A stretch of DNA of 64,000 nucleotides, from NCBI RefSeq assembly GCF_019668485.1, contig NZ_AP024619.1, positions 1,363,001-1,427,000 on the forward strand, written 5' to 3'. Each line of letters opens with the position of its first letter. Position 1 is the stretch's first letter. Source of the stretch: Gelria sp. Kuro-4 (GTDB lineage Bacteria > Bacillota > DTU030 > DUMP01). This document shows, in pieces, positions 1 to 64,000 of this stretch. The position numbers and the translations under genes were made by a program. The notes under the pieces are model-generated. The model ran no database searches, was not told the DNA's origin, and saw only the letters and a program-made list of their open reading frames with translations.

Positions 1-1
1 G

Positions 2-709
2 AGTCCGGATGATATCTTCGCCAAGTACGGGGCGGATACGGCCCGGCTCTTCATCCTCTTTGCAGCCCCGCCGGATAAAGACCTGGACTGGAGCGACCAG
101 GGCGTGGAGGGTGCCTGGCGTTTCCTGGGCCGCGTCTGGCGCTTGGTTATGAGCAACAAGGAAGTGTTCAGGCAGAAGGGTGACGGCGGCGGCGGACTGG
201 CGCGGGCGGACCGCGACCTCCGGCGTAAGGTGCACGCCACCTTGAAGAAGGTTACGGAGGACGTGGCTGAACGCTTCAACTTCAACACCGCCATCGCGGC
301 CGTCATGGAGCTGGTCAACGAGATCCACCGCTACCTGGAGCGCGTGCCTGTGGCCGAGCAGAAGGCGGCTGTTGTCCGGGAAGCCTTGGAGATTCTCCTT
401 TTGGTGCTGGCTCCCTTTGTCCCGCACATCACCGAGGAGCTCTGGCACCAGACGGGGCATACCGATAGCATTCACCGCCAGACCTGGCCGCAGTGGGATG
501 AACAGGCGCTGGCCGCCGAAGAGATTACCGTGGTGGTGCAGGTGAACGGCCGCCTGCGCGACAGGATGGTGGTACCGGCCGACAGCGCGGAGGACGAAAT
601 CGAGCGGCTGGCCCTGGGCCTGGACAAGGTACGGGCGCAGCTCGACGGCAAGCGGGTGGTCAAGGTGATCAATGTCCCCGGAAAACTGGTTAACATTGTC
701 GCCCGCTAG
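2..709 (+). CDS. leuS: Leucyl-tRNA synthetase, C-terminal part (5' end outside window)
   Basis: The reading frame is open from base 2 to TAG at 707-709 and gives about 235 residues, so only the 3' third of the gene is present. The start of the visible part reads YGADTARLFILFAAPPD followed by LDWSDQGVEGAWRF, which is the conserved region of class Ia LeuRS between the catalytic core and the anticodon-binding helical domain. The rest matches the anticodon-binding domain (LAPFVPHITEELW) and the small C-terminal domain (VQVNGRLRDRM). The enzyme charges tRNA-Leu in the cytoplasm. Any leucine T-box upstream lies outside the window. A strong terminator follows at 733-767. Confidence 0.97.
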   Translation, partial: SPDDIFAKYGADTARLFILFAAPPDKDLDWSDQGVEGAWRFLGRVWRLVMSNKEVFRQKGDGGGGLARADRDLRRKVHATLKKVTEDVAERFNFNTAIAAVMELVNEIHRYLERVPVAEQKAAVVREALEILLLVLAPFVPHITEELWHQTGHTDSIHRQTWPQWDEQALAAEEITVVVQVNGRLRDRMVVPADSAEDEIERLALGLDKVRAQLDGKRVVKVINVPGKLVNIVAR

Positions 710-732
710 CGGCGGCGACGAGACCCGTCAAT

Positions 733-767
733 GACCCCCGGTACAAAAACCGGCGGGTCCTTTCTTT
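733..767 (+). terminator. Rho-independent terminator of leuS
   Basis: A 10-bp stem (733-742 with 749-759, one bulged C at 754) closes a six-base loop and is followed by CTTTCTTT. It ends the leuS transcript. It also covers an ATG at 731, which argues against that ATG as the start of the next gene. Confidence 0.85.
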
Positions 768-850
768 CGGCGCTGCAGCAGGATTCTTGGCGCAAGGCGC
801 GAATTCAAGAACCTGTCGACTATTGGCTGAGCAAGCAGGGAGGGAGGCAG

Positions 851-1504
851 GTGGGCAACCTGACGCGCACGCAGCAGTACCTGCTCTTCGGCCTGGCCGG
901 GGTGCTCCTTGTGGCGGCCTCGCTGCTTTACTGGCGGCACGTGGCTGCTCCGGAAGCCGTGGTGATTGAACCGCCGCCGGCTGCGGGCCCTGCGGCTCCG
1001 CCCCAGGCGGTGACCGCGCCCGGAGCCGAGGCGGGCGCAGGGGCGGAGCAGCGGGCGGAAGTGGTGGTACATGTGGCCGGGGCGGTGGCCCAAAGCGGGG
1101 TCTACCACCTTGCGGAGGGAAGCCGGGTGGTGGATGCCATAGCGGCGGCGGGCGGCGCCGGCGCCGAGGCGGATGTGGACGCCCTCAACCTGGCCCAACC
1201 CCTGGTGGATGGTCAGAAGGTGTGGGTGCCCAAACGCGGAGAGGTTCCGGCAGCGGGGGCGGCCGGCGCGGCGGCGGGGGCTGTACCCGGGGGCTCGGCG
1301 GGCGGAAGCGGCAAGGTTAACATCAACGCCGCCGGCCTGGCCGAACTTGAGACCCTGCCCGGGATCGGGCCGGCCCTGGCCCAGCGCATCCTGGACTACC
1401 GGGCGGCGCACGGACCTTTTCGCAGCCTGGAGGATCTGAAAAACGTTTCGGGGATCGGCGACAAGAGGTTTGCTGAACTGAAGGACTACATCACACTCTA
1501 CTGA
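851..1504 (+). CDS. comEA: ComEA-type DNA-binding competence protein
   Basis: The protein has 217 residues from GTG 851, which follows AGGGAGG; an in-frame ATG at 731 lies inside the leuS terminator and is rejected. An N-terminal membrane anchor (about residues 9-26) is followed by an Ala/Pro-rich linker. Next comes a SLBB-type domain (VVVHVAGAVAQSGVYHL), then a Gly/Ala linker, then a C-terminal helix-hairpin-helix domain (NINAAGLAELETLPGIG, and VSGIGDKRF). This order is that of ComEA, the surface receptor that binds double-stranded DNA during transformation. No comEB/comEC genes follow here, so in this window the gene stands alone; competence is not otherwise shown. Confidence 0.9.
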   Translation: MGNLTRTQQYLLFGLAGVLLVAASLLYWRHVAAPEAVVIEPPPAAGPAAPPQAVTAPGAEAGAGAEQRAEVVVHVAGAVAQSGVYHLAEGSRVVDAIAAAGGAGAEADVDALNLAQPLVDGQKVWVPKRGEVPAAGAAGAAAGAVPGGSAGGSGKVNINAAGLAELETLPGIGPALAQRILDYRAAHGPFRSLEDLKNVSGIGDKRFAELKDYITLY

Positions 1505-1545
1505 GAGGGGGTCGCCTGGGACCGGCCGGCCTGCTCCAGGCGCTG

Positions 1546-2586
1546 GTGCGGACCAGCAAGCGCATGCAGTGGGAAGAGATACGCCGGAGCGCCAAGGAGA
1601 AACTGGAAGGAATCTGCCGCCTCTGTCGGGTGTGCGACGGGCGGGCCTGCGCCGGCGAGGTGCCCGGCATGGGTGGCGTCGGCAGCGGGACGGCGGCGCT
1701 GAACAACTACGAGGCGCTGCGCCGCCTTCGGCTCAACCTGCGCACGCTCCACGGGGTGAGCGAGCCGGATCTCTCCACGCAGCTTTTCGGCCGCCGCCTC
1801 GCCCTGCCGGTGCTGGGGGCTGCTGTGGCCGGGGTGAAGGTGAATTTCGGCGGGCGGTTGAGTGAGGAGGAGTTTGTTACCGCGCAGGTGCAGGGAGCAG
1901 TAGCCGCGGGAACGCTGGCCTTCACCGGCGACGGGCCGGTGCCCGAGGTGTACCAGGCGGGGCTCAAGGCCATCCGTTCGGCGGGCGGCGCCGGCATCGC
2001 CGTCATCAAGCCGCGCCTGCCGGAAGAGATCCTGGCGCGCGTGCGGCAGGCCGAGGCGGCAGGTGTGCTGGCGGTGGGCATCGACGTGGACGCCGCCGGC
2101 CTGGTGAACATGCGCCGCGCCGGGCAACCGGTAGGGCCCCTGGCGCCGGAGGTGCTGCGGGCGATCTGCGCCGCCACCCGCCTGCCGGTGGTGGTGAAGG
2201 GCGTCATGACGCCCGCTGAGGCGGAGCTGGCGCTGGAGGCGGGCGCGGCCGGCATTGTGGTTTCCAACCACGGCGGGCGGGCGCTGGACCACACGCCGGG
2301 GACGGCGGAGGTGCTCCCGGCGATTGCCCGCGCTGTGAAGGGCAAGCTCCTTGTTCTGGCCGACGGCGGCGTGCGCAGCGGGGTGGATGTGCTCAAGTTC
2401 CTGGCCTTGGGGGCGGATGCCGTGCTGGTGGGCCGGCCGGTGGTGTGGGCGGCCTTCGGCGGCGGCGCCGCCGGGGTGCAGGCGCTGTACGAAAAACTGG
2501 CCGAGGAGCTTCAAGCGGCCTTGATCCTCACCGGTTGCCCGCGGCCGGCGGCGGCCGGGCCGGCCCAGCTATTCGCCGCTGATTAG
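1546..2586 (+). CDS. FMN-dependent alpha-hydroxy-acid dehydrogenase with Cys-rich N-terminus
   Basis: The protein has 346 residues from GTG 1546; ATG 1564 is an alternative, and neither has a clear ribosome binding site. It has the TIM-barrel signature of the glycolate oxidase/lactate dehydrogenase (LldD) family: IDVDAAG, VVVKGVM with the FMN lysine, VVSNHGGRALDHTPG with the catalytic His and substrate Arg, then LADGGVRSG and VLVGRP for the FMN phosphate. It probably oxidises a 2-hydroxy acid to a 2-oxo acid. The N-terminus carries CRLCRVCDGRACAG, which classical oxidases lack; related proteins of anaerobes carry such cysteines, possibly for redox coupling. An electron acceptor other than oxygen is likely, by inference. 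It is about 40 bases downstream of comEA and ends at its own terminator. Confidence 0.88.
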   Translation: MRTSKRMQWEEIRRSAKEKLEGICRLCRVCDGRACAGEVPGMGGVGSGTAALNNYEALRRLRLNLRTLHGVSEPDLSTQLFGRRLALPVLGAAVAGVKVNFGGRLSEEEFVTAQVQGAVAAGTLAFTGDGPVPEVYQAGLKAIRSAGGAGIAVIKPRLPEEILARVRQAEAAGVLAVGIDVDAAGLVNMRRAGQPVGPLAPEVLRAICAATRLPVVVKGVMTPAEAELALEAGAAGIVVSNHGGRALDHTPGTAEVLPAIARAVKGKLLVLADGGVRSGVDVLKFLALGADAVLVGRPVVWAAFGGGAAGVQALYEKLAEELQAALILTGCPRPAAAGPAQLFAAD

Positions 2587-2603
2587 CGGTTGGAGAAACG
2601 AAG

Positions 2604-2634
2604 CGGCACCCCCGCGACGGGAGTGCCGTTTTTG
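2604..2634 (+). terminator. Rho-independent terminator after the hydroxyacid dehydrogenase
   Basis: The stem 2604-2613 pairs with 2619-2628 with one mismatch and is followed by TTTTT. It lies 18 bases after the stop codon. Confidence 0.85.
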
Positions 2635-2708
2635 CGCGCCGGAGATAAGATGTGATCCCGACCAGCTGGTGGCCGAGCTGCGCGGTGACAGTGAGGAGGG
2701 GTGCACTC

Positions 2709-2927
2709 TTACTGCTCATCCTGAGGGGGTGCTGGGGGCGGCGTGTAGGGTGGTGCAGCGGAGGCCGGCGGCTGGGAGCCCGCGATGCGCTCCAGGGCGT
2801 CGGCGCAGCGCTTGGTGGAGGTGGCCAGGAGCCAGAAGAGGTAGATGCTGAAAACGGTAAGACCGAGGGTGAGGAGAAACCAAAAGAAGCCGAAGATGGG
2901 GAAGGCAAAAGTGAAGGCTCGGCTCAC
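2709..2927 (-). CDS. Small single-pass membrane protein, unknown function
   Basis: This 72-residue protein starts at GTG 2927, with AGGAG a good distance upstream. Residues 5-35 form a very hydrophobic segment (FTFAFPIFGFFWFLLTLG and onward), followed by a short polar helix with one Cys and a Pro/Ala-rich tail (PPYTPPPAPP). It is isolated on the minus strand between two plus-strand genes. I do not recognise the family. The strong ribosome binding site and clear membrane segment favour a real gene over chance. Confidence 0.6.
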   Translation of the reverse strand: MSRAFTFAFPIFGFFWFLLTLGLTVFSIYLFWLLATSTKRCADALERIAGSQPPASAAPPYTPPPAPPQDEQ

Positions 2928-3120
2928 AGGAACTCTCCTTTCGCGTGCAGGTTAAGCCCGGCAGTGCGCCGCCCGGCGCGCCGGGGCTTCTTTACTTATT
3001 TCGGCAGGCGGAGAAGATTTCCTGTGTCGGCCCTAAAAAGGGCTTTTCCTCTTGTCACAAAAGGCGGCTGCGAATTGTTATAGAAGTGAAAGGAAGTCGC
3101 GACTCGACCTTTCCGAGGGG

Positions 3121-3633
3121 GTGGCAGGGATCACCGAGGCATCGTTCCGCGCGCTGTTCGAGGCCCACTACGCTTCCCTCTGCCGCCGTCTGGCCCTTCT
3201 GATGGGTGACCCCTCCCTGGCCGAGGACGTGGTACAGGAGGCCTTCCTTAAGCTCTACCGCTCACCCCCAGCGGAGCTGACGAACCCCGGCGCCTGGCTG
3301 GCCCGGGTGGCCGTTAACCTGGCTTACAACCGCCTCCGGCGGGAGGGGCGGCGCGGCCCGCTGGAAGCGCGGGCCGGCGCCCAGGAAGCCGTCCAGACGG
3401 CACCTTCACCCGAAGAGGAGCTCATGGCAAAAGAAAAGCAGGTACAGGTGCGGGCGGCGCTCACGGCGCTCACGGCGCGCGACCGGCTGGCCCTGATACT
3501 GCGTTACTCCGGTTACAGTTACGCCGAGATCGCCGCCGTGATCGGGGTGGCGGCGGGCTCCGTCGGAACCATTCTCGCCCGGGCGCAGCGCAGCTTCCGT
3601 CTGGCGTACTTAGCGAAGGAGGGGATGAGATGA
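3121..3633 (+). CDS. ECF-family RNA polymerase sigma factor
   Basis: The protein has about 170 residues from GTG 3121; the frame is open further up to a TTG at 3052, but homology starts near ASFRALFEAHYASL. Region 2 (LAEDVVQEAFLKLYR) and region 4 (LTARDRLALILRYSGYSYAEIAAVIGVAAGSVGTILARA, with the helix-turn-helix) are both clear. The stop overlaps the start of the anti-sigma gene (ATGA), a typical translationally coupled pair. Such a sigma factor usually directs its own operon, here the anti-sigma gene and an ABC exporter, in response to an envelope signal. Confidence 0.9.
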   Translation: MAGITEASFRALFEAHYASLCRRLALLMGDPSLAEDVVQEAFLKLYRSPPAELTNPGAWLARVAVNLAYNRLRREGRRGPLEARAGAQEAVQTAPSPEEELMAKEKQVQVRAALTALTARDRLALILRYSGYSYAEIAAVIGVAAGSVGTILARAQRSFRLAYLAKEGMR

Positions 3634-4793
3634 CGGTGTGCGATCGAGGTCGACTCATGGCTTATCTGGACGGCGAGCTTGCGGCGGATCAGCAGGCGGA
3701 GCTTGAGGCGCATCTTCGGACCTGCTCCTCCTGCCGGGCCGACTTGGCGGAACTCAGGGCGGAGAAGGACAGTGTCAGCCGGATCTTGGCGGACTACGAG
3801 GCTCAATTAGCCCAACAACCCTTCCGCAGCGATGCTGCCTGGCGGCGCTGGTGCACCCGCCGGGAGCGGCATGGGTGGAAGAACAGTAGGAACACGAAAC
3901 AAGGAGTGAGGGAAATGTTCTATCGTGTGCGGCGGGGCGTGGCGGCGGCCGCGGCCTGCGCCCTGGTGGCCGGGGCGTTGTCCTTTGCGCCCTTCAGGGC
4001 GGCGGCGGCCAATTTCCTGCAGGTGTTCCGGGTGGAGCGCCTGCAGGCAGTGGAGGTCAGTCGAGCGGATATAGAGAGCGTCTTGGATGAGCTGCGGCAG
4101 AAGGGCGGTGCGGCGAGCTTAGGGGAGCTCGGCCGGGTGGAAACAGTGCAGGAAGGCTCAGCCCGGAAAATCAGTTCCTGGGCGGAAGCCGGCCGGGTGC
4201 TGGGGCGCGAACTCCCGGTGCCGAAGCTGCCTGCTCCTTTAGGCCTGAAGGAAGAGTACGCTGCCTTCGACTATTCCCCGGCCTTCACCCTGAGCTTCAC
4301 ACTCACCCCAAAGATGAACGAGGCGCTCCAGGCTTTGGGGAGCAAAAAGCTTCTGCCGGCGGCGGTTCTGGGCAAAAAGTTTTCCCTGCACTTCCCGGGG
4401 TTGGTCAGGGTTCACTACGCGCGGCCGCGGCAGGATAAAGCCGGCCCGAATCAGCCCCACTATTTATCGCTGGCCTTTTTTAACGCGCCCGAGCTGCGGG
4501 TGCCGGAAGGGGTTGACGTAGAGGAACTGCGCAGCATCCTTTTGGATCTGCCGATACTGCCAAGCGATCTGCGCCAGCGCCTGGCGGCGGTGCGCGACTG
4601 GCAGCACACCCTTCCTGTTCCGAACCTGGAGGGCGGGCTGCACGAGGTGCGCATCGGCGATACCACCGGACTGGGTGGCGAAGAGCACGGCCAGGTCCAG
4701 CTCATGTGGCAGCGGGGCGGCCTGTGGCACCTCCTCAACGCCGATAACCTCAGCCTGGAGCAGGCTGCGGCCATCGCCGCGAGCTTAGAGTAA
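3630..4793 (+). CDS. Anti-sigma factor with zinc-finger (zf-HC2) domain and large extracytoplasmic domain
   Basis: The protein has 387 residues and overlaps the sigma gene by four bases. Residues 1-45 form the zf-HC2 anti-sigma domain, with the ligand pattern H-x3-C-x2-C in AHLRTCSSCRADL. A membrane segment follows at about residues 103-123 (VAAAAACALVAGALSF). The C-terminal 260 residues are outside the membrane and resemble no domain I can name with certainty; they end in a part that may read a lipid or envelope state. It is expected to hold the ECF sigma factor inactive at the membrane until signalled. Confidence 0.85.
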   Translation: MTVCDRGRLMAYLDGELAADQQAELEAHLRTCSSCRADLAELRAEKDSVSRILADYEAQLAQQPFRSDAAWRRWCTRRERHGWKNSRNTKQGVREMFYRVRRGVAAAAACALVAGALSFAPFRAAAANFLQVFRVERLQAVEVSRADIESVLDELRQKGGAASLGELGRVETVQEGSARKISSWAEAGRVLGRELPVPKLPAPLGLKEEYAAFDYSPAFTLSFTLTPKMNEALQALGSKKLLPAAVLGKKFSLHFPGLVRVHYARPRQDKAGPNQPHYLSLAFFNAPELRVPEGVDVEELRSILLDLPILPSDLRQRLAAVRDWQHTLPVPNLEGGLHEVRIGDTTGLGGEEHGQVQLMWQRGGLWHLLNADNLSLEQAAAIAASLE

Positions 4794-4795
4794 AG

Positions 4796-5734
4796 ATGGC
4801 GGCCATCGAGACCTTTGCCTTGACCAAAGAGTATGTGCAGGGCGGCGGCTGCCGCGACGTGTCCCTGACGGTGGGCCGGAGGGAGATCTTCGGGCTCCTC
4901 GGCCCCAACGGGGCCGGCAAGAGCACCCTGGTGAAGACCCTGGTCGGCCTCCTTAAGCCGACGGGCGGCCGGGCCCTCATCCTGGGCCGGCCGCTCGGGG
5001 ATCTGGCAGCGCGCCGGCGCATCGGCTTCCTGCCTGAGAGCTTCGCCTATCAGCCCTGGCTTTCGGCCCGCGAACTCCTGGCCTTCCACGGGGCGCTGGC
5101 CGGTCTCAGCCGGGAGGAGACCAAGCAGCGCAGCGCGGCGGTGCTGGACTTGGTCGGCCTCCGGGAGGTACCCGGCCGGATCGGCACCTTCAGCAAGGGG
5201 ATGCGCCAGCGCTTGGGGCTGGCCTGCGCCCTCGTCGCCGACCCGGAGCTCGTCTTTCTCGATGAGCCCACCTCGGCCCTGGATCCTTTGGGGCGGCGTG
5301 CGGTGCGCGAACTGCTCCTCCGCCTCAAGGCCCAGGGGAAGACCGTGTTCCTCAACAGCCACCTGCTGAGCGAGGTGGAACTGATCTGCGACCGGGTGGC
5401 GGTGATTAAGGGCGGTGCGGTCATCTACCAGGGCGAGCTCTCGGGACTTCTGGCCGGCGCCCGGCGGGTGGAGCTGAAGCTGGGCGCTGTTTCGGAGGGG
5501 GTGCGCCGGGTGCTGGCCACCTTTGACCCGGCCTATGCGCTGACCGGACGCCTGGTCACCTTGAACGTTGCCACGGAGCAGGTCCCGGCGCTGGTGCAGG
5601 CACTGGTTGCGGCGGGGGCCGCGCTGTATGAGGTGAAGCCGGCCGCCGGCACACTGGAGGATGCTTTTGTGGAACTGGTCGGTACGGGGGGAGGTGGCGC
5701 AGATGGGGACCATCCTGCGCTTCACTCTGCATGA
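4796..5734 (+). CDS. ABC transporter ATP-binding protein (exporter type)
   Basis: The protein has 312 residues. Walker A is GLLGPNGAGKST, the signature loop is the atypical FSKGMRQRLGLA, Walker B is LVFLDEP, and the switch His is in NSHLLSEVE. The family (DrrA/NatA/BcrA-like) energises export or membrane remodelling through an ABC-2 permease. It begins two bases after the anti-sigma stop and its end overlaps the permease start by 32 bases, so sigma, anti-sigma, ATPase and permease form one operon. Control by the upstream ECF sigma factor is inferred from position. Confidence 0.93.
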   Translation: MAAIETFALTKEYVQGGGCRDVSLTVGRREIFGLLGPNGAGKSTLVKTLVGLLKPTGGRALILGRPLGDLAARRRIGFLPESFAYQPWLSARELLAFHGALAGLSREETKQRSAAVLDLVGLREVPGRIGTFSKGMRQRLGLACALVADPELVFLDEPTSALDPLGRRAVRELLLRLKAQGKTVFLNSHLLSEVELICDRVAVIKGGAVIYQGELSGLLAGARRVELKLGAVSEGVRRVLATFDPAYALTGRLVTLNVATEQVPALVQALVAAGAALYEVKPAAGTLEDAFVELVGTGGGGADGDHPALHSA

Positions 5735-6548
5735 GGCGGTGCGCAAACGCCTGGTGCTGTTGGTGATCCTCCTCACGGTGGGCTTCCTTCTCCTCTACGG
5801 CTGGGGGGTGCACCGCGCCCTGGCGCTGCAGGCGGGGACGCACGCGGCGGACGATTGGTCCGCCCGGCTGAACCGCGCCGGAACGGCGGCGGCCCTCCTC
5901 AGCATCGGCCTCTACTTCGCCAACTTCCTCACCGCTTTCCTTACCATAGTGATGATGAGCGGAGCGCTGGCCGGGGAGGTGGAAAGCGGTACGGTGCACG
6001 CCGTCTTGGCGCGTCCCATCACCCGGCGCAGCTTTGTTTTGGGTAAGTTCGCCGGTTACCTGGTCCTCAGCCTGGCCTACGCGGCGGCGCTCTTCTTGAC
6101 CATGCTGACCCTGGTGCGGCCCTACCTGCCGCTTTTTTACGATGACGTTCTCGCCGGGCTCGGCATTTTTCTCCTGCAGCCTGTGGTGCTGGCGGCGCTT
6201 ACCTTAGCCGCCTCGGCGTTCCTCTCTACGCTGAACGCCGGCGTTCTCCTGGTTTCCCTCTACGGCTTCGGCATTGTAGGCGGTATGTTGGAACAAATCG
6301 GCACCGGCATGAGGCAACCGGTGCTGCAGAACATCGGCATCTTTTCCAGCCTGGTGATGCCGGCCGACGCCCTCTACCGCAAGGCAATCGCGGCCCTCTT
6401 CGACACCCTCAGCAGGTTGGTGGGATCCTACGGCAACCCCTTCGCCGCTGCAGGCGAGCCGAGCACGGCCATGCTCGTCTGGGCGGTGGTCTATGCCGGA
6501 GCGGCGGTGGGGCTGGCGGTGTATGCGTTTGAGCAGCGGGATTTATAG
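5703..6548 (+). CDS. ABC-2 family transporter permease
   Basis: The protein has 281 residues from ATG 5703, which follows a strong GGGGGAGG; the frame runs open to ATG 5661 but that start has no site. It shows about six membrane segments, beginning with RLVLLVILLTVGFLLLYGWG, and the motif ESGTVHAVLARPITRRSFVLGKF typical of NosY/ABC-2 permeases. It pairs with the ATPase just upstream. The substrate is unknown. Confidence 0.9.
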   Translation: MGTILRFTLHEAVRKRLVLLVILLTVGFLLLYGWGVHRALALQAGTHAADDWSARLNRAGTAAALLSIGLYFANFLTAFLTIVMMSGALAGEVESGTVHAVLARPITRRSFVLGKFAGYLVLSLAYAAALFLTMLTLVRPYLPLFYDDVLAGLGIFLLQPVVLAALTLAASAFLSTLNAGVLLVSLYGFGIVGGMLEQIGTGMRQPVLQNIGIFSSLVMPADALYRKAIAALFDTLSRLVGSYGNPFAAAGEPSTAMLVWAVVYAGAAVGLAVYAFEQRDL

Positions 6549-6552
6549 GTAT

Positions 6553-6801
6553 GGGGACAGGTCGGCAGTTCGGGGCTTAGGTGAGGGTCCGACCTGTCCC
6601 CATGGCCACCTGCGGCTGCGTTTCTCGCGCTGGCTGGGTGTGCCGTGGAGGCTGCTGCAGTCTTTTGAGGTGGGGGACAGGTCGGCAATTCAAGGGGTTG
6701 AGTGGGGGACAGGTCGGCAATTCGGGGCAGGTGTTGAGGGCCCGACCTGTCCCCATGCCCGACCTGTCCCCATGGCCACCCGCGGCTGCGTTTCTCGCGC
6801 T
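6553..6801 (+). repeat. Cluster of REP-like inverted repeats (GGGGACAGGTCGG)
   Basis: Six copies of the 13-mer GGGGACAGGTCGG lie in 220 bases. Three are in plus orientation (near 6553, 6673, 6705) and three inverted (6589-6601, 6742-6754, 6759-6771). A 32-base direct repeat beginning CATGGCCACC and ending TCTCGCGCTG follows copies 2 and 6 (about 6600-6631 and 6770-6801) with one mismatch. Opposed copies can fold into long hairpins. Such GGGGACAGG/CCTGTCCCC palindromes are typical of REP sequences spread by REP-associated tyrosine transposases; no such transposase is in the window. Confidence 0.75.
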
Positions 6802-6864
6802 GAAAGAGGGTGCCTTGAAGCTGCGTGGACTTCCCCTGCTTACGCCGCAAGCTTGCCCTGACCC

Positions 6865-7719
6865 TCAGATCACGATCCGTGGGTAGAGCTTAGCGGCGAT
6901 CACCTGGATCACCACGGTGGCCCCGAGGAGCACCAACCAGTCATGGCCTGCCTGAGGCATGGCGCCTCCCAGCAGGTAGCCGCGGAGCAGGTTGACCACA
7001 TAACTCAAGGGGTTGACGGTCGCCAGCAGCTGAAGCCAGGTGGGCATGATGGCGATGGGGTATAGGGCGTTACTGGCAAAAAAGAGCGGCATCGTTATCA
7101 CCTGGCCGATACCCATGAAGCGTTCCCTGGTTTTCACGAGGGCGGCAAAAATCATCGAGAGGGTGGCGAAAAAGGAAGCCCCGACCACCACTGTCAGCAT
7201 ACTGAGGGCCACGCGGCCCAGGTGCCAGCGCAGGTCCAACCTTAGAACGACGGCAAGGAGAAGGATAATGACCACCTGGGCGAGGGCGCGCACCCCGGCG
7301 CCCAGGGCCTTGCCGGTGACAAAGGCGGCCCGAGGCACCGGCATGGCCAGCAGCTTTTGCAGGATACCCTGGTCGCGGTCCCAGATGATGCTGAGGCCGT
7401 AGAAAATGGCGATGAACATCATGGACTGGGCCAGGATGCCCGGCGTCATAAAGGTTTGGTAGTCGACATTGCCGGTTGGGATGGCGCGGATGCGAGAAAA
7501 GGCCTGCCCAAAGATCAGGAGCCACAGTGCCGGCTGCACGGCGCGGGTAAACAGTTCGGTGGGATCATGCCGCAACTTGCGGATTTCCATTTCCGCTACG
7601 GCCAGCGAGCCGACTAGGTAAGCGCCGATGGCTTCCGGCAGCGCTGAGGGGCATACCTCCGCCGGGGTATCACTTTCAACGGAAACGCTGGAGGCGACGG
7701 CGCATTTGGCGTGTTTCAC
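6865..7719 (-). CDS. ABC-2 family transporter permease (DrrB-like)
   Basis: The protein has about 284 residues from GTG 7719, overlapping the end of the ATPase gene; the frame is open to 7770. It has six membrane segments and the DrrB/NodJ-type pattern: AVQPALWLLIFGQAF, TFMTPGILAQSMMF, and near the end PLSYVVNLLRGYLLGG. It is the membrane half of a daunorubicin-resistance-type exporter or lipid/drug efflux pump. The overlap with the ATPase shows co-translation. Confidence 0.92.
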   Translation of the reverse strand: MKHAKCAVASSVSVESDTPAEVCPSALPEAIGAYLVGSLAVAEMEIRKLRHDPTELFTRAVQPALWLLIFGQAFSRIRAIPTGNVDYQTFMTPGILAQSMMFIAIFYGLSIIWDRDQGILQKLLAMPVPRAAFVTGKALGAGVRALAQVVIILLLAVVLRLDLRWHLGRVALSMLTVVVGASFFATLSMIFAALVKTRERFMGIGQVITMPLFFASNALYPIAIMPTWLQLLATVNPLSYVVNLLRGYLLGGAMPQAGHDWLVLLGATVVIQVIAAKLYPRIVI

Positions 7720-8476
7720 GAAAATCACCCCCTGACTCCAACTGGTTGCCGGTGAAATAAGTAAAGACATCCTCCAAGGTGGCTTGGGGCTTGCCTGTCT
7801 GGTTTTTCAGCTCGGCCGGCGTTCCCTGAGCAACAATCCGTCCCTGGTTCATGATGGCCACGCGCTGGCAGGCGGCTTCTGCTTCTTCCATATAGTGGGT
7901 TGTGAGCACCACCGTGAGGCCCGTTTCTTGGCGCAGCAGCTCCAGGACGTGCCAGACGGTGTGCCTGGCCACGGGATCCAGCCCTACGGTGGGTTCATCC
8001 AGGATCAAGATCCGGGGCCGGTGCAGAACGGCCTGGCCGATTTCCAAGCGGCGCACCATGCCGCCTGAATATTCCCGCACCAGGCGTGCGGCCGCCTCTT
8101 CCAGGTCGAGCAGGGCCAGGACTTCGCCAATCCGCTTTTCCCGCTCTTGAGCAGGAATACGGAGCAGCTTAGCAAAAAACAGCAGGTTTTCGTACCCGGT
8201 GAGGGTGCCGTCGGCCGAAAGGGCCTGCGGTACGTAGCCGATGAGCCGGCGGACCAGGGCCCCCTGGCGGCTGACGTCCATACCCTCGACCTTTATCTGG
8301 CCGGCGGTGGGCGGCAACAGCGTGGTCAGTATGCGGATGGTGGTCGTTTTGCCGGCTCCGTTGGGACCTAAGAGGCCGAAGACCTCACCCTCTTCGACGT
8401 TAAAGGTGATGCCCGCCACGGCCTCATGGCTGCCGAAACGCTTCACCAGGTCTTTAACGGTTATTGCCGCACACAT
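7676..8476 (-). CDS. ABC transporter ATP-binding protein (DrrA-like)
   Basis: The protein has 266 residues from ATG 8476. Walker A is GLLGPNGAGKTTT, the signature is YSGGMVRRLEIG, Walker B is ILILDEPTVGLDP, and the H-loop is TTHYMEEAE. The sequence matches the DrrA/CcmA group of drug-export ATPases. It lies 15 bases after the MarR gene on the same strand, so the pump is probably repressed by that regulator and induced by its ligand. Confidence 0.94.
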   Translation of the reverse strand: MCAAITVKDLVKRFGSHEAVAGITFNVEEGEVFGLLGPNGAGKTTTIRILTTLLPPTAGQIKVEGMDVSRQGALVRRLIGYVPQALSADGTLTGYENLLFFAKLLRIPAQEREKRIGEVLALLDLEEAAARLVREYSGGMVRRLEIGQAVLHRPRILILDEPTVGLDPVARHTVWHVLELLRQETGLTVVLTTHYMEEAEAACQRVAIMNQGRIVAQGTPAELKNQTGKPQATLEDVFTYFTGNQLESGGDFRETRQMRRRLQRFR

Positions 8477-8491
8477 GAAAAGACCTTCTTT

Positions 8492-8926
8492 CTAAGTGCG
8501 GGGGAGTAATTTCTGCAGTAAGTGAAGGAGGGACGCGCGTTCCTCCGGGGAGAGCGGAGCCAAAAGCTCCGCCAGAGCCTGCCGTTGCCGCTGTGCCCAC
8601 CGTTGCAGTACCTCCCGGCCGGTATCAGTCAAGCGGACGAGCACGATGCGCTCATCACTCTGCTGCCGCTCCCGCACCACCAAGCCACTCTTCTCCAGAC
8701 GTTGGGCTGCTGTTGTCGCCGAACTGTTGGTAATACCCAGGCCCTGCGCCAGTTCACTGATGTTCATGGGCCCACGGCGCGCGAGCCGCTTCAAAAGCCA
8801 GTACTGCTCCGGGGTGATCTCTCCTTTGCGCACGGGGTGCGAGATAAGGCGCCACTCCCGCCAGAACTGCCACAAGGCGTCGATCAGGAAAGCGGTCGTT
8901 TGGTCTGGCTCCCGGCTTGCCGGCAA
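8492..8926 (-). CDS. MarR-family transcriptional regulator
   Basis: The protein has 144 residues from TTG 8926, with GGAGG about ten bases upstream. The winged helix is clear: MNISELAQGLGITNSSATTAAQRLEKSGLVVRERQQSDERIVLVRLTDTG was recognised in segments, including the wing Asp-Glu-Arg. It is first in an operon with the DrrA/DrrB-type exporter, and a consensus-like promoter lies just ahead, so autoregulation is likely. Confidence 0.92.
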   Translation of the reverse strand: MPASREPDQTTAFLIDALWQFWREWRLISHPVRKGEITPEQYWLLKRLARRGPMNISELAQGLGITNSSATTAAQRLEKSGLVVRERQQSDERIVLVRLTDTGREVLQRWAQRQRQALAELLAPLSPEERASLLHLLQKLLPRT

Positions 8927-8961
8927 GTTCGTTGGCCTCCCTATAGTCGATTGCTGCTTTC

Positions 8962-8989
8962 ATTCTATCGCTTTTATGTTGAATGTCAA
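8962..8989 (-). promoter_or_regulatory. Promoter of the MarR-exporter operon
   Basis: Read on the minus strand, TTGACA (8984-8989) and TAGAAT (8962-8967) are separated by 16 bases in an AT-rich stretch 36-63 bases ahead of the MarR start. Confidence 0.7.
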
Positions 8990-9108
8990 TATATTTGGCC
9001 GGGAAACCAACTTCCGCTGAGCTGAACATCAACAGTTCTTCTGTAAGCAGGCGTTTTCTTCAGGGACTTTGGTATGCCCCGTGAGCGCCGACCTGTCTTG
9101 AGCCAACA

Positions 9109-9132
9109 GAAAAAGGCGGGCCACTGCCCGCC
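9109..9132 (-). terminator. Terminator after the 45-residue ORF
   Basis: On the minus strand GGCGGGC, a short loop and GCCCGCC are followed by five T residues. It lies 16 bases past the stop of the small gene and supports its being transcribed. Confidence 0.8.
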
Positions 9133-9148
9133 CTCGCTGTTCTGCCTG

Positions 9149-9286
9149 CTACTTTTTTAAGGCTACCAAATACACTTCCTGGCCGGACCGGCCCGCGTTC
9201 AGCTTCGCTTCGGCCTGCCTAAGGGTCTCGAGCTGCTCCGGTGTCAGATCGGCCGCCTGCAGCCGCCCCAGGTTGGTGCTTGCCAC
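9149..9286 (-). CDS. Small protein of 45 residues, unknown function
   Basis: The frame runs from GTG 9286 to TAG at 9149-9151. The start has AGGAGG eight bases upstream, and a terminator follows the stop. The protein begins MASTNLGRLQAADLTPEQL, is rich in Leu, Gln, Glu and Ala, and ends VYLVALKK. It looks like a short helical protein without cysteines or membrane segment. It sits between hcp (upstream on the same strand, separated by its own hairpin) and the MarR operon. I do not recognise it; the signals around it make it more convincing than its length alone. Confidence 0.6.
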   Translation of the reverse strand: MASTNLGRLQAADLTPEQLETLRQAEAKLNAGRSGQEVYLVALKK

Positions 9287-9369
9287 GCGCTTCACCTCCT
9301 GGAGTTAAAGTAACCGGAGCCAGTTAGGTTCATGCAGCCAGGAGCAGACCGGGACATCGATAACTGAGA

Positions 9370-9396
9370 GACCCCGGTACCGGCTGCACCGGGGTC
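9370..9396 (-). terminator. Hairpin terminator after hcp
   Basis: GACCCCGGT (9370-9378) pairs perfectly with ACCGGGGTC (9388-9396). On the minus strand it is followed by TCTCAGTT, a weak T tract, so termination may be partial. Confidence 0.6.
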
Positions 9397-9403
9397 GCAC
9401 TTC

Positions 9404-10687
9404 TCAGCCCAGAATTGCCTGGATGTCCGCTTCCGGGGTGGTGATGGGCTGGATGTTGTAGTTTTCCTGCAACACCTTGAGGACGTTGGGGGTGAGGAAC
9501 GCCGGGAGGCTGGGGCCGAGGCGGATGTTCTTTATGCCCAGGTGAAGCAGGGTAAGGAGAATGGCCACCGCCTTCTGCTCGAACCAGGAGAGGACCAGGC
9601 TGAGCGGTAGGTCGTTTACGCCGCAGTCAAAGGCCTTCGCAAGCGCCACGGCCACCTGGACGGCGGAGTAAGCGTTGTTGCACTGGCCCATGTCGAGGAG
9701 GCGCGGGATGCCGTCGATGTCGCCCAGGTCGAGGTAGTTGAAGCGGTACTTGCCGCAACCGAGGGTGAGCACCACGCAGTTCCGGGGGAGTTTCTCCACG
9801 AACTCTGTGTAGTAGTTGCGGCCGGGCTTGGCGCCGTCGCAGCCGCCCACCAGGAAGAAGTGGCGGATCTTGCCCGCTTTCACGGCCTCGATAATCTTAT
9901 CTGCCAGGCTCAGCACCGCCTGATGGTGGAAGCCGGTCATGGTGGTGGGACCGGGGCTTTCCGGCAGAGGCGGAAGCGCCAGGGCTTTTTCAATTACCGG
10001 GGCGAAGTTGCGGTCCTTGATGTGCGGTACACCGGGCAGCTCAGCGATGCCACAGGTGAACATGCGGTCCTTGTAGGAGTCCTTCGGGATGAGCACACAG
10101 TTCGTGGTGCCGAGGATGGCCCCGGAGAAGGCTTCGAACTCCTTGCGCTGGTTCTGCCAGGCGGTGCCGTAGTTCCCCACCAGGTGAGGGAACTTCTTGA
10201 GTTCCGGGTAGCCGTGGGCGGGGAGCATCTCGCCGTGGGTGTAGACGTTGATGCCGGTGCCCTCGGTCTGCTTCAGAAGTTCATACAGGTCGAGGAGATC
10301 ATGACCCGTGACCACGATGCCGGGACCGGCCTTGGTGCCCACCTGGACCTTCGTCGGCTGTGGGGCGCCGAACCGCTCCACGTGCGCCTTGTCGAGGAGC
10401 TCCATTACGCGCAGGTTCATCTCACCGGCTTTGAGTAGGAGTTCAATGTGGTTTTCCAGGTTGAAATTAACGTTCGTGAGGGTGGAGAAGAGCCCCTCGC
10501 TGAAGAAGGCATCCACCTGTTCATCCACTGCGCCCAGCTCCCGTGCGTGGTAGGCATAAGCGGCGATACCCTTCAGGGCGAAGATCAGCGTGTCCTGCAG
10601 GCCCGCGATGTCCTCATTCTTGCCGCACACGCCGGCTTTGGTGCAGCCGGTTCCCCCGGCCGTCTGCTCACACTGGTAACAAAACAT
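9404..10687 (-). CDS. hcp: Hydroxylamine reductase (hybrid cluster protein, short form)
   Basis: The protein has 427 residues from ATG 10687. The N-terminal Cys motif C3-x2-C6-x8-C15-x5-C21 binds the cubane cluster. Downstream cysteines in [33 protein letters not shown] and LGCGKYRFN, with a Glu in [15 protein letters not shown], match ligands of the Fe-S-O hybrid cluster. The length is about 120 residues below the usual 540-550, as in the class of Hcp that lacks a stretch of the N-terminal helical domain. It works in the cytoplasm in nitrosative stress, reducing NO or hydroxylamine. An Rrf2 regulator is encoded directly upstream on the same strand. Confidence 0.95.
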
Positions 10688-10820
10688 CTTGCGGTTCCTC
10701 CTCCTTCCAAATTAACCGGAGTCTGTCTTATACACGACGATTTTCATCCACTTTTGGGCACAAGAATCAACCGGAAAACGCTTTGGGCTTTAACTCACCT
10801 CCCCAATGCCGAAGTCGGGC

Positions 10821-11249
10821 TCAGCTCTTCTCTTTGAAAACACTGCGCTGCTCGCGGACAAGATCTTGGAGGGTGATGCCGGCCATGTACGCGGCCAGCT
10901 TCTCTTCCATGGCGATCCAGCTCTTTTTGAGCGGGCAGCGTGGCCCGTGCGGGCAACCATCTTTACCCAGTAGGCAGCGGTTCATGGCCACCTTACCCTG
11001 CATGGTTTCGACCACATCCAGCACGGTTACCCCCGACGGGTCCTTGGCCAGCGAGAACCCGCCCTGCGCCCCGCGGTGCGAGGTCACCAGGCCGCTTTTC
11101 ACGAACCTCTGGAAGATCTTGAGCAGAAACTCCAGAGGAATGTCCTCGCTGGCCGCAATTTCCCCGGCACTTACCACCAGACCGGGCCGCGCCGCCAGGT
11201 ACACCAGCGCCCTGAGCGCATAGTCAGTATGTCGCCTGATTACTTCCAA
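10821..11249 (-). CDS. Rrf2-family Fe-S transcriptional regulator
   Basis: The protein has 142 residues from TTG 11249. The winged helix (TDYALRALVYLAARPG, and LKIFQRFVKSGLVTSHRGAQGGF) and three cysteines (C92, C99, C105 in RCLLGKDGCPHGPRC) are those of cluster-binding Rrf2 proteins such as IscR and NsrR. Its position directly ahead of hcp suggests an NsrR-like sensor of NO, by inference. The gap to hcp is 133 bases, so hcp may have its own promoter. Confidence 0.92.
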   Translation of the reverse strand: MEVIRRHTDYALRALVYLAARPGLVVSAGEIAASEDIPLEFLLKIFQRFVKSGLVTSHRGAQGGFSLAKDPSGVTVLDVVETMQGKVAMNRCLLGKDGCPHGPRCPLKKSWIAMEEKLAAYMAGITLQDLVREQRSVFKEKS

Positions 11250-11296
11250 TGGTCGTTACCACACCTTCTCATCCATACAAGATAAGCTTAGTCCAA

Positions 11297-11314
11297 ATTG
11301 ACCCGGGTGTCAAT
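11297..11314. promoter_or_regulatory. Palindromic operator overlapping the Rrf2 promoter
   Basis: ATTGAC (11297-11302) and GTCAAT (11309-11314) form a perfect 6-bp inverted repeat around six bases. Read on the minus strand, TTGACA (11308-11313) within it is a -35 element with TAAGCT 17 bases downstream. The overlap suggests autorepression by the Rrf2 protein. Confidence 0.5.
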
Positions 11315-11427
11315 AGGTCTGCCCCTTATGTAATACATAATGCAACTGCTATTTCTGCTCAGAAGGAAGGAGATTAATACTTTACGTCGAATACATCCTT
11401 TAAAACAGATAAGAACGAGGGTTGAGT

Positions 11428-12216
11428 ATGGCGAACAAAATGCGGGCGACAGGCGAGAAGGTGGTGGTACAGAGTGTGGACCGAGCTCTCAGCATTCTCG
11501 CCCTTTTCCGGACAGAGTCGTCCCTGGGGTTAACGCAAATAGCGGACCGGATGAATCTGGCAAAAAGTACTGTTTATGGGCTAATAGCCACGCTAGAAAA
11601 GCACGGTTACCTGGAGCAGGATCTAAATACAGGGAAGTATCGTCTCGGCGTGAGGCTCTTGGAGATGGGCGGGCTTTTCGAGAAACGCTTAAATCTACGG
11701 CGAGAAGTTGCGCCGGTGATGAAAAGCCTCGTGGAAAGGTTCGCTGAGACGGTCCAAGTTTCTATACTCGACGGCTGCGAAGTAGTCTATATCGACCTTT
11801 TAGAAGCGCCGACGTCGCTCAGGTTCACTGCCCGTATTGGCATGCGGGCACCTGCTCACTGCACGGCAACCGGAAAGGTAATGCTCGCTGACCTGCCGGA
11901 GGGCCTCTTGGATGAACTGTACGGTAGTGGCCCGCTGCCGATGTCTACCCCCCGTAGTATCTCAAGCCTTATCGCTCTTAAGGAACACCTTCGCCTCGTC
12001 CGCGAGCAAGGGTACTCTTTGGATGACGAGGAGGCTGAAGTGGGAGTACGAGGCGTAGCGGCTGGAATCCGAAACCAGGCAGGAAAGGTAATTGCTGGGA
12101 TCAGCCTTGGCGGCCCGGCCAACAGGGTGACGTATGACGTGGTCCCCCAGTTCTCGCAGGCCATAATCAAGGCGGCAGCCCTGATCTCGGCCCGCTTGGG
12201 TTATCAAGAAGGTTAA
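11428..12216 (+). CDS. IclR-family transcriptional regulator
   Basis: The protein has about 262 residues from ATG 11428, with TTG 11422 also possible. It has the IclR winged helix (QSVDRALSILALF, and GLTQIADRMNLAKSTVYGLIATLEKHGYL) and the C-terminal effector domain (TARIGMRAPAHCTATGKVMLADLP, then DDEEAEVGVRGVAA and ISLGGPANRVT). It is the first gene of a module with a CoA-transferase, crotonase and ABC importer, all on the same strand. It is closely similar in pattern to the IclR gene at 18483. A palindrome at 12254-12266 just downstream is a likely binding site. Confidence 0.94.
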   Translation: MANKMRATGEKVVVQSVDRALSILALFRTESSLGLTQIADRMNLAKSTVYGLIATLEKHGYLEQDLNTGKYRLGVRLLEMGGLFEKRLNLRREVAPVMKSLVERFAETVQVSILDGCEVVYIDLLEAPTSLRFTARIGMRAPAHCTATGKVMLADLPEGLLDELYGSGPLPMSTPRSISSLIALKEHLRLVREQGYSLDDEEAEVGVRGVAAGIRNQAGKVIAGISLGGPANRVTYDVVPQFSQAIIKAAALISARLGYQEG

Positions 12217-12253
12217 GGTAGGGTTTTCTTGTGCAGGGATTTACGAACAGAAG

Positions 12254-12266
12254 TCGGCAATGCCGA
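12254..12266. promoter_or_regulatory. Palindrome TCGGCA-A-TGCCGA, candidate IclR operator
   Basis: A perfect 6+1+6 palindrome lies 30 bases ahead of the first CoA-transferase start. The second module has the same arrangement with TCGGTA-T-TACCGA at 19288-19300, and flanking AACAG and ACA bases also agree. Confidence 0.5.
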
Positions 12267-12295
12267 ACATACTACGTACAGGAGGAGTGCTTCTT

Positions 12296-13861
12296 TTGGC
12301 CAAGGTGATGTCTGTCCAGGAAGCGGCACAACTGATTAAAGATGGCGACACCGTGTGGATAGTGAGTTCCGGGGGAGGAGTTGCAGAACCTGGTTACGTC
12401 CTCGCGGGAATTGAAGAACGCTTCCTCAAGACAGGGCGTCCGCGGGACCTGACCGTTTGCCATGCGAGCGGCATAGGGGACCGGCAGGGGGGTGGCACAG
12501 ATCATTTTGCGTACGAGGGCCTTGTCAAACGTGTCGTTGGCAGCCACTGGACCTGGGCTCCTCGGCTTTCGCAGATGGTGGTTGATAACCTGATCGAAGC
12601 CTACGTTCTGCCGCAAGGGGTTATGACGCAACTGACCCGGGCCATAGCCGGGGGGAAACCTGGGGTTTTGACCCATGTGGGTATCGGTACCTACATTGAC
12701 CCGCGCCTGGAAGGAGGGCGCCTTAATACCCGCTCGCAAGCCGAGTTGGTGAAGGTTGTGGAGCTGGAGGGCCGGGAATGGCTCCTTTACAAGTCATTCC
12801 CGGTAGACGTCACCATCATCCGTGGTACTTCTGCGGATGAGGACGGCAACATCACCATGGAACACGAGGGGGTGATCATGGAGGCTCTTCCGGCCGCGCA
12901 GGCCGCGAAGAATTCTGGTGGCATTGTGATTGCCCAAGTGAAACGTCTGGCCCAGCGCGGCACACTTGACCCGCGCCTGGTTAAGGTCCCAGGCATCCTA
13001 GTCGACGCGGTGGTAGTGAACCCAGGCCAGATGCAGTCATGCGAAGTGGTGTACGATCCTGCTTACAGCGGAGAACTCCGAGTCCCACTGGATAGCAGCG
13101 AACCAATGCCGCTCAATGAGCGAAAAATTGTCGCCCGCCGTGCTGCGATGGAGCTTTACCCTGGTGCAGTCTGCAACCTCGGCTTTGGCATGTCTGACGG
13201 AGTAGCAGCCGTTGCTGCCGAGGAAGGAATAAGTAATAAAATTACCCTTACAGTTGAGCAGGGGGTTATTGGTGGGATTCCTGCCCTTGGTGTGAACTTC
13301 GGGCTGGCTGCTAACCCTGTCGCTTTCGTCGACCATGCTTCCCAATTCGATTGGTACGACGGCGGGGGACTAGACATCACGTTCCTAGCCTTTGCCCAGG
13401 CCGACCAGGCCGGGAACGTGAACGTGAGCCGATTCGGGAAACGGATCGTCGGGGTAGGCGGCTTCGTTAATATCTCGCAAAACGCAAAGAAGGTCGTATT
13501 CTGCGGCAGTTTCTCTACCTCTGGCCTGGAGGTTGCGGTTGAAGATGAGAGGCTGCGAATCCTCAAGGAGGGTCGTATTCGCAAGCTTGTTCCTGCTGTG
13601 GAGCAGATAAGTTTCAGCAGTTCCTACGCGCTGAAGCGTGGGCAAGCGGTTCTATACGTCACCGAGCGCGCGGTTTTTGAACTTTGTCCTGGGGGGCTGG
13701 TCCTGACCGAAATCGCCCCAGGCATAGACCTAGAAACCGAAGTTCTAGCCCAGATGGACTTGCGGCCCATCATTAGCCCGCATCTCAGGGTTATGGACGC
13801 GCGCATCTTTCGACCCGGGCCTATGGGCCTTAAGGAGGAAGCGAAGTTTCAAGAACACTAA
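12296..13861 (+). CDS. Acyl-CoA:carboxylate CoA-transferase (family I, fused alpha-beta)
   Basis: The protein has about 521 residues from TTG 12296, which follows GGAGGAG by eight bases; the frame is open to ATG 12260 but its paralogue begins at the equivalent of 12296. It resembles acetate/propionate CoA-transferases such as YdiF: a first half with DGDTVWIVSSGGGVAEP and RAIAGGKPGVLTHVGIGTYIDPR, and a second half with the catalytic glutamate in VEQGVIGGIPALG. It moves CoA from acetyl- or another acyl-CoA to an organic acid. The neighbouring crotonase suggests that the activated acid is then hydrated or dehydrated. The substrate is not known. Confidence 0.9.
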   Translation: MAKVMSVQEAAQLIKDGDTVWIVSSGGGVAEPGYVLAGIEERFLKTGRPRDLTVCHASGIGDRQGGGTDHFAYEGLVKRVVGSHWTWAPRLSQMVVDNLIEAYVLPQGVMTQLTRAIAGGKPGVLTHVGIGTYIDPRLEGGRLNTRSQAELVKVVELEGREWLLYKSFPVDVTIIRGTSADEDGNITMEHEGVIMEALPAAQAAKNSGGIVIAQVKRLAQRGTLDPRLVKVPGILVDAVVVNPGQMQSCEVVYDPAYSGELRVPLDSSEPMPLNERKIVARRAAMELYPGAVCNLGFGMSDGVAAVAAEEGISNKITLTVEQGVIGGIPALGVNFGLAANPVAFVDHASQFDWYDGGGLDITFLAFAQADQAGNVNVSRFGKRIVGVGGFVNISQNAKKVVFCGSFSTSGLEVAVEDERLRILKEGRIRKLVPAVEQISFSSSYALKRGQAVLYVTERAVFELCPGGLVLTEIAPGIDLETEVLAQMDLRPIISPHLRVMDARIFRPGPMGLKEEAKFQEH

Positions 13862-13877
13862 GCAGGGGGCGCAGATC

Positions 13878-14660
13878 GTGGAGTATGAGAATATTACCCT
13901 AACAAGAGAAAAGAACATCGCCATTATCACCGTAAACCGGCCCCAGGTATTAAACGCCCTTAATCGGCAAACCCTGGCGGAACTTAAGGCAACCTTCCTA
14001 GAGTGTGAGGAAGACCCTGGGGTACGCGCAGTGATAATCACTGGCAGCGGTCTCAAAGCTTTTGTCGCCGGGGCCGACATCAACGAGCTCAACGGACTTC
14101 CGCCAGTCGAGGGGCTGAAGCTAATGCACCTAGGGCAGGAGGTATTCGGCCTGCTCGAAAAAATGGGAACGCCCAGCATCGCAGCTGTGAACGGCTATGC
14201 CCTGGGTGGCGGGTGCGAACTGGCCATGGCTTGTGATCTCAGGATTGCCTCGACCAACGCCAAGTTTGGCCAGCCGGAAATCAAGCTTGGGAACATTCCT
14301 GGATGGGGTGGAACCCAGCGCTTGCCGCGGCTTATTGGTAAAACGAAAGCCAAGGAGCTGATATACACCGGCAGATTTATCACCGCAATGGAAGCGGAAA
14401 GGCTGGGCCTCGTGAACAAGGTGGTTTCACCAGAGGAACTCCTGCTCACCGCCAAAGAGCTTGCCCGTGAGGTGGCCGCTATGGCGCCAATAGCGATAAA
14501 GATGGCCAAGGCGGCGATTGATCAGGGGACTGAGGCCGAGCTGGCTATCGGCCTGAGCTTGGAAGCGCAGGGTGTGGCCATGTGCCTTACCACCGACGAC
14601 CAGAAAGAAGGCGTGCGGGCGTTCTTTGAGAAACGGGCACCTGTTTTCCAGGGCAAATGA
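13878..14660 (+). CDS. Enoyl-CoA hydratase/isomerase (crotonase family)
   Basis: The protein has 260 residues from GTG 13878, 16 bases after the CoA-transferase. Both catalytic glutamates of hydratases are present, E114 in YALGGGCELAMACD and E134 in GQPEIKLG, and the oxyanion hole residues lie in AFVAGADI and NGYALGGG. A true hydratase activity on an enoyl-CoA or hydroxyacyl-CoA is therefore plausible. It is part of the IclR-CoA-transferase module, and the ABC importer genes follow at 120 bases. Confidence 0.93.
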   Translation: MEYENITLTREKNIAIITVNRPQVLNALNRQTLAELKATFLECEEDPGVRAVIITGSGLKAFVAGADINELNGLPPVEGLKLMHLGQEVFGLLEKMGTPSIAAVNGYALGGGCELAMACDLRIASTNAKFGQPEIKLGNIPGWGGTQRLPRLIGKTKAKELIYTGRFITAMEAERLGLVNKVVSPEELLLTAKELAREVAAMAPIAIKMAKAAIDQGTEAELAIGLSLEAQGVAMCLTTDDQKEGVRAFFEKRAPVFQGK

Positions 14661-14781
14661 AGGGGGAATTACAGCCAACTGACCGTAGTCAGCGGACGGG
14701 TAATAGTGCACGCGAAGCACGTTGCAGAGATTGTTACGGAATCGAACAGAGCTGCCCAGCCTAGACAAAGGGGGGAGTGCC

Positions 14782-16278
14782 ATGAACGAAACCTTGCTGG
14801 AACTCAGGGAAATCAACAAGAGCTTTTCGGGAGTACAGGTATTAAAGAATGTAACCTTCACCGTAGCAAAAGGAGAAGTGCATGCCCTCGTTGGTGAAAA
14901 CGGAGCAGGCAAGTCAACCCTCATGAAGATACTCTCGGGTGCGTACACGCGCGACTCGGGAGAAATCCTGCTCAACGGCCAACCTGTTGATATTCGTGGA
15001 CCGGGGGATGCCCGGCGGTTAGGGATAAGCATTATTTATCAGGAACTCAGCCTTGTTCCTCAGCTTAACGCCGTGGAGAACATCTTTCTGGGCCGGTGGC
15101 CGGAAAAGAGCAAAGGGCTTGTTGATTGGTCTAAACTGTGGAACGACGCAGCGCGGCTTTTGCAGGATATCGGGGTTAGCATTAATACAAAGGTACCTGT
15201 TCGTGAACTCAGTGTGGGGCAGCGGCAGATGATCGAGATCGTGCGCGCCCTTTCCTGCCAGGCCAAGATCATCGTCATGGATGAGCCAACGAGTGCACTT
15301 ACGGAGAAAGAAATCCAAAGCCTGCTGAACCTCATCCGGGAACTGAAACGCCAGGGCGTGACGATCATCTACATTTCGCACCGCTTGGACGAGGTCTTCA
15401 CGATAGCAGACCGTGTCACGGTACTAAAGGACGGGGCTGTTACCGGCACGCGTGCAGTCAGTCAGATAACTAAGGCAGAGTTGATCCGGCTGATGGTTGG
15501 GCGAGATATAAAGGACTTTTACCCCAAACGTACTAGCAAACCTGGCGAAGTTGTTCTGGAAGTGAAGAATCTGACCCACAAGGGAGTTATTGAAGATGTC
15601 AGCTTTCAGGTACGGGCTGGAGAAATCGTCTGTTTAGCTGGTTTGATCGGGGCAGGGCGAACGGAGACGGTACGAGCCCTCTTTGGAGCGGATCCTGTGG
15701 ATTCAGGTGAGGTTTATATCCTTGGTAATAAAGTAAGGATGAGGACGCCAGCCGAGGCTATCAGGGCAGGCATTGCTCTAGCTCCCGAAGACCGACGTTT
15801 CCAGGGGCTCGTTCAGTGTTTGTCTGTTGGCGAAAACATTACTTTGGCAAACCTACAGTCTGTAGCATCGCGGCGGGGCGTAATCAACCTTGGGTTAGAG
15901 AAGACAAAGGTCAAGGGTTATATCAAAGACCTAAACATCCGCACGCAGGGACCTCAGCAAAAAGTGCAGGGGCTCAGCGGCGGAAACCAGCAAAAAGTTG
16001 TGCTAGCGAAATGGCTGGATACGCGCGCCCGGATCTTCATTTTCGATGAGCCAACCCGGGGGATTGATGTTGGTTCCAAGGTCGAGATCTATCAGCTAAT
16101 GAACAAGTTGGCTGAAAGCGGCGCGGCTGTAATCGTAGTGTCTTCTGAATTGCCGGAAGTTTTAGGAATAAGTGACCGTATTCTCGTCATGCACCAGGGG
16201 AGGATTGCTGGAGAACTGATGGCCTGCGACGCAACAGAAGAGGAGATAATGGGATATGCAGTAGGAGGGGTTGAGTGA
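14782..16278 (+). CDS. Sugar ABC importer ATP-binding protein (RbsA-like, two ATPase domains)
   Basis: The protein has 498 residues from ATG 14782 after AAAGGGGGGAG. The first half has Walker A GENGAGKST, signature LSVGQRQMIE and Walker B IIVMDEPTSALT. The second half has the degenerate Walker A GLIGAGRTE usual for the RbsA/MglA/XylG group and signature LSGGNQQKVVLAKW. The permease and the binding protein follow. The three together form a CUT2-type importer for a pentose, polyol or similar compound. Confidence 0.93.
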   Translation: MNETLLELREINKSFSGVQVLKNVTFTVAKGEVHALVGENGAGKSTLMKILSGAYTRDSGEILLNGQPVDIRGPGDARRLGISIIYQELSLVPQLNAVENIFLGRWPEKSKGLVDWSKLWNDAARLLQDIGVSINTKVPVRELSVGQRQMIEIVRALSCQAKIIVMDEPTSALTEKEIQSLLNLIRELKRQGVTIIYISHRLDEVFTIADRVTVLKDGAVTGTRAVSQITKAELIRLMVGRDIKDFYPKRTSKPGEVVLEVKNLTHKGVIEDVSFQVRAGEIVCLAGLIGAGRTETVRALFGADPVDSGEVYILGNKVRMRTPAEAIRAGIALAPEDRRFQGLVQCLSVGENITLANLQSVASRRGVINLGLEKTKVKGYIKDLNIRTQGPQQKVQGLSGGNQQKVVLAKWLDTRARIFIFDEPTRGIDVGSKVEIYQLMNKLAESGAAVIVVSSELPEVLGISDRILVMHQGRIAGELMACDATEEEIMGYAVGGVE

Positions 16279-17246
16279 TGGCGAAACAAACGATTGCCGG
16301 CACGGCGATTTCACCTACGCCTTCTATCGGCGCACGGCTTTTGAGCCCGCTGCAGCGCTATGGCGTGGAGATGGCGTTGGTTCTCTTGATTGTCTTGGCC
16401 GGGATCCTTGAGCCCGTGTTTCTCAATCCAGTAAACGTCATCAATGTTCTGAGACAAGTATCGATCACCGGTACTCTGGCCGTAGGCATGACTTTCGTCA
16501 TTATTAACGGGGGAATCGATCTTTCGGTCGGCTCTATTGTCGGCCTGGCCGGCATGCTGGCGGTTATGCTTCAACCTCAGGGCCTGTTGGTAAGCACCGG
16601 GGTGGCCCTCGTCATTGGCGTCACGCTTGGCTTCCTGAATGGGGTCGGTGTTGCCAATGGCATCGTTCCCTTCATTATGACCTTGGCTACCATGACCGCC
16701 GCCCGCGGAATCGCGTTCATGGTTTCGGATGGCCGCCCGGTTATGGGGGTGAGCGATGCTTATGCTTGGATCGGGGAGGGACAACTGGTAGGTATCCCGG
16801 TGCCGGTGGTCGTCTTTGCTCTCGTGGTGGCAACTGGTCACTTTATCCTAACAAAAACGACCTTCGGTCGTTCGGTTTACGCCGTTGGGGGCAATATCGA
16901 AGCGGCCCGGTTGTCCGGAATCAATGTAAGGAAGAACCAGGTTATGGTTTACGTGCTTTCCGGTCTCTTAGCAGGCATTGCTGGTGTTGTCATTACAGCG
17001 CGCATGACTGCTTGTGACCCAACCGTCGGTAATATGTTTGAGCTGGACGCCATTGCCGCTACAGTTATCGGCGGCACGAGCATGTCAGGCGGGGAGGGTA
17101 GGGTTACCCGTACAGTTGTCGGTGCCTTGATCATGGGCGTGCTTGCGAACACCATGAACCTCATGAATGTAAGCCCCTATTCCCAGCAAGTTGTCAAGGG
17201 CATCATCATCCTTGGCGCTGTTTTGATGGACAGGGTCAGGCGTTAA
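16278..17246 (+). CDS. Sugar ABC importer permease (RbsC-like)
   Basis: The protein has 322 residues from ATG 16278, overlapping the ATPase stop by one base (TGATG). It is strongly hydrophobic with about ten membrane segments and has the family motifs GGIDLSVGSIVGLAG, GRSVYAVGGNIEAARLSGI and VIGGTSMSGGEG. It forms the channel of the CUT2 importer. Confidence 0.93.
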   Translation: MAKQTIAGTAISPTPSIGARLLSPLQRYGVEMALVLLIVLAGILEPVFLNPVNVINVLRQVSITGTLAVGMTFVIINGGIDLSVGSIVGLAGMLAVMLQPQGLLVSTGVALVIGVTLGFLNGVGVANGIVPFIMTLATMTAARGIAFMVSDGRPVMGVSDAYAWIGEGQLVGIPVPVVVFALVVATGHFILTKTTFGRSVYAVGGNIEAARLSGINVRKNQVMVYVLSGLLAGIAGVVITARMTACDPTVGNMFELDAIAATVIGGTSMSGGEGRVTRTVVGALIMGVLANTMNLMNVSPYSQQVVKGIIILGAVLMDRVRR

Positions 17247-17333
17247 AGCATAAGAGCCAGGAGGGGAGGGATAGCAGAAAAACAAACGCAGAGCGGTGAT
17301 GCCACAGCGAGAAAAAAGGAAAGGAGTTTATCC

Positions 17334-18299
17334 ATGCGTACGATGCTGAAGTGGGGTAAAGTAGTCACTATTGGGTTCTTGGCTCTGGCCTTGGTTACGT
17401 CGCTCGCCGGGTGTGGAAGTAAGGCTCAGGGAACTGCGGGCGAGAAACAGGTTAAGATTGGGTTTTCCATGCCGTTCTTGAATAGCCCATACAGGGTGGC
17501 CATGGTCAATCAGGCTGAGGAATGGATTAAGCAAAACCACCCGGATTGGAAGCTAATTGTTACCGATGGGCAGCGCAATAGCGCAAAGCAAATCAGCGAC
17601 GTAGAAGACCTGATTGCGCAAAGACCCGACGTTATCATCATGGCTCCTGGGCAAGCACAACCACTTGTCCCAGTAGCGAAGAAGGTGATGGAGGCCAAGA
17701 TCCCCCTCGTGGTTATCGACCGTGACCTTAATAGTGACACCTATACAGCTTTCGTAGGCGGTGATAATGTTAACGCTGGAAGAGTTGCGGCTCAGTATAT
17801 TGCCAAACGCTTGAACGGTAAGGGCAATGTAGTGGAAATCCAAGGCGAACTGGGTGCCTCTGCCACCATCGACCGTGATAAAGGCTTCAAGGAAGAGATT
17901 AAGAAGTACCCGGATATCAAGATTATTGTAGATCAGCCTGCCGATTACAAGCGGGACAAGGCCCTCGCCTTGATGGAAGACATTCTTCAAGCCCATCCGA
18001 AGATTGATGCCGTCTACGCACAGAGCGACGAGATGGCCTTCGGGGCGCTCAAAGCCATCCAGGCAGCCGGACGTGACAAGGAAATGTTTGTGGTTGGAAC
18101 CGACGGTCAGAAAGCAGCCTTCGATTCCATTAAGAAAGACGAATTCGGTGCGACCGTGCTCTACCCCACCGGTTCTGTCGAGACCATGCAACTGGTAGAG
18201 AAGATTTTGGCCGGCGAGCAAGTGGAGAAGCGCAATATTTTGGACACGCCTCTAGTAACCAAGGAGAACGTGGACCAATACTACGACAAGGGAATCTAG
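17334..18299 (+). CDS. Sugar ABC importer substrate-binding lipoprotein (RbsB-like)
   Basis: The protein has 321 residues from ATG 17334 after AAAGGAG. The signal peptide ends in a lipobox (SLAGC, about C27). The rest is a periplasmic-binding-protein type 1 fold: KIGFSMPFLNSPYRVAM, IAQRPDVIIMAPGQ, VVIDRDLNSDTYTAFVGGDN and DAVYAQSDEMAFGALKA. It is the extracellular receptor of the importer. A strong terminator follows, ending the first IclR module. Confidence 0.94.
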   Translation: MRTMLKWGKVVTIGFLALALVTSLAGCGSKAQGTAGEKQVKIGFSMPFLNSPYRVAMVNQAEEWIKQNHPDWKLIVTDGQRNSAKQISDVEDLIAQRPDVIIMAPGQAQPLVPVAKKVMEAKIPLVVIDRDLNSDTYTAFVGGDNVNAGRVAAQYIAKRLNGKGNVVEIQGELGASATIDRDKGFKEEIKKYPDIKIIVDQPADYKRDKALALMEDILQAHPKIDAVYAQSDEMAFGALKAIQAAGRDKEMFVVGTDGQKAAFDSIKKDEFGATVLYPTGSVETMQLVEKILAGEQVEKRNILDTPLVTKENVDQYYDKGI

Positions 18300-18313
18300 T
18301 TAAAGATACCCGG

Positions 18314-18342
18314 GGCGCGGCCGTCAGTCCGCGCCTCTTTTT
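18314..18342 (+). terminator. Terminator of the first IclR-ABC importer module
   Basis: GGCGCGG (18314-18320) pairs with CCGCGCC (18329-18335) and is followed by TCTTTTTA. It lies 14 bases past the binding-protein stop. Confidence 0.85.
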
Positions 18343-18482
18343 ATGCTTGTAGAAAACTTGTAGAAAAAACATAAACCACAGAAGGAGTTTCACGGAAAAG
18401 AGCGAATTACATACATAGGAACTAACCACTGATCGGCCTATACGACCGAAACGGCCACTTTTCGGTTAAGCGAGGTTGGGTC

Positions 18483-19259
18483 ATGGAAACCAGCGCCCCC
18501 TTGGTTAAATCAGTCCTAAGGGCTCTTCAAGTTCTGGAAGCCTTCGAGAAGGAACCCGAGATTGGTCTTTCGGAACTTGCCTGTAGGGTAGGTTTGCCCA
18601 AAAGTAGCGTTTACGGCCTTGCGGAGACCCTCAAGAGCCGGGGCTACCTTGATCAAGATGCTGCCACAGGGAAATACCGCCTCGGTTTAAAGGCCTTCGA
18701 ATTGGGGGAATTGTTCAAGGGGCGCCTCGACCTTCGGTCGGAAGTTCTCCCTGTACTAAACAGGCTGGCGGGCGAATACCGCGAAACGACGCAGCTTGCT
18801 ATTCTTCAGGAGCGAGAAACAGTCTATATAGAACGTGTCGAGTCACCGTGGTCTATGAAGTTTAGTAGCCGGATCGGCATGCGCCTCCCGGCGCACTCTA
18901 GTGGATCGGGCAAGGCCATGCTGGCTTTTCTTCCCGGCGAAGAGTTTACCCGGCGTTTTGAAGGAGCGGTACTGGAAAGGTTTACCCCCCGTACGATAAC
19001 CGATGTTGAGGTGCTAAAGCAGCATCTAGCTATGATCGCGGCTCGTGGTTTCGCTGTAGACGACGAAGAGTCAGAGCTGGGGGTACGTTCCGTGGCTGTC
19101 CCCATATTAGACCATACCGGGCAACCGGTTGCGGCCATAAGCGTGGCCGGTCCTACGTACCGAATCACTTATGAGGTGGTGGACCGCATCGCCCCGGCAC
19201 TCATGTCCGAGGTGTACCGGATCTCGAGGCGGTTTGGCTATAAAGGGGGAGGGAGATAA
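18483..19259 (+). CDS. IclR-family transcriptional regulator
   Basis: The protein has 258 residues from ATG 18483. The N-terminal winged helix (GLSELACRVGLPKSSVYGLAETLKSRGYLDQD) and the effector domain (SSRIGMRLPAHSSGSGKAMLAFLPG, and DDEESELGVRSVAVPI) are close to those of the IclR protein at 11428. It heads the second crotonase/CoA-transferase module, and the matching palindrome at 19288-19300 lies between it and the next gene. A shared or paralogous effector is likely, by inference. Confidence 0.94.
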   Translation: METSAPLVKSVLRALQVLEAFEKEPEIGLSELACRVGLPKSSVYGLAETLKSRGYLDQDAATGKYRLGLKAFELGELFKGRLDLRSEVLPVLNRLAGEYRETTQLAILQERETVYIERVESPWSMKFSSRIGMRLPAHSSGSGKAMLAFLPGEEFTRRFEGAVLERFTPRTITDVEVLKQHLAMIAARGFAVDDEESELGVRSVAVPILDHTGQPVAAISVAGPTYRITYEVVDRIAPALMSEVYRISRRFGYKGGGR

Positions 19260-19287
19260 AAAATTTGCCTTGAATGTTGACCAACAG

Positions 19288-19300
19288 TCGGTATTACCGA
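19288..19300. promoter_or_regulatory. Palindrome TCGGTA-T-TACCGA, candidate IclR operator
   Basis: This perfect 6+1+6 palindrome lies 26 bases ahead of the second crotonase start and 29 bases after the IclR stop. It matches the element at 12254-12266 with only the inner bases changed in a compensating way (YA...TR). Confidence 0.5.
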
Positions 19301-19325
19301 ACAACACTCAACGGAGGTCCTTGCG

Positions 19326-20132
19326 ATGCAATGCCAGATTAGTGACCCATCTCAGCTTGTCTTGCTCGAGCGATATAATGACGGAGTAGCGGTACTTACC
19401 GTCAACAACCCGCCCTTAAACCTTTTCACGCTGGCCATGACTAGGGCGTTCGACTGGAGGTTGCGGGAAATTGCCGTTGACCCAGGCATCCGGGCAGTCG
19501 TCCTGACCGGATCCGGAACAAAAGCCTTCGGAGCCGGCTCCGACATCAAAGAGTTCAAGGAGATGTTCGAAAGTGGTCAGGTCATTGACCGCAAGTTGCG
19601 ATACGAAAATGAGGTTTTCACCCGGCTGGAAGACCTCCCACAGCCTACCGTGGCGGCCATCCGCGGTGTAGCCTTGGGCGGGGGCCTCGAACTGGCGCTG
19701 TGCTGTGATTTAAGGGTTGCCGGGCAAAGCAGCAGGCTTGGTCTTCCCGAAGTCAAGCTCGGGGTGTTCCCCGGGAGCGGGGGGTTGGTCCGGCTACCGA
19801 AGATAATCGGAGAAACCCGGGCCAAAGAACTCATGTATCTGGGGGAGCCAATAAGCGCAGAGCAAGCTCTAACGTGGGGGCTACTCAATAAGGTTGTACC
19901 GGACGAGGACGTGCTGGGCACGGCCATGAGTTTGGCTGCGGAACTGGCAAAACGGCCCGCTGTCGCCATCCGGGTCATGAAAAAAGGGATAAGGGAAGCT
20001 CGGGTGCTGGGACGCGAGGCGGCAATAGAAGCTACCTATCCCCTTAGTGAAACGGTATTCGCCAGCAACGACATCAAAGAGGGCGTGGCCGCGTTCTTCG
20101 CCAAAAGACCACCCGAATTCAAGCACAGCTAG
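19326..20132 (+). CDS. Enoyl-CoA hydratase/isomerase (crotonase family)
   Basis: The protein has 268 residues from ATG 19326 after ACGGAGG. Both catalytic glutamates are kept, E122 in LGGGLELALCCD and E142 in LPEVKLGVFPGSGG. It differs clearly from the crotonase at 13878 (for example NNPPLNLFTLAM at the N-terminus), so it is not a recent copy. In this module the crotonase precedes the CoA-transferase, the reverse of the first module. Confidence 0.93.
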   Translation: MQCQISDPSQLVLLERYNDGVAVLTVNNPPLNLFTLAMTRAFDWRLREIAVDPGIRAVVLTGSGTKAFGAGSDIKEFKEMFESGQVIDRKLRYENEVFTRLEDLPQPTVAAIRGVALGGGLELALCCDLRVAGQSSRLGLPEVKLGVFPGSGGLVRLPKIIGETRAKELMYLGEPISAEQALTWGLLNKVVPDEDVLGTAMSLAAELAKRPAVAIRVMKKGIREARVLGREAAIEATYPLSETVFASNDIKEGVAAFFAKRPPEFKHS

Positions 20133-20160
20133 GGCTGTTCCCAGGGGAGGAGTGAGTGAC

Positions 20161-21732
20161 GTGAAAAGCAAAGTGATGACCGCCACGGAGGCGGCAAACC
20201 TCATAAAGGATCACGACGTCATTACGGTTACCGGCAACTGTGAAATGCTGATGCCTGATGCCGTACTTGCGGCCTTAGAGAACAGGTTCCAGACCACCGG
20301 GTCCCCCGCGGGCCTGGGCCTGTACTATCCGGTAATTTCCGGCGCACAACGCGAAGGAACGGGGGTTGACCGGCTGGCGCACCCCGGCATGCTCAAGCGG
20401 GTTATCGCCAGTAGTATGTACACGCTCAAGGTGAAACGGATCTGTGACCTCATCGCCGAGAACCAAGTCGAGGCCTACCTGATGCCCATGGGCGCCATGT
20501 GGCAGCTTCTCCGGGCGATTGCCGGCAAAATGCCGGGGACTCTTACACCTGTGGGTGTCGGCAGTTTCATCGATCCGCGCACGGGGATAGGCAAACTCAC
20601 TCCCCAGACTGTGGAGGACCTGGTTTCGGTAGTTACTATCGAGGGAAAAGAGTACCTGTTCTACAAGGCCTTTCCGATTAATGTTGCTATCATCCGTGGC
20701 ACTACGGCCGACGAGGTCGGGAACGTGAGTATCGAGGACGAGCCGATCAGCTCTGGCATTCTCTCGATTGCCATGGCGGCCAAGAACTCCGGCGGCAAGG
20801 TGATCGCTCAGGTGAAGAGATTGGCGGCAAAGGGCAGTATTCACCCCCGCAGGGTAGCGGTGCCAGGTATGTTCGTGGATGCCATCGTTGTCGACCCGCA
20901 CCAGCAAGACTTCTTCCCCTACAATCCATACCTCACCGGCGACCTGCGCCAGCCAAAGGACCAGTCCAGTCGGTTGCCCCTGACCTGGCAGAAGCCACTG
21001 CTAAGGCGTGCCGCGCTTGAACTACGACCCGAGCAGGTAGTCAACTTCGGTTTTGGCGTCGCCGCAGGGGTTGCCCAAGTTGCGGCCGAAGAAGGAATTG
21101 AAGACGACGTATGGTTTACAGTGGAGCATGGGCCGATCGGAGGCGTGCCCAACACCAAGGACGCGTTCGGCGCCTCGGTTAATCCCTTGGCCCTCATGGA
21201 CAGCCCCATGATCTTTGACATGTACGATGGTGGGGGCCTCGACATCACCTTCCTAGGTATGGCACAAGTGGATAAGCAGGGAAACGTCAACGTCAGCAAG
21301 GTCAACGGCAAGTACAACTTAGGGGGCTTTTTGGATATCGTCTACCGCACGCCGAGGATCGTCTTCTGCGGTTCGTTTACGGCCGGCGGGTTTGATGCTG
21401 AAGTCAAGGACGGCAGGCTCTTCATCAAACAAGAGGGTAGGATAGCAAAGTTTGTGGAGCATGTGGACCAAGAAACCTTCTCCGGCCCCCAGGCAGTTGC
21501 TAACGGGCAGCAAGCGCTGTACGTGACCGAACGGGCTGTGTTCGAACTGGTGCCTGAAGGCATAAAGCTTTTAGAGATTGCCCCGGGGGTGGACCTGGAG
21601 AAGGACATCCTGGCCAGAATGGCCTTCCGGCCAATTATAAGCGAAAACCTGCGGACCATGGACCCGGCACTGTTCCTCGAGGCCAAACTGGGGTTAAGAG
21701 ATCGCTTCACCGGCGGAGCCTCGCAGAGCTAG
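20161..21732 (+). CDS. Acyl-CoA:carboxylate CoA-transferase (family I, fused alpha-beta)
   Basis: The protein has 523 residues from GTG 20161, preceded by AGGGGAGGAG. It is a clear paralogue of the enzyme at 12296 over its whole length, with RAIAGKMPGTLTPVGVGSFIDPR in the first half and the catalytic glutamate in VEHGPIGGVPNTKD in the second. It probably activates the acid taken up by the TRAP transporter encoded next. The substrate remains unknown. Confidence 0.9.
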   Translation: MKSKVMTATEAANLIKDHDVITVTGNCEMLMPDAVLAALENRFQTTGSPAGLGLYYPVISGAQREGTGVDRLAHPGMLKRVIASSMYTLKVKRICDLIAENQVEAYLMPMGAMWQLLRAIAGKMPGTLTPVGVGSFIDPRTGIGKLTPQTVEDLVSVVTIEGKEYLFYKAFPINVAIIRGTTADEVGNVSIEDEPISSGILSIAMAAKNSGGKVIAQVKRLAAKGSIHPRRVAVPGMFVDAIVVDPHQQDFFPYNPYLTGDLRQPKDQSSRLPLTWQKPLLRRAALELRPEQVVNFGFGVAAGVAQVAAEEGIEDDVWFTVEHGPIGGVPNTKDAFGASVNPLALMDSPMIFDMYDGGGLDITFLGMAQVDKQGNVNVSKVNGKYNLGGFLDIVYRTPRIVFCGSFTAGGFDAEVKDGRLFIKQEGRIAKFVEHVDQETFSGPQAVANGQQALYVTERAVFELVPEGIKLLEIAPGVDLEKDILARMAFRPIISENLRTMDPALFLEAKLGLRDRFTGGASQS

Positions 21733-21855
21733 AAAGCCCGGTCAGATCAGCGGCGAGTCCGGTACGTAGGGGGGGTGAGATAGCCAAGCAGCGGGTCACA
21801 ACCATGGATTCGCTCGTTTTGTGTGAAACCTGTAGTCTACAAAGGGGGTATAGCT

Positions 21856-22902
21856 GTGAAAAGGTTTAAGTTGGTGCTAAGAATGATCGCCCTAGGTCTA
21901 GCCCTGGGCCTTGCGGTTACCGGGTGCGGCAGCAAACAGAGTGCGGACCAGAGCCAAGACAAGCAGGGTGAGTCCGGCAGTGTAACCGTCAATCTGCGAC
22001 TGGGACATGATCAGACAACCGACACTCCGTACCAGGTGGCCGCTGAAGATTTCGCCAATGCCGTGGCCGAGAAAACGAACGGCAAGGTCAAGATAGAGAT
22101 TTATCCTGGCGCCACCCTTGGCGACGAGCTTTCCATGCTGGATAGCCTGCGGCTCGGAGATCTAGACTTCTCCATCGCGGCTGCGCCGAACGCCGCCTCC
22201 CATATTCCCGAACTCGGCTTTTTCGGGGTAGGGTACCTGTTCAAGGACTACGACCACTTCCGCAAGGCCATGACCGACCAGACGATCATCGACAGAGTAG
22301 CCAACCTGGCGGCGGAGAAGAACCTCGGCTTCAAGTTCCTGGGCTTCTTGACCACCGGTGCGCGCAGCCTCTACAGCATTAAGCCCATCCGGACGCCCGA
22401 TGACATGAAGGGCGTGAAGATGCGCGTCATGGCTTCGCCAGTGGAGGCCAAGGTCTGGGGCACGCTGGGTTCCTTGCCCGTATCGATTCCGTTCGGTGAA
22501 GTCTACAGCGCCCTACAGACAGGCGTCGCAGCCGCCGCCGAAAACACCCCGCTTGTGTACGTCGCCAATAAGCACCAGGAAGTGGCCCCGTATCTCGATC
22601 TGACTGAGCACCAGTACATGGTTTCCACCCTCTGGGTGAGCGACAAGACTTGGGAGAAGCTGCCTGAGGATGTGAGGAAGGCCGTCGTCGCAGCTGCCAA
22701 GGAGATGACAGACACCCAAATCCAGCAGACCCAGAAAGACGAGGCTAAACTCCTTGAGGAAGCCGGAAGCAAAGGCGTCAAGGTCATACGGGACGTGGAC
22801 AAGCAGGCCTTCATCGACAAGGTACTGAGCCTGCAGGACGAAATCGCCAAGGAAATGAAGTTGGACGATATTCTGGCCCGCATCCGGGAATTGGGACAAT
22901 AA
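21856..22902 (+). CDS. TRAP transporter solute-binding lipoprotein (DctP)
   Basis: The protein has 348 residues from GTG 21856 after AAAGGGGG. The lipobox is AVTGC. The fold is DctP-type: LRLGHDQTTDTPYQVAAEDFANAV, then the conserved arginine region GVKMRVMASP and PFGEVYSALQTGVAAAAENTP. DctP proteins bind carboxylates through that arginine and hand them to the membrane pair DctQ/DctM using a sodium or proton gradient. Its genes follow immediately after a hairpin at 22913-22939. Confidence 0.94.
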   Translation: MKRFKLVLRMIALGLALGLAVTGCGSKQSADQSQDKQGESGSVTVNLRLGHDQTTDTPYQVAAEDFANAVAEKTNGKVKIEIYPGATLGDELSMLDSLRLGDLDFSIAAAPNAASHIPELGFFGVGYLFKDYDHFRKAMTDQTIIDRVANLAAEKNLGFKFLGFLTTGARSLYSIKPIRTPDDMKGVKMRVMASPVEAKVWGTLGSLPVSIPFGEVYSALQTGVAAAAENTPLVYVANKHQEVAPYLDLTEHQYMVSTLWVSDKTWEKLPEDVRKAVVAAAKEMTDTQIQQTQKDEAKLLEEAGSKGVKVIRDVDKQAFIDKVLSLQDEIAKEMKLDDILARIRELGQ

Positions 22903-22912
22903 AGGCGAAAGA

Positions 22913-22939
22913 GCGGCCCGGACTCCAAGGCCGGGCCGC
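22913..22939 (+). other. Hairpin between dctP and dctQ genes (first TRAP operon)
   Basis: GCGGCCCGG (22913-22921) pairs perfectly with CCGGGCCGC (22931-22939) around a nine-base loop. No T tract follows. It may stop exonucleases or let only part of the transcripts continue, giving more binding protein than membrane protein. The other two TRAP operons have hairpins at the same place. Confidence 0.75.
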
Positions 22940-22962
22940 GCCTAACCATGAGGTGATAAGCC

Positions 22963-23445
22963 ATGAAGTCACTGGACCGGCCACTAAGCCTTCTGGCGAA
23001 CGCCGCCTCTGCTTTCGTCACGTTCCTGTTGTTTGCTTCCCTGGCTACCACTTTTACGGATGTACTCATGCGGAGTCTCATCCGTAAGCCGCTCCTCTGG
23101 GGCCAGGAGGTTTCTCTCATCTGTTTCATTTGGACGGTGTTCCTGGGTGCCGGAATCGGCGTATCCAACCGAGCTCACTTCTTTGTCGATGTCTTGCCCC
23201 CGTTGCCCAAGAAGCTGAACACGGCTCTACAAATCTTCGTTGAGGTCTGCATCCTCGTTTTCGCTTACTTCCTCTTTTCCGAAGGGTACCGGATGATGAT
23301 ACTCGGTCTAAATCGTTTTTCCCGGCCATCGGGGATTCCCATGTTTTATATTTTCGCGGCCATCCCCGCTAGTGGCGCTATGATGATACTGTACACGGTT
23401 AGGAACCTGATTACAGAAATAGGAAATCTAAGGGGGGAAGGGTGA
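22963..23445 (+). CDS. TRAP transporter small permease (DctQ)
   Basis: The protein has 160 residues and four membrane segments. WGQEVSLICFIWTVFLGAGIGV followed by HFFVDVLPPLP is the usual DctQ pattern. Its stop touches the DctM start. Confidence 0.92.
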   Translation: MKSLDRPLSLLANAASAFVTFLLFASLATTFTDVLMRSLIRKPLLWGQEVSLICFIWTVFLGAGIGVSNRAHFFVDVLPPLPKKLNTALQIFVEVCILVFAYFLFSEGYRMMILGLNRFSRPSGIPMFYIFAAIPASGAMMILYTVRNLITEIGNLRGEG

Positions 23446-24732
23446 TTGGGTCTGCTAGCCCTGTTGTTCGGTAGTTTCCTGGTGCTCATCCTTCTGCGCG
23501 TTCCCGTGAGCTTTGCCCTGGGGCTAGCGTCACTCCTGACCGCTTTTGCCGGGAAGATAAGCCCGACGATGGTGATACAACAGACTTACCGGGGCCTGGA
23601 CTCTTTTCCATTGCTGGCAGTCCCCTTCTTCCTGCTAGTAGGTCAGCTGATGAACGACAACGGCGTTACGGACAGGTTAATTAAGTTCTCTAACGCCCTG
23701 GTAGGACACATCAAGGGCGGTTTGGGCCACGTTAACATCGTGGTGAGCATGATATTTGCCGGGCTCTCGGGGTCGTCCCAGGCGGACACGGCGGGTATCG
23801 GCTCGGTGCTAATCCCGGCAATGATCCGCGAAGGGTATGACCGTCCTTTCAGCGTCGCGGTAACGGCGGCGTCCTCCACCATGGGGGTTATCATCCCTCC
23901 CAGCATCATGATGATCATCTACGGGGCCATGGGCGGCGTATCCATCGGCGCCTTGTTCCTGGCCGGAGCTATTCCCGGAGTGCTGATCGGCCTGGGCCAG
24001 ATGGCCCTAACCTACTACTTTGCCATCAAGAGAGGGTACCCTGCCGGCAAGAGAGCAACGTTAAAGCAGTTCGGGGGAGCTTTTCGCGAGGCGGCCCTTC
24101 CGCTCGCTATCCCTGTTATCCTTATCGGCGGCATCACCAGCGGTGTGTTTACGCCCACAGAGGCATCCATGATAACTGCAGTCTACTCCCTGGCTCTCGG
24201 CTTCCTCTATCGGTCTGTAAACTTGAAGCAATTGCCTAAGGTCTTTAAGGAAACAGTGCTTCTCTACTCGCTAACGCTGATTTGTGTCGGGACAGCAACC
24301 TCGTTCGGCTGGCTGATGGCGTACCTAAAAGCACCCGAGCTAATCCTGGATTTGGTGGCACCGGTCGCGAGCAATCCTACAATCATTCTTCTCATTGTCA
24401 TGGCACTGTTTCTCATTGTGGGTTGTCTCATCGATGCGGTTCCGGCTATCATCATTTTCCTGCCGCTCCTCAACAAACTGGGCGCGGCGGCAGGGATCAA
24501 CCCCATCCACATGGGAATCGTAGTGGTGATGACCCTATCGTTGGGGCTGGTGACTCCGCCCTACGGCGTGTGCCTGCTCCTGGCTTCACGCATTGGGGGC
24601 ATGACAGTGAGAGACAGCTTCGTGGCCATCTTGCCGTTCGTCTGGCTCTTTATGGTTACTATCGTCTTAATAATTCTCGTGCCGCAAATCTCCCTCTTCC
24701 TGCCGAGCCTCTTCATGCCGCAGGCAGTCTAG
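23446..24732 (+). CDS. TRAP transporter large permease (DctM)
   Basis: The protein has 428 residues and starts at TTG 23446, directly after the DctQ stop. About twelve membrane segments are present with family motifs FPLLAVPFFLLVGQLMND, FAGLSGSSQADTAGIGSVLIPAM, IIPPSIMMIIYG and TPTEASMITAVYSL. It is the transport channel. A 500-base stretch without an evident gene follows. Confidence 0.94.
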   Translation: MGLLALLFGSFLVLILLRVPVSFALGLASLLTAFAGKISPTMVIQQTYRGLDSFPLLAVPFFLLVGQLMNDNGVTDRLIKFSNALVGHIKGGLGHVNIVVSMIFAGLSGSSQADTAGIGSVLIPAMIREGYDRPFSVAVTAASSTMGVIIPPSIMMIIYGAMGGVSIGALFLAGAIPGVLIGLGQMALTYYFAIKRGYPAGKRATLKQFGGAFREAALPLAIPVILIGGITSGVFTPTEASMITAVYSLALGFLYRSVNLKQLPKVFKETVLLYSLTLICVGTATSFGWLMAYLKAPELILDLVAPVASNPTIILLIVMALFLIVGCLIDAVPAIIIFLPLLNKLGAAAGINPIHMGIVVVMTLSLGLVTPPYGVCLLLASRIGGMTVRDSFVAILPFVWLFMVTIVLIILVPQISLFLPSLFMPQAV

Positions 24733-25238
24733 GGCAGATCCCATCCTTGAAAATTGCCAGCACGCAGAAATGCCTAGCAGGGCCATTCCCCGCACGGCGC
24801 ATTACGTACCGCGAATAAAAGGAAATACGTCAGGTTTGCGCCTGTGTATTCGACAAAGGTATTGCTTAACCGATTTCATACTTGGATCTCGCAAATAAGC
24901 TTACCATGTGTTGGGCCTTCAAAGACCTGACCCAAACAGAGAGCGCAGGTGACTATGGAGGTGAGGCGCCAGGTCTGCGCTGGGCAGTAGGACTGCTTAA
25001 TTGCAGAACAGGGCTACGGCCGCTTACAGTTTCTTTCGCTGGGCGCGAGGCCTGACGCCAATGGGTGCGAGGGCACTGTTCGAGCTCGAAGGGCGCGTTG
25101 TGTCCGAGCCCTGAGCGAGCCAAGCTCGTTCGTCTTCAAGTCGTCTGCGCTGAAGGGAGATGCCCAAGGGTACAATTGCGCATCACTCACGGGGCTGCCT
25201 TGGTAGTATACATGTTTAGTCGAGAAGGAGGAGTAACG
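24733..25238. other. Intergenic stretch of about 500 bases, no gene recognised
   Basis: No open frame here has both a ribosome binding site and a recognisable protein. I see no strong terminator after the TRAP genes. The last 30 bases carry the GGAGGAG of the MaoC-type gene. Short open frames in the area are shadows or low-quality. Confidence 0.5.
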
Positions 25239-25685
25239 ATGACCCGGCGGATGACGATTGACGACTATCATGTTGGGGACAAGTCCGTTTTCACGAAGAC
25301 CATAACTGAGACAGACGCCTCGCTCTTTGGGGCTATTTCCGGCGACTTCTACCCGATCCATTTCAACGAAGAGCTAGCCAAGAAGACGCGCTTCGGCAGC
25401 CGTATCGCCCATGGCGTAATCACAGTGGGACTGATTTCAACGGTACTAGGGGTGCCTCTTCAGGGTCCGGGAGTGTGCGCCGCGGTGGAGAAGGAACTGC
25501 ACATCAACTTTACGGCACCCGTGCGTTTCGGCGACACCATTACGGCGGAAGCCGTCGTTACTGAGGTAATCCGTGAGCGGCACATCGTAAACCTGGCGCT
25601 AACCTGCCGGAACCAGAGAGGAGAGGAGGTCCTCGAGGGAAGTGCTGTCCTTAAGGTACTAAAAGAGGTTGTAACCGAGTCTTAG
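25239..25685 (+). CDS. MaoC-type (R)-specific enoyl-CoA hydratase
   Basis: The protein has 148 residues from ATG 25239 after AAGGAGGAG. The hot-dog hydratase motif is present: GDFYPIHFNEELAKKTRFG with the catalytic Asp and His, followed by IAHGVIT. Proteins of this type hydrate trans-2-enoyl-CoA to (R)-3-hydroxyacyl-CoA, or act as dehydratases in the reverse direction. Together with the crotonases and CoA-transferases it shows that an acid is handled as its CoA ester in this cluster. Confidence 0.9.
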   Translation: MTRRMTIDDYHVGDKSVFTKTITETDASLFGAISGDFYPIHFNEELAKKTRFGSRIAHGVITVGLISTVLGVPLQGPGVCAAVEKELHINFTAPVRFGDTITAEAVVTEVIRERHIVNLALTCRNQRGEEVLEGSAVLKVLKEVVTES

Positions 25686-25762
25686 AGCTGCCTAGGTTGA
25701 CACGATAACGCAGGATGTAGCTTCGGCCCGGAGAAAACGGGATGAGAAGGAGCTGTGTGGTG

Positions 25763-27469
25763 ATGCAAGGCAGCGTTGACGTACTTGTGATCGGCGGCGG
25801 CGGGGCTGCCTGCCGCGCCGCTGTGGCAGCGGCTGACGCGGGGGCCAAGGTGGCCATGGTGCTCAAGGGGAAGCTAGGAAGGAGCGGTGCTACTGCCTAC
25901 AAAGTCGCTGAGATGGCCGGCTTCAACGTGGCGGATGCCCAGGCAGACCCACTCGACTCGCCCGAAGAGCACTACCGGGACATCATGCAGGCCGCCTATA
26001 GTATGGCCGACCCTAAGCTTGCGCGCGTCGTGGCCGAAGAGGCGCCGCAGGCTCTGCAGAAGCTTGTTGAGTGGGGAGTGCCCTTCGAACGTGACGGTGA
26101 CCACTACCTGGAGTTTACCAGCTGTTTCTCTAACCGGCCTCGAACCCACGTGATTAAGGGGCACGGCGAGCCGATCATCGAGGCTTTGGTGCGCGAGATA
26201 CGGAAGCGCGCTATCGCGGTGTACGAGGATTGCCAGGTTACCAACCTTTTTATCAAGGATGGCCGCTGCGTTGGGGCGGGCATCCTGGACGAAGACGGGG
26301 TATTTCACGCACTGGCGGCAGGAGCAGTAGTACTTGCGACCGGCGGGGCCGGGCAGCTGTTTGCGCGGAATCTGAACCCACTTGACATTTGCGGCGACGG
26401 TTACACGCTGGGGTATGAGGCCGGTGCGCAGCTGATCAACATGGAATTCATGCAGGCCGGACTGGGCATCAGTTATCCTATAGTGAACCTGCTCAATGCC
26501 TGGATTTGGTCGGCCCGACCGGTGCTCACCAACAGGTTAGGAGAACCAGTTCTGGAACGCTACCTTCCGCCAGATATTACCCCTGAGACCGTCATGGATG
26601 CCCACGCCCGCCACTTTCCATTCAGCTCGGCAGATCCTTCCCGTTACATCGAGATTGCAGTGCAAAGCGAGATCGCTGCTGGCCGTGGTACCGACGAGGG
26701 TGGAGTCTATCTAGACCTGACCAGGATTACCGACGCCTATTTGAATTCCCTCCCACCTGAGGATGCTTTCCGAAAGATGTGGCCCATTACCCAGGACTTC
26801 CTCTCGGCGCGGGGAGTAGACGTAGCCAAACAGAAAATTCAGATTGCCTGCTTCGGGCACGCCATCAACGGCGGCCTGCGCATTGACGCCAGCGGAGCTA
26901 CCACCGTTCCGGGCCTTTTTGCCGCCGGGGAAGTGGCGGGGGGGCCTCACGGCGCGGACAGGCTGGGCGGAAACATGATGGTTACTTGCCAGGTGTTCGG
27001 CGCCCGGGCCGGCCGTGCAGCTGCTGCCGAAGGCAGGAATAGAGAGCGGAGAGAGATTCCTGCGACCCTTGTGGCAGAGGAGGAAGCCCGGCTTAAGGCG
27101 CGCGCAGGCCGCGCAGTGGACGTGGCAGCACTGAAGGCGAGACTGCAGCAGGCTGCCCAGACGCACCTTCTCGTGCGGAGAAGCGAAGCTGGATTACGGG
27201 AGTTCCTGAACACTATCTGTCTCCTGCGAGAGGAGATAAAGGCAGCCCCGGCAGCGGCCCCTAGCCGGAGGGTCTGGGACCTACAGAGCCTGCTCACTGT
27301 GGGAGAGCTTATGGCGACAGCCGCCCGTGTGCGCAGGGAGAGCCGCGGAAGCCACTTCCGTGCCGACTACCCAGAGCGTGACGATGAGAACTTCGGCCGG
27401 CCATTTGCCATCAGCCGCGGTAGCGCTGGGCCCGACCTAGTACCATATGAGTTCGAAGCGAAGCGGTGA
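25763..27469 (+). CDS. FAD-dependent oxidoreductase of the fumarate reductase/succinate dehydrogenase flavoprotein family
   Basis: The protein has about 568 residues; ATG 25763 follows AAGGAG, and ATG 25742 is possible. The Rossmann motif VLVIGGGGAACRAAVAAADAG opens the protein, with VVLATGGAGQLF and FAAGEVAGGPHGADRLGGN closing the FAD and active-site parts. The position where SdhA binds FAD through His is changed (GATAYKVAEMAG), so FAD is probably not covalent. A C-terminal helical domain as in SdhA/NadB is present. No Fe-S or membrane anchor subunit is adjacent, so the electron partner is unknown. It may reduce or oxidise a C-C bond of the acid degraded here. Confidence 0.88.
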   Translation: MQGSVDVLVIGGGGAACRAAVAAADAGAKVAMVLKGKLGRSGATAYKVAEMAGFNVADAQADPLDSPEEHYRDIMQAAYSMADPKLARVVAEEAPQALQKLVEWGVPFERDGDHYLEFTSCFSNRPRTHVIKGHGEPIIEALVREIRKRAIAVYEDCQVTNLFIKDGRCVGAGILDEDGVFHALAAGAVVLATGGAGQLFARNLNPLDICGDGYTLGYEAGAQLINMEFMQAGLGISYPIVNLLNAWIWSARPVLTNRLGEPVLERYLPPDITPETVMDAHARHFPFSSADPSRYIEIAVQSEIAAGRGTDEGGVYLDLTRITDAYLNSLPPEDAFRKMWPITQDFLSARGVDVAKQKIQIACFGHAINGGLRIDASGATTVPGLFAAGEVAGGPHGADRLGGNMMVTCQVFGARAGRAAAAEGRNRERREIPATLVAEEEARLKARAGRAVDVAALKARLQQAAQTHLLVRRSEAGLREFLNTICLLREEIKAAPAAAPSRRVWDLQSLLTVGELMATAARVRRESRGSHFRADYPERDDENFGRPFAISRGSAGPDLVPYEFEAKR

Positions 27470-27497
27470 AAAGACTGTACTATAGGAGAGATTGACC

Positions 27498-28520
27498 ATG
27501 ACTAAAATGCTAGCAGCAGTGTACGAGGGACCAAACACCGTCGGCGTAAAAGAGGTAGAAGTCCCACGCCCTGCTCCGGGTGAGGCCTTGATACGGGTTG
27601 CTTACGCGGGGATTTGCGGTAGTGATATGCTGATCTACCGTGGGGGGCACCCCAGGGTAAAACCTCCGCTCATCATGGGTCATGAGTTTGCCGGTACCAT
27701 CGTGGATGTGAACACGACGGGAACAGACCTTAAGCCAGGGGATCAGGTGGTGGTAGAACCCCTTCTTTCCTGTGGCCGGTGTGAGGCCTGCCGCACGGGC
27801 AACTACCACGTGTGTCAAACGCTCGGGCTTCTCGGCATCGACCGGGACGGAGGGTTCGCCGAGTATGTCACCGCCGCGGTCGACAAGATATACAAAGTCC
27901 CCGCTACCCTTTCCCCGGATGTTGCTGCCTTGGTGGAACCTGTGGCGGTTGCTGTTCACGCAGTGCGTCGCTCAAACGTTAAAGTTGGTGACCGCGTGGT
28001 AGTCCTTGGGGCGGGGCCGATCGGGCAACTCGTTACTCAGGTCCTCCTAGCAGCTGGTGCAGGGCAGGTTCTAGTAAGCGAGTTGGGCGAGGGCCGGAGG
28101 AAGCGCGTGGCCGAGTTGGGCGTGACCACCATCGACCCGGCTGTCTGCGATCCGGTGGTGGAGGTAAAGAAGGCCACCGGTGGGACGGGTGCGGACGTCG
28201 TTTTTGAAGTGGTCGGCGCGGCACCTACGACGGCCCAAGTGGTGGCCATGGCCAAGGTTCGGGGCGAGGTTGTATTTGTAGGAATTGGAGCTAGGCCATT
28301 GCCCCTCGACCTACAGAACGTCAGCTTTAAGGAACAAAACCTTGTCGGCACGCGTGTCTACTCGTTCCGCGACTACGAGATCGCCCTTGGCCTCTTGGCC
28401 ACCGGCAAAATCCGGCCGGAACTGGTGGTAACTCACCGCCTGCCCTTGACCGAGGTACAGTACGGCTTTGATCTTATGGCAGAGGGTGACGCGGCGCTGA
28501 AGATTCTGCTCAAACCCTGA
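27498..28520 (+). CDS. Zinc-dependent alcohol/polyol dehydrogenase (MDR family)
   Basis: The protein has 340 residues from ATG 27498. Catalytic zinc ligands are in AGICGSDM and MGHEFAG, the structural zinc site is CGRCEACRTGNYHVC, and the NAD-binding motif is VVLGAGPIGQLV. The pattern GGFAEYV and the overall type match L-threonine/sorbitol/galactitol dehydrogenases. It probably oxidises a secondary hydroxyl of a sugar acid or polyol. It is a paralogue of the enzyme encoded at 51259-52269, which also has an SDR gene next to it. Confidence 0.92.
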   Translation: MTKMLAAVYEGPNTVGVKEVEVPRPAPGEALIRVAYAGICGSDMLIYRGGHPRVKPPLIMGHEFAGTIVDVNTTGTDLKPGDQVVVEPLLSCGRCEACRTGNYHVCQTLGLLGIDRDGGFAEYVTAAVDKIYKVPATLSPDVAALVEPVAVAVHAVRRSNVKVGDRVVVLGAGPIGQLVTQVLLAAGAGQVLVSELGEGRRKRVAELGVTTIDPAVCDPVVEVKKATGGTGADVVFEVVGAAPTTAQVVAMAKVRGEVVFVGIGARPLPLDLQNVSFKEQNLVGTRVYSFRDYEIALGLLATGKIRPELVVTHRLPLTEVQYGFDLMAEGDAALKILLKP

Positions 28521-28582
28521 CTACATCTTACCCTTTGTTTTTCATCAGAAAAACGGACGGGTTTTGGAAGGAGGAGTAACCG

Positions 28583-29344
28583 ATGATTCTCGATCAGTTT
28601 CGCCTGGACGGAAACGTGGCCCTGGTAACAGGAGCTGCCTCTGGCATGGGCCAGGCCATAGCCGTTGCTCTAGCGGAGGCTGGCGCCGACGTGGCAGCAG
28701 TCGGGCACGCTAGGAGCTTAGGGGAAACCCGGGCACGCATTGAAGCAATCGGTCACCGCTGCCTGGCGCTTACAGCAGACTTGACGAGCATCGAGCCTGT
28801 TCATCACCTGGTAGACCAGACCGTAGATAGGCTGGGGCGCCTCGATATTCTGGTCAATGCTGCGGGCATGATTCGGCGCGCCCCTGCCCTGGACTTTAGT
28901 GCAAAGGATTGGGATGACGTAATGAATCTCAATCTGAAGACGGTCTTTTTCCTGAGTCAAGCTGCTGCACGCGTCATGAAGGAGCACGGGTACGGAAAGA
29001 TCATCAACATTGCCTCGATGCTGTCTTTCCAAGGGGGAATCCTTGTACCATCCTACGCTGCCAGCAAGGGTGGAGTTGCCTCTCTTACAAAATCGCTTGC
29101 GAACGAGTGGGCGAAGTACGGCATCAATGTCAACGCCATTGCACCAGGCTACATTGATACGACCGTTACTGCTCCCATCAAGAACGATCCCGTCCGCAAC
29201 CAAGCCATTCTGGAGCGGATCCCGGCCGGGCGCTGGGGTGTCCCAACGGATGTGCAGGGAGCAGCGGTTTACTTGGCCTCTCATGCCTCGGATTACCTGC
29301 AGGGCACGATTCTCACTGTAGACGGTGGCTGGCTGGCACGCTGA
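28583..29344 (+). CDS. Short-chain dehydrogenase/reductase (KduD/gluconate 5-dehydrogenase-like)
   Basis: The protein has 253 residues from ATG 28583 after AAGGAGGAG. The NAD motif TGAASGMG and the catalytic residues S145, Y158 and K162 are present (SYAASKGG). LVNAAGMIRR and IAPGYIDT are typical of 2-deoxy-D-gluconate 3-dehydrogenases and gluconate 5-dehydrogenases. It likely interconverts a keto and hydroxy group of a (deoxy) sugar acid. It is followed by a long stretch without a clear gene. Confidence 0.92.
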   Translation: MILDQFRLDGNVALVTGAASGMGQAIAVALAEAGADVAAVGHARSLGETRARIEAIGHRCLALTADLTSIEPVHHLVDQTVDRLGRLDILVNAAGMIRRAPALDFSAKDWDDVMNLNLKTVFFLSQAAARVMKEHGYGKIINIASMLSFQGGILVPSYAASKGGVASLTKSLANEWAKYGINVNAIAPGYIDTTVTAPIKNDPVRNQAILERIPAGRWGVPTDVQGAAVYLASHASDYLQGTILTVDGGWLAR

Positions 29345-30163
29345 GAGCAGGTACCAGAAGCGTGCTGCAGACAGGTTCACCTGTGAGGAGTCTGCCTTCC
29401 AAGCAGGAATTCTAGAGAGCAATTTTCGGGCTGGGTGAACCACCACATTCAGGTGCGAGTTGGCCAGTATTTAATCAGGAGTCCTACAAACTGCTGCGTT
29501 GCTGTGTGAAAATGGAATTGCACAACACCTGATCCACCTGGGGGGCGGAATGGTCTTCAGTGCGTAGCGGGTTCGGAAGAGTAGGTTGACCAACTGACTG
29601 TTGGATCACCGTGTCTTCCGTGCCCGCTTGTTGATTATGTTCCCACTGGGCAAATCGGATCAGGGTTTCAGCGGTGAGGTACAACGCTACGTAGACGTAT
29701 ACATGGTTTTCGCCGGCAGAGGAGCACTTCCGCCGAAGCCAGGCGAAGAGGGGTACAACAAAGACCATCGCGTAAATACTGAAATTCCGGCTTCAGTAGC
29801 CTTGACACCGCATCCACCACGAAAATCGAGACGATAGACAGCAAAAAGTAGCTGCACAGGGTGATTCCGATTTGTCAAGAGAACATATCTGCGAATTACA
29901 TCCACTTAACAGCATCAAGTACATGACTCATATGCTACCTTGAGGTTGGAGACTGAGAAGTAAGAACAGACTAAAGCTTACAGTAGAAAGAAACCAGCGG
30001 TTGGGACGATTGGAGAAGCGTAACGCTTGCCTGCAGGTTCTTTATGGGGCCTATTCTAGCTTACGGTAAAAAACTTCAAAAGCAAGCAGGAATAAAAAGC
30101 CGGTACATGGAATTCTTAATCAGCAGAACAGAGTTGCGTAATACGAAACAAGGAGGCTACAGG
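29345..30163. other. Gene-poor stretch of 820 bases, possibly a decayed gene on the minus strand
   Basis: No intact gene is convincing. On the minus strand, near 29500-29900, two overlapping frames encode hydrophobic pieces (SYFLLSIVSIFVVDAV in one frame, MVFVVPLFAWLRRK in another). A single frameshift near 29770 would join them, as expected for a broken membrane protein gene. I could not name the family. The last 60 bases hold the leader of the FAH-family gene. Confidence 0.3.
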
Positions 30164-30925
30164 ATGGCTACCTTCCTGCGTTTCCAGGTCGGCGACAGTC
30201 CGGCTCGCCATGGTTTGCTCGAGGGCGATAAGGTTGTGGCGCTGGCGGGAAGCATCTACGGCGCTTGGCACCGTACTCAAGAAGAATTTCAATTCTCTGC
30301 GGTTAAACTCTTGGCGCCCTGCGAACCCAGCAAAATCATCTGCGTGGGAACTAACTACCAGGCGGTACTGGCGGCCAAGGGTCAGAGTGCCCCAATGGAA
30401 CCGGTAATCTTTCTCAAGCCGCCTTCGACGGTGGTAGGGCCGGAGGAAGCAATTCGTTATCCCAGGGGTGTACAAAAGCTAGGGTATGAGGTGGAACTCG
30501 CGGTGGTGATTAAAGACCAGGTCAAGAATGCCAGCCCAGAAAAAGCCCTGCAGCATGTGCTGGGCTACACCATCGCCAACGACATCACGGCCAAGGACTT
30601 CATGACGGGTGGTCCCTGGACCAAAGGTAAGTGCTTCGACACGTTCCTGCCCTTGGGTCCATACATCGTCACGGACATCGACCCGAACAACGCGGGCATT
30701 AAATCAGTTTTGAACGGGCAGGTTACCCAGGATTCCAACACAGCCGATATGGTTTTCAAGGTGGCCGACATCATTGCCTACGTTTCCAGCATTATGACGC
30801 TGTGCCCGGGCGACGTGATCTCAACTGGGACACCGCCGGGAGCAGGGCTGCTCAAGCCCGGCGACGTGGTGGAACTGAGCATTACGGGACTCGGGACGTT
30901 GCGCAACCCGGTGCGGGAAGGCTAG
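30164..30925 (+). CDS. Fumarylacetoacetate hydrolase (FAH) family protein
   Basis: The protein has 253 residues from ATG 30164 after AAGGAGG. It has the FAH metal site: the E-x-E pair in YEVELAVVI and the Asp in GYTIANDITAKDF, then GPWTKGKCFDTFLPLGP and the closing GDVISTGTPPGAG. Family members hydrolyse C-C bonds of 2,4-diketo acids, isomerise or decarboxylate. Examples are fumarylpyruvate hydrolase and L-2,4-diketo-3-deoxyrhamnonate hydrolase. With the SDR and Zn-dehydrogenase upstream, the second activity type is an attractive but unproven assignment. Confidence 0.9.
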   Translation: MATFLRFQVGDSPARHGLLEGDKVVALAGSIYGAWHRTQEEFQFSAVKLLAPCEPSKIICVGTNYQAVLAAKGQSAPMEPVIFLKPPSTVVGPEEAIRYPRGVQKLGYEVELAVVIKDQVKNASPEKALQHVLGYTIANDITAKDFMTGGPWTKGKCFDTFLPLGPYIVTDIDPNNAGIKSVLNGQVTQDSNTADMVFKVADIIAYVSSIMTLCPGDVISTGTPPGAGLLKPGDVVELSITGLGTLRNPVREG

Positions 30926-31051
30926 ACAGGCGGTTGGTGCGCTTCCCTGTGCCGCTTTGAAGTTGTCTGGCGCGGTGGTTTTGGGTTGTGCGGCTGTGGT
31001 TTCTGGGGCGGCGCGGCAAGAAAACGAAAACCTGTAGTTGGGGGTAAACTG

Positions 31052-31843
31052 GTGAAGGACGAGAACCTGGTGCAAGCGGTGGACCGAGCGTTGGCGATCC
31101 TGGAGACCCTGAAAGCGGCGGGCGAGGCCCTGGGCGTTACCGAGCTCGGGGCGCGCGTGGGCCTGCATAAGAGTACCGTCTACCGCCTGCTGGCCACGCT
31201 CGCCCGCCACGGGTATGTAGAGCAGGACCCCGCCACCGAGCGCTACAGCCTGGGGCTGAAGCTGGTGGAACTGGGCACGGCCGTACTGGAGCGCCTGGAA
31301 CTGCGCGACCTGGCCCGGCCCTACCTCAAGCGCCTCATGGAGGCCAGCCAAGAAGTGGCGCACCTGGTGGTGCTCCAGGATGGGGAAGTGGTGTACATCG
31401 ATAAGGTAGAGTGCCCCGGGCCGGTGAAGATGTATTCTCAGCTGGGGCGGCGGGCGCCGGCCCACGCCACGGCAGTGGGCAAGGTGCTGCTGGCCTTTCT
31501 GCCCAAGGCGCAGGTGGACGCAATTTTGGCACGAGGCCTGCCCCGGCTGACGCCGCATACCATCACGGACCCGGAGCGCCTGCGCCGGGAGCTGCGCCTG
31601 ATCCGGGAGCGCGGCTACGCCCTGGACAACGAGGAGAATGAACTCGGCATTCGCTGCGTGGCCGGGCCCATCTTCAATCATACCGGCCAGGTGGTGGCGG
31701 CCTTCAGCATCTCCGGCTTGGCCCTGCGCCTGCTGCCGGCCAAACTGGAAGAGCTGGGCGGCTTGGTGCGCGAAACCAGCCGGGAGATCTCGGCCCGGCT
31801 GGGCTACCAGCCGGCTGCAACCGGCGTACCCTGCGCCCTGTAG
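31052..31843 (+). CDS. IclR-family transcriptional regulator (KdgR-like)
   Basis: The protein has about 263 residues from GTG 31052 after GGGGGT; the frame runs open to 30986. The winged helix (VQAVDRALAILETLKA, GLHKSTVYRLLATLARHGYVEQD) and effector domain (SQLGRRAPAHATAVGKVLLAFLP, NEENELGIRCVAGPI) are typical. It precedes KDPG-type aldolase and KDG kinase genes, as KdgR regulators of the Entner-Doudoroff branch often do, and is therefore likely to sense KDG or a relative. GC content is higher than in the two IclR genes upstream. Confidence 0.93.
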   Translation: MKDENLVQAVDRALAILETLKAAGEALGVTELGARVGLHKSTVYRLLATLARHGYVEQDPATERYSLGLKLVELGTAVLERLELRDLARPYLKRLMEASQEVAHLVVLQDGEVVYIDKVECPGPVKMYSQLGRRAPAHATAVGKVLLAFLPKAQVDAILARGLPRLTPHTITDPERLRRELRLIRERGYALDNEENELGIRCVAGPIFNHTGQVVAAFSISGLALRLLPAKLEELGGLVRETSREISARLGYQPAATGVPCAL

Positions 31844-31975
31844 CCGAACTTGGTCGGAGGCCGGGCGGCCCAACAAGCTAAGGGCGAGGACGAGGAAAGG
31901 AGTGAGGCGCCGGAAAAGAGCACTGGTGAGGGTATGAGTCGGCAGAGAGTGATCGGCCATAAGGAGGGTAAAGCT

Positions 31976-32623
31976 ATGTTTGAGAAGCTGGAGAACCTGA
32001 AGCGTATCGTGGACTGCGGCCTCATCGCCGTGGTACGGGCGGAGAGCGCCGAGCAGGCGCTGAAGATTGCCGAAGCCTGTAAAGCCGGCGGCATCGAGGC
32101 CATCGAAATCACCATGACGGTACCGGGTGCCGTGGACGTGATCAAGGAGCTGGTTAAAGCCTACCCGAAGAAAGAGATCCTGGTTGGTGCCGGCACGGTG
32201 CTGGACCCCGAAACGGCCCGGGCCTGCCTCTTGGCGGGGGCGGAGTTCATCGTCTGCCCGAACCTGAACGAGGAAACGATTAGACTGGTGCACCGCTACG
32301 GTAAGATTGTCATGCCGGGTACTTATACCATCACCGAAATCGTGCACGCCATGGAACTGGGCGGAGACATCATCAAGTTCTTCCCCGGCAGCCTGGGTGG
32401 TCCGGCGGCCATCAAGGCCATCCGGGGGCCGTTGCCGCACGTGCCCTTCTGCCCGACGGGCGGCGTAAGTCTGGAAAACGTGACCGACTGGATCAAGGCC
32501 GGGGTGGTGGCCGTGGGCGTCGGCGGCGAACTCACCAAGGGTGCCAAGACGGGCGATTACGAGGCGGTTACGTCTACCGCCCGCGAGTTCATCGCGCGCA
32601 TCAAGGCTGCGCGCGGGGAGTAG
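31976..32623 (+). CDS. 2-dehydro-3-deoxy-phosphogluconate/galactonate aldolase
   Basis: The protein has 215 residues from ATG 31976 after AAGGAGGG; an upstream frame is open but lacks a site. It is a class I KDPG/KHG aldolase: catalytic Glu in IEITMT, Schiff-base lysine in DIIKFFPGS, phosphate-binding CPTGGVSLEN. It cleaves KDPG or KDPGal to pyruvate and glyceraldehyde 3-phosphate. The kinase that makes its substrate follows twelve bases later. Confidence 0.94.
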   Translation: MFEKLENLKRIVDCGLIAVVRAESAEQALKIAEACKAGGIEAIEITMTVPGAVDVIKELVKAYPKKEILVGAGTVLDPETARACLLAGAEFIVCPNLNEETIRLVHRYGKIVMPGTYTITEIVHAMELGGDIIKFFPGSLGGPAAIKAIRGPLPHVPFCPTGGVSLENVTDWIKAGVVAVGVGGELTKGAKTGDYEAVTSTAREFIARIKAARGE

Positions 32624-32635
32624 GGGGGAAGCAGT

Positions 32636-33664
32636 ATGGCGAAGAAAGTCGTCACCTTCGGGGAGATCCTGCTTAGGCTGACGCCGCCGAACCACCAGCG
32701 GTTCATCCAAGCGGAGAGCTTTGAAGCCGTGTACGGCGGGGCGGAGGCCAACGTGGCCGTGGCCCTGGCGAACTACGGCCTTGACGCCTATTACGTAACG
32801 AAAGTCCCGAACAACGCCATCGGCCAGGCGGCTGTGAACCATCTGCGCCGCTTCGGGGTGAAAACAGATTACGTCGTACGGGGCGGCGGGCGCCTGGGCA
32901 TCTATTTCCAGGAAACAGGCGCCGCGCAGCGGCCCTCCAAGATTGTCTATGACCGCGCCGGCTCCGCCATCGCTGAGGCCAGGCCGGAAGACTTCGACTG
33001 GCCGACCATCTTGAAGGACGCGGCCTGGTTTCACGTCACCGGCATAACCCCGGCTTTGAGCGCAGCCGCGGCCGCGGCCACCATCGCTGCCGTGCGCACG
33101 GCGAAGGAAATGGGCGTTACCGTAAGCACCGATCTTAACTACCGCAAGAACCTCTGGACGCCGGAGCAGGCGAACAAGGTGATGTCCGAGGTGGTCAAGT
33201 ACGTGGACCTCTGCATAGCCAACGAGGAGGATGCAGAGAAGGTCTTCGGCATCAAGGCGCAGGGTACGGACATCACCTCCGGTAAGCTCAGCGAAGAAGG
33301 CTATCACGACGTCATCCGGCAACTGGTGGAGCGCTTCGGCTTTAAATACGTGGCGGTGACGCTGCGCGAAAGCTTCTCGGCTTCGCACAACGGTTGGTCC
33401 GGCCTGCTTTATGACGGGAAAGAGTTCTACCGCTCCCGCCGCTATGAGATCAGCCCCATCATCGACCGCGTGGGCGGCGGCGACTCCTTCGGGAGCGGCC
33501 TCATCTACGCCCTCCTTTCCGGCAGAGGCCCCCAAGCGGCGGTGGACTTTGCGGCGGCCGCCTCCTGCCTCAAGCACAGCATTCACGGCGACTTCAACCT
33601 GGTTACCGTGGACGAGGTGGAGCTTCTGGCCAAGGGCGACGCCTCCGGACGCGTGCAGCGCTGA
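32636..33664 (+). CDS. kdgK: 2-dehydro-3-deoxygluconate kinase (PfkB family)
   Basis: The protein has 342 residues from ATG 32636. It has the ribokinase-family fold: FGEILLRLTPPNHQRF, YGGAEANVAVALANYG for the sugar site, DLNYRKNLW, and the C-terminal signature DRVGGGDSFGSGLIYALL with the catalytic Asp. It phosphorylates KDG to KDPG for the aldolase encoded directly upstream. A perfect 14-bp terminator follows. Confidence 0.94.
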   Translation: MAKKVVTFGEILLRLTPPNHQRFIQAESFEAVYGGAEANVAVALANYGLDAYYVTKVPNNAIGQAAVNHLRRFGVKTDYVVRGGGRLGIYFQETGAAQRPSKIVYDRAGSAIAEARPEDFDWPTILKDAAWFHVTGITPALSAAAAAATIAAVRTAKEMGVTVSTDLNYRKNLWTPEQANKVMSEVVKYVDLCIANEEDAEKVFGIKAQGTDITSGKLSEEGYHDVIRQLVERFGFKYVAVTLRESFSASHNGWSGLLYDGKEFYRSRRYEISPIIDRVGGGDSFGSGLIYALLSGRGPQAAVDFAAAASCLKHSIHGDFNLVTVDEVELLAKGDASGRVQR

Positions 33665-33702
33665 GCAGAGCAGGCACTGCGACAAAGAATACTGTCAGAT
33701 GA

Positions 33703-33741
33703 CACAACCCCTGGGCGCTGAGCGTAGGCCCAGGGGTTGTG
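33703..33741. terminator. Bidirectional terminator between kdgK and dgoK
   Basis: CACAACCCCTGGGC (33703-33716) pairs perfectly over 14 bp with GCCCAGGGGTTGTG (33728-33741), with an eleven-base loop. On the plus strand CTTATTTT follows. The two flanking genes converge on it, so it probably serves both. Confidence 0.85.
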
Positions 33742-33742
33742 C

Positions 33743-34735
33743 TTATTTTGCGCCGGTAAGGGCCGCGGCGGCGGCGAGAAGGGCGTGGTCCAGGGTGGAT
33801 GGATCAATGAACTGCACATCAGGATGGGGGTCGGGCAGGCGAGGAAGAAGAGCGGTGAAGAGGCTCGTGCGGAGTGGGTGTCCGGCAATGAGCAACCGCT
33901 CCAGGGGGAGACCAAGCTTGCGGGCCAAGGGAAAGCATGCAAAATCGGCGGCTGTGAGGGCACCCTCCACGAAGCTCAGACGGTCGCTGGGAGTGGTGTC
34001 AAACAAGATGTCGAGCAAGCGCGGGACGAACAAGGCGCGCGTCAGGCCGTAGTTTTGAACGGTTTCGAAGCCTCGTTCGGCCAGTTGCAGGTTGAGGTCT
34101 TCCGGTCCTATGCTCGCGCCCTGTGGTAGAGAGGCGCCGATGGCGGTGCGCTCGCGCAGGGCGGCAAAAAGCTCGCCGCACAAAGTGGTGACGCTGCCGA
34201 CAATCCGCCCTTCCCTGTCCACACCGATGATCTTCGTGTGTGAACCTAGACTGACATAAGAAAACGGAGCTTCTGCAGCCGGCAGGTGTAGAAGCCCCAG
34301 CGCCTGGGTTTCTTCTCCCCGCATGAAGTCGGCCAGGGCGAAACCGTCTGGTGCATTTTCCTGCACGCAGTTTTTGACCCCGCGCACGAAATGGATGGGA
34401 AGCGGGAGCACGTCGGGGAAGAGACGCTCCACGAGATGCCTCCGGAGGTCGGCCAGTCCGACGGGTGCGGTGAGGTGGGGCAGTTCTACCAAACCCAGGT
34501 TGGAGGTTATCATCCCGCTGGCCAGCACGGCGTCGATCTTGTTCGGGCTCACTTTGGCCGCGGCGAGCGCCTGCCGCCAACACTTGGCTATGGCCCCCTT
34601 GAGCTCAGCGTTGTCACCCCTGATGGCCGTACTGCGTACACCTACCGGGAGCGCGGCCTTGGCCAGAACCATTCCGCCTTCCCCTATCAGGACGCGCGTT
34701 GTACTGGTGCCGCAGTCGATGACACAGAACTTCAC
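33743..34735 (-). CDS. dgoK: 2-dehydro-3-deoxygalactonokinase
   Basis: The protein has 330 residues from GTG 34735 with GGGAGG upstream; the frame opens a little earlier. It starts KFCVIDCGTSTTRVLI and has VLASGMITSNLGLVELPHL, ADFMRGEETQALG and SLGSHTKIIGVD, the marks of the DgoK family of the ASKHA fold. It phosphorylates 2-keto-3-deoxygalactonate in the De Ley-Doudoroff route. It is encoded alone on the minus strand, convergent with kdgK and divergent from the LacI gene. The KDPG-type aldolase at 31976 could use its product. Confidence 0.92.
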   Translation of the reverse strand: MKFCVIDCGTSTTRVLIGEGGMVLAKAALPVGVRSTAIRGDNAELKGAIAKCWRQALAAAKVSPNKIDAVLASGMITSNLGLVELPHLTAPVGLADLRRHLVERLFPDVLPLPIHFVRGVKNCVQENAPDGFALADFMRGEETQALGLLHLPAAEAPFSYVSLGSHTKIIGVDREGRIVGSVTTLCGELFAALRERTAIGASLPQGASIGPEDLNLQLAERGFETVQNYGLTRALFVPRLLDILFDTTPSDRLSFVEGALTAADFACFPLARKLGLPLERLLIAGHPLRTSLFTALLPRLPDPHPDVQFIDPSTLDHALLAAAAALTGAK

Positions 34736-34995
34736 AGCGCAAACCTCCCGCAACGCTTGGCTTGATCACGGTGCTCGGTGCGTGCCGCCCAAGTGATCAG
34801 CTAACAGGGAGATTAGCCAACAGGCGTGGGTTTTCCTGCATACGGGAATCCATCTACAGAGAGATCTGCAACCAAAACCGGCAGTTGGATCGCTAAAGCT
34901 GATGCTTCCTTTACGGTAACAGGTCGGCAGAAAAAAAGATTAGTGACCAGAAGGAAAAACGGGGAGCAATGGCGAATACGTTATAGCGAAGAATA
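34736..34995. other. Divergent control region between dgoK and the LacI-family gene
   Basis: No gene is evident. It contains two TGATCA palindromes (in GCTTGATCA near 34762 and GTGATCAGC near 34795) and an A-rich stretch near 34930. The LacI-type operator begins at 34996. Confidence 0.4.
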
Positions 34996-35009
34996 TGGTA
35001 ACGTTTGCA
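34996..35009 (+). promoter_or_regulatory. LacI-type operator ahead of its own gene
   Basis: TGGTAACGTTTGCA, with the AACGTT core typical of LacI-family sites, lies 16 bases ahead of the regulator start. The exact reverse complement occurs at 36061-36074, ahead of the first dehydratase gene. Confidence 0.6.
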
Positions 35010-35025
35010 GAGTGGAGTGGCGGGT

Positions 35026-36027
35026 ATGCAGGTGACCATCAAGGAAATCGCGGCGGCGGCAGGCGTTTCGCCTTCGACGGTCTCGCGTGCGCTGGGAAAC
35101 AAGGGCTATGTGAAGTCCGAAACCATGGAAAGAATCCGTGCAGCAGCAGCGGCGCTGGGTTACCGACCCAACGCCCTGGCGCGCAGCCTGGTGCGCAGAA
35201 AAAGCAACACGATTGGTCTCATTATCCCTGAAATAGAGAACCCCTTTTACTCAGAGATCATCAGCGGCGTGGAAAGGGTAGCAACTAAGCGGGGATACAG
35301 CATCATACTCGTGAGCGGGTACTCGGAGACCGGTGAGGCCGAGGTGAAAACGTTGCTCGAGCGCCAGGTGGACGGCATCATCCACGGAGGTGCCTACACG
35401 ACAAATACCACCATCTTTAGGCTCAAGGCCGAAGGTTTCCCAGTTGTGTTGCTGGGGCGGCGACTGCCAGGGGTAGAAACGGATTGTGTAATTGTCAATG
35501 ACCGTCTGGCGGCCTATCAGTTGACAAACCACTTTATTAAGCTCGGTCATCGGCGCTTGGGGTACATTTTCGGTAAAGATGAGTCAACCGGAAGCTCAGA
35601 AAAGTTTGCCGGCTTTAGACAAGCGCTGGCTGATGCGGGGATAGAGCTGGAACCGCAGTTGGTGGAAAAAGGAAACCTGCAGTTTGAAGGGGGATATCGG
35701 GCCGCACAAAAGCTGCTTGCTCTTAGCCCGCGGCCGACGGCACTGATCGCTGGAAACGACTTTATGGCTTTGGGAGCGCGGCAATACGTATGTGAGATTG
35801 GTCTACGCATACCGGCCGACGTGGCCTTGGGAGGGTTTGATGATATCCTTTGGTCGTCCATTCAAGGTGTCGAGCTCACCACGGTAGCGGTGCCACGTTA
35901 CAAAATGGGGGCCATGGGGGCTGAACTTTTGATCAAGAAGATCGAGAAACCTGGACAGGGTGAGGTGGAACAGATAGTCTTGGAACCTAAGCTGATCATA
36001 CGGAGAAGCTGTGGCTACCAAGGGTGA
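35026..36027 (+). CDS. LacI-family transcriptional regulator
   Basis: The protein has 333 residues from ATG 35026. The N-terminus TIKEIAAAAGVSPSTVSRALGNKGYVK is the LacI helix-turn-helix plus hinge (RPNALARSLVRRKSNTIGLI), followed by a sugar-binding domain with DGIIHGGAYTT, LGHRRLGYIFG and GGFDDILWSSI. It is the first gene of the run of three enolase-superfamily dehydratases and a TRAP transporter. Two operator copies frame it, so it probably represses itself and the run. The inducer is likely the sugar acid. Confidence 0.94.
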   Translation: MQVTIKEIAAAAGVSPSTVSRALGNKGYVKSETMERIRAAAAALGYRPNALARSLVRRKSNTIGLIIPEIENPFYSEIISGVERVATKRGYSIILVSGYSETGEAEVKTLLERQVDGIIHGGAYTTNTTIFRLKAEGFPVVLLGRRLPGVETDCVIVNDRLAAYQLTNHFIKLGHRRLGYIFGKDESTGSSEKFAGFRQALADAGIELEPQLVEKGNLQFEGGYRAAQKLLALSPRPTALIAGNDFMALGARQYVCEIGLRIPADVALGGFDDILWSSIQGVELTTVAVPRYKMGAMGAELLIKKIEKPGQGEVEQIVLEPKLIIRRSCGYQG

Positions 36028-36060
36028 GGAACTGATGGGAAGGTCTTTTCTACCCCGGTC

Positions 36061-36074
36061 TGCAAACGTTACCA
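36061..36074 (-). promoter_or_regulatory. LacI-type operator ahead of the first dehydratase gene
   Basis: TGCAAACGTTACCA is the exact reverse complement of the element at 34996-35009. It lies 32 bases ahead of the dehydratase start. Two sites about one kilobase apart could also support looping. Confidence 0.6.
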
Positions 36075-36105
36075 CATCGAGAGACAGCAAAAAGGAGGAT
36101 TCGCA

Positions 36106-37218
36106 ATGAGAATCCGGAGGATTAAACCGGTCAAGCTCCGTTATACACCAGAGAAGGGGTTGGCTGACGGGCTGGCGCCCATAGCCAGCCGGGATGTCTT
36201 CCTCGTTCAGATAGAGACGGACGAAGGAATCACCGGCATAGGTGAAGGCTTTGCCCTGGGTTCGCTGCATTCTATGGAAACGATTTTAGAAGAGACGGTG
36301 GCTCCCCTCGTCGTCGGCGAGGATCCCTTCGCTACAGCCCGCCTTTGGGAGAAGGTCTACCATTTCACCTATCGGTATGGGCGGCGCGGTATTGTGATGG
36401 CGGTCTTGAGTGCGGTGGACATCGCTCTCTGGGACATCGTCGGTAAAGCGACGGGCACACCGGTGTACAAGCTGCTCGGGGGGAGCTGCAACCGCGTTCC
36501 TGCCTATGCCAGCGGCGGGTACTATATGCCGGGGAAAGGCTTGGCTGAGCTGGCCCGCGAAGCGCGGACGTACAAGGAATTGGGTTTCGGGGCCATGAAG
36601 ATGAAGATCGGCGCCGCCTCTTGGCAGGAAGATGTGGCGCGGGTGCAGGCGGTGCGCGAGGCTGTGGGACCGGAGATGAAGCTGGCCGTGGATGCGAACA
36701 ACGCCTACGACCTAAACGCGGCTGTGCGCATGGCCCGGCTGCTTGAGCCGTTCGATCTCTACTTCTTCGAGGAGCCGCTTTCCGGGGACTGCCTAGAGGA
36801 CAGCGTCCGGCTGGCTGAAACCACAGACATCCCGATTGCCGGCTATGAAACAGAACTTACCCGCTTTGCGCTCAGGGATTTCATTACGCGGCGCGCGGTT
36901 GACATTGTGCAAACGGATGCCATCTGGGCGGGCGGGCTTACGGAAACGCGGAACATAGCTGTGCTGGCCTCGGCCTGGAAAATGTCCTGCATTCCGCATT
37001 TCTCGGCGGCGGCGGTGTCGCTGGCCGCGAACCTGCATCTGGCAGCCGCCATGCCCAATATACCCATTATTGAACTGACCTTGGATGAGAACCCACTCCG
37101 GGATGAACTGGCGCTGGAACCAATTGAGCGTGTGGGCGGTGAGCTCTTAGTGCCGGAGCGCCCTGGACTGGGGATTGAACTTAACTTGGACGTAGTCAAC
37201 AAATACCTTGTTCAGTAA
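36106..37218 (+). CDS. Enolase-superfamily sugar-acid dehydratase (MR/MLE type), first of three
   Basis: The protein has 370 residues from ATG 36106 after AAAGGAGG. The mandelate-racemase catalytic set is complete: K165 and K167 (MKMKIG), metal ligands D196, E222 and E248, and H298 (CIPHFS). N-terminal capping domain and C-terminal barrel are both intact. Such enzymes abstract the proton next to the carboxylate and commonly dehydrate sugar acids (galactonate, gluconate, talarate, fuconate) to 2-keto-3-deoxy acids. KDG/KDGal kinases and an aldolase are encoded nearby. The exact substrate is open. Confidence 0.92.
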   Translation: MRIRRIKPVKLRYTPEKGLADGLAPIASRDVFLVQIETDEGITGIGEGFALGSLHSMETILEETVAPLVVGEDPFATARLWEKVYHFTYRYGRRGIVMAVLSAVDIALWDIVGKATGTPVYKLLGGSCNRVPAYASGGYYMPGKGLAELAREARTYKELGFGAMKMKIGAASWQEDVARVQAVREAVGPEMKLAVDANNAYDLNAAVRMARLLEPFDLYFFEEPLSGDCLEDSVRLAETTDIPIAGYETELTRFALRDFITRRAVDIVQTDAIWAGGLTETRNIAVLASAWKMSCIPHFSAAAVSLAANLHLAAAMPNIPIIELTLDENPLRDELALEPIERVGGELLVPERPGLGIELNLDVVNKYLVQ

Positions 37219-37231
37219 GGCGGGTGAGTAA

Positions 37232-38380
37232 ATGAAAATCGCGGACGTGAAGACCTATGTTCTTTCGGCGCCCTTGGCAGAACCTTTCGCTTTTTCGCAG
37301 GGTTGGGTGCGGGCCCGTTCAGCGATGCTTACCGAGGTCGTTACTGATGATGGGGTAAGCGGGTGGGGTGAGGCTCTTTGTCAAGGATTGCAGCCTCCGC
37401 AGATCGCCGCTGCTGTGGTGGAGCACGCCCTAAAGCCGCTCCTTCTGGGCAGAGATCCGCTCGATGTTGAGGTTTTGTGGGACCTTATGTACAACCAAAC
37501 CAAGGACTATGGGCAAAAAGGTGCCGTAATTGGTGGCATCAGCAGTGTGGATATCGCCCTTTGGGACATCATCGGGCAGGTGCACGGTGTGCCGGTGTAC
37601 AAAGCTCTGGGCGGTGCGTATCGGACCTGCGTTAAAGCCTATGCCACTGGGTTCTACCGCCGTGGTGAGGGGACGGACCTGCGCGGTCCCTGGCGTGAAG
37701 AGGCGTTGGGACACATTGCGGCCGGGTTTTCGGGCATGAAGCTTAAGATCGGGCTGGGGTTGAAAGCGGACATTCAGAACGTAGCCGCCGTACGTGAAGC
37801 CATAGGGCCGGAGCCGCTGCTCATGGTCGATGCCAACCACGGCTACAACCTGGCTGATGCCCGGCGACTTGCACAGGCTCTGGCTCCCTACGACATCACC
37901 TGGTTTGAAGAACCCATCCAACCGGAGGACATTGACGGCTACCAGGAGCTCAAGCGCGTCTCCCCCATCCCGCTGGCCTCTGGGGAAAACGAGTTTACTC
38001 GCATCGGCTTCAAGGAGTGGATTGCGCGGCGGGCGGTGGACATTATTCAACCTAACACCTGTCAGGCCGGCGGCTTCACCGAATGTCGGCGCATCTCAGC
38101 CATGGCCAGCGCCTGGGGCGTGTCCTACAACCCCCACGTGTGGGGAACTGCTGTCGGTTTAGCGGCAGCATTGCAGCTTCTGGCAACGTTACCACCCAAT
38201 CCGCTTTCGATTTATCCTAACGAGCCCCTTCTGGAGTTTGACCGCTCGCTGCACCCGTTCCGGAACGATCTGGTAGAAGAACCCTTCGTGGCTCAACAGG
38301 GCTGCGTAGCGGTGCCGCAAGGACCGGGACTGGGTATCAGGATTAGGCGCGAGGTCATCTCACGGTATCTGGTGCAGTGA
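37232..38380 (+). CDS. Enolase-superfamily dehydratase or cycloisomerase, second of three
   Basis: The protein has 382 residues from ATG 37232, 13 bases after the previous gene. The catalytic set is K170/K172 (MKLKIG), D200, E226, E252 and H302. The last stands in YNPHVWGTAVGLAAALQ, a form resembling galactarolactone cycloisomerases and some D-arabinonate or galactarate enzymes rather than DgoD. It is distinctly different from its two neighbours, so a different step or stereoisomer is likely. A LacI-type palindrome occurs inside the gene at 38181-38194. Confidence 0.9.
   Translation: MKIADVKTYVLSAPLAEPFAFSQGWVRARSAMLTEVVTDDGVSGWGEALCQGLQPPQIAAAVVEHALKPLLLGRDPLDVEVLWDLMYNQTKDYGQKGAVIGGISSVDIALWDIIGQVHGVPVYKALGGAYRTCVKAYATGFYRRGEGTDLRGPWREEALGHIAAGFSGMKLKIGLGLKADIQNVAAVREAIGPEPLLMVDANHGYNLADARRLAQALAPYDITWFEEPIQPEDIDGYQELKRVSPIPLASGENEFTRIGFKEWIARRAVDIIQPNTCQAGGFTECRRISAMASAWGVSYNPHVWGTAVGLAAALQLLATLPPNPLSIYPNEPLLEFDRSLHPFRNDLVEEPFVAQQGCVAVPQGPGLGIRIRREVISRYLVQ
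38181..38194. promoter_or_regulatory. Intragenic LacI-like palindrome
   Basis: TGGCAACGTTACCA differs from a perfect palindrome at one base pair and shares the AACGTT core and TGG/CCA ends with the operators at 34996 and 36061. It lies in the 3' part of the second dehydratase gene, 286 bases ahead of the second dctP gene. It may be chance or a roadblock/looping site. Confidence 0.3.
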
Positions 38381-38479
38381 TGGGGAAGACCCGTGGTTGG
38401 GGGGGGTGAGGCCGGGAAGTTGCGTGTACGTTAGAGAGCGTATCCAGGATAGAGTAAAAAAGCAGGGGAGGTACTTTGG

Positions 38480-39499
38480 ATGAAAAAAACGCGGCTCACC
38501 GTAGGGGCGTTGCTACTAGTCCTCAGCTTGGTTCTAGCGGGCTGCGCCGGGGGCGGTAACGGACAAGGGAACACGGACACCGGCTCCAAAGCTCCGGTCA
38601 AGATCGACCTGGCTACTATTTATGACGCGAAGGCCCCACCCACAATGGGAGCGGCCAAGTTTAAAGAGCTGGTGGAGCAAAGAAGTAACGGTGCGATTAA
38701 GGTCAACCTGTTCACCAACGGGGCTCTCGGTTCAGAGAAAGATACCTTCAATGCTCTTTCCGGAAACGAACTCCAAATGATCTTGGGCGGGATTCAAGGT
38801 GTTGACCAGTTTGCCCCGCAGTACATGTTCATCACCGCCCCTTACTTGATCAAAAGCTGGGACCACCTGCGGGCTATTCTCGAGGGAGATCTAGGTCAAA
38901 AAATGATCCAAGACCTGGATAAAAAGAATGTGCACATGCTGGCGGTGAACTACCGCGGCATTCGCAACACCACCTCGAACAAAGCATTTAAGAAGCCGGA
39001 TGAGCTGAAAGGTCTTAAGCTCCGCCTGCCGGAGGTAGCTTCCTGGGTGGCGGCGTGGAAAGGGCTTGGGGCGATGCCGACGCCGGTCGCGCTTCCGGAG
39101 CTGTACGGGGCGCTCCAGACCAAGGTGGTCGATGCTTCCGAAGGACCGTACGAGCAACTGGCAACCTTCAAGCTCTATGAGGTGCAAAAGTACATCGTGC
39201 AGACCCAACACGTGTACGAACCCTGCTGGCTGTATATCAGCAAGTCCTTCCTGGATTCTCTCCCGAAAGAGCAGCAGGAGATCATCACGAGCTCAGCCAA
39301 AGAGGCCATGCTCTACGCCGACCAGTTGGCTCAAGAGAAGGCCCAAGAGTTCTTAAAAGAACTGACTGACCATGGTATGCAGGAGATCCAACCCGACCTG
39401 GCCGCTTTCCAAGCTGCAGCGAAGCCGATGCTGGATGACATGTTCAAGAGCACCTGGACCGCCACCACGTACGATGAGGTCATGCAGTACTCGAAATAG
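38480..39499 (+). CDS. TRAP transporter solute-binding lipoprotein (DctP)
   Basis: The protein has 339 residues from ATG 38480 after GGGGAGG. The lipobox is LVLAGC. The DctP features are FKELVEQRSNGAIKVNLFTNGALGS (read in parts), the ligand arginine in LKGLKLRLPE, and LPELYGALQTKVVDASEGP. Its position between dehydratase genes says that it imports their sugar acid. Confidence 0.94.
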   Translation: MKKTRLTVGALLLVLSLVLAGCAGGGNGQGNTDTGSKAPVKIDLATIYDAKAPPTMGAAKFKELVEQRSNGAIKVNLFTNGALGSEKDTFNALSGNELQMILGGIQGVDQFAPQYMFITAPYLIKSWDHLRAILEGDLGQKMIQDLDKKNVHMLAVNYRGIRNTTSNKAFKKPDELKGLKLRLPEVASWVAAWKGLGAMPTPVALPELYGALQTKVVDASEGPYEQLATFKLYEVQKYIVQTQHVYEPCWLYISKSFLDSLPKEQQEIITSSAKEAMLYADQLAQEKAQEFLKELTDHGMQEIQPDLAAFQAAAKPMLDDMFKSTWTATTYDEVMQYSK

Positions 39500-39513
39500 G
39501 GCTGCCAAACACG

Positions 39514-39548
39514 GGGAGGGCGGTAGGGTTCGTGCTTACTGCCCTCCC
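39514..39548 (+). other. Hairpin between dctP and dctQ genes (second TRAP operon)
   Basis: GGGAGGGCGGTA (39514-39525) pairs with TACTGCCCTCCC (39537-39548) over 12 bp with one G-T pair and an eleven-base loop. There is no T tract. It sits 15 bases past dctP and 14 bases ahead of dctQ. Confidence 0.75.
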
Positions 39549-39562
39549 AGGGAGGGTATCGG

Positions 39563-40063
39563 ATGAATGCGCCGGTGAGGATTCTAGAAAAACTCCTGGA
39601 CGGCTTAACGGTGTTGATTCTTATTCTGTTGGTGGTTCTGGTGGCATTGCAGGTGGTGTTTCGTTTCATTGGCTTTGCTGCGCCCTGGACCGAGGAAATG
39701 GCCCGCTTTGCCTTTGTGTACATTACCTTTCTGGGGGCTGTTCTTGCCCTGAAAGAGCGGAGCCACATCGTTATTGACGTCCTCGTGGATCGCTTGCCCA
39801 GCACCGTGCGACGCACTATGGGTATTGTTTTTGGTACTGTGGTTGCTGCTTTTCTGTTATTGGTTATTTGGGGCAGCGTGATCACCTTCAAGGTTAATGC
39901 CCAAGTAACAGCGGCATCCCTGCCTTGGTTTAAAATGACCTATGCTTATTTTGCCGTACTTCTGGGCGGCATTCTGATGCTTGGGTATACAATAAGGGAT
40001 ATCGTTAGACTAGGCCGCGGCAAGAACCACAACACCCTCAGCTCTGGGGGTGAGAACAGATGA
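39563..40063 (+). CDS. TRAP transporter small permease (DctQ)
   Basis: The protein has 166 residues, four membrane segments and the DctQ pattern WTEEMARFAFVYITFLGAVLALKERSHIVIDVL (read in parts). It overlaps the DctM start by four bases (ATGA). Confidence 0.93.
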   Translation: MNAPVRILEKLLDGLTVLILILLVVLVALQVVFRFIGFAAPWTEEMARFAFVYITFLGAVLALKERSHIVIDVLVDRLPSTVRRTMGIVFGTVVAAFLLLVIWGSVITFKVNAQVTAASLPWFKMTYAYFAVLLGGILMLGYTIRDIVRLGRGKNHNTLSSGGENR

Positions 40064-41349
40064 TCGGAATTGTGTTTATTGCCGTATTGGTGTTCCTATT
40101 CTTGGTTGGGGTCCCGGTAGCCTTCAGTCTGGGGATAACGTCAGTCATTCTCATGTATTTACAGTGGGGCAGTGTCCGGCTGGGCTCTATTCCTCAGATG
40201 ATGTTCGCCGGGGTCAACACCTTCACTATTCTGGCCGTGCCGCTTTTTCTCCTGGCGGGTAAACTGATGAACGTGGGCGGAATCACTACGCGTCTGTTTC
40301 GGCTGGCGCGTACGCTGGTGGGTTTTCTGCCGGGCAGCTTGGGCCACGTGGTGGTCGTGGCCAACGTTATCTTTGCCGGCATGTCGGGCACGGCCGTCTC
40401 AGATGCTTCGGGCCTGGGACCTATTGTGATTCAGGCCATGCGTCAGAGCGGCTTCGATACGGAGTTTGCCTGTGCAGTTACCGCCACCGCTTCCACCATC
40501 GGTCCGATCATTCCGCCCAGCCTGCCGATGGTGATCTATGGGATGATGGCTTCGACTTCGGTTGGGGCGCTTTTTATCGGCGGCATCATTCCCGGCCTGC
40601 TCATGGCGGCGATTATGATGTGCGTCGTCGCGTATTATGCTCTGAAGAAACACTATCCTCGTGATCCCTTTCCCACAGCAGGGCAGCTTTGGGAAGCGCT
40701 TAAGGGCGGTATCCTGCCTGCAGTCACCCCTGTCATCATCATCGGCGGCATCTACAGCGGCCTCTTCACCCCCACAGAGGCTGCGGTCGTAGTGGTGGTA
40801 TACGCCTTCTTCCTCTCAACGTTTGTGTACAGGGAGATGACGTGGCCCAAGCTACACCAAGTCCTGCGCGAAACTGTGCGGGACAGTGCGGCCATCGGGC
40901 TTATCCTGGCGACGGCCACGCTTTACGGTAACGTTATCATCCGTGCGCAGATTCCCCAGATGGTTCTTAATGCCTTTACGGCTTCAATCCATTCTCCGCT
41001 CGTCATGCTGCTGATCTTGAATGTTTTCTTGTTTATAGTGGGCTGCTTCATGGAGACCATTTCCGCGATAACTATTCTTATGCCGATCATCCTGCCGCTT
41101 CTTCAGTCTACGGGGATAAACCCCATCCACTTCGGGATCATCATGGTGCTCAACCTGATGATCGGTGTTCTCACCCCGCCCTTCGGCCTGGTACTCTTTG
41201 TCATGTCCCGTATTGGCGGCCTGCCGATAGACCGGTTGACCCGGGCCCTGATGCCCTGGATGGGTGCGCTTTTGGTGGCGCTCGCTTTGGTGACGATCTT
41301 CCCCGGCATTACATTGTTTCTGCCGCGCCTGCTCGGGTTGGGCGGATGA
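40060..41349 (+). CDS. TRAP transporter large permease (DctM)
   Basis: The protein has 429 residues and about twelve membrane segments, with family motifs TFTILAVPLFLLAGKLMN, FAGMSGTAVSDASGLGPIVI, IIPPSLPMVIYG and TPTEAAVVVVVYAFF. It completes the second TRAP importer. The third dehydratase gene follows 13 bases later in the same operon. Confidence 0.95.
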   Translation: MIGIVFIAVLVFLFLVGVPVAFSLGITSVILMYLQWGSVRLGSIPQMMFAGVNTFTILAVPLFLLAGKLMNVGGITTRLFRLARTLVGFLPGSLGHVVVVANVIFAGMSGTAVSDASGLGPIVIQAMRQSGFDTEFACAVTATASTIGPIIPPSLPMVIYGMMASTSVGALFIGGIIPGLLMAAIMMCVVAYYALKKHYPRDPFPTAGQLWEALKGGILPAVTPVIIIGGIYSGLFTPTEAAVVVVVYAFFLSTFVYREMTWPKLHQVLRETVRDSAAIGLILATATLYGNVIIRAQIPQMVLNAFTASIHSPLVMLLILNVFLFIVGCFMETISAITILMPIILPLLQSTGINPIHFGIIMVLNLMIGVLTPPFGLVLFVMSRIGGLPIDRLTRALMPWMGALLVALALVTIFPGITLFLPRLLGLGG

Positions 41350-41362
41350 GAGGGGGTATACC

Positions 41363-42481
41363 ATGAAGATAACCGGCGTCAAAGCCATTCCTGTTTCCTA
41401 CCCCCTGGTCAAACCGATCTGGGATGCCCAGCACTATATTGCTGCGCGCACGGCGGTACTGGTGAGAGTGGAAACAGATGCAGGCCTGGTAGGTGTGGGC
41501 GAATCCGCCTGCTTTGGCGGTCCTTGGGAGACAACCGCCACCCTGGTAGAAAAAGAAATCGCTCCCTACTACTTGGGGCAAGACCCCTTTTGCGTAGAAA
41601 GACTGTGGGATGCCAGTTACCGGGGTACCATCCAGCACGGCCGGCGGGGTGCTGTAATCGCGGCGCTGAGCGGCGTAGACATCGCCGTCTGGGACATTGT
41701 CGGCAAGGCAACTGGGCTGGCGCTCTATAAGGTCTTGGGCGGGTACGCTGAGAGCATTCCGGCTTACGCAAGCGGGGGCTTTTACAGCGACGGTAAGGGT
41801 CCGATAGAACTGGCCCAGGAAGTGGCAGGCTGTCTGCAACAAGGATTTACGGCGGCGAAAATCAAGGTCGGGAGCCTTGCCTGGGAGGAAGACCTGGAGC
41901 GGGTTCGAGCTGTGCGCCGGGCGATCGGCCCGCATGTTCCGCTGATGGTGGATGCCAACAGCAACTGGGATGTACCCACGGCACAAAGGGCGGCGCATGA
42001 TCTGGAAGAGTTCAACATCACCTGGATTGAGGAACCTGTGTGTCCGGACGATGTCGAGGGGTGCGCGCGCATCGCTGCCGGCACGCGCATTCCCATAGCC
42101 GGCTTTGAGCAGGAGAGCACGCGCTTTGCCTTCCGCAACCTCATCTGCGCCAAAGCGGTGGGCATTGTCCAGCCGGATGTCACGTGGGCGGGCGGCATCA
42201 CCGAGTGCCGACGGATCGCGGCCCTGGCGGCCGCCTGGAACCTCCCGTGTGTGCCGCATGTCTTTTCGACCGGGGTCAGTCTGGCTGCCAACCTGCACTT
42301 CATCGCTTCCATTCCGAACGGGCGCTGGCTGGAATACGACTGCAATCCCAACCCATTGCGGGAGGAACTAATCGGCGGCCGCTTGCGCATAGGCCCCACC
42401 GGCCAAGTGGCACTGCCCGGCGGACCAGGTTTAGGGATAGAGCTGGATGAAGCGATACTGGCCCGGTACCGGCTGGCGTAG
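41363..42481 (+). CDS. Enolase-superfamily sugar-acid dehydratase (MR/MLE type), third of three
   Basis: The protein has 372 residues from ATG 41363 after GAGGGGG. The catalytic set is K166/K168 (AKIKVG), D197, E223, E249 and H299 (CVPHVFSTGVSLAANLHF). It is more like the first dehydratase (PAYASGG, AVDIA/GVDIA and WDIVGKATG segments) than the second. It is the last gene of the LacI-controlled run. Confidence 0.92.
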   Translation: MKITGVKAIPVSYPLVKPIWDAQHYIAARTAVLVRVETDAGLVGVGESACFGGPWETTATLVEKEIAPYYLGQDPFCVERLWDASYRGTIQHGRRGAVIAALSGVDIAVWDIVGKATGLALYKVLGGYAESIPAYASGGFYSDGKGPIELAQEVAGCLQQGFTAAKIKVGSLAWEEDLERVRAVRRAIGPHVPLMVDANSNWDVPTAQRAAHDLEEFNITWIEEPVCPDDVEGCARIAAGTRIPIAGFEQESTRFAFRNLICAKAVGIVQPDVTWAGGITECRRIAALAAAWNLPCVPHVFSTGVSLAANLHFIASIPNGRWLEYDCNPNPLREELIGGRLRIGPTGQVALPGGPGLGIELDEAILARYRLA

Positions 42482-42768
42482 CAGCCTACCGTTGTCAGCC
42501 CTCTTCGCTGCGTGGTTGAGTGGGGAAGGGCTAATTTGGGGAGTTTCCTGTTGGGGGCACCCCACAGTTACGCGCTTTGCGAAGCGGACTTCAAGTCAGC
42601 ATGTTGACGCCCAGGCCCATATTGGAGAAGCTCGGTCTGTGGGAGTTGGCGTCGGCCCACTACCAACCCGATTGAGTCCCAACCCGATTGAGCGGCGGTG
42701 TTAAAGAGCTTCTTATGAGGCGCGTTTTCCCAGGCAGCCCGTTCAGGCGGAGGTGACCAGTCGACAGG
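42482..42768. other. Intergenic stretch, no gene recognised
   Basis: It contains a short tandem repeat CCAACCCGATTGAG (near 42663 and 42679) and ends in a terminator. Nothing else is recognised. Confidence 0.5.
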
Positions 42769-42803
42769 AAAGCTCCCGGCGGTAGCGTGAAGCCGGGAGC
42801 TTT
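42769..42803. terminator. Bidirectional terminator between the dehydratase run and the dipeptidase
   Basis: AAAGCTCCCGGC (42769-42780) pairs perfectly with GCCGGGAGCTTT (42792-42803), loop of eleven bases. A/T ends make it usable from both sides; the flanking genes converge. Confidence 0.8.
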
Positions 42804-42862
42804 GCAGTCGCAGGGGTCGCCCCATTTTGCTCTGCTGTGCGTGGCGGTACCGGCGAGCGGCA

Positions 42863-44692
42863 TCACTCCAGGAAGTTCACCAGATCGCGTCCGACGATGG
42901 GCGCGCCGGCTCTGGTGCTGCCGTGGAGCCAGAGGTCGGTGTAGCAGGCGGGGGAAATGAGTTTAAGGAGGGGTGGGAGCTCGAAGGTGAGGGTGAGGTC
43001 GGGGTCGCCGTCACCGTTGACGTCTTTGAGGGCGCTGCTCTTGGCCGGTACCCAGGTGTTGGGGTTGCGGTAGGCAGGGCCGAGGGTGAGCGTGGCGGGG
43101 TCGATGTTCTTGGCAGAAAGTTCACCGGAGCTGATGATATTCACCTGCAGCGTGCCGGTCTCGCTCAGGCGCACGGCTTCACGCGGGATGTCAACTTTCA
43201 TTGTGGGGAGTTCGCCGATGAGTTCCTTGGCTTGCTGCCAGGCCTTTTGGGCCAGGCTGTTGGTGTACTGGGTGAGGTAGGCGCGGCCGGCGGCTTCGTC
43301 CTTCGCCAAGAGGCGGCAGGCTTCCTTTTCCACTTCCGCTTGTTTGGCCAGGGCCTCTTCCTCGAAATCCTGCCAGGTTTTTTGTACCGTGCCGATGACG
43401 GAACCGTACTGGGCATCGACGATGTTTTCGAGATCCTGGAATGTCCACCAGGCCTTGGTGCGGTCGTAATCATAAAGGGCGGCGTGCGGCTTGAACTGGA
43501 GGGAGCCACCGACAGTGGGCTCGGCCCAGAAGTGGCCTTCAGGCACGGCGGTGATGCCCAGGTACCAGGGTACATAGGGGCTGGTGTCCGGGCGACCGCT
43601 GGTGCGCCAGCAGACAGCCTTGAGAGCGGCCGGTACGTTATCTCTTAGCTGCGTCACGGAGCTTTCGCGCGTGGTGCTGGTGCAGATGACGCGTTCGTCC
43701 GTCCAGTGCGGCGAAGTCTTGTAGCCATCGGTTTTGTCGTAGGGCGTGCCCTCGTAGTGGTTGCGCAGGATGTTCATTACGTCACGGACGCCGACTTTCT
43801 CAGCAGGTTTGACCGCGAAGGGGAGGGGACCCTCGGGCGTTTTGCCAGTGAGCAGCTTCTGGCCGATCCACTGGCGGGTGTCGTAGCCGCGTTCCAGCGC
43901 CTTACCCTGGGCGGGAGCGGAGTAGGCCTCGGCAAAATCAAAGGGTTTGCCGCTCTTCGGGTCGTACCAGCCGCGCTCGATGGCGTAGTCGATGATATCG
44001 GGGGAAGCGATGAAGTTCTTCTTGTCCTTGAGGTTAACTTCGCGGATGACATAATGGTTGGGAATGACGACGGCCATGTCATCGGGTACCCGCTGGGCTG
44101 CGTAGTGTTTGCCGCGGACCAGGTGGAGCACCCAGGCCTCCTTGCCATCGGCGATGTGGTAGGAGCGGCCGGGCGCAATGTAGCCGAACTCTTCCACCAG
44201 CTTGGCTGCGATTTCCACGCCTTCGCGGGCGGTGCGGGCGCGTTCGGCTACAATCCGTCGGATGTGGTAACCGATGCCGCCGTCGGTGATATCGCCGCGT
44301 GCGACGAGGTCTTCATACGTGTCTTCCCTGGTAGGACCGCAGTTGTCGCTGCAGACCACCACGCCCCACTCGTTGACGAAGAAGTCGCTGAAGGAGCCGC
44401 CCGGTGTCTGCGACCAGAGGAAGGCCCAGGTTTCCGGCACCTGGGGGGTGGTGCCGCCGTTTTCAAAGCGGATCACCTCGCCGGGCTCGTGCTTCATACG
44501 GGGTACATAGTACTGGGGCATGACGATGCGACCGCCGTTGTCCTCGTTGTGGCCGACCAGAAGCGAGCCGTCTATCGTGGCCTTGCTTCCCACAAGCACT
44601 GTGGTGCAGTCGGCCAGGGCGGGTGGGGCGATGAGGACCAACACCAAGAGGGTTGCAACGAGAGCCGTTCCCAGCCTGTGCTTGCTCGCCAT
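42863..44692 (-). CDS. Secreted dipeptidase, peptidase family C69
   Basis: The protein has 609 residues from ATG 44692 after AAGGAG. A signal peptide (residues 1-28, ending ALA-D) leaves Cys29 near the new N-terminus, as expected for C69 proteases, which use an N-terminal cysteine nucleophile. DGSLLVGHNEDNG, WGVVVCSDNCGPTRED and GRSYHIADGKEAWVLH match the PepD/C69 core. The C-terminal 100 residues include DVNGDGDPDLTLTF, a calcium-binding-like loop in a small beta domain, which may anchor or stabilise it outside the cell. It should hydrolyse dipeptides in the envelope. A minus-strand promoter at 44984-45012 may drive it. Confidence 0.9.
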   Translation of the reverse strand: MASKHRLGTALVATLLVLVLIAPPALADCTTVLVGSKATIDGSLLVGHNEDNGGRIVMPQYYVPRMKHEPGEVIRFENGGTTPQVPETWAFLWSQTPGGSFSDFFVNEWGVVVCSDNCGPTREDTYEDLVARGDITDGGIGYHIRRIVAERARTAREGVEIAAKLVEEFGYIAPGRSYHIADGKEAWVLHLVRGKHYAAQRVPDDMAVVIPNHYVIREVNLKDKKNFIASPDIIDYAIERGWYDPKSGKPFDFAEAYSAPAQGKALERGYDTRQWIGQKLLTGKTPEGPLPFAVKPAEKVGVRDVMNILRNHYEGTPYDKTDGYKTSPHWTDERVICTSTTRESSVTQLRDNVPAALKAVCWRTSGRPDTSPYVPWYLGITAVPEGHFWAEPTVGGSLQFKPHAALYDYDRTKAWWTFQDLENIVDAQYGSVIGTVQKTWQDFEEEALAKQAEVEKEACRLLAKDEAAGRAYLTQYTNSLAQKAWQQAKELIGELPTMKVDIPREAVRLSETGTLQVNIISSGELSAKNIDPATLTLGPAYRNPNTWVPAKSSALKDVNGDGDPDLTLTFELPPLLKLISPACYTDLWLHGSTRAGAPIVGRDLVNFLE

Positions 44693-44764
44693 GAAAGCGC
44701 ACTCCTTTCGTGGATGCTCTTGGCAACACCGACCGGTCGCTCAAGTCTTTTCCACATCCCCCCT

Positions 44765-44944
44765 TCAGGCTGCGGGCCGTGAAGCCTCCGGTCCGGGCGC
44801 CATCTCCTGGCGCGGCATAGTGCTGATGACCTGGCTGGCCGGGTTGTGGTCGATGCGGGCGCCCAGGAGGGCGGCCGCCCTCCCCCGTAAGGGAATGAGG
44901 GTCACGCCCGCCTTAAGAGCGCGGGGCCGGCTCCAGGTGTTCAC
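44765..44944 (-). CDS. Possible 59-residue leader ORF ahead of the dipeptidase
   Basis: A frame from GTG 44944 to TGA at 44765-44767 has GGGGAG six bases upstream and lies directly behind a near-consensus promoter. The product (MNTWSRPRALKAGVTLIPL and onward, Ala/Arg/Pro-rich) has no membrane segment and resembles nothing I know. It could be a small gene co-transcribed with the dipeptidase or an untranslated leader. Confidence 0.3.
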   Translation of the reverse strand: MNTWSRPRALKAGVTLIPLRGRAAALLGARIDHNPASQVISTMPRQEMAPGPEASRPAA

Positions 44945-44983
44945 ACCAAGCTCCCCGTGGCGCGATTTTCATCATCAGTTAAC

Positions 44984-45012
44984 ATTATACACCTATGTAG
45001 GTATTTGGTAAA
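44984..45012 (-). promoter_or_regulatory. Promoter on the minus strand for the dipeptidase transcript
   Basis: TTTACC (45007-45012) and a perfect TATAAT (44984-44989) are 17 bases apart on the minus strand, in an AT-rich patch. A second TATAAT on the plus strand at 45020-45025 could serve the divergent small gene, though no good -35 goes with it. Confidence 0.65.
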
Positions 45013-45095
45013 TTATGAATATAATCCCAGAAGGCGGGTACCTGGGGTATAAATCAAGGCGGGCGCGACAAACTAGCGCCAGGGAGGTGCCGGCG

Positions 45096-45299
45096 GTGGA
45101 GATTTCCCAGAGCGAGATGATCCAGGAGATAGTGGATTTCGTACAGAAGAACCCCGAGTCCCACGCTTCGCGGGTGGTGCTGAAGACGGCTTGGCACGAC
45201 TATGATGCCGATGCCGCCGGGCGGGCCGAGGAACTGGCGACATCACTGAGCAAGCTGCCGCCAGGTGACGTGGAGTACTGCTATTACCTGATAAAATGA
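45096..45299 (+). CDS. Small protein of 67 residues, unknown function
   Basis: The start GTG 45096 follows AGGGAGG; the frame is open to 45015. The product begins MEISQSEMIQEIVDFVQKN and ends EYCYYLIK. It is acidic, probably helical, and has no membrane segment. A strong terminator follows at eleven bases, so it is a separate transcription unit. I do not recognise the family. Confidence 0.65.
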   Translation: MEISQSEMIQEIVDFVQKNPESHASRVVLKTAWHDYDADAAGRAEELATSLSKLPPGDVEYCYYLIK

Positions 45300-45310
45300 C
45301 GAAACTGGTG

Positions 45311-45346
45311 AAGACCTCCGGCTGCTGTACCGGCCGGAGGTCTTTT
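45311..45346 (+). terminator. Rho-independent terminator
   Basis: AAGACCTCCGGC (45311-45322) pairs with GCCGGAGGTCTT (45333-45344), ten-base loop, followed by TT; the run of T spans 45343-45346. Confidence 0.9.
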
Positions 45347-45455
45347 GCTGCTTGGGCGGGGCGAAAGAGGAGGTTGCCCCGCGGGCGGCGAAGCTTAGTG
45401 CAGGGTTGACAGGGGGCTTTAGCGGACTTTCCCGAAGAAAGAGGGTAAACATACT

Positions 45456-46730
45456 GTGACCGAGCGTCTTTACTGGCAAGAGCCAAATAAAGCGGAATTC
45501 ACCGCAACCATCAAGCGTGTAGTTCCGTCGCCTGGCACGGCCTCACAAAGCCGTGAAGCGGATGACCCAAGCTGGGGCCTGGTCCTGGACCGCACCTTGT
45601 TTTACCCAGAGGGTGGCGGTCAACCCGCGGACACCGGCGTGCTGGAGCTGGAAGGTGAGGGCGTACAGTACACGGTGAAAGAGGTGCACGAAGAAGACGG
45701 CGCCATTGTACACGTGGCAGCGCTGCCGGCCGCGCCTGAGGCGGGAACCAGACGGCAGGTGCCGTTCGTGCCCGGCGCCTGCGTGCGCGGCCGCATCGAC
45801 TGGGAGCGGCGCTTCGACCACATGCAGCAGCACAGCGGGCAGCACGTGCTGTCGCAGGCGTTTCTTACCGTGCTAGGCGCGCACACCACGGGCTTTCACC
45901 TGGGGGCCGATTACGTGAGCATTGACCTGGATGTGGCAGAGCCGAGCGCGGAACAGGTGGAACGGGTCGAACGGCTGGCGAACGAGGTAGTCTTTCAGGA
46001 CCTACCGGTGACGGCGCGCGAGTACCTGCCGGACGAGCTGCCGGAAGGGGTACGCCGGCGCATCCCCAAGCCGGTGGCCAAGATACGCGTGGTTCACATC
46101 GGCGCTTTTGATGCCTGTGCCTGTGGCGGAACCCACGTCACCGCCACGGGGAGGATCGGGCTCATCAAGATAAATGAAATAACCCGGGCGCACGGCGGCA
46201 CCCGGGTGATCTTCCGCTGCGGCTGGCGGGCCCTCGCGGACTACCGGGACAAAGAGACGGCACTCCTTGCCGCGGCCCAGGCGCTCAAGCGGCCGCCGGC
46301 GGAGGTGGCGACCGGCATAGAGGCGCTCGCGGCTCGGGCGGAAAAAGGCGAAAAAGAAGCTCAGGAGCTGCGGCGGGCCCTGCTTGATCTTGAAGCCAAG
46401 GCGCTGGCGCAGGAAGAGCCGGGCGGGATCCTGGTGCGCGCCCTGGCTGGAAGGGCGGTGGACGAGCTCCGGTACCTCGCCCGCGCTGCGGCCGCAGCCC
46501 GGGGGACGCCGGTGGTGCTCTTTGCGCGCGAACCCCGCTTTAGCGTCGTTATCGCGCGCGGCGCCGATCCAGGCTTTGATGCCCGCGCTGCCGCCACCCG
46601 GTTAGGGGCGGTGCTGGGCGTGCGGGGCGGTGGGTCGCCGGAGGTGGCCCAACTGGGCGGCCGCGCGGCGCTGCCGGGCGGCGATGCAGATGTGGCGGCG
46701 AAGATCCGGCAAGTGCTCGCGGCTCTTTAG
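45456..46730 (+). CDS. Alanyl-tRNA editing protein (AlaX type, with DHHA1 domain)
   Basis: The protein has 424 residues from GTG 45456. The editing-site zinc motifs are HMQQHSGQH and CACGGTHVTATGRIG, as in the editing domain of AlaRS. PEGGGQPADTG near residue 50 is also typical. The C-terminal 150 residues match a DHHA1-type domain, so it is the long AlaX form. It hydrolyses mischarged Ser- or Gly-tRNA-Ala in trans. Its stop overlaps by four bases with the convergent CoA-binding gene. Confidence 0.93.
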   Translation: MTERLYWQEPNKAEFTATIKRVVPSPGTASQSREADDPSWGLVLDRTLFYPEGGGQPADTGVLELEGEGVQYTVKEVHEEDGAIVHVAALPAAPEAGTRRQVPFVPGACVRGRIDWERRFDHMQQHSGQHVLSQAFLTVLGAHTTGFHLGADYVSIDLDVAEPSAEQVERVERLANEVVFQDLPVTAREYLPDELPEGVRRRIPKPVAKIRVVHIGAFDACACGGTHVTATGRIGLIKINEITRAHGGTRVIFRCGWRALADYRDKETALLAAAQALKRPPAEVATGIEALAARAEKGEKEAQELRRALLDLEAKALAQEEPGGILVRALAGRAVDELRYLARAAAAARGTPVVLFAREPRFSVVIARGADPGFDARAAATRLGAVLGVRGGGSPEVAQLGGRAALPGGDADVAAKIRQVLAAL

Positions 46731-47143
46731 CTGAAAAGCCGCCGGTGCTCTATCATCAGGCAGCGATCGGTTACTACGGTTAGGCCGGCGGTGCGGGCCA
46801 GGTTTTCAGCTTCCTGGTTGTGAATGCCGAGCTGCAGCCAGAGCACCGGGAACTTGCGGCGCAGGGCGGCCTGGACGATGGGGAGGATGGTTTCGCCGGG
46901 CCGGAAGACATCGACAATGTCCACGGGTTCCGGCACGTCGTCCAGCGAGGGGTAGGCCTTTTCAGCTAGCACGGAGTCGAGGGTGGGGTTTACCGGGATA
47001 ATCCAGAAGCCGTGGGCCTTAAGATAGGCGGCCACCTGATAGCTGGCCTTGTGCTCGGCGGCCGAAAGCCCCACCACGGCGATGGTGCGGGCGCGGGCGA
47101 TCAGGCTGCGCAGCTGTTCATCGCTGTACGGGTAGCCAGGCAT
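46727..47143 (-). CDS. CoA-binding (YccU-like) protein
   Basis: The protein has 138 residues from ATG 47143. The Rossmann fold TIAVVGLSAAEHKASYQVAAYLKAHGF and IIPVNPTLDSVLAEKAYPSL, then WLQLGIHNQEAENLARTAGL, are typical of the CoA_binding_2 family. The biological role of the family is unsettled. The gene is convergent with the AlaX gene and overlaps its last four bases. Confidence 0.9.
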   Translation of the reverse strand: MPGYPYSDEQLRSLIARARTIAVVGLSAAEHKASYQVAAYLKAHGFWIIPVNPTLDSVLAEKAYPSLDDVPEPVDIVDVFRPGETILPIVQAALRRKFPVLWLQLGIHNQEAENLARTAGLTVVTDRCLMIEHRRLFS

Positions 47144-47287
47144 AGGGTATGCACCTCCAGCATAAGTTTAGTCTGGCGAATATGGACAGGCTTATGCCTT
47201 CACAAGGGTGCGGAAAGAAGGATACGGAGAAGTTCTAGCGAATATAGTATATAGCATAAGCGAAACACATACAAGGAGCGAGAAGCC

Positions 47288-47428
47288 ATGTTCCGGCGCA
47301 ATCGCCTTGGCCTGGCACTGCTCACAGCCGGGGTCGTCCTCGTTGCTCTGGGCCTACTCCGGGGCGAAGCGGAAGCCGTGTTCGAGAAGGCGGCCAGCCT
47401 GTGCCTCGAGTGCATCGGGATCGGTTAG
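47288..47428 (+). CDS. Small CxxC membrane peptide (CD1871A-like), first gene of the redox cassette
   Basis: This 46-residue gene starts at ATG 47288 with AAGGAGC upstream. It has a single membrane segment (residues 7-24, LGLALLTAGVVLVALGLL), a short polar helix and an ending of SLCLECIGIG. The C-terminal C-x-x-C and the LECIGIG tail match the small CD1871A-type CXXC proteins of clostridia. The next gene begins eleven bases later, so it is the first gene of a three-gene unit with the polyferredoxin and the TlpA-like protein. The cysteine pair may be a redox partner or metal site; its function is not known to me. Confidence 0.8.
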   Translation: MFRRNRLGLALLTAGVVLVALGLLRGEAEAVFEKAASLCLECIGIG

Positions 47429-47439
47429 GAGGTGAAAGC

Positions 47440-48288
47440 GTGCGCCGTCGCCTCGTACAGGCTCTTTCCGCCCTCCTGGCCAACGCCAACCTGCCCGGGT
47501 TTATTGAGGGGCGGATCTACCAGGGCCGCCTAAAGTCGGTCTGCGCTCCCTTTCTCAACTGCTATTCCTGCCCGGGGGCGCTGGGTGCCTGCCCCGTGGG
47601 CTCTTTCCAGTCCCTGGCGGCCGGCTTCAGCCACACCGCTTCGCTTTATGTGCTGGGTTTCTTGACGGCCGTGGGGGCGGCCGGAGGCCGCTTCGTTTGC
47701 GGCTGGCTCTGCCCGTTTGGTTTCATTCAAGAGCTCCTGCACCGCCTGAGCCCACGCCGCTGGGCCTTACCGCGTGTCCTGGAATACCTCAAATGGCCGG
47801 TACTGCTTCTTACGGTGTTGCTGCCCTTCTATTGGCGGGATGCCGTGGGGCTGGCTGAACCATACTACTGCAAATACGTCTGCCCCGCCGGCACCCTGGA
47901 AGCCGGGCTACCGCTCGTCGGCCGGCGCACAGAGCTGGCCGCGTTGGTGGGGCCTTTGTTCTTTCTCAAAGTGGGTATCTTGGCGGTGCTGGTGGCAGCC
48001 GCTGTGTTCGTCTGGCGGCCCTTCTGCCGCACCCTCTGTCCTTTGGGCGCTTTTTACGGTCTCTTCAACCGGGTGAGCCTCTTCCGGCTCCAGGTGGACG
48101 GTGCCCGCTGCACTTCCTGCGGCGCCTGTGCCCGGCGTTGCCCGGCCGGGCTCAAGCCACACCGCGATTCCAACCCCTCTGCCTGCGTGCGCTGCCTGGA
48201 GTGCACCCAGGCCTGTCCAACCCAGGCCCTCACCTTTGGCAGCGGGGCAAAGGCCCCTGCCTTTACTCCAGCCGCGAAGGAGGCGTGA
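47440..48288 (+). CDS. Membrane 4Fe-4S protein (NapH/CcoG-like polyferredoxin)
   Basis: The protein has about 282 residues from GTG 47440 after AGGAGGTG. It has four to five membrane segments. Cytoplasmic cysteine motifs are C-x3-C pairs in FVCGWLCPFGF, YYCKYVCPAG and FCRTLCPLGAF, and a C-terminal two-cluster ferredoxin (CTSCGACARRCP and CVRCLECTQACP). An extra N-terminal cluster of cysteines (C35, C41, C44, C51, in the segment around NCYSCPG) is also present. NapH-type proteins pass electrons between the membrane or cytoplasm and outer partners. Here the partner is likely the TlpA-like lipoprotein encoded four bases downstream. Confidence 0.9.
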   Translation: MRRRLVQALSALLANANLPGFIEGRIYQGRLKSVCAPFLNCYSCPGALGACPVGSFQSLAAGFSHTASLYVLGFLTAVGAAGGRFVCGWLCPFGFIQELLHRLSPRRWALPRVLEYLKWPVLLLTVLLPFYWRDAVGLAEPYYCKYVCPAGTLEAGLPLVGRRTELAALVGPLFFLKVGILAVLVAAAVFVWRPFCRTLCPLGAFYGLFNRVSLFRLQVDGARCTSCGACARRCPAGLKPHRDSNPSACVRCLECTQACPTQALTFGSGAKAPAFTPAAKEA

Positions 48289-48292
48289 AATA

Positions 48293-48916
48293 ATGCACTG
48301 GCGAGCCAAACTCATTTGCACCGGCGCTCTCGCCCTGCTTCTCGCCCTTGTTCTTGCCGGCTGCCGGGTACCCTGGAAACCGGGGGGGCAAGGTGCAGGT
48401 TTGCAGCCGCCGGAGGTGACCACACCCGCCCCCGCGCCGGTAGAGCAACCCGCGGCAGAGGCTCCGGTAAGCCCGCCCCAGCCGGCGGTGGGCGTGGAGG
48501 CCCTGGCCTTTAGGGGTGAGGAACTGACCACGGGAGATGAAATCTCTTTCCCCTCGGCGTCCGCCGGCCGGGTGGCGGTCCTCAGCTTCTTCTCCCCCGG
48601 CTGAAGCTTCTGCGTGCGCGAGGTGCTGCAGTTGCAGCCGGAACTTCCTAAACTGAAAGAGCAGGGACTGGACTTTTACATCATCGCTGCGGGTAGCGAA
48701 CGGGACCTAAGGGCTTTCTTCGGCCGTACCAAGCTGGAGGCGACGGTTGTTTGGGATAAGAAGCTGGACATCTTCCGCACTTACGAGGTGGACGGCATCC
48801 CGGCCAGCTTCTTCGTCGACAGGAAGGGGAAAATCCGCGACCAGCGCCTGGGCTGGACTTCCAGTTCCCTCACAGAGTTTAAGAGCACCGTGAAGCTACT
48901 GAGCGAAGAGAAGTAG
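48293..48916 (+). CDS. Selenocysteine-containing TlpA-like thioredoxin-fold lipoprotein
   Basis: Read through an in-frame TGA at 48602-48604, the frame runs from ATG 48293 to TAG at 48914-48916 and gives 207 residues with Sec at 104. The signal peptide ends in a lipobox, VLAGC (C24), followed by a Pro-rich linker and then the TlpA/AhpC-TSA fold. VAVLSFFSPG precedes U104-S-F-C107, replacing the CxxC of thioredoxin-like proteins by UxxC. The cis-Pro region (VDGIPASFFVDRKGKI) lies far behind the TGA, so the downstream part is still under selection for this fold. A hairpin follows the TGA. Read as a stop, the TGA would leave a 103-residue protein without its active site. The expected role is reduction of disulfides or peroxides outside the membrane, fed by the polyferredoxin. 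Confidence 0.85.
48602..48634 (+). promoter_or_regulatory. UGA selenocysteine codon with candidate bacterial SECIS hairpin
   Basis: Behind the TGA, CTGC (48610-48613) can pair with GCAG (48628-48631), and inside it GC (48616-48617) with GC (48625-48626), leaving the loop GCGAGGT. The GGT starts 18 bases after the TGA, in the range where bacterial SECIS loops place their G/U residues. The stem is modest, and I fitted it by eye. Confidence 0.5.
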
Positions 48917-48921
48917 CAGCC

Positions 48922-50109
48922 TTACTTCTTCGAGAGCCGCGGCCCTTTGAGGAGGCGGGCGCGCACCAGGGCGTCCTCCCCAAAACGAGCGCGCAGCCGG
49001 TCCACGGTTTGGGCCAGGCGGGCGCGCTTCTCTGTCTCCGGGGCGGTAAAGAGGTCCAGTTGGGCGGGAGCTTCGGGCGGGACAAGGTTGCCCACGCTCA
49101 GGCCCACCAGGCGTACGGTGCGCCCCACAAAATGCCGGCGGAAAACCTCCCGGGCGCGGGCGTAGATGGCCTCCGTGAGCGCGGTTGCATCCGGGTAGGT
49201 GGCTGAGCGCGTGTGCAGCTTGAACTCCGGGGTTTTCACGCTGACGGTGACGGTGCGCCCGGCCAGGGCCCGGCGGCGCAGGCGGGTACCCACCTCTTCC
49301 GCCAGGGCGAGAAGGACGGTTTCAATCTCCTCCGGGTCGGCAGTGTCGTGGGGTAGGGTGATGGAGTTGCCCACGGACTTTACCCCTTCGCCCTCCGGCT
49401 GCACCCGGCTCCCGTCCCGGCCTTGGGCGAGTTCCGCCAGATACTCGCCGTAGACGCCAAAACGCGCCTTGAGGCTGGCACGCGGGTAGCGGGCCAGCTG
49501 GCCGATGGTGCGGATGCCCAGCTTTCTCAGGGCGGCCGCCGTCTGCGGGCCGACGCCAAAGAGCGCCTCTACTGGAAGCGGCCAGATGCGTGCCGGGACG
49601 TCGGCCATACTTATGAGCACCAGGCCGTCCGGCTTTTCCAGGTCGGAGGCCATCTTGGCCAGGATCTTGGTGGGCGCAATGCCGATGGAGCAGGTGAGGC
49701 CGAGTTCCGCCTTGATGCGGGCCTTGATTTCCCGGGCAACGGCCATGGGCGGGCCGAAAAGGCTTTCGCACCCGGCCACGTCCAGCCAGGCCTCGTCGAT
49801 GGAGAACTGCTCTACCAGCGGGGTGTAAGAGGAAAGGATGGCCATCACGCGCCGGGAATAGGAGGAGTAGAGCTTAAAGTCAGGCCGGACCACCGTGGCC
49901 TGGGGGCAGAGGCGCAGCGCCTCGCCGGTGGGCATGGCGGTCTTTACGCCGAAGGGGCGCGCCTCGTAGGAGGCGGTAAGGATGATGCCGTGGCGCGCCT
50001 CGGGGTCGCCGCTCACGAGCAGCGGGCGGCCGCGCAGGCCGGGGTCGGCTGCCTGGTGGCAGGCGGCGAAAAAGGCGTTCATGTCCACGTGCAGGATGGT
50101 TTCAGCCAC
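48922..50109 (-). CDS. dinB: DNA polymerase IV (Y family)
   Basis: The protein has 395 residues from GTG 50109 with AAGGAGG eight bases upstream. Catalytic residues are in ILHVDMNAFFAACHQ and SIDEAWLDV; the fingers and little-finger domains follow (LFGVGPQTAAALRKLGIRTIGQL is the HhH part). It copies damaged DNA. I did not find a convincing SOS box in the 100 bases upstream. The C-terminal beta-clamp motif is probably QLDLF near residue 355, which matches the known clamp-binding pattern. Confidence 0.94.
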   Translation of the reverse strand: MAETILHVDMNAFFAACHQAADPGLRGRPLLVSGDPEARHGIILTASYEARPFGVKTAMPTGEALRLCPQATVVRPDFKLYSSYSRRVMAILSSYTPLVEQFSIDEAWLDVAGCESLFGPPMAVAREIKARIKAELGLTCSIGIAPTKILAKMASDLEKPDGLVLISMADVPARIWPLPVEALFGVGPQTAAALRKLGIRTIGQLARYPRASLKARFGVYGEYLAELAQGRDGSRVQPEGEGVKSVGNSITLPHDTADPEEIETVLLALAEEVGTRLRRRALAGRTVTVSVKTPEFKLHTRSATYPDATALTEAIYARAREVFRRHFVGRTVRLVGLSVGNLVPPEAPAQLDLFTAPETEKRARLAQTVDRLRARFGEDALVRARLLKGPRLSKK

Positions 50110-50286
50110 GGCTCCATCCTCCTTCCCCTTGTATAGTGTAACCTCTTGGGCTGAGGCGGCCCGGTTTTCCCGGTGCCTTCCGCCCTCTTCATTACCGTGG
50201 TATACTAGGGAAAACGAACGCCGGGCTTGCTTACCTTTATTTTACCTGACCGAAGAGCCCGGGTCGAGGGGAAAGAGGGGTTGGGC

Positions 50287-51159
50287 ATGGAGGAAAGGCA
50301 GGCAGACATCTCGGGAAAGACGAAAGTGGTGGCTCTTATCGGCGATCCGGTGGAGCACTCGCGCTCCCCGCTCATGCAGAACGCAGCCTTCCGCGCCCTG
50401 GGACTGGACTGGGTGTACATAGCTCTGCCGGTGAAGGCGGCAAACGTGGGGGCGGCCGTTGCGGGCCTGCGCGCCCTGGGTTTCCAGGGCGCCAACGTCA
50501 CCATGCCGCACAAGGCGGCTGTAATACCCTACCTGGATGAAGTGGCGCCCGGCGCACGCCGCATCGGCGCGGTGAACACCATTGTGCGGCAGGGCGACAG
50601 GCTGATCGGGGAGAACACGGACGGGCGGGGGTTCATCCGTGCCCTACGCCAAGAGGGACAGCTTGAGGTGCGCGGGCGCCGCGTCTTCCTGTTCGGCGCG
50701 GGAGGCGTGGCCCGCGCCCTGGCACTGGAGCTCGGGGCGGCGGGGGCGGCTTCCCTGGCCATCGCCAACCGCACCGTGGGACGGGCTGAGGAGCTGGCGG
50801 CCCACGTCACCCGGGCGACAGGGTGCGAAACGCTGGCCGTGCCCTGGGAACCGCAGGCGTGGGCACCGCTCCTTTCCGAAGCCGACGTTATCGTAAACGG
50901 CACCCGCGCCGGGATGCTGGGCGAGCCGGATTTTGCCGCCGACCTGCCCTGGCGGGAGCTCAAGCGCGCGGTGGTGGTGTGCGACGCCGTGTACGAGCCG
51001 CTTGCGACAAATCTCCTGCGTACGGCTGCCCGGCACGGCCTGCGCACCCTAGATGGGCTGGTGCTCCTACTGTACCAGGGCGTGCTCGCCTTCGAACTGT
51101 GGACGGGCAAACCCGCGCCGGTCGCCGTCATGGCCCGGGCGCTCCGGGCCGACGGCTAG
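50287..51159 (+). CDS. aroE: Shikimate dehydrogenase
   Basis: The protein has 290 residues from ATG 50287. It shows IGDPVEHSRSPLMQNAAF, ANVTMPHK with the catalytic lysine, IGENTDGRGF with the catalytic Asp, the NADP-binding FLFGAGGVARAL and ANRTVGRAEEL, and LVLLLYQGVLAFELWTG. It reduces 3-dehydroshikimate in aromatic amino-acid biosynthesis. The motif usually NGTSIGM is NGTRAGM here, and the usual VYNP is VYEP, but the catalytic pair is kept. No other aro genes are adjacent. Confidence 0.9.
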   Translation: MEERQADISGKTKVVALIGDPVEHSRSPLMQNAAFRALGLDWVYIALPVKAANVGAAVAGLRALGFQGANVTMPHKAAVIPYLDEVAPGARRIGAVNTIVRQGDRLIGENTDGRGFIRALRQEGQLEVRGRRVFLFGAGGVARALALELGAAGAASLAIANRTVGRAEELAAHVTRATGCETLAVPWEPQAWAPLLSEADVIVNGTRAGMLGEPDFAADLPWRELKRAVVVCDAVYEPLATNLLRTAARHGLRTLDGLVLLLYQGVLAFELWTGKPAPVAVMARALRADG

Positions 51160-51258
51160 AAAGGCTGGAACCTTTTCCGTCGAAAGGACAAGGGATAAGC
51201 AATCCTGCGAGAATGCGAGGCGCTGTTGCCGGTACCTTTTTCGTCACCAAGACAGTAC

Positions 51259-52269
51259 TCAAGGATGAATCAGGATCTTCATGGCGTCCTTGGCCTCGCG
51301 GGCTACGCGCATGGCCTGTGGTGCTTCGCTTAAGGGAAGACGGTGGGAGATTACCGCCGCCACGTCCGGCGAGCTCGCCACCAGCCGGGCCGCGGCCTCG
51401 AAGGCTTGATCTGTATACACCCGCGTGCCGACAATCTCGAGTTCGTTGAAGTTCACTGCCAGGAGGTCCACCGGTGCCGGGTGCTTAAAGACGCCCACCA
51501 CTACCACGCGGCCGCTTACGCGCACAATTTCGGTGGCCAGGGCAGCGGTGGCCGGAACGCCGGCGGCATCGAACACAACATCGGCTCCATCGCCGCCCGT
51601 GAGCGTCAGGACGGCATCTTTGGTGCCTGATCCGCCGTCTACCACAGTGAAGCCGTGTCGGGCGGCAAGGTTACGCCTAAGGTCGCTCGGCTCGGAGACA
51701 ATCACCTGGGCGGCCCCGGCGGCCCGCGCGCTCACCGCCACCAGATACCCGATGGGCCCGCCGCCGAGGACTACCACCTGATCACCCACCTTGACCCCGC
51801 CGCGGTGGACGGCATGCACAGTGACAGCTGCAGGCTCCGTAAGGGCGGCGGTGTCGAGCGGCAGGTCGGGGGGCAGCTTGACGAGTTGGTTGATACCCAC
51901 CTTGACGTATTCGGCAAAGCCGCCGTCGGCGTCGATGCCGCTCAGTCCCAGCTTCTTACAAACGTGGTGCCGGCCGCTGCGGCAAGGGAGGCAACGACCG
52001 CAGTAGAGGAGCGGATTCACGGTCACGTGGTCCCCCACCTTAAACCCGCGGTTGTCCTCACCGGAGAGCGCAGCGATCTCGCCGGCGAATTCGTGACTCA
52101 TGATGAGGGGTGCCTTAGCCCGTGGATGCGTTCCGCTGTAAATCCACATGTCGCTCCCACAGATGCCGGCATACCCGACCTTGATCAAAGCCTCACCGGG
52201 GCCGATCTCCGGCACCGGGACGTCCTCTACGCGAATATCTTCTTTTCCCCAGTAACGCGCAGCGCGCAT
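51259..52269 (-). CDS. Zinc-dependent alcohol/polyol dehydrogenase (MDR family)
   Basis: The protein has 336 residues from ATG 52269. Catalytic zinc site AGICGSDMWIYSG and MSHEFAGEI, structural zinc site CGRCLPCRSGRHHVC, NAD motif VVLGGGPIGYLV. It is a paralogue of the enzyme at 27498. It is the last gene of the long minus-strand operon and probably oxidises or reduces a secondary alcohol of the sugar acid. Confidence 0.92.
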   Translation of the reverse strand: MRAARYWGKEDIRVEDVPVPEIGPGEALIKVGYAGICGSDMWIYSGTHPRAKAPLIMSHEFAGEIAALSGEDNRGFKVGDHVTVNPLLYCGRCLPCRSGRHHVCKKLGLSGIDADGGFAEYVKVGINQLVKLPPDLPLDTAALTEPAAVTVHAVHRGGVKVGDQVVVLGGGPIGYLVAVSARAAGAAQVIVSEPSDLRRNLAARHGFTVVDGGSGTKDAVLTLTGGDGADVVFDAAGVPATAALATEIVRVSGRVVVVGVFKHPAPVDLLAVNFNELEIVGTRVYTDQAFEAAARLVASSPDVAAVISHRLPLSEAPQAMRVAREAKDAMKILIHP

Positions 52270-52294
52270 GTTTCTCCGCTCCTTTTCGCGCGTA

Positions 52295-53065
52295 TCAGAT
52301 GGCGTAGGACAGGTAACCGCCGTCCACGGGCAGCACTATGCCGGTGACGAATTCAGCGGCCGGGGAAGCCAGGAACACTACCGGCCCGACCAGGTCGGTG
52401 GGCTTCCCGTAGCGCCCGAGCGGGGTACGGTCGGTGATGGTTTTTTCTACTTCCGGTTGCCCCAGAAAGGCCTGATTGAGCGGCGTCTTGAACCAACCGG
52501 GGGCAACGGCGTTGACGCGAATCCCATGCTTGGCCCACTCGGCTGCCTGGACCTTGGTGAGCTGGGCCACACCGCCTTTGCTGGCACAATAGACGCCGGA
52601 ACGGGTGATGCCCAGGAAAGACCCCATCGAGGCGAAGTTAATGATGGCGCCCCCGCCCTGGGCCTGCATCTTTGGGGCGACGGCGTTGCTGAAGACGAAG
52701 ATGGCTTTGAGGTTGACGTTCATCACCTTGTCCCATTCGGCCTCGCTAAGCTCGAGCAGGGGTTTCTTGACCAAGGCCCCGGCCATGTTGACCAGGATGT
52801 CGATGTGCCCGAATTCGTCCATCACTTGGTCCACGAACTGTTCCACCTGTTCCCGGTCGGCGGCGTCCACGGAAACGGCTTTGGAGCGGCGCCCCAACTT
52901 CTCGATGGCCGCCGCCACCTCAGCGTTGCGCTCCCGGTTCCGGCTTACGGGGATAACGTCGGCGCCGGCAGCCGCCAGACCAGTGGAGACGGCGGTGCCC
53001 AAGCCACCGCTTCCGCCCACTACTAAAGCCACTTTGCCCGTGAGATCGAATTGGCTTACCGCCAT
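52295..53065 (-). CDS. Short-chain dehydrogenase/reductase (gluconate 5-dehydrogenase/KduD-like)
   Basis: The protein has 256 residues from ATG 53065. NAD motif GGSGGLGTAV, LVNMAGALVKK, catalytic Tyr and Lys in SGVYCASKGG, and APGWFKTPLN. The start GGSGGLG replaces the more usual TGASxGIG. The gene lies 25 bases ahead of the Zn-dehydrogenase and 13 behind the aldolase gene. Confidence 0.92.
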   Translation of the reverse strand: MAVSQFDLTGKVALVVGGSGGLGTAVSTGLAAAGADVIPVSRNRERNAEVAAAIEKLGRRSKAVSVDAADREQVEQFVDQVMDEFGHIDILVNMAGALVKKPLLELSEAEWDKVMNVNLKAIFVFSNAVAPKMQAQGGGAIINFASMGSFLGITRSGVYCASKGGVAQLTKVQAAEWAKHGIRVNAVAPGWFKTPLNQAFLGQPEVEKTITDRTPLGRYGKPTDLVGPVVFLASPAAEFVTGIVLPVDGGYLSYAI

Positions 53066-53078
53066 ACTGATGACCTCC

Positions 53079-53987
53079 TTAGAGTGCCGGCTGCAGAATA
53101 CCTTGTTCTTTCAGCTCGCGCAGGTTTTGCTTCAGGTTTTCCTCTTCGCTGGCGCTGAGAGTTCTAAAGGGCGGGCGCACCCCGGCGAAGGGCAGGCCGC
53201 GCCAGGCGAGGGCGGCGCGGTACGGGGTGATGTAGGGGCCGGCTTTGAGGACGGTGCGGATGCGGTTGATATGGTACTGCAGGGTGCGCGCCTGCTCCAG
53301 GTCGCCTTTTTCCCAAGCGCGGTAAAGGGCCACGCAGGGTTCGGGGAAGACGTTGGCTACGGCGGAGACCACGCCGGCCGCGCCCATCACCAGGGCCGGG
53401 AGAATGAGAGTGTCTGTCCCCACGATGGTGGTGAAACCGGGACCGAGCGCGGCGATGTACTCCTCCAGGCGCGTTAGATCCTTGGAGCTGTCCTTGATGC
53501 CCACGATGTTCCGCGCGCGCTGCCGGAGGCGTGCCACGAAGCCAGGCTTCAGGTCGTTTTTGGCATTGCCCGGTATGTTGTAAAGGTAAAGCGGGAAACC
53601 CGGCACGGCCTCCGCCACCGCGCTGAAGTGGCTTTCCAGCGCGGCCTCGTCGTGGGGGAAGTAGTAGGGGCTGACCACGGCCGCGGCCCGGGCACCGGCG
53701 GCCTGCGCGTAGCGGGTGAGCTCGATGGTCTCAGCGGTGGTGATGGCGCCGGTATGGGCGATGACCGGGACGCGCCCGGCGGCCTGCTCCACCACTGTTT
53801 TAATAACCTGCTTGCGCTCGTCGAGCGTAAGCGCTGGGCCTTCCCCGTTGGTGCCGGTGGGAAAGAGGCCGTGCACGCCCCGGGCAATGAGAAAGTCGAC
53901 GTACTCCCGCAGCGCAGGCAGGTTGACTTCGCCGCCTGTGCCGTACGGGGTGAGCATGGCCACGATGATACCGTGTAGCGGTGTCAT
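53079..53987 (-). CDS. DapA/NanA-family aldolase (predicted 2-keto-3-deoxy sugar-acid aldolase)
   Basis: The protein has 302 residues from ATG 53987. It is a class I pyruvate aldolase of the DHDPS/NAL family: GLFPTGTNGEG at the pyruvate site, Y136 in LYLYNIPG, and Schiff-base lysine K165 in VGIKDSS. The surrounding dehydratase, kinase and dehydrogenases suggest a KDG or related aldolase rather than lysine synthesis. It would release pyruvate and an aldehyde from a 2-keto-3-deoxy acid. Confidence 0.9.
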   Translation of the reverse strand: MTPLHGIIVAMLTPYGTGGEVNLPALREYVDFLIARGVHGLFPTGTNGEGPALTLDERKQVIKTVVEQAAGRVPVIAHTGAITTAETIELTRYAQAAGARAAAVVSPYYFPHDEAALESHFSAVAEAVPGFPLYLYNIPGNAKNDLKPGFVARLRQRARNIVGIKDSSKDLTRLEEYIAALGPGFTTIVGTDTLILPALVMGAAGVVSAVANVFPEPCVALYRAWEKGDLEQARTLQYHINRIRTVLKAGPYITPYRAALAWRGLPFAGVRPPFRTLSASEEENLKQNLRELKEQGILQPAL

Positions 53988-53998
53988 ACTAAGACCTC

Positions 53999-54961
53999 CT
54001 AGTCAGGTAATACTACAGGGTTCGGCGGCGGCGAGCCGGCCAGCACGGCCAGCACGTTCTTCGCCGCCCCGACCCCCATATTGCGGTTGGCTTCATACGA
54101 GTACGCGCCGATGTGCGGCGTAACCACCACGTTGGGGAGCGAAAAGAGGGGATTGTCGGATCCCGGTGGCTCTGCGGCGAAGGCGTCCAGTGCCGCCCCG
54201 GCGAGTTTGCCGCCGCTCAGGGCGCCGGCGAGGGCGGCCTCGTCGACGAGCTCGCCCCGCGCGGCGTTGATCAGGTAAGCCGTGGGCTTCATGAGGGCCA
54301 GCGTGCGGGCGTTGATGAGCTTTTCCGTCTCCGGCACCAGGGGCAGGTGCAGGGAGACGAAGTCGCTCGCCGCGAGCACCTCTTCCAGGGGTGCCCGCTC
54401 CACCCGGTACGCCCGGGCGAAAGCTTCGTCCCAGTGGATGTCGTAGGCCAGGATGCGCATGTCAAAGCCGCGCGCTCGCCGGGCCACGCCCTTGCCGATG
54501 GCTCCTAGACCCAGAATGCCGAGCGTCTTTTGGTAAAGCTCGGGGCCGACGAAGCGCTGCCACTTGCCGCCGCGTACGGCCTGGTCCGCCTGCGGGATGC
54601 GGCGCGTCACGGCCAGGAGCAGGCCGAAAGTGAGGTCGGCCACCGCCTCGCTGTTGGAGTTGGGAACATTGGTCACGGTGACGCCGTGCGCCCGCGCCGC
54701 GGCGAGGTCGATGTTATCAACGCCCACCCCGTGCTTGGCCACGACCTTAAGGTCACGCCCGGCGGCGAAGACCTCCGCCGTGACCGGGTCGACCCCTACG
54801 ATCAGTGCGGCGCAACCCTGCACTTTTTCAGCGAGTTCCTCCGCTGTGAGCGGCCGGCCGGCCGGGTTCAGGACCACCTCATGCCCGGCCGCCTCAAGCA
54901 GCTGGCGCGGCTCGTTGCTGTAGCGGCCAAAGGAGAGGGCGCTGACAAAGATGCGTGCCAT
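53999..54961 (-). CDS. D-isomer-specific 2-hydroxyacid dehydrogenase
   Basis: The protein has 320 residues from ATG 54961. NAD motif GILGLGAIGKGVARRARGF, Arg in LINAARGELVDE, Glu about 30 residues later, and catalytic His in VVTPHIGAYSYEA. It resembles SerA/hydroxypyruvate and 2-ketoaldonate reductases. Being part of a sugar-acid operon makes a 2-keto acid or hydroxypyruvate-type substrate more likely than serine synthesis. Confidence 0.92.
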   Translation of the reverse strand: MARIFVSALSFGRYSNEPRQLLEAAGHEVVLNPAGRPLTAEELAEKVQGCAALIVGVDPVTAEVFAAGRDLKVVAKHGVGVDNIDLAAARAHGVTVTNVPNSNSEAVADLTFGLLLAVTRRIPQADQAVRGGKWQRFVGPELYQKTLGILGLGAIGKGVARRARGFDMRILAYDIHWDEAFARAYRVERAPLEEVLAASDFVSLHLPLVPETEKLINARTLALMKPTAYLINAARGELVDEAALAGALSGGKLAGAALDAFAAEPPGSDNPLFSLPNVVVTPHIGAYSYEANRNMGVGAAKNVLAVLAGSPPPNPVVLPD

Positions 54962-54994
54962 GAAATTGCCTCCTATGCTGAGTCATGCTGTTTG

Positions 54995-56629
54995 TTAAAG
55001 CCGGCGCACTGCACCCTGAGCGGCTTCACCCACATGGGCGGCATAGAGGGCGAGGCAACCACTAAGTTTCCGGCTGGGGGGAGTGAAGCTGGCGCTTCGC
55101 CGCGCCAACTCCTCCGCCGGCACAACCAGGTCCAGCCGCCGCTGGGGGATGTCAATGCTGATACGGTCACCCTCAGCCACCAGCGCCAGCGGCCCGCCGC
55201 CGGCTGCCTCTGGCGAGACATAACCGACGGCTAGGCCGCCGCTCGCCCCGGAGAAACGCCCGTCGGTGACGATGGCGGTGTGCGGCACCAGAGCGAGGAC
55301 CTCGGTGAGCCGGTGGAGCTCCCGCATGCCGGGCCCGCCGCGCGGGCCTTCATAGCGCACCACCACCACATCGCCGCTCTGGATGCGACCCGCCTCGGCC
55401 GCGGCCAGGGCTTCCTCCTGGCTGTTAAACACCCGAGCCGGGCCGGAGAAAACCTGGTCGGCCGCTGCCACCGCTGAAGTCTTTACCACGGCGCCGCCCG
55501 GCGCCAACGTCCCGCTGAGCACGGCGATGCCGCCGCTGGGGGCCAGGGGGTCGTCCAGAGAATGGATAAGGGCCGGGTTCTTGACCTTTCTCCCGGCCAC
55601 GTTTTCCGCCAGGGACTTTCCGGTTACGGTGGAAGCGTTACCCGTAAGGAGCGGAAGAAGCACATGGAGGAGCGCGGGCAGCCCGCCGGCGCGGTGAATG
55701 TCGGCCACTGTGTGCTCAGCGTCGTTCGGCGTTACCGCCACCAGGAAGGGGGTGCGCTCGCTCACCGCCTCAAAGTCGGTGAGTGTAAGTTTCACCCCGG
55801 CCTCGGCCGCAATGGCCGGGAGGTGCAGCACGCTGTTGAGCGAGGCTCCCGTAGCTGAGAGCACCGTAAGGGCATTGAGGAAGGCCGGGCGGGTCAGAAT
55901 GTCGCGCGGGCGTATCCCCGCCGCCACCAAGCGCACCACCTGTTCGCCGCTTTGGCGCGCCAGGTCATAGGCGGCGGCGCTGGCGGCGGGGGTGAGGGCC
56001 ATGTCCGGGAGGGTAAAGCCCAGGGCTTCGGCGAGCATCATCATGGTGTTGGCCGTCCCCAGGAAGGGGCAAGCCCCGGGGCCGGGGTAGTACTCGCGCG
56101 TCCTGGCCACCAGAGCCTCTTCGTCCAGCTCGCCGCGCAAGAAGGCCTGGCGGGCAGCCTTCGATTCACGCGGCGTGATGCACGGCACCATGGGCCCACC
56201 GGGGACGAGGAGGGAAGGGGTATTCAGGCGGGCCGCCGCCATGAGCATGGCAGGGACGATCTTGTCGCAGGAGGCGATGAACACCAACCCGTCAAAGATA
56301 CCATGTGCCCGCACCATGAGTTCGATGGAATCGGCGATGAGCTCCCGGCTGGGCAGCGAATAGCGCATGCCGGCGTGGCCCTGGGCGATGCCGTCGCACA
56401 CGGCGATGGTGTTGAACTCCAGAGGGTAGGCGCCGGCGGCCAGAATCCCCTTTTTAACCCAGGCGGCTACCTCGCGGAGGTGCACGTGCCCGGGAACGAT
56501 CTCGTTCCAGGAGTTGACTACTCCGATGAGGGGCCGGTCCAGGTCGCGGATGTCGATGCCGGTGGACACCAAGTGCCCCTTACAGATGGCACGCTGGAAA
56601 GGGGGCAGCGTAGCGTTTAAGGTGTTCAA
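54995..56629 (-). CDS. IlvD/Edd-family dehydratase (predicted sugar-acid dehydratase)
   Basis: The protein has 544 residues. The start is TTG 56629, whose bases overlap the TGA of the upstream kinase gene, so translation is probably coupled. Cluster cysteines are C78 (AVCDGIAQGH), C121 (IASCDKIVP) and C187 (GACPFLGTANT). The N-terminal site reads NSWNEIVPGHVHLR, the form found in the oxygen-labile 4Fe-4S dihydroxy-acid dehydratase of E. coli rather than the 2Fe-2S form with Cys at this point. The context of a sugar-acid kinase, aldolase and TRAP importer points to a sugar acid, not branched-chain amino acids. Confidence 0.88.
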   Translation of the reverse strand: MNTLNATLPPFQRAICKGHLVSTGIDIRDLDRPLIGVVNSWNEIVPGHVHLREVAAWVKKGILAAGAYPLEFNTIAVCDGIAQGHAGMRYSLPSRELIADSIELMVRAHGIFDGLVFIASCDKIVPAMLMAAARLNTPSLLVPGGPMVPCITPRESKAARQAFLRGELDEEALVARTREYYPGPGACPFLGTANTMMMLAEALGFTLPDMALTPAASAAAYDLARQSGEQVVRLVAAGIRPRDILTRPAFLNALTVLSATGASLNSVLHLPAIAAEAGVKLTLTDFEAVSERTPFLVAVTPNDAEHTVADIHRAGGLPALLHVLLPLLTGNASTVTGKSLAENVAGRKVKNPALIHSLDDPLAPSGGIAVLSGTLAPGGAVVKTSAVAAADQVFSGPARVFNSQEEALAAAEAGRIQSGDVVVVRYEGPRGGPGMRELHRLTEVLALVPHTAIVTDGRFSGASGGLAVGYVSPEAAGGGPLALVAEGDRISIDIPQRRLDLVVPAEELARRSASFTPPSRKLSGCLALYAAHVGEAAQGAVRRL

Positions 56630-58161
56630 TGGCAGGCACTCTCCTTGTTCTCCCGCTCGCGGAAGCGGGCCAGGGCGGCGAATTCGTCCTGGAGCTTGAA
56701 GTAGATGCTGGTGTAAAGGGCGTAAAGCTCCTGGTAGAGGGTGTGGTTTTCCGGATCCGGCTCATAAGCGGCGTTGATGCTGACAAGCTGCGCCGCTGCC
56801 TTGAGGTCCGGCAGGGCACCGACGGCGATGAGCGCCAGGAGGGCGGCTCCCAGGGCCGAGCCCTCGGATACGGTGGGGACGTACACCCTCCTCCCAAACA
56901 CATCGGCCATGATCTTAAGCCACAGGGCCGAGCGGGCGAAGCCGCCCGAGGCGCGCACCTCGCGCGCCGGGCCGGCCAGCTCCTCGAGCGCCTGGAAAAT
57001 GCTGTACATGCGGTAGGTGATGCCTTCCATGGTGGCACGGGCCAGGTGGGCGGCCGTGTGTTCCAGGCCCAACCCGAAGACGATGCCGCGCGCATCGGCA
57101 TTCCAGTAAGGGCTGCGTTCGCCGCTGTGGAAGGGGAGGAAGATGATGCCGGCTGAACCGGGCGGCACCCGGGCAGCGGCCGTGTTCAGGGCATCGTAGG
57201 AACGCAAGGCGTCGGGAACAAAGCCATCGCGCAGCCAGCGATAGACGATGCCGCCGTTGTTGATGGCCCCGCCCAGGAGCCAGCAGTCTTCGGTAAGGTG
57301 GTAACACCAGGTCCGGCCTTTGGGGTCTACCCGGGGCACGGGCGAGGCCAGGCGGACGGCGCCGCTGGTTCCGATCATGGCGGTAAGAATGCCGGGTGTG
57401 ACGCCTCCTGTCCCCAAGCTGGAGAGGGCGCCGTCACCGGCGCCGATCACCCAGGGTACGCCGGGAGGAAGTCCGGTAGCCGCGGCCCACTCCGGCGAGA
57501 GTTCGCCCAGGACGGTCTTTGTGGGAACAAGTTTCGACAGCCGTTCCGGCCCGATGCCCAGGGCGGTCAAGACGTCGTCGTCGTATGTCAGCTTCTCTTC
57601 ATTGAGCAGCCCGCTTCCGGAGACAACGGAGTAGTCCACCCACGGCAGGCCAAAGAGGCGGGTGATGATATACTCCTTGAGCGAAACGAAGCGGGCCGTC
57701 CGGGCGAAAAGTTCGGGCTCGTTGGCGTGCCACCAGGCGATTTTCCCCGGGAGATACATGGGGTGAAGGGGACAGCCCGTGCGCGCGTACCACGCCCGGG
57801 CGGCAGGATCCTTTTTCCACGCGTTAACGATCTGGGTGCTGCGACTGTCGGCCCAAGGCAGGCAATTGGCCAGGGGCCGGCCGTCTTTTCCGAGGGGCAA
57901 GACGCTATGGAACACGGAGCTTAAGCCCACCGCCAGCGGCCGGTAGCCGTGCTCAGCTAAACGTGCGGTTAAATCCTTAAGGGCTTTAATGACGGCCGCC
58001 AGGACCACCTCCGGGTCCTGCTCCGCCCACCCCAGCCGTGGATAGGAAAGCGGGTACTCCTCGGCTTGACTGAAGAGCAGGCGGCCGCCCAGGTCAAAGG
58101 CGGCGGCACGGCTGCTGCCCGTACCGATGTCGATGCCGATGGCGCATTCGCGTTGGGACAC
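56626..58161 (-). CDS. FGGY-family carbohydrate kinase (gluconokinase/xylulokinase-like)
   Basis: The protein has 511 residues from ATG 58161. ATP and sugar sites: IGIDIGTGSSRAAAFD, VGLSSVFHSVLPL, PWADSRS, IGAGDGALSSLGTGG with the catalytic Asp, IGTSGAVRL, and FLPFHSGERSPYW. The pattern best fits gluconate kinases of the FGGY family. It probably phosphorylates the imported sugar acid or a reduced form. Its stop overlaps the dehydratase start. Confidence 0.9.
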   Translation of the reverse strand: MSQRECAIGIDIGTGSSRAAAFDLGGRLLFSQAEEYPLSYPRLGWAEQDPEVVLAAVIKALKDLTARLAEHGYRPLAVGLSSVFHSVLPLGKDGRPLANCLPWADSRSTQIVNAWKKDPAARAWYARTGCPLHPMYLPGKIAWWHANEPELFARTARFVSLKEYIITRLFGLPWVDYSVVSGSGLLNEEKLTYDDDVLTALGIGPERLSKLVPTKTVLGELSPEWAAATGLPPGVPWVIGAGDGALSSLGTGGVTPGILTAMIGTSGAVRLASPVPRVDPKGRTWCYHLTEDCWLLGGAINNGGIVYRWLRDGFVPDALRSYDALNTAAARVPPGSAGIIFLPFHSGERSPYWNADARGIVFGLGLEHTAAHLARATMEGITYRMYSIFQALEELAGPAREVRASGGFARSALWLKIMADVFGRRVYVPTVSEGSALGAALLALIAVGALPDLKAAAQLVSINAAYEPDPENHTLYQELYALYTSIYFKLQDEFAALARFRERENKESACH

Positions 58162-58173
58162 AGGTCTTCCCCC

Positions 58174-59049
58174 TTAGTAGCGCTTAAGCGCGATACCCTG
58201 GCGAATCTTATCGATGGCGGTCAGGCTCTCTTCCTGGCGCTGGAGCGAAATTCCCACCACCAGGAGGTCGATGAGGCAGAGCTGGGCGATGCGCGCCGCC
58301 GTGGCCTCGCTACGGAAGGTGGTCTCCCGTGCCGAGACCACCAGGCTTATATCGGCAACCTTGGTGATGGGCGACTTCATGTAGCTGGTGATGCAAATGG
58401 TGGTGGCGCCCACCGCCTTAGCTGCTTTGAGCGATTCAATGGTGTCCTTGGTGCTGCCGCTGTGCGAGATCCCGACGGCAACATCCTCGGGTGTGAGAAG
58501 GCTCGCCGAGATGATGGCCATGTGCGGGTCGTTGTACGCGGCCGAAACCAGGCCCGTCTTAAAGAACTTGTGATGGGCGTCCAGGGCGACAAAGCCGGAG
58601 GAGCCCGAGCCGTAAAAGTCGATCTTACGGGCGCGCAGCATGGCCTTGAGCGCTCTATCCACCTCATGGAGAGGAAGGATTTTCAGGGTATCCGCCAGGC
58701 TCTGCCGGGCGCTCTCAAAGACCTTGTGCGCAACGATAGGAAGGTCGTCGTCTGCCGAGACCTCTTCGTGGATGCTCTTTAATGGCTCCACCAAGTCGCG
58801 CGCCAGCGCAATCTTAAGGTCCTGAAAGCCGTTGTAGCCGAGTTTCTTGCTCAGGCGGACAATGGTAGCCTCCGCCACGCCGCACTGGTCGGCCAGCTCG
58901 GTGATGGTCATGTGGATTATTTCCTGGGGATTGTCGAGCATCCAGGCCGCCGCCCGCGCCTCCGCCTGCTTGAGGGAGGGAAAAACGCTGCGCAGGCGGA
59001 CCAGGGTACCGCCGCTGCTGGCGTGCTCAGAATACTTCAGGTCAAGCAT
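58174..59049 (-). CDS. RpiR-family (MurR/HexR-like) transcriptional regulator
   Basis: The protein has 291 residues from ATG 59049. N-terminal helix-turn-helix (ITELADQCGVAEATIVRLSKKLGYNGFQDLKI) and a C-terminal SIS domain (KIDFYGSGSSGFVALDAHHKF, GISHSGSTKDTIESLK) that binds a phosphorylated sugar. It lies inside the operon, between the TRAP and enzyme genes, and is likely its local regulator. Confidence 0.94.
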   Translation of the reverse strand: MLDLKYSEHASSGGTLVRLRSVFPSLKQAEARAAAWMLDNPQEIIHMTITELADQCGVAEATIVRLSKKLGYNGFQDLKIALARDLVEPLKSIHEEVSADDDLPIVAHKVFESARQSLADTLKILPLHEVDRALKAMLRARKIDFYGSGSSGFVALDAHHKFFKTGLVSAAYNDPHMAIISASLLTPEDVAVGISHSGSTKDTIESLKAAKAVGATTICITSYMKSPITKVADISLVVSARETTFRSEATAARIAQLCLIDLLVVGISLQRQEESLTAIDKIRQGIALKRY

Positions 59050-59100
59050 TTGGCTCCACCTTCTTCCTAAGAAACCCTGCGAATTTACCTTTTGCCTCCG

Positions 59101-60375
59101 TTAGGAGAACAGGGCGGGGATAAAGAGAATGGTCTTCGGGAAGTACGTGATAAGAAAGAGGACCAGTATTAGAACCACTACAAACGGCATTACGCGGCGC
59201 GAAAGCTGGATGATACTCAAGTTGCTGAGGCCGCACCCCACGTAAAGGACCGTACCCACCGGTGGAGTTAGGAGGCCGATGCACAGGTTGAACACCATGA
59301 CCACGCCGAAGTAGAGCGGGTCAAGGCCGAGGCTCTTGACAAGAGGAATCAAAATCGGGGCCAGGATCAGCATAGCCGGGGTGAGATCCATGACAGCTCC
59401 CACCAAGAGCAGGAAGATGTTGATGATGAACATCACGACCAGGGGATCCCTCGAGATGGAGGTGATCAGCTCACCGATGCTCTGGGGGATTCGCCCGACG
59501 GTGATCATAAAGGCGGCGGCGCTGGCGGTGGCACAAACGAACACCACCACGGCCGTGTTGATGGCGGAGTTGGCCAGAATGTCCGGCAGGTCTTTAAGTT
59601 TTAGCTCACGGTAAACGAATACCGTGACGAAAAAGGCATAGGCTACGGCCACTACGGCAGCTTCTGTCGGCGTAAAGATGCCTAGGAGAATTCCGCCCAG
59701 GATGATGAAGGGCATTACCAAGGCCCAACTGGCCGAAAGAGTGCTGCGCAGGAGCTGCCTAAAGCTGGGGCGTTTCTTCACGGGATAATTGCTACCGCGT
59801 GCGTGAAAGAACCAAAAGGCCATCAAGGCCAATCCCATGATAACGCCGGGGACAATCCCGCCTAAGAATAATTTAATGATCGACACACCGCCGATGACAC
59901 CGTAAAGGATCATGGGCATGCTGGGCGGGATGATGGGCCCTGTACAGCCGGCGGCACAAATAAGCGCGGCGCTACGGTCTTCGGCATAACCTTCCTCTTT
60001 CATCACGGGGTAAAGGATGGAACCTACGGCGGCGGTATCGGCCACGGCTGTACCGGACACGCCGGCAAAAATCATGCTGGCTACCACAGTCACATAACCT
60101 AAGCCACCGCGCACGTGCCCGACCAGGTCGTTAGCGAACTGGACAATACGGCGGGACATCCCGCCGGCGTTCATTAGTTCGCCGGCCAGCATAAAGAACG
60201 GAATGGCCATCAAGGTGTAATTGTTGGCGCCGGCCAGCATGTGCTGGACCAAAATCTCAGGCTGTACCATACCTTTGAAATACATGAGCGCAATGGCACT
60301 CATGGCCAATGAAAAGGCCACAGGTACGCCGACAAGAAGCAGACCAAAAAGACTTCCGAGAAAAACTGCTAGCAT
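59101..60375 (-). CDS. TRAP transporter large permease (DctM)
   Basis: The protein has 424 residues from ATG 60375 with about twelve membrane segments: YTLMAIPFFMLAGELMNAGG, FAGVSGTAVADTAAVGSILYPVM, IIPPSMPMILYGV, TPTEAAVVAVAYAFF. The RpiR gene follows 51 bases later on the same strand. Confidence 0.95.
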   Translation of the reverse strand: MLAVFLGSLFGLLLVGVPVAFSLAMSAIALMYFKGMVQPEILVQHMLAGANNYTLMAIPFFMLAGELMNAGGMSRRIVQFANDLVGHVRGGLGYVTVVASMIFAGVSGTAVADTAAVGSILYPVMKEEGYAEDRSAALICAAGCTGPIIPPSMPMILYGVIGGVSIIKLFLGGIVPGVIMGLALMAFWFFHARGSNYPVKKRPSFRQLLRSTLSASWALVMPFIILGGILLGIFTPTEAAVVAVAYAFFVTVFVYRELKLKDLPDILANSAINTAVVVFVCATASAAAFMITVGRIPQSIGELITSISRDPLVVMFIINIFLLLVGAVMDLTPAMLILAPILIPLVKSLGLDPLYFGVVMVFNLCIGLLTPPVGTVLYVGCGLSNLSIIQLSRRVMPFVVVLILVLFLITYFPKTILFIPALFS

Positions 60376-60391
60376 CCCATCACCCCGCTGA

Positions 60392-60856
60392 TTACTTGTG
60401 CGCGAAAAGATCCAGGGTCTGTTTGACGAGGACGATAATCATCAAAAGGGCGCTGAAAGGAAGAACGGCATTGATGTACCCGTATGGTATGTGGGTGGCC
60501 GGTGCGGGCCAGGGTACTGTGGTAAGGTAGTACTTGTAGCCGCCGTAGACCACGAACCACAGAGTTACTGCTGTTACGAGATTGGCCAATAAAAGCACGT
60601 AGCGGCGGGCACCCACCGGCAAAGCATTGATCAAGATGTCGAGGCCCAGGTGCCGGCTGCGCAGAAGCGCCAGGACTGCACCCAGGAAGACAAGCCAAAC
60701 AAAAGCAAAAAGGGCGATCTCCTCAGACCACGCAAACGCCCGTTGAAAAACGTAACGCGCTACCACATTACCAAAAACGATGATGGACATGCCTGCCAAA
60801 AGTGTCCCGCAGAACAGCTCAAGGAAACGGTTAATGGCAGCCAGGATGCGGGTCAT
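60392..60856 (-). CDS. TRAP transporter small permease (DctQ)
   Basis: The protein has 154 residues from ATG 60856 and four membrane segments, with WSEEIALFAFVWLVFLGAVLALLRSRHLGLDIL read in parts as the DctQ pattern. The DctM gene follows 16 bases later. Confidence 0.93.
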   Translation of the reverse strand: MTRILAAINRFLELFCGTLLAGMSIIVFGNVVARYVFQRAFAWSEEIALFAFVWLVFLGAVLALLRSRHLGLDILINALPVGARRYVLLLANLVTAVTLWFVVYGGYKYYLTTVPWPAPATHIPYGYINAVLPFSALLMIIVLVKQTLDLFAHK

Positions 60857-60888
60857 ACCTTCTGTCCTCCTCGACAGGGTGCTTGAAT

Positions 60889-60924
60889 GGGAGGGAAGTG
60901 CAGGCGACCAGACACTTCCCTCCC
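60889..60924 (-). other. Hairpin between dctP and dctQ genes (third TRAP operon)
   Basis: GGGAGGGAAGTG (60889-60900) pairs perfectly with CACTTCCCTCCC (60913-60924), 12 bp with a twelve-base loop, no T tract on the minus strand. It lies 14 bases past dctP. The GGGAGGG arm is shared with the hairpin at 39514. Confidence 0.75.
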
Positions 60925-60938
60925 TGCCTGACTATCTC

Positions 60939-61967
60939 CTACTGTGTGTTGCGGATGCGCTCAATGATATCTTTGAACTCCGGCCATTTCTGGTACCACT
61001 TGTCGTAGGCCGTCTGAACAGCTTCCTGGAAGGGTTTCAGATCGGGGTAGGTGATTTCCAGACCCTTTTGCTTGAGGGTTTCAATGGACTGCGGCTCGAA
61101 CTTCTTCATGAGATCAACTTCGTAGGCAGCGGTTTCTTGAGCCACCTCTTCGAAGATTTTTTGTTGTTCGGGACTGAGACTCTGGTAGAATTTCTCGCTG
61201 ATGATGAACATATTGGGACCGATGATGTGATTCGTAATTGCCACGTACTTTTGGACTTCATACCAACCGCTGGTGAGCAGGGTGGGCGCTGGGTTTTCTT
61301 GACCATCGACGATCTTCTGCTGTAAAGCCGTAAAAAGCTCCGTCATTGGCATGGTAACTGTGTTGAATCCCAGGGCTCCCAAGCCCTCAACGAACGTACT
61401 GTTCGTCGGTACCCGCAGTTTGATGTCCTTTGTGTCGTTAATGGAGTTAATCGGATGTTTGGAGTTAGAGACAACGCGCATGCCGTTCACGTTCCATGCC
61501 AGCGGGCGATCACCGGCCTCGATCAGGCCCTCCGTCAACTCTTTGCCGATCGGTCCGTTGAGGACCTTCATGGCGTGGTCGTAATCACGGAACAGATAGG
61601 GCATCTCAGGGATCTTAAGCTTGGGAAACTGATCGGCCTGAAGCAGGCCTACGATCGCCATCTCGATGGTTCCCATGCGGACGCCGTCGATGACTTCTTT
61701 TTCGGAGCCAAGTTGGTTGTTGTCGTAAATCTCGACTTTAAATGCCCCGTTTGTTTTCTCTTCCAGGAGTGGTTTGAACTTTTCGCGCAAAGCTACGTTT
61801 TGTGGGTGCTCCGGTGGGAAATAGTTGGCGATTTTTACAACCTTGGCTTGCGCGGCAGGTTCGGGAGAAGCATCGCCGCTACCCTGTTGGCTTTTCGGCG
61901 CCCCGCAGCCGGCGAGACTCACGACCAGCACAATTAGTGCCAGAAGTGCGACAACCTTCTTAAACAT
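60939..61967 (-). CDS. TRAP transporter solute-binding lipoprotein (DctP)
   Basis: The protein has 342 residues from ATG 61967 after GGAGG. Lipobox SLAGC. DctP features: FKPLLEEKTNGAFKVEIYDNNQLGS (in parts), IKLRVPTNSTFVEGLGALG with the ligand arginine, and PMTELFTALQQKIVDGQENP. It is the first gene of the ten-gene sugar-acid operon that runs to 51259. Confidence 0.95.
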   Translation of the reverse strand: MFKKVVALLALIVLVVSLAGCGAPKSQQGSGDASPEPAAQAKVVKIANYFPPEHPQNVALREKFKPLLEEKTNGAFKVEIYDNNQLGSEKEVIDGVRMGTIEMAIVGLLQADQFPKLKIPEMPYLFRDYDHAMKVLNGPIGKELTEGLIEAGDRPLAWNVNGMRVVSNSKHPINSINDTKDIKLRVPTNSTFVEGLGALGFNTVTMPMTELFTALQQKIVDGQENPAPTLLTSGWYEVQKYVAITNHIIGPNMFIISEKFYQSLSPEQQKIFEEVAQETAAYEVDLMKKFEPQSIETLKQKGLEITYPDLKPFQEAVQTAYDKWYQKWPEFKDIIERIRNTQ

Positions 61968-62297
61968 GAAATACCCTCCTCCATTTTTTCTCGTGGATCT
62001 CTTATGTCCCCATACCCGGGCCTTTTTTAGTTCCCCCCTTCCTGGGACTGAAGGTGGAAAAGCATTTTAAGATAATATTACACGTCCATTGCAATAATCC
62101 TGCTTGAGGTTAAAATAATTTTTGTTTTTGCCATCGGTGTTTCCTCCATGGAAGGGCAGAGGAAGGGCAGAAAATGCCGAAACGACAGGGATAAAGACAA
62201 AAAGCAAGAAAATAGCTTTCGGAATAGAGGAAAACAAACTTTCACGGAGAAACAATATACTAGGAGAATATTACCGTAATGTTAAGGGGGATAGCAA
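61968..62297. other. Divergent promoter region between the TRAP operon and the LarA homologue
   Basis: The 330 bases are markedly AT-rich. AATATTAC occurs at 62074-62081 and 62267-62274, and ATTAC-C-GTAAT (62270-62280) is a perfect 5+1+5 palindrome just ahead of the LarA ribosome binding site (AAGGGGG). TATACT at 62256-62261 may be a -10 element for the plus strand, though a matching -35 is weak. Both operons probably are controlled here, perhaps by the RpiR protein. Confidence 0.45.
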
Positions 62298-63566
62298 ATG
62301 GAGCTCCGTTTTCTTTACCCGGACATAGAAGCAGTGAACATTCCTGCCGGCAATCTACTCGGGGTGTTCGAACCTAAGGAAGCGCCTGTGGGCGGCAATG
62401 AAGGTGAAATCATCCGCCAGGGGCTGGCGGCCCCCTTCGGCACGCCCAGGCTCAAGGAGATGGCCCGACCAGGGCAGAAAATTCTCATTATCGGGGACGA
62501 TAACACGCGGTTAACGCCGGTGGAGAAGATTCTTCCGTTTGTGGAGGAAGAATTGGCAGCAGCCGGAGTAAAAACAGACGACATCACCCTGATGATCGGG
62601 TACGGGACGCATCGCTCGATGACGACCGAGGAAAAGCAAAGAAAATACGGCCGGTACACAGGTGGGCCGTATCGTTTGTTGGAGCACGATTTTCGCCGTA
62701 CAGAAGATCTCGTTCACTTGGGCAAAACCGAACGCGGTACCGAGGTTTGGGTCAATAAGGCCGTTATCGAAGCGGATCTCGTGATAGGGCTCGGGCACAT
62801 AGTACCGCACCGGGTGGCGGGGTTCAGCGGCGGCGCAAAGATCATTCAGCCTGCCGTCTGTGGTGAAATAACCACTGGCCAGACACACTGGCTGAGCGCG
62901 CGATTCCCGGGCAAAGAAATCATGGGGAAAGCAGACAACCCGGTGCGCCTGGAAATGGAGGCCGTGGCCCGCCAAGCCGGCCTGAGTTTCATCATCAACG
63001 CCGTGCAGGACCGCAGCGGGCGCATCGTAAGGGTGGTGGCTGGCGATCCTGTAGTCGCCCACCGGGTGGGTACCCAGATAGCGCTGGATGTATTTGGGGT
63101 GGGGATTCCTCGCCTGGGAGACATAGTAATCACCGATACTTACCCGGCCGACATCGAGATGTGGCAGGCGGCCAAAGGGATGTACATGGCAGACCTGGCG
63201 GTAAGGGATGGTGGGGTAGTGATTTTGGTAACACCCTGCCCTGAGGGCGTGGCGGCGCAGCATCCTGAGGTAGAGCGTTACGGGTACCGAACGTACGCCG
63301 AAACAGAGAAACTGGTGGCTACCGGGGAGATAAAGGACCTCAGTGCGGCGGCGCATCTGGTGCATGTGGGTGAGGTAATCCACAAATGTGCCCGCTGTTA
63401 CCTGGTTTCCCCGGGGATTGACGCTGAGACGGCCCGCCGCCTCGGCTTCACCTGGATGCCTTCGGCGCAGAGGGCGTTAGATGAGGCCTTTGGACTCCTA
63501 GAAAAAAATGCGGCCGTACTGGCTTTCCGGCATGCGGGCGAAATCCTGCCGGTGGTGGGCAACTAG
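62298..63566 (+). CDS. LarA-family nickel-pincer racemase/epimerase
   Basis: The protein has 422 residues from ATG 62298. LarA catalytic residues are all present in order: R71 in DDNTRLTP, H105 in GYGTHR, H167 and H171 in GHIVPHRVAGFSGGAK, K181 that carries the pincer cofactor, H197 in TGQTHW as nickel ligand, and K293 in MWQAAKG. Lactate racemase itself is one member; others act on malate, gluconate and further 2-hydroxy acids. Beside a sugar-acid operon and an IlvD/Edd gene, a C2 epimerase of an aldonic acid is more likely than a lactate racemase. The cofactor enzymes LarB/C/E are not in this window. Confidence 0.88.
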   Translation: MELRFLYPDIEAVNIPAGNLLGVFEPKEAPVGGNEGEIIRQGLAAPFGTPRLKEMARPGQKILIIGDDNTRLTPVEKILPFVEEELAAAGVKTDDITLMIGYGTHRSMTTEEKQRKYGRYTGGPYRLLEHDFRRTEDLVHLGKTERGTEVWVNKAVIEADLVIGLGHIVPHRVAGFSGGAKIIQPAVCGEITTGQTHWLSARFPGKEIMGKADNPVRLEMEAVARQAGLSFIINAVQDRSGRIVRVVAGDPVVAHRVGTQIALDVFGVGIPRLGDIVITDTYPADIEMWQAAKGMYMADLAVRDGGVVILVTPCPEGVAAQHPEVERYGYRTYAETEKLVATGEIKDLSAAAHLVHVGEVIHKCARCYLVSPGIDAETARRLGFTWMPSAQRALDEAFGLLEKNAAVLAFRHAGEILPVVGN

Positions 63567-63589
63567 GTATAAAGTGGGGGAGAGGAAAG

Positions 63590-64000
63590 GTGTACAAAAG
63601 TCAAAAGCTCGCCCGGGTGGCGCCGGAGATCGGGGCGCTGCGGCTGGGAATGGGGTGGAGCCCGGAGGATCTGGAGAAGCCGCAGGTGCTCGTTGAAAGC
63701 ACGGCCGGGACCAGCCACCCGGGAAGCGTTCATCTGGGTTCGCTCGCGCAGGCGGCCGGCGAGGGCGTACGCGGCAGCGGCGGCCAGCCTTCGTTTTTCA
63801 CGGTAACTGACATCTGCGACGGGATTGCCCAGGGGCACGACGGGATGAACTACTCCCTGGCCTCGCGCGAGTTCATCTGTAACCTGATCGAGATCCACGC
63901 CCGCAGCACGCCCTTTGACGGTCTGGTGCTGGTGTCTTCCTGCGACAAGGCTGTCCCGGCTCACCTCATGGCAGCGGCGCGCCTGGGACTGCCTGCGGTG
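63590..64000 (+). CDS. IlvD/Edd-family dehydratase, N-terminal part (3' end outside window)
   Basis: The start GTG 63590 follows GAGAGGAAAG; 137 codons are open to the window end. The conserved DICDGIAQGHDGMNYSLASRE and VSSCDKAVPAHLMAAARLG identify the family and two cluster cysteines. It begins 23 bases after the LarA homologue, so the two are co-transcribed, suggesting epimerisation followed by dehydration of one acid. It differs clearly from the IlvD/Edd protein at 54995. Confidence 0.85.
   Translation, partial: MYKSQKLARVAPEIGALRLGMGWSPEDLEKPQVLVESTAGTSHPGSVHLGSLAQAAGEGVRGSGGQPSFFTVTDICDGIAQGHDGMNYSLASREFICNLIEIHARSTPFDGLVLVSSCDKAVPAHLMAAARLGLPAV

Follow-up and report, generated by a model that had tools for sequence, protein, structure and literature searches.

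A probable selenocysteine-containing TlpA/ResA-type lipoprotein encoded beside a NapH-like polyferredoxin in Gelria sp. Kuro-4

The window, the whole stretch of 64,000 nucleotides of the Gelria sp. Kuro-4 genome that was analysed, carries on its forward strand a two-gene unit whose second gene (48293-48916) encodes a TlpA/ResA-like lipoprotein of 207 aa with UGA, almost certainly read as selenocysteine (Sec), at codon 104. We consider it probable that the product is a Sec-dependent thiol reductase of the TlpA/ResA type, re-reduced by the membrane polyferredoxin encoded with it. The Sec coding, a SECIS hairpin, the fold class, the lipobox, the gene pairing and a negative association with CcdA are all indicated by comparative sequence analysis.

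Reading frame, domain and conservation of the UGA codon

Translation of the window from the ATG at 48293 to the TAG at 48914-48916 gives a single frame whose only TGA lies at 48602-48604, with 103 codons between it and the stop. The first-pass annotation had placed this TGA at the codon of the first cysteine of a CxxC motif and had seen no other interruption, in agreement with the active-site context FFSPG-U-SFC, in which the TGC at 48611-48613 encodes the putative resolving residue Cys107, invariant in the homologue alignment. A Shine-Dalgarno-like AAGGAGG (48277-48283) is found about 9 nt 5' of the ATG. The lipobox LVLAGC, also recognised earlier, ends in the A-G-C of 48356-48364; its predicted lipidated residue, Cys24 (48362-48364), is nearly invariant and an Lgt gene is present in the genome, which together place the domain outside the membrane as far as sequence motifs can tell. 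On the opposite strand of the window, positions 42863-44692 encode a protein of peptidase family C69 whose start resembles a signal peptide.

The Pfam AhpC-TSA domain matches residues 67-183 across the TGA (E=1e-14), indicating that both halves belong to one domain and bearing out the earlier view that the C-terminal fold continues in frame with its cis-proline. The residue at this position, Pro170 (48800-48802), is invariant in the alignment. The predicted structure of the lipoprotein (pLDDT 86.9, and above 90 across the thioredoxin domain) is ResA-like, a thioredoxin fold with the CxxC equivalent and the cis-proline, and its nearest PDB folds are of the ResA type, Foldseek giving the Bacillus ResA-type entry 4nmu at E 1.7e-13 with TM 0.88-0.91 of target. 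In this prediction strand 94-100 leads into a helix that opens with residue 104, the place that the first cysteine of CxxC occupies in thioredoxins, and Pro170 precedes strand 171-175. The ResA model of NCBIfam (NF002854) scored the protein at 49 bits against a cut-off of 170, no NCBIfam model reached its cut-off for the lipoprotein, and a PHROGs search returned no match.

The TGA occurs at the same codon, always as UxxC, in 26 homologues across many Bacillota families. A search of 61 related genomes recovered homologues with a single TGA in the same genus, family and class and beyond, and independently assembled genomes with the same TGA encode proteins of 73, 65, 49, 48 and about 30% identity. 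Chance occurrence, and also a sequencing error, which had been named as a possible refutation, are excluded by this conservation of the codon in 26 sequences, independently assembled genomes among them. The matches in 398 Bacillota genomes divided into a TGA-bearing set of 17 genomes (E <1e-34) and a set of Cys ResA/TlpA proteins of the ordinary kind (E >1e-24), and a divergent Sec protein (L078, genome G130) lies between the two. This protein is ResA-like, with the context FWATT-U-PYC, one TGA and the hairpin CUGCAA-GUU-UUGCAG; its neighbour is a radical-SAM/SPASM-looking gene, and no polyferredoxin was seen beside it. Scanning of named genomes, seeded with the peptide LQLQ and hence biased toward Sec forms, also yielded Syntrophomonadaceae, Syntrophomonas wolfei subsp. 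methylbutyratica, Candidatus Desulfopertinax cowenii and others. One genome (G155) encodes two Sec TlpA paralogues (L071 and L103), only one of which was found adjoining a polyferredoxin.

The alternation of U and C at residue 104, proposed as a check, was observed as well: a Cys orthologue inside the close group (L076, genome G323) has TGC at the Sec position and the same partner gene adjacent, and more distant polyferredoxin partners also carry Cys. The UGA is the only one within one conserved domain, and it is both conserved and exchanged with Cys codons.

The genome (2.88 Mb, one contig) encodes the Sec machinery for which a search had been suggested. A complete selA lies beside selB, which scores above its profile cut-off, the tRNA-Sec follows selB directly, and selD, also present, is interrupted in frame by a TGA as well. 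The selD TGA has the context SG-U-GAKLG (L039, about 1530), and downstream of it lies a hairpin with a GGU-type loop, CUCGCA-GGUGC-UGCGAG. A Sec-type TlpA was present in 22 genomes, and each of these also has either a SelB that passes the cut-off or a tRNA-Sec with a high score. Taken as sequence evidence, these data make Sec almost certainly the residue incorporated at codon 104.

The conserved SECIS hairpin

A SECIS element had been expected within 48602-48650, and a conserved hairpin, GCUGC-AGUU-GCAGC, was found there at 48625-48638 on the forward strand, with its loop at 48630-48633. The 5-bp stem, the AGUU loop and the distance of 25 nt from UGA to loop are the same in all 26 sequences, and the pairing is intact in every one of the 24 distinct sequences. 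Of these, 23 have G-C as the outer pair and L052 has C-G, the only compensatory double change that exists; pair 2 is C-G or U-G, and pair 3 is U-A except for a U-G in L103. Four U-G wobbles occur across the 24 distinct hairpins, and RNAalifold recovers the same hairpin unaided. When the family and class of the window's genome were left out of the training, a covariance model still scored 48602-48646 at 52 bits (E about 1e-14), and no other site in the window exceeded about 11 bits.

Codon choice under the hairpin is equally constrained. The leucine codon is TTG in 26 of 26 sequences, compared with 16% of leucines elsewhere in these genes, and the two CAG codons are kept in 26/26 and 25/26. The preceding codon has G at its third position in 25 of 26, even where the encoded residue is Val, Met, Leu or Ala; the one sequence that departs from this is that with the compensatory swap. 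Third positions vary at the nearby conserved codons Cys107, Glu110 and Pro116. The SECIS element appears to fix the peptide LQLQ next to the active site, which varies only where the base pairs stay; the peptide of L103, with its U-G pair, is LQLR. The hairpin is absent from the Cys orthologue L076.

The limits given for bSECIS elements in a passage of PMC13188914 are a loop of 3-9 nt, an upper stem of 4-16 bp, a G in the first two loop positions and a distance of 16-37 nt from the UGA, and the element lies within them, with a loop of 4 nt (AGUU, with GU at positions 2 and 3), a stem of 5 bp and 25 nt. The hairpin region folds at -8 kcal/mol, and the stability of the short hairpin is unexceptional. 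The minimum-energy fold of this region of the window is a longer competing stem that includes the UGA, which we rejected because it is not conserved in relatives. Since the fold of the window alone differs and the stability is ordinary, the case for the hairpin rests on its conservation. Rfam gave no family in the window and only chance matches in the region. At the DNA level, the UGA-hairpin pattern had 22 matches in viral contigs (L121-L142), all in short frames and none a selenoprotein, so the pattern alone is not evidence; many of these contigs share the short stretch kqq-U-D, which is not a selenoprotein frame.

The polyferredoxin partner and CcdA/DsbD

The first gene of the pair (47401-48288, forward strand) ends 4 nt upstream of the lipoprotein gene and encodes a NapH-like membrane polyferredoxin with two Fer4_5 and two Fer4 domains and CX3CP motifs that are invariant among its homologues. 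It scored 60.5 bits with the NapH model TIGR02163, below the cut-off of 213, and its predicted structure is poor (pLDDT 56), so that no topology can be taken from the model. The cysteines of the CX3CP motifs are needed for NapH function, and for RdhC, a relative of NapH, a thioredoxin-like disulphide is thought the likelier role (PMC5928378).

The constancy of this partner had escaped the first-pass annotation. The polyferredoxin adjoins the lipoprotein homologue in all 14 cases whose contig reaches far enough, and a TlpA/ResA-like gene, Sec or Cys, lies beside the polyferredoxin in 29 of 30 loci, in either order. Of these partners, those of eleven verified loci, one of them L076, have Cys; all others have Sec. 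Partners in four loci (L111, L114 and L119 of genomes G313, G354 and G392, and L115 of G159) belong to other TlpA subfamilies, with the TGA at the same first position of CxxC and different candidate hairpins. On a quick tree of the polyferredoxins the Sec/Cys label changed at least three times, two of the changes being forced by well-supported branches.

CcdA/DsbD is the usual electron donor of TlpA/ResA-type proteins. Among the 398 Bacillota genomes, CcdA/DsbD was found in 17 of 63 with the polyferredoxin versus 250 of 335 without it (p=2e-12), and by genus in 14 of 42 versus 176 of 224 (p=2e-8), relatedness being only partly corrected for. This anti-association suggests that the polyferredoxin is able to substitute for CcdA. 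The genome of the window and one other (G001) have both NapH-TlpA and CcdA, so replacement of CcdA is not general, and in the genome of the window the polyferredoxin and CcdA may serve different substrates. The CcdA-like gene of Gelria sp. Kuro-4 (L120, G000:C1 945551-946192) adjoins lgt and a cysteine desulfurase family gene (TIGR01977).

Proposed mechanism and comparison with known systems

According to the reading that we favour, the hairpin at 48625-48638 would direct SelB with Sec-tRNA to insert selenocysteine at the UGA (48602). The product would be a lipid-anchored extracytoplasmic TlpA/ResA-type thiol-disulphide reductase with the active site Sec-Ser-Phe-Cys, in which Sec104 would attack the substrate disulphide and Cys107 would resolve the intermediate. 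The oxidised lipoprotein would then be re-reduced by the NapH-like polyferredoxin, carrying electrons across the membrane from the quinol or ferredoxin pool, probably via the CX3CP thiols, and so performing the job that CcdA/DsbD does for other TlpA proteins, often in its place. Both the thiol relay and this direction of electron flow are inferred, as are the substrates, and we regard the polyferredoxin as more likely than not the reductant of the Sec lipoprotein. The wider proposal is evenly balanced in our judgement: that NapH-like polyferredoxin and TlpA form a transmembrane reducing route independent of CcdA/DsbD in anaerobic Bacillota, with an outer thioredoxin that has alternated between Cys and Sec on several occasions. 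The gene pair points to a possible second route for extracytoplasmic thiol reduction in anaerobes, by Fe-S carriers and not by CcdA.

The direction of service could also be the reverse, with the Sec TlpA keeping the exposed cysteines of NapH reduced or helping to load its Fe-S centres and receiving its own electrons from another reductant. Such a maintenance role fits the constant pairing, and the CX3CP cysteine mutations that break NapH (PMC5928378), equally well. Taken alone it leaves the depletion of the pair in genomes with CcdA unexplained, and we consider it unlikely.

Reduction of peroxides by the AhpC/TSA-type domain, as a Sec-dependent extracytoplasmic peroxidase with NapH as reductant, is suggested by the top Pfam match and by the frequency of Sec in such enzymes, since Sec is common in peroxidases. 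However, the peroxiredoxin motif PxxxTxxC/U is absent, the aligned members having FFS-x-x-UxxC (SPG-UxxC in the window protein), and the closest folds and profiles are ResA/StoA/DsbE reductases, which makes a peroxidase quite improbable. Termination at the UGA, leaving the downstream half dead or re-initiated at the start-like GTG at 48614, is still harder to reconcile with the data: the TGA and the entire downstream domain are kept over many families with constraint at synonymous sites, one would not expect function from half of a thioredoxin fold, and we judge an ordinary stop or pseudogene extremely improbable. That the UGA, evidently read through, specifies another amino acid by a code change or a suppressor is the least probable of all, because TGA serves as a normal stop codon in this genome, ending the gene directly upstream (48286-48288), the tRNA-Sec and the hairpin are present, and residue 104 is the catalytic Cys in relatives.

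Returning to the Sec-containing reductase, proteins of this general kind had been listed before, which the first-pass annotation missed: Sec-containing PF00578 UxxC Prx-like thiol:disulfide oxidoreductases appear in the relevant passages of PMC1794560 and PMC13188914. Like the window protein, they have the PF00578 domain and a UxxC motif in which Sec takes the first active-site position. In 2006 a 'distant Prx-like thiol:disulfide oxidoreductase' selenoprotein was attributed to Syntrophomonas wolfei (PMC1794560); a homologue of the window lipoprotein is encoded at a locus of an S. wolfei subspecies (L058), likely the same entry. In contrast to what we describe for the window gene, those passages of the two sources (PMC1794560, PMC13188914) mention no polyferredoxin partner, lipobox or hairpin. 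A literature search, with most subscription journals outside its scope, found no link of the Sec form to a polyferredoxin. UxxC Prx/TlpA-like selenoproteins are therefore known, and the coupling of a Sec TlpA-like form to a polyferredoxin appears to be unreported. Standard gene calling would split or truncate the lipoprotein gene in every carrier genome, and NCBIfam does not cover it.

A preprint on gut Clostridia describes, in the part relevant here, an operon of a 4Fe-4S ferredoxin, a TlpA and a CxxC-protein (PMC12637426), and the 4Fe-4S protein is always beside the TlpA disulphide reductase, as in our pair. That operon, of putative function, differs in having three genes, and selenocysteine is not mentioned in that part of the text. 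The upstream gene of the window shares Fer4_5, Fer4 and the CX3CP motifs with the NapH/MauN/NosR/RdhC membrane ferredoxins and differs from them by its thioredoxin partner, which takes the place of a nitrate reductase. With the Cys proteins ResA, StoA, TlpA and Etrx the lipoprotein has in common the fold, the membrane or lipid anchor, the position of CxxC and the cis-proline, whereas it has Sec for the first Cys and a NapH-like partner rather than CcdA.
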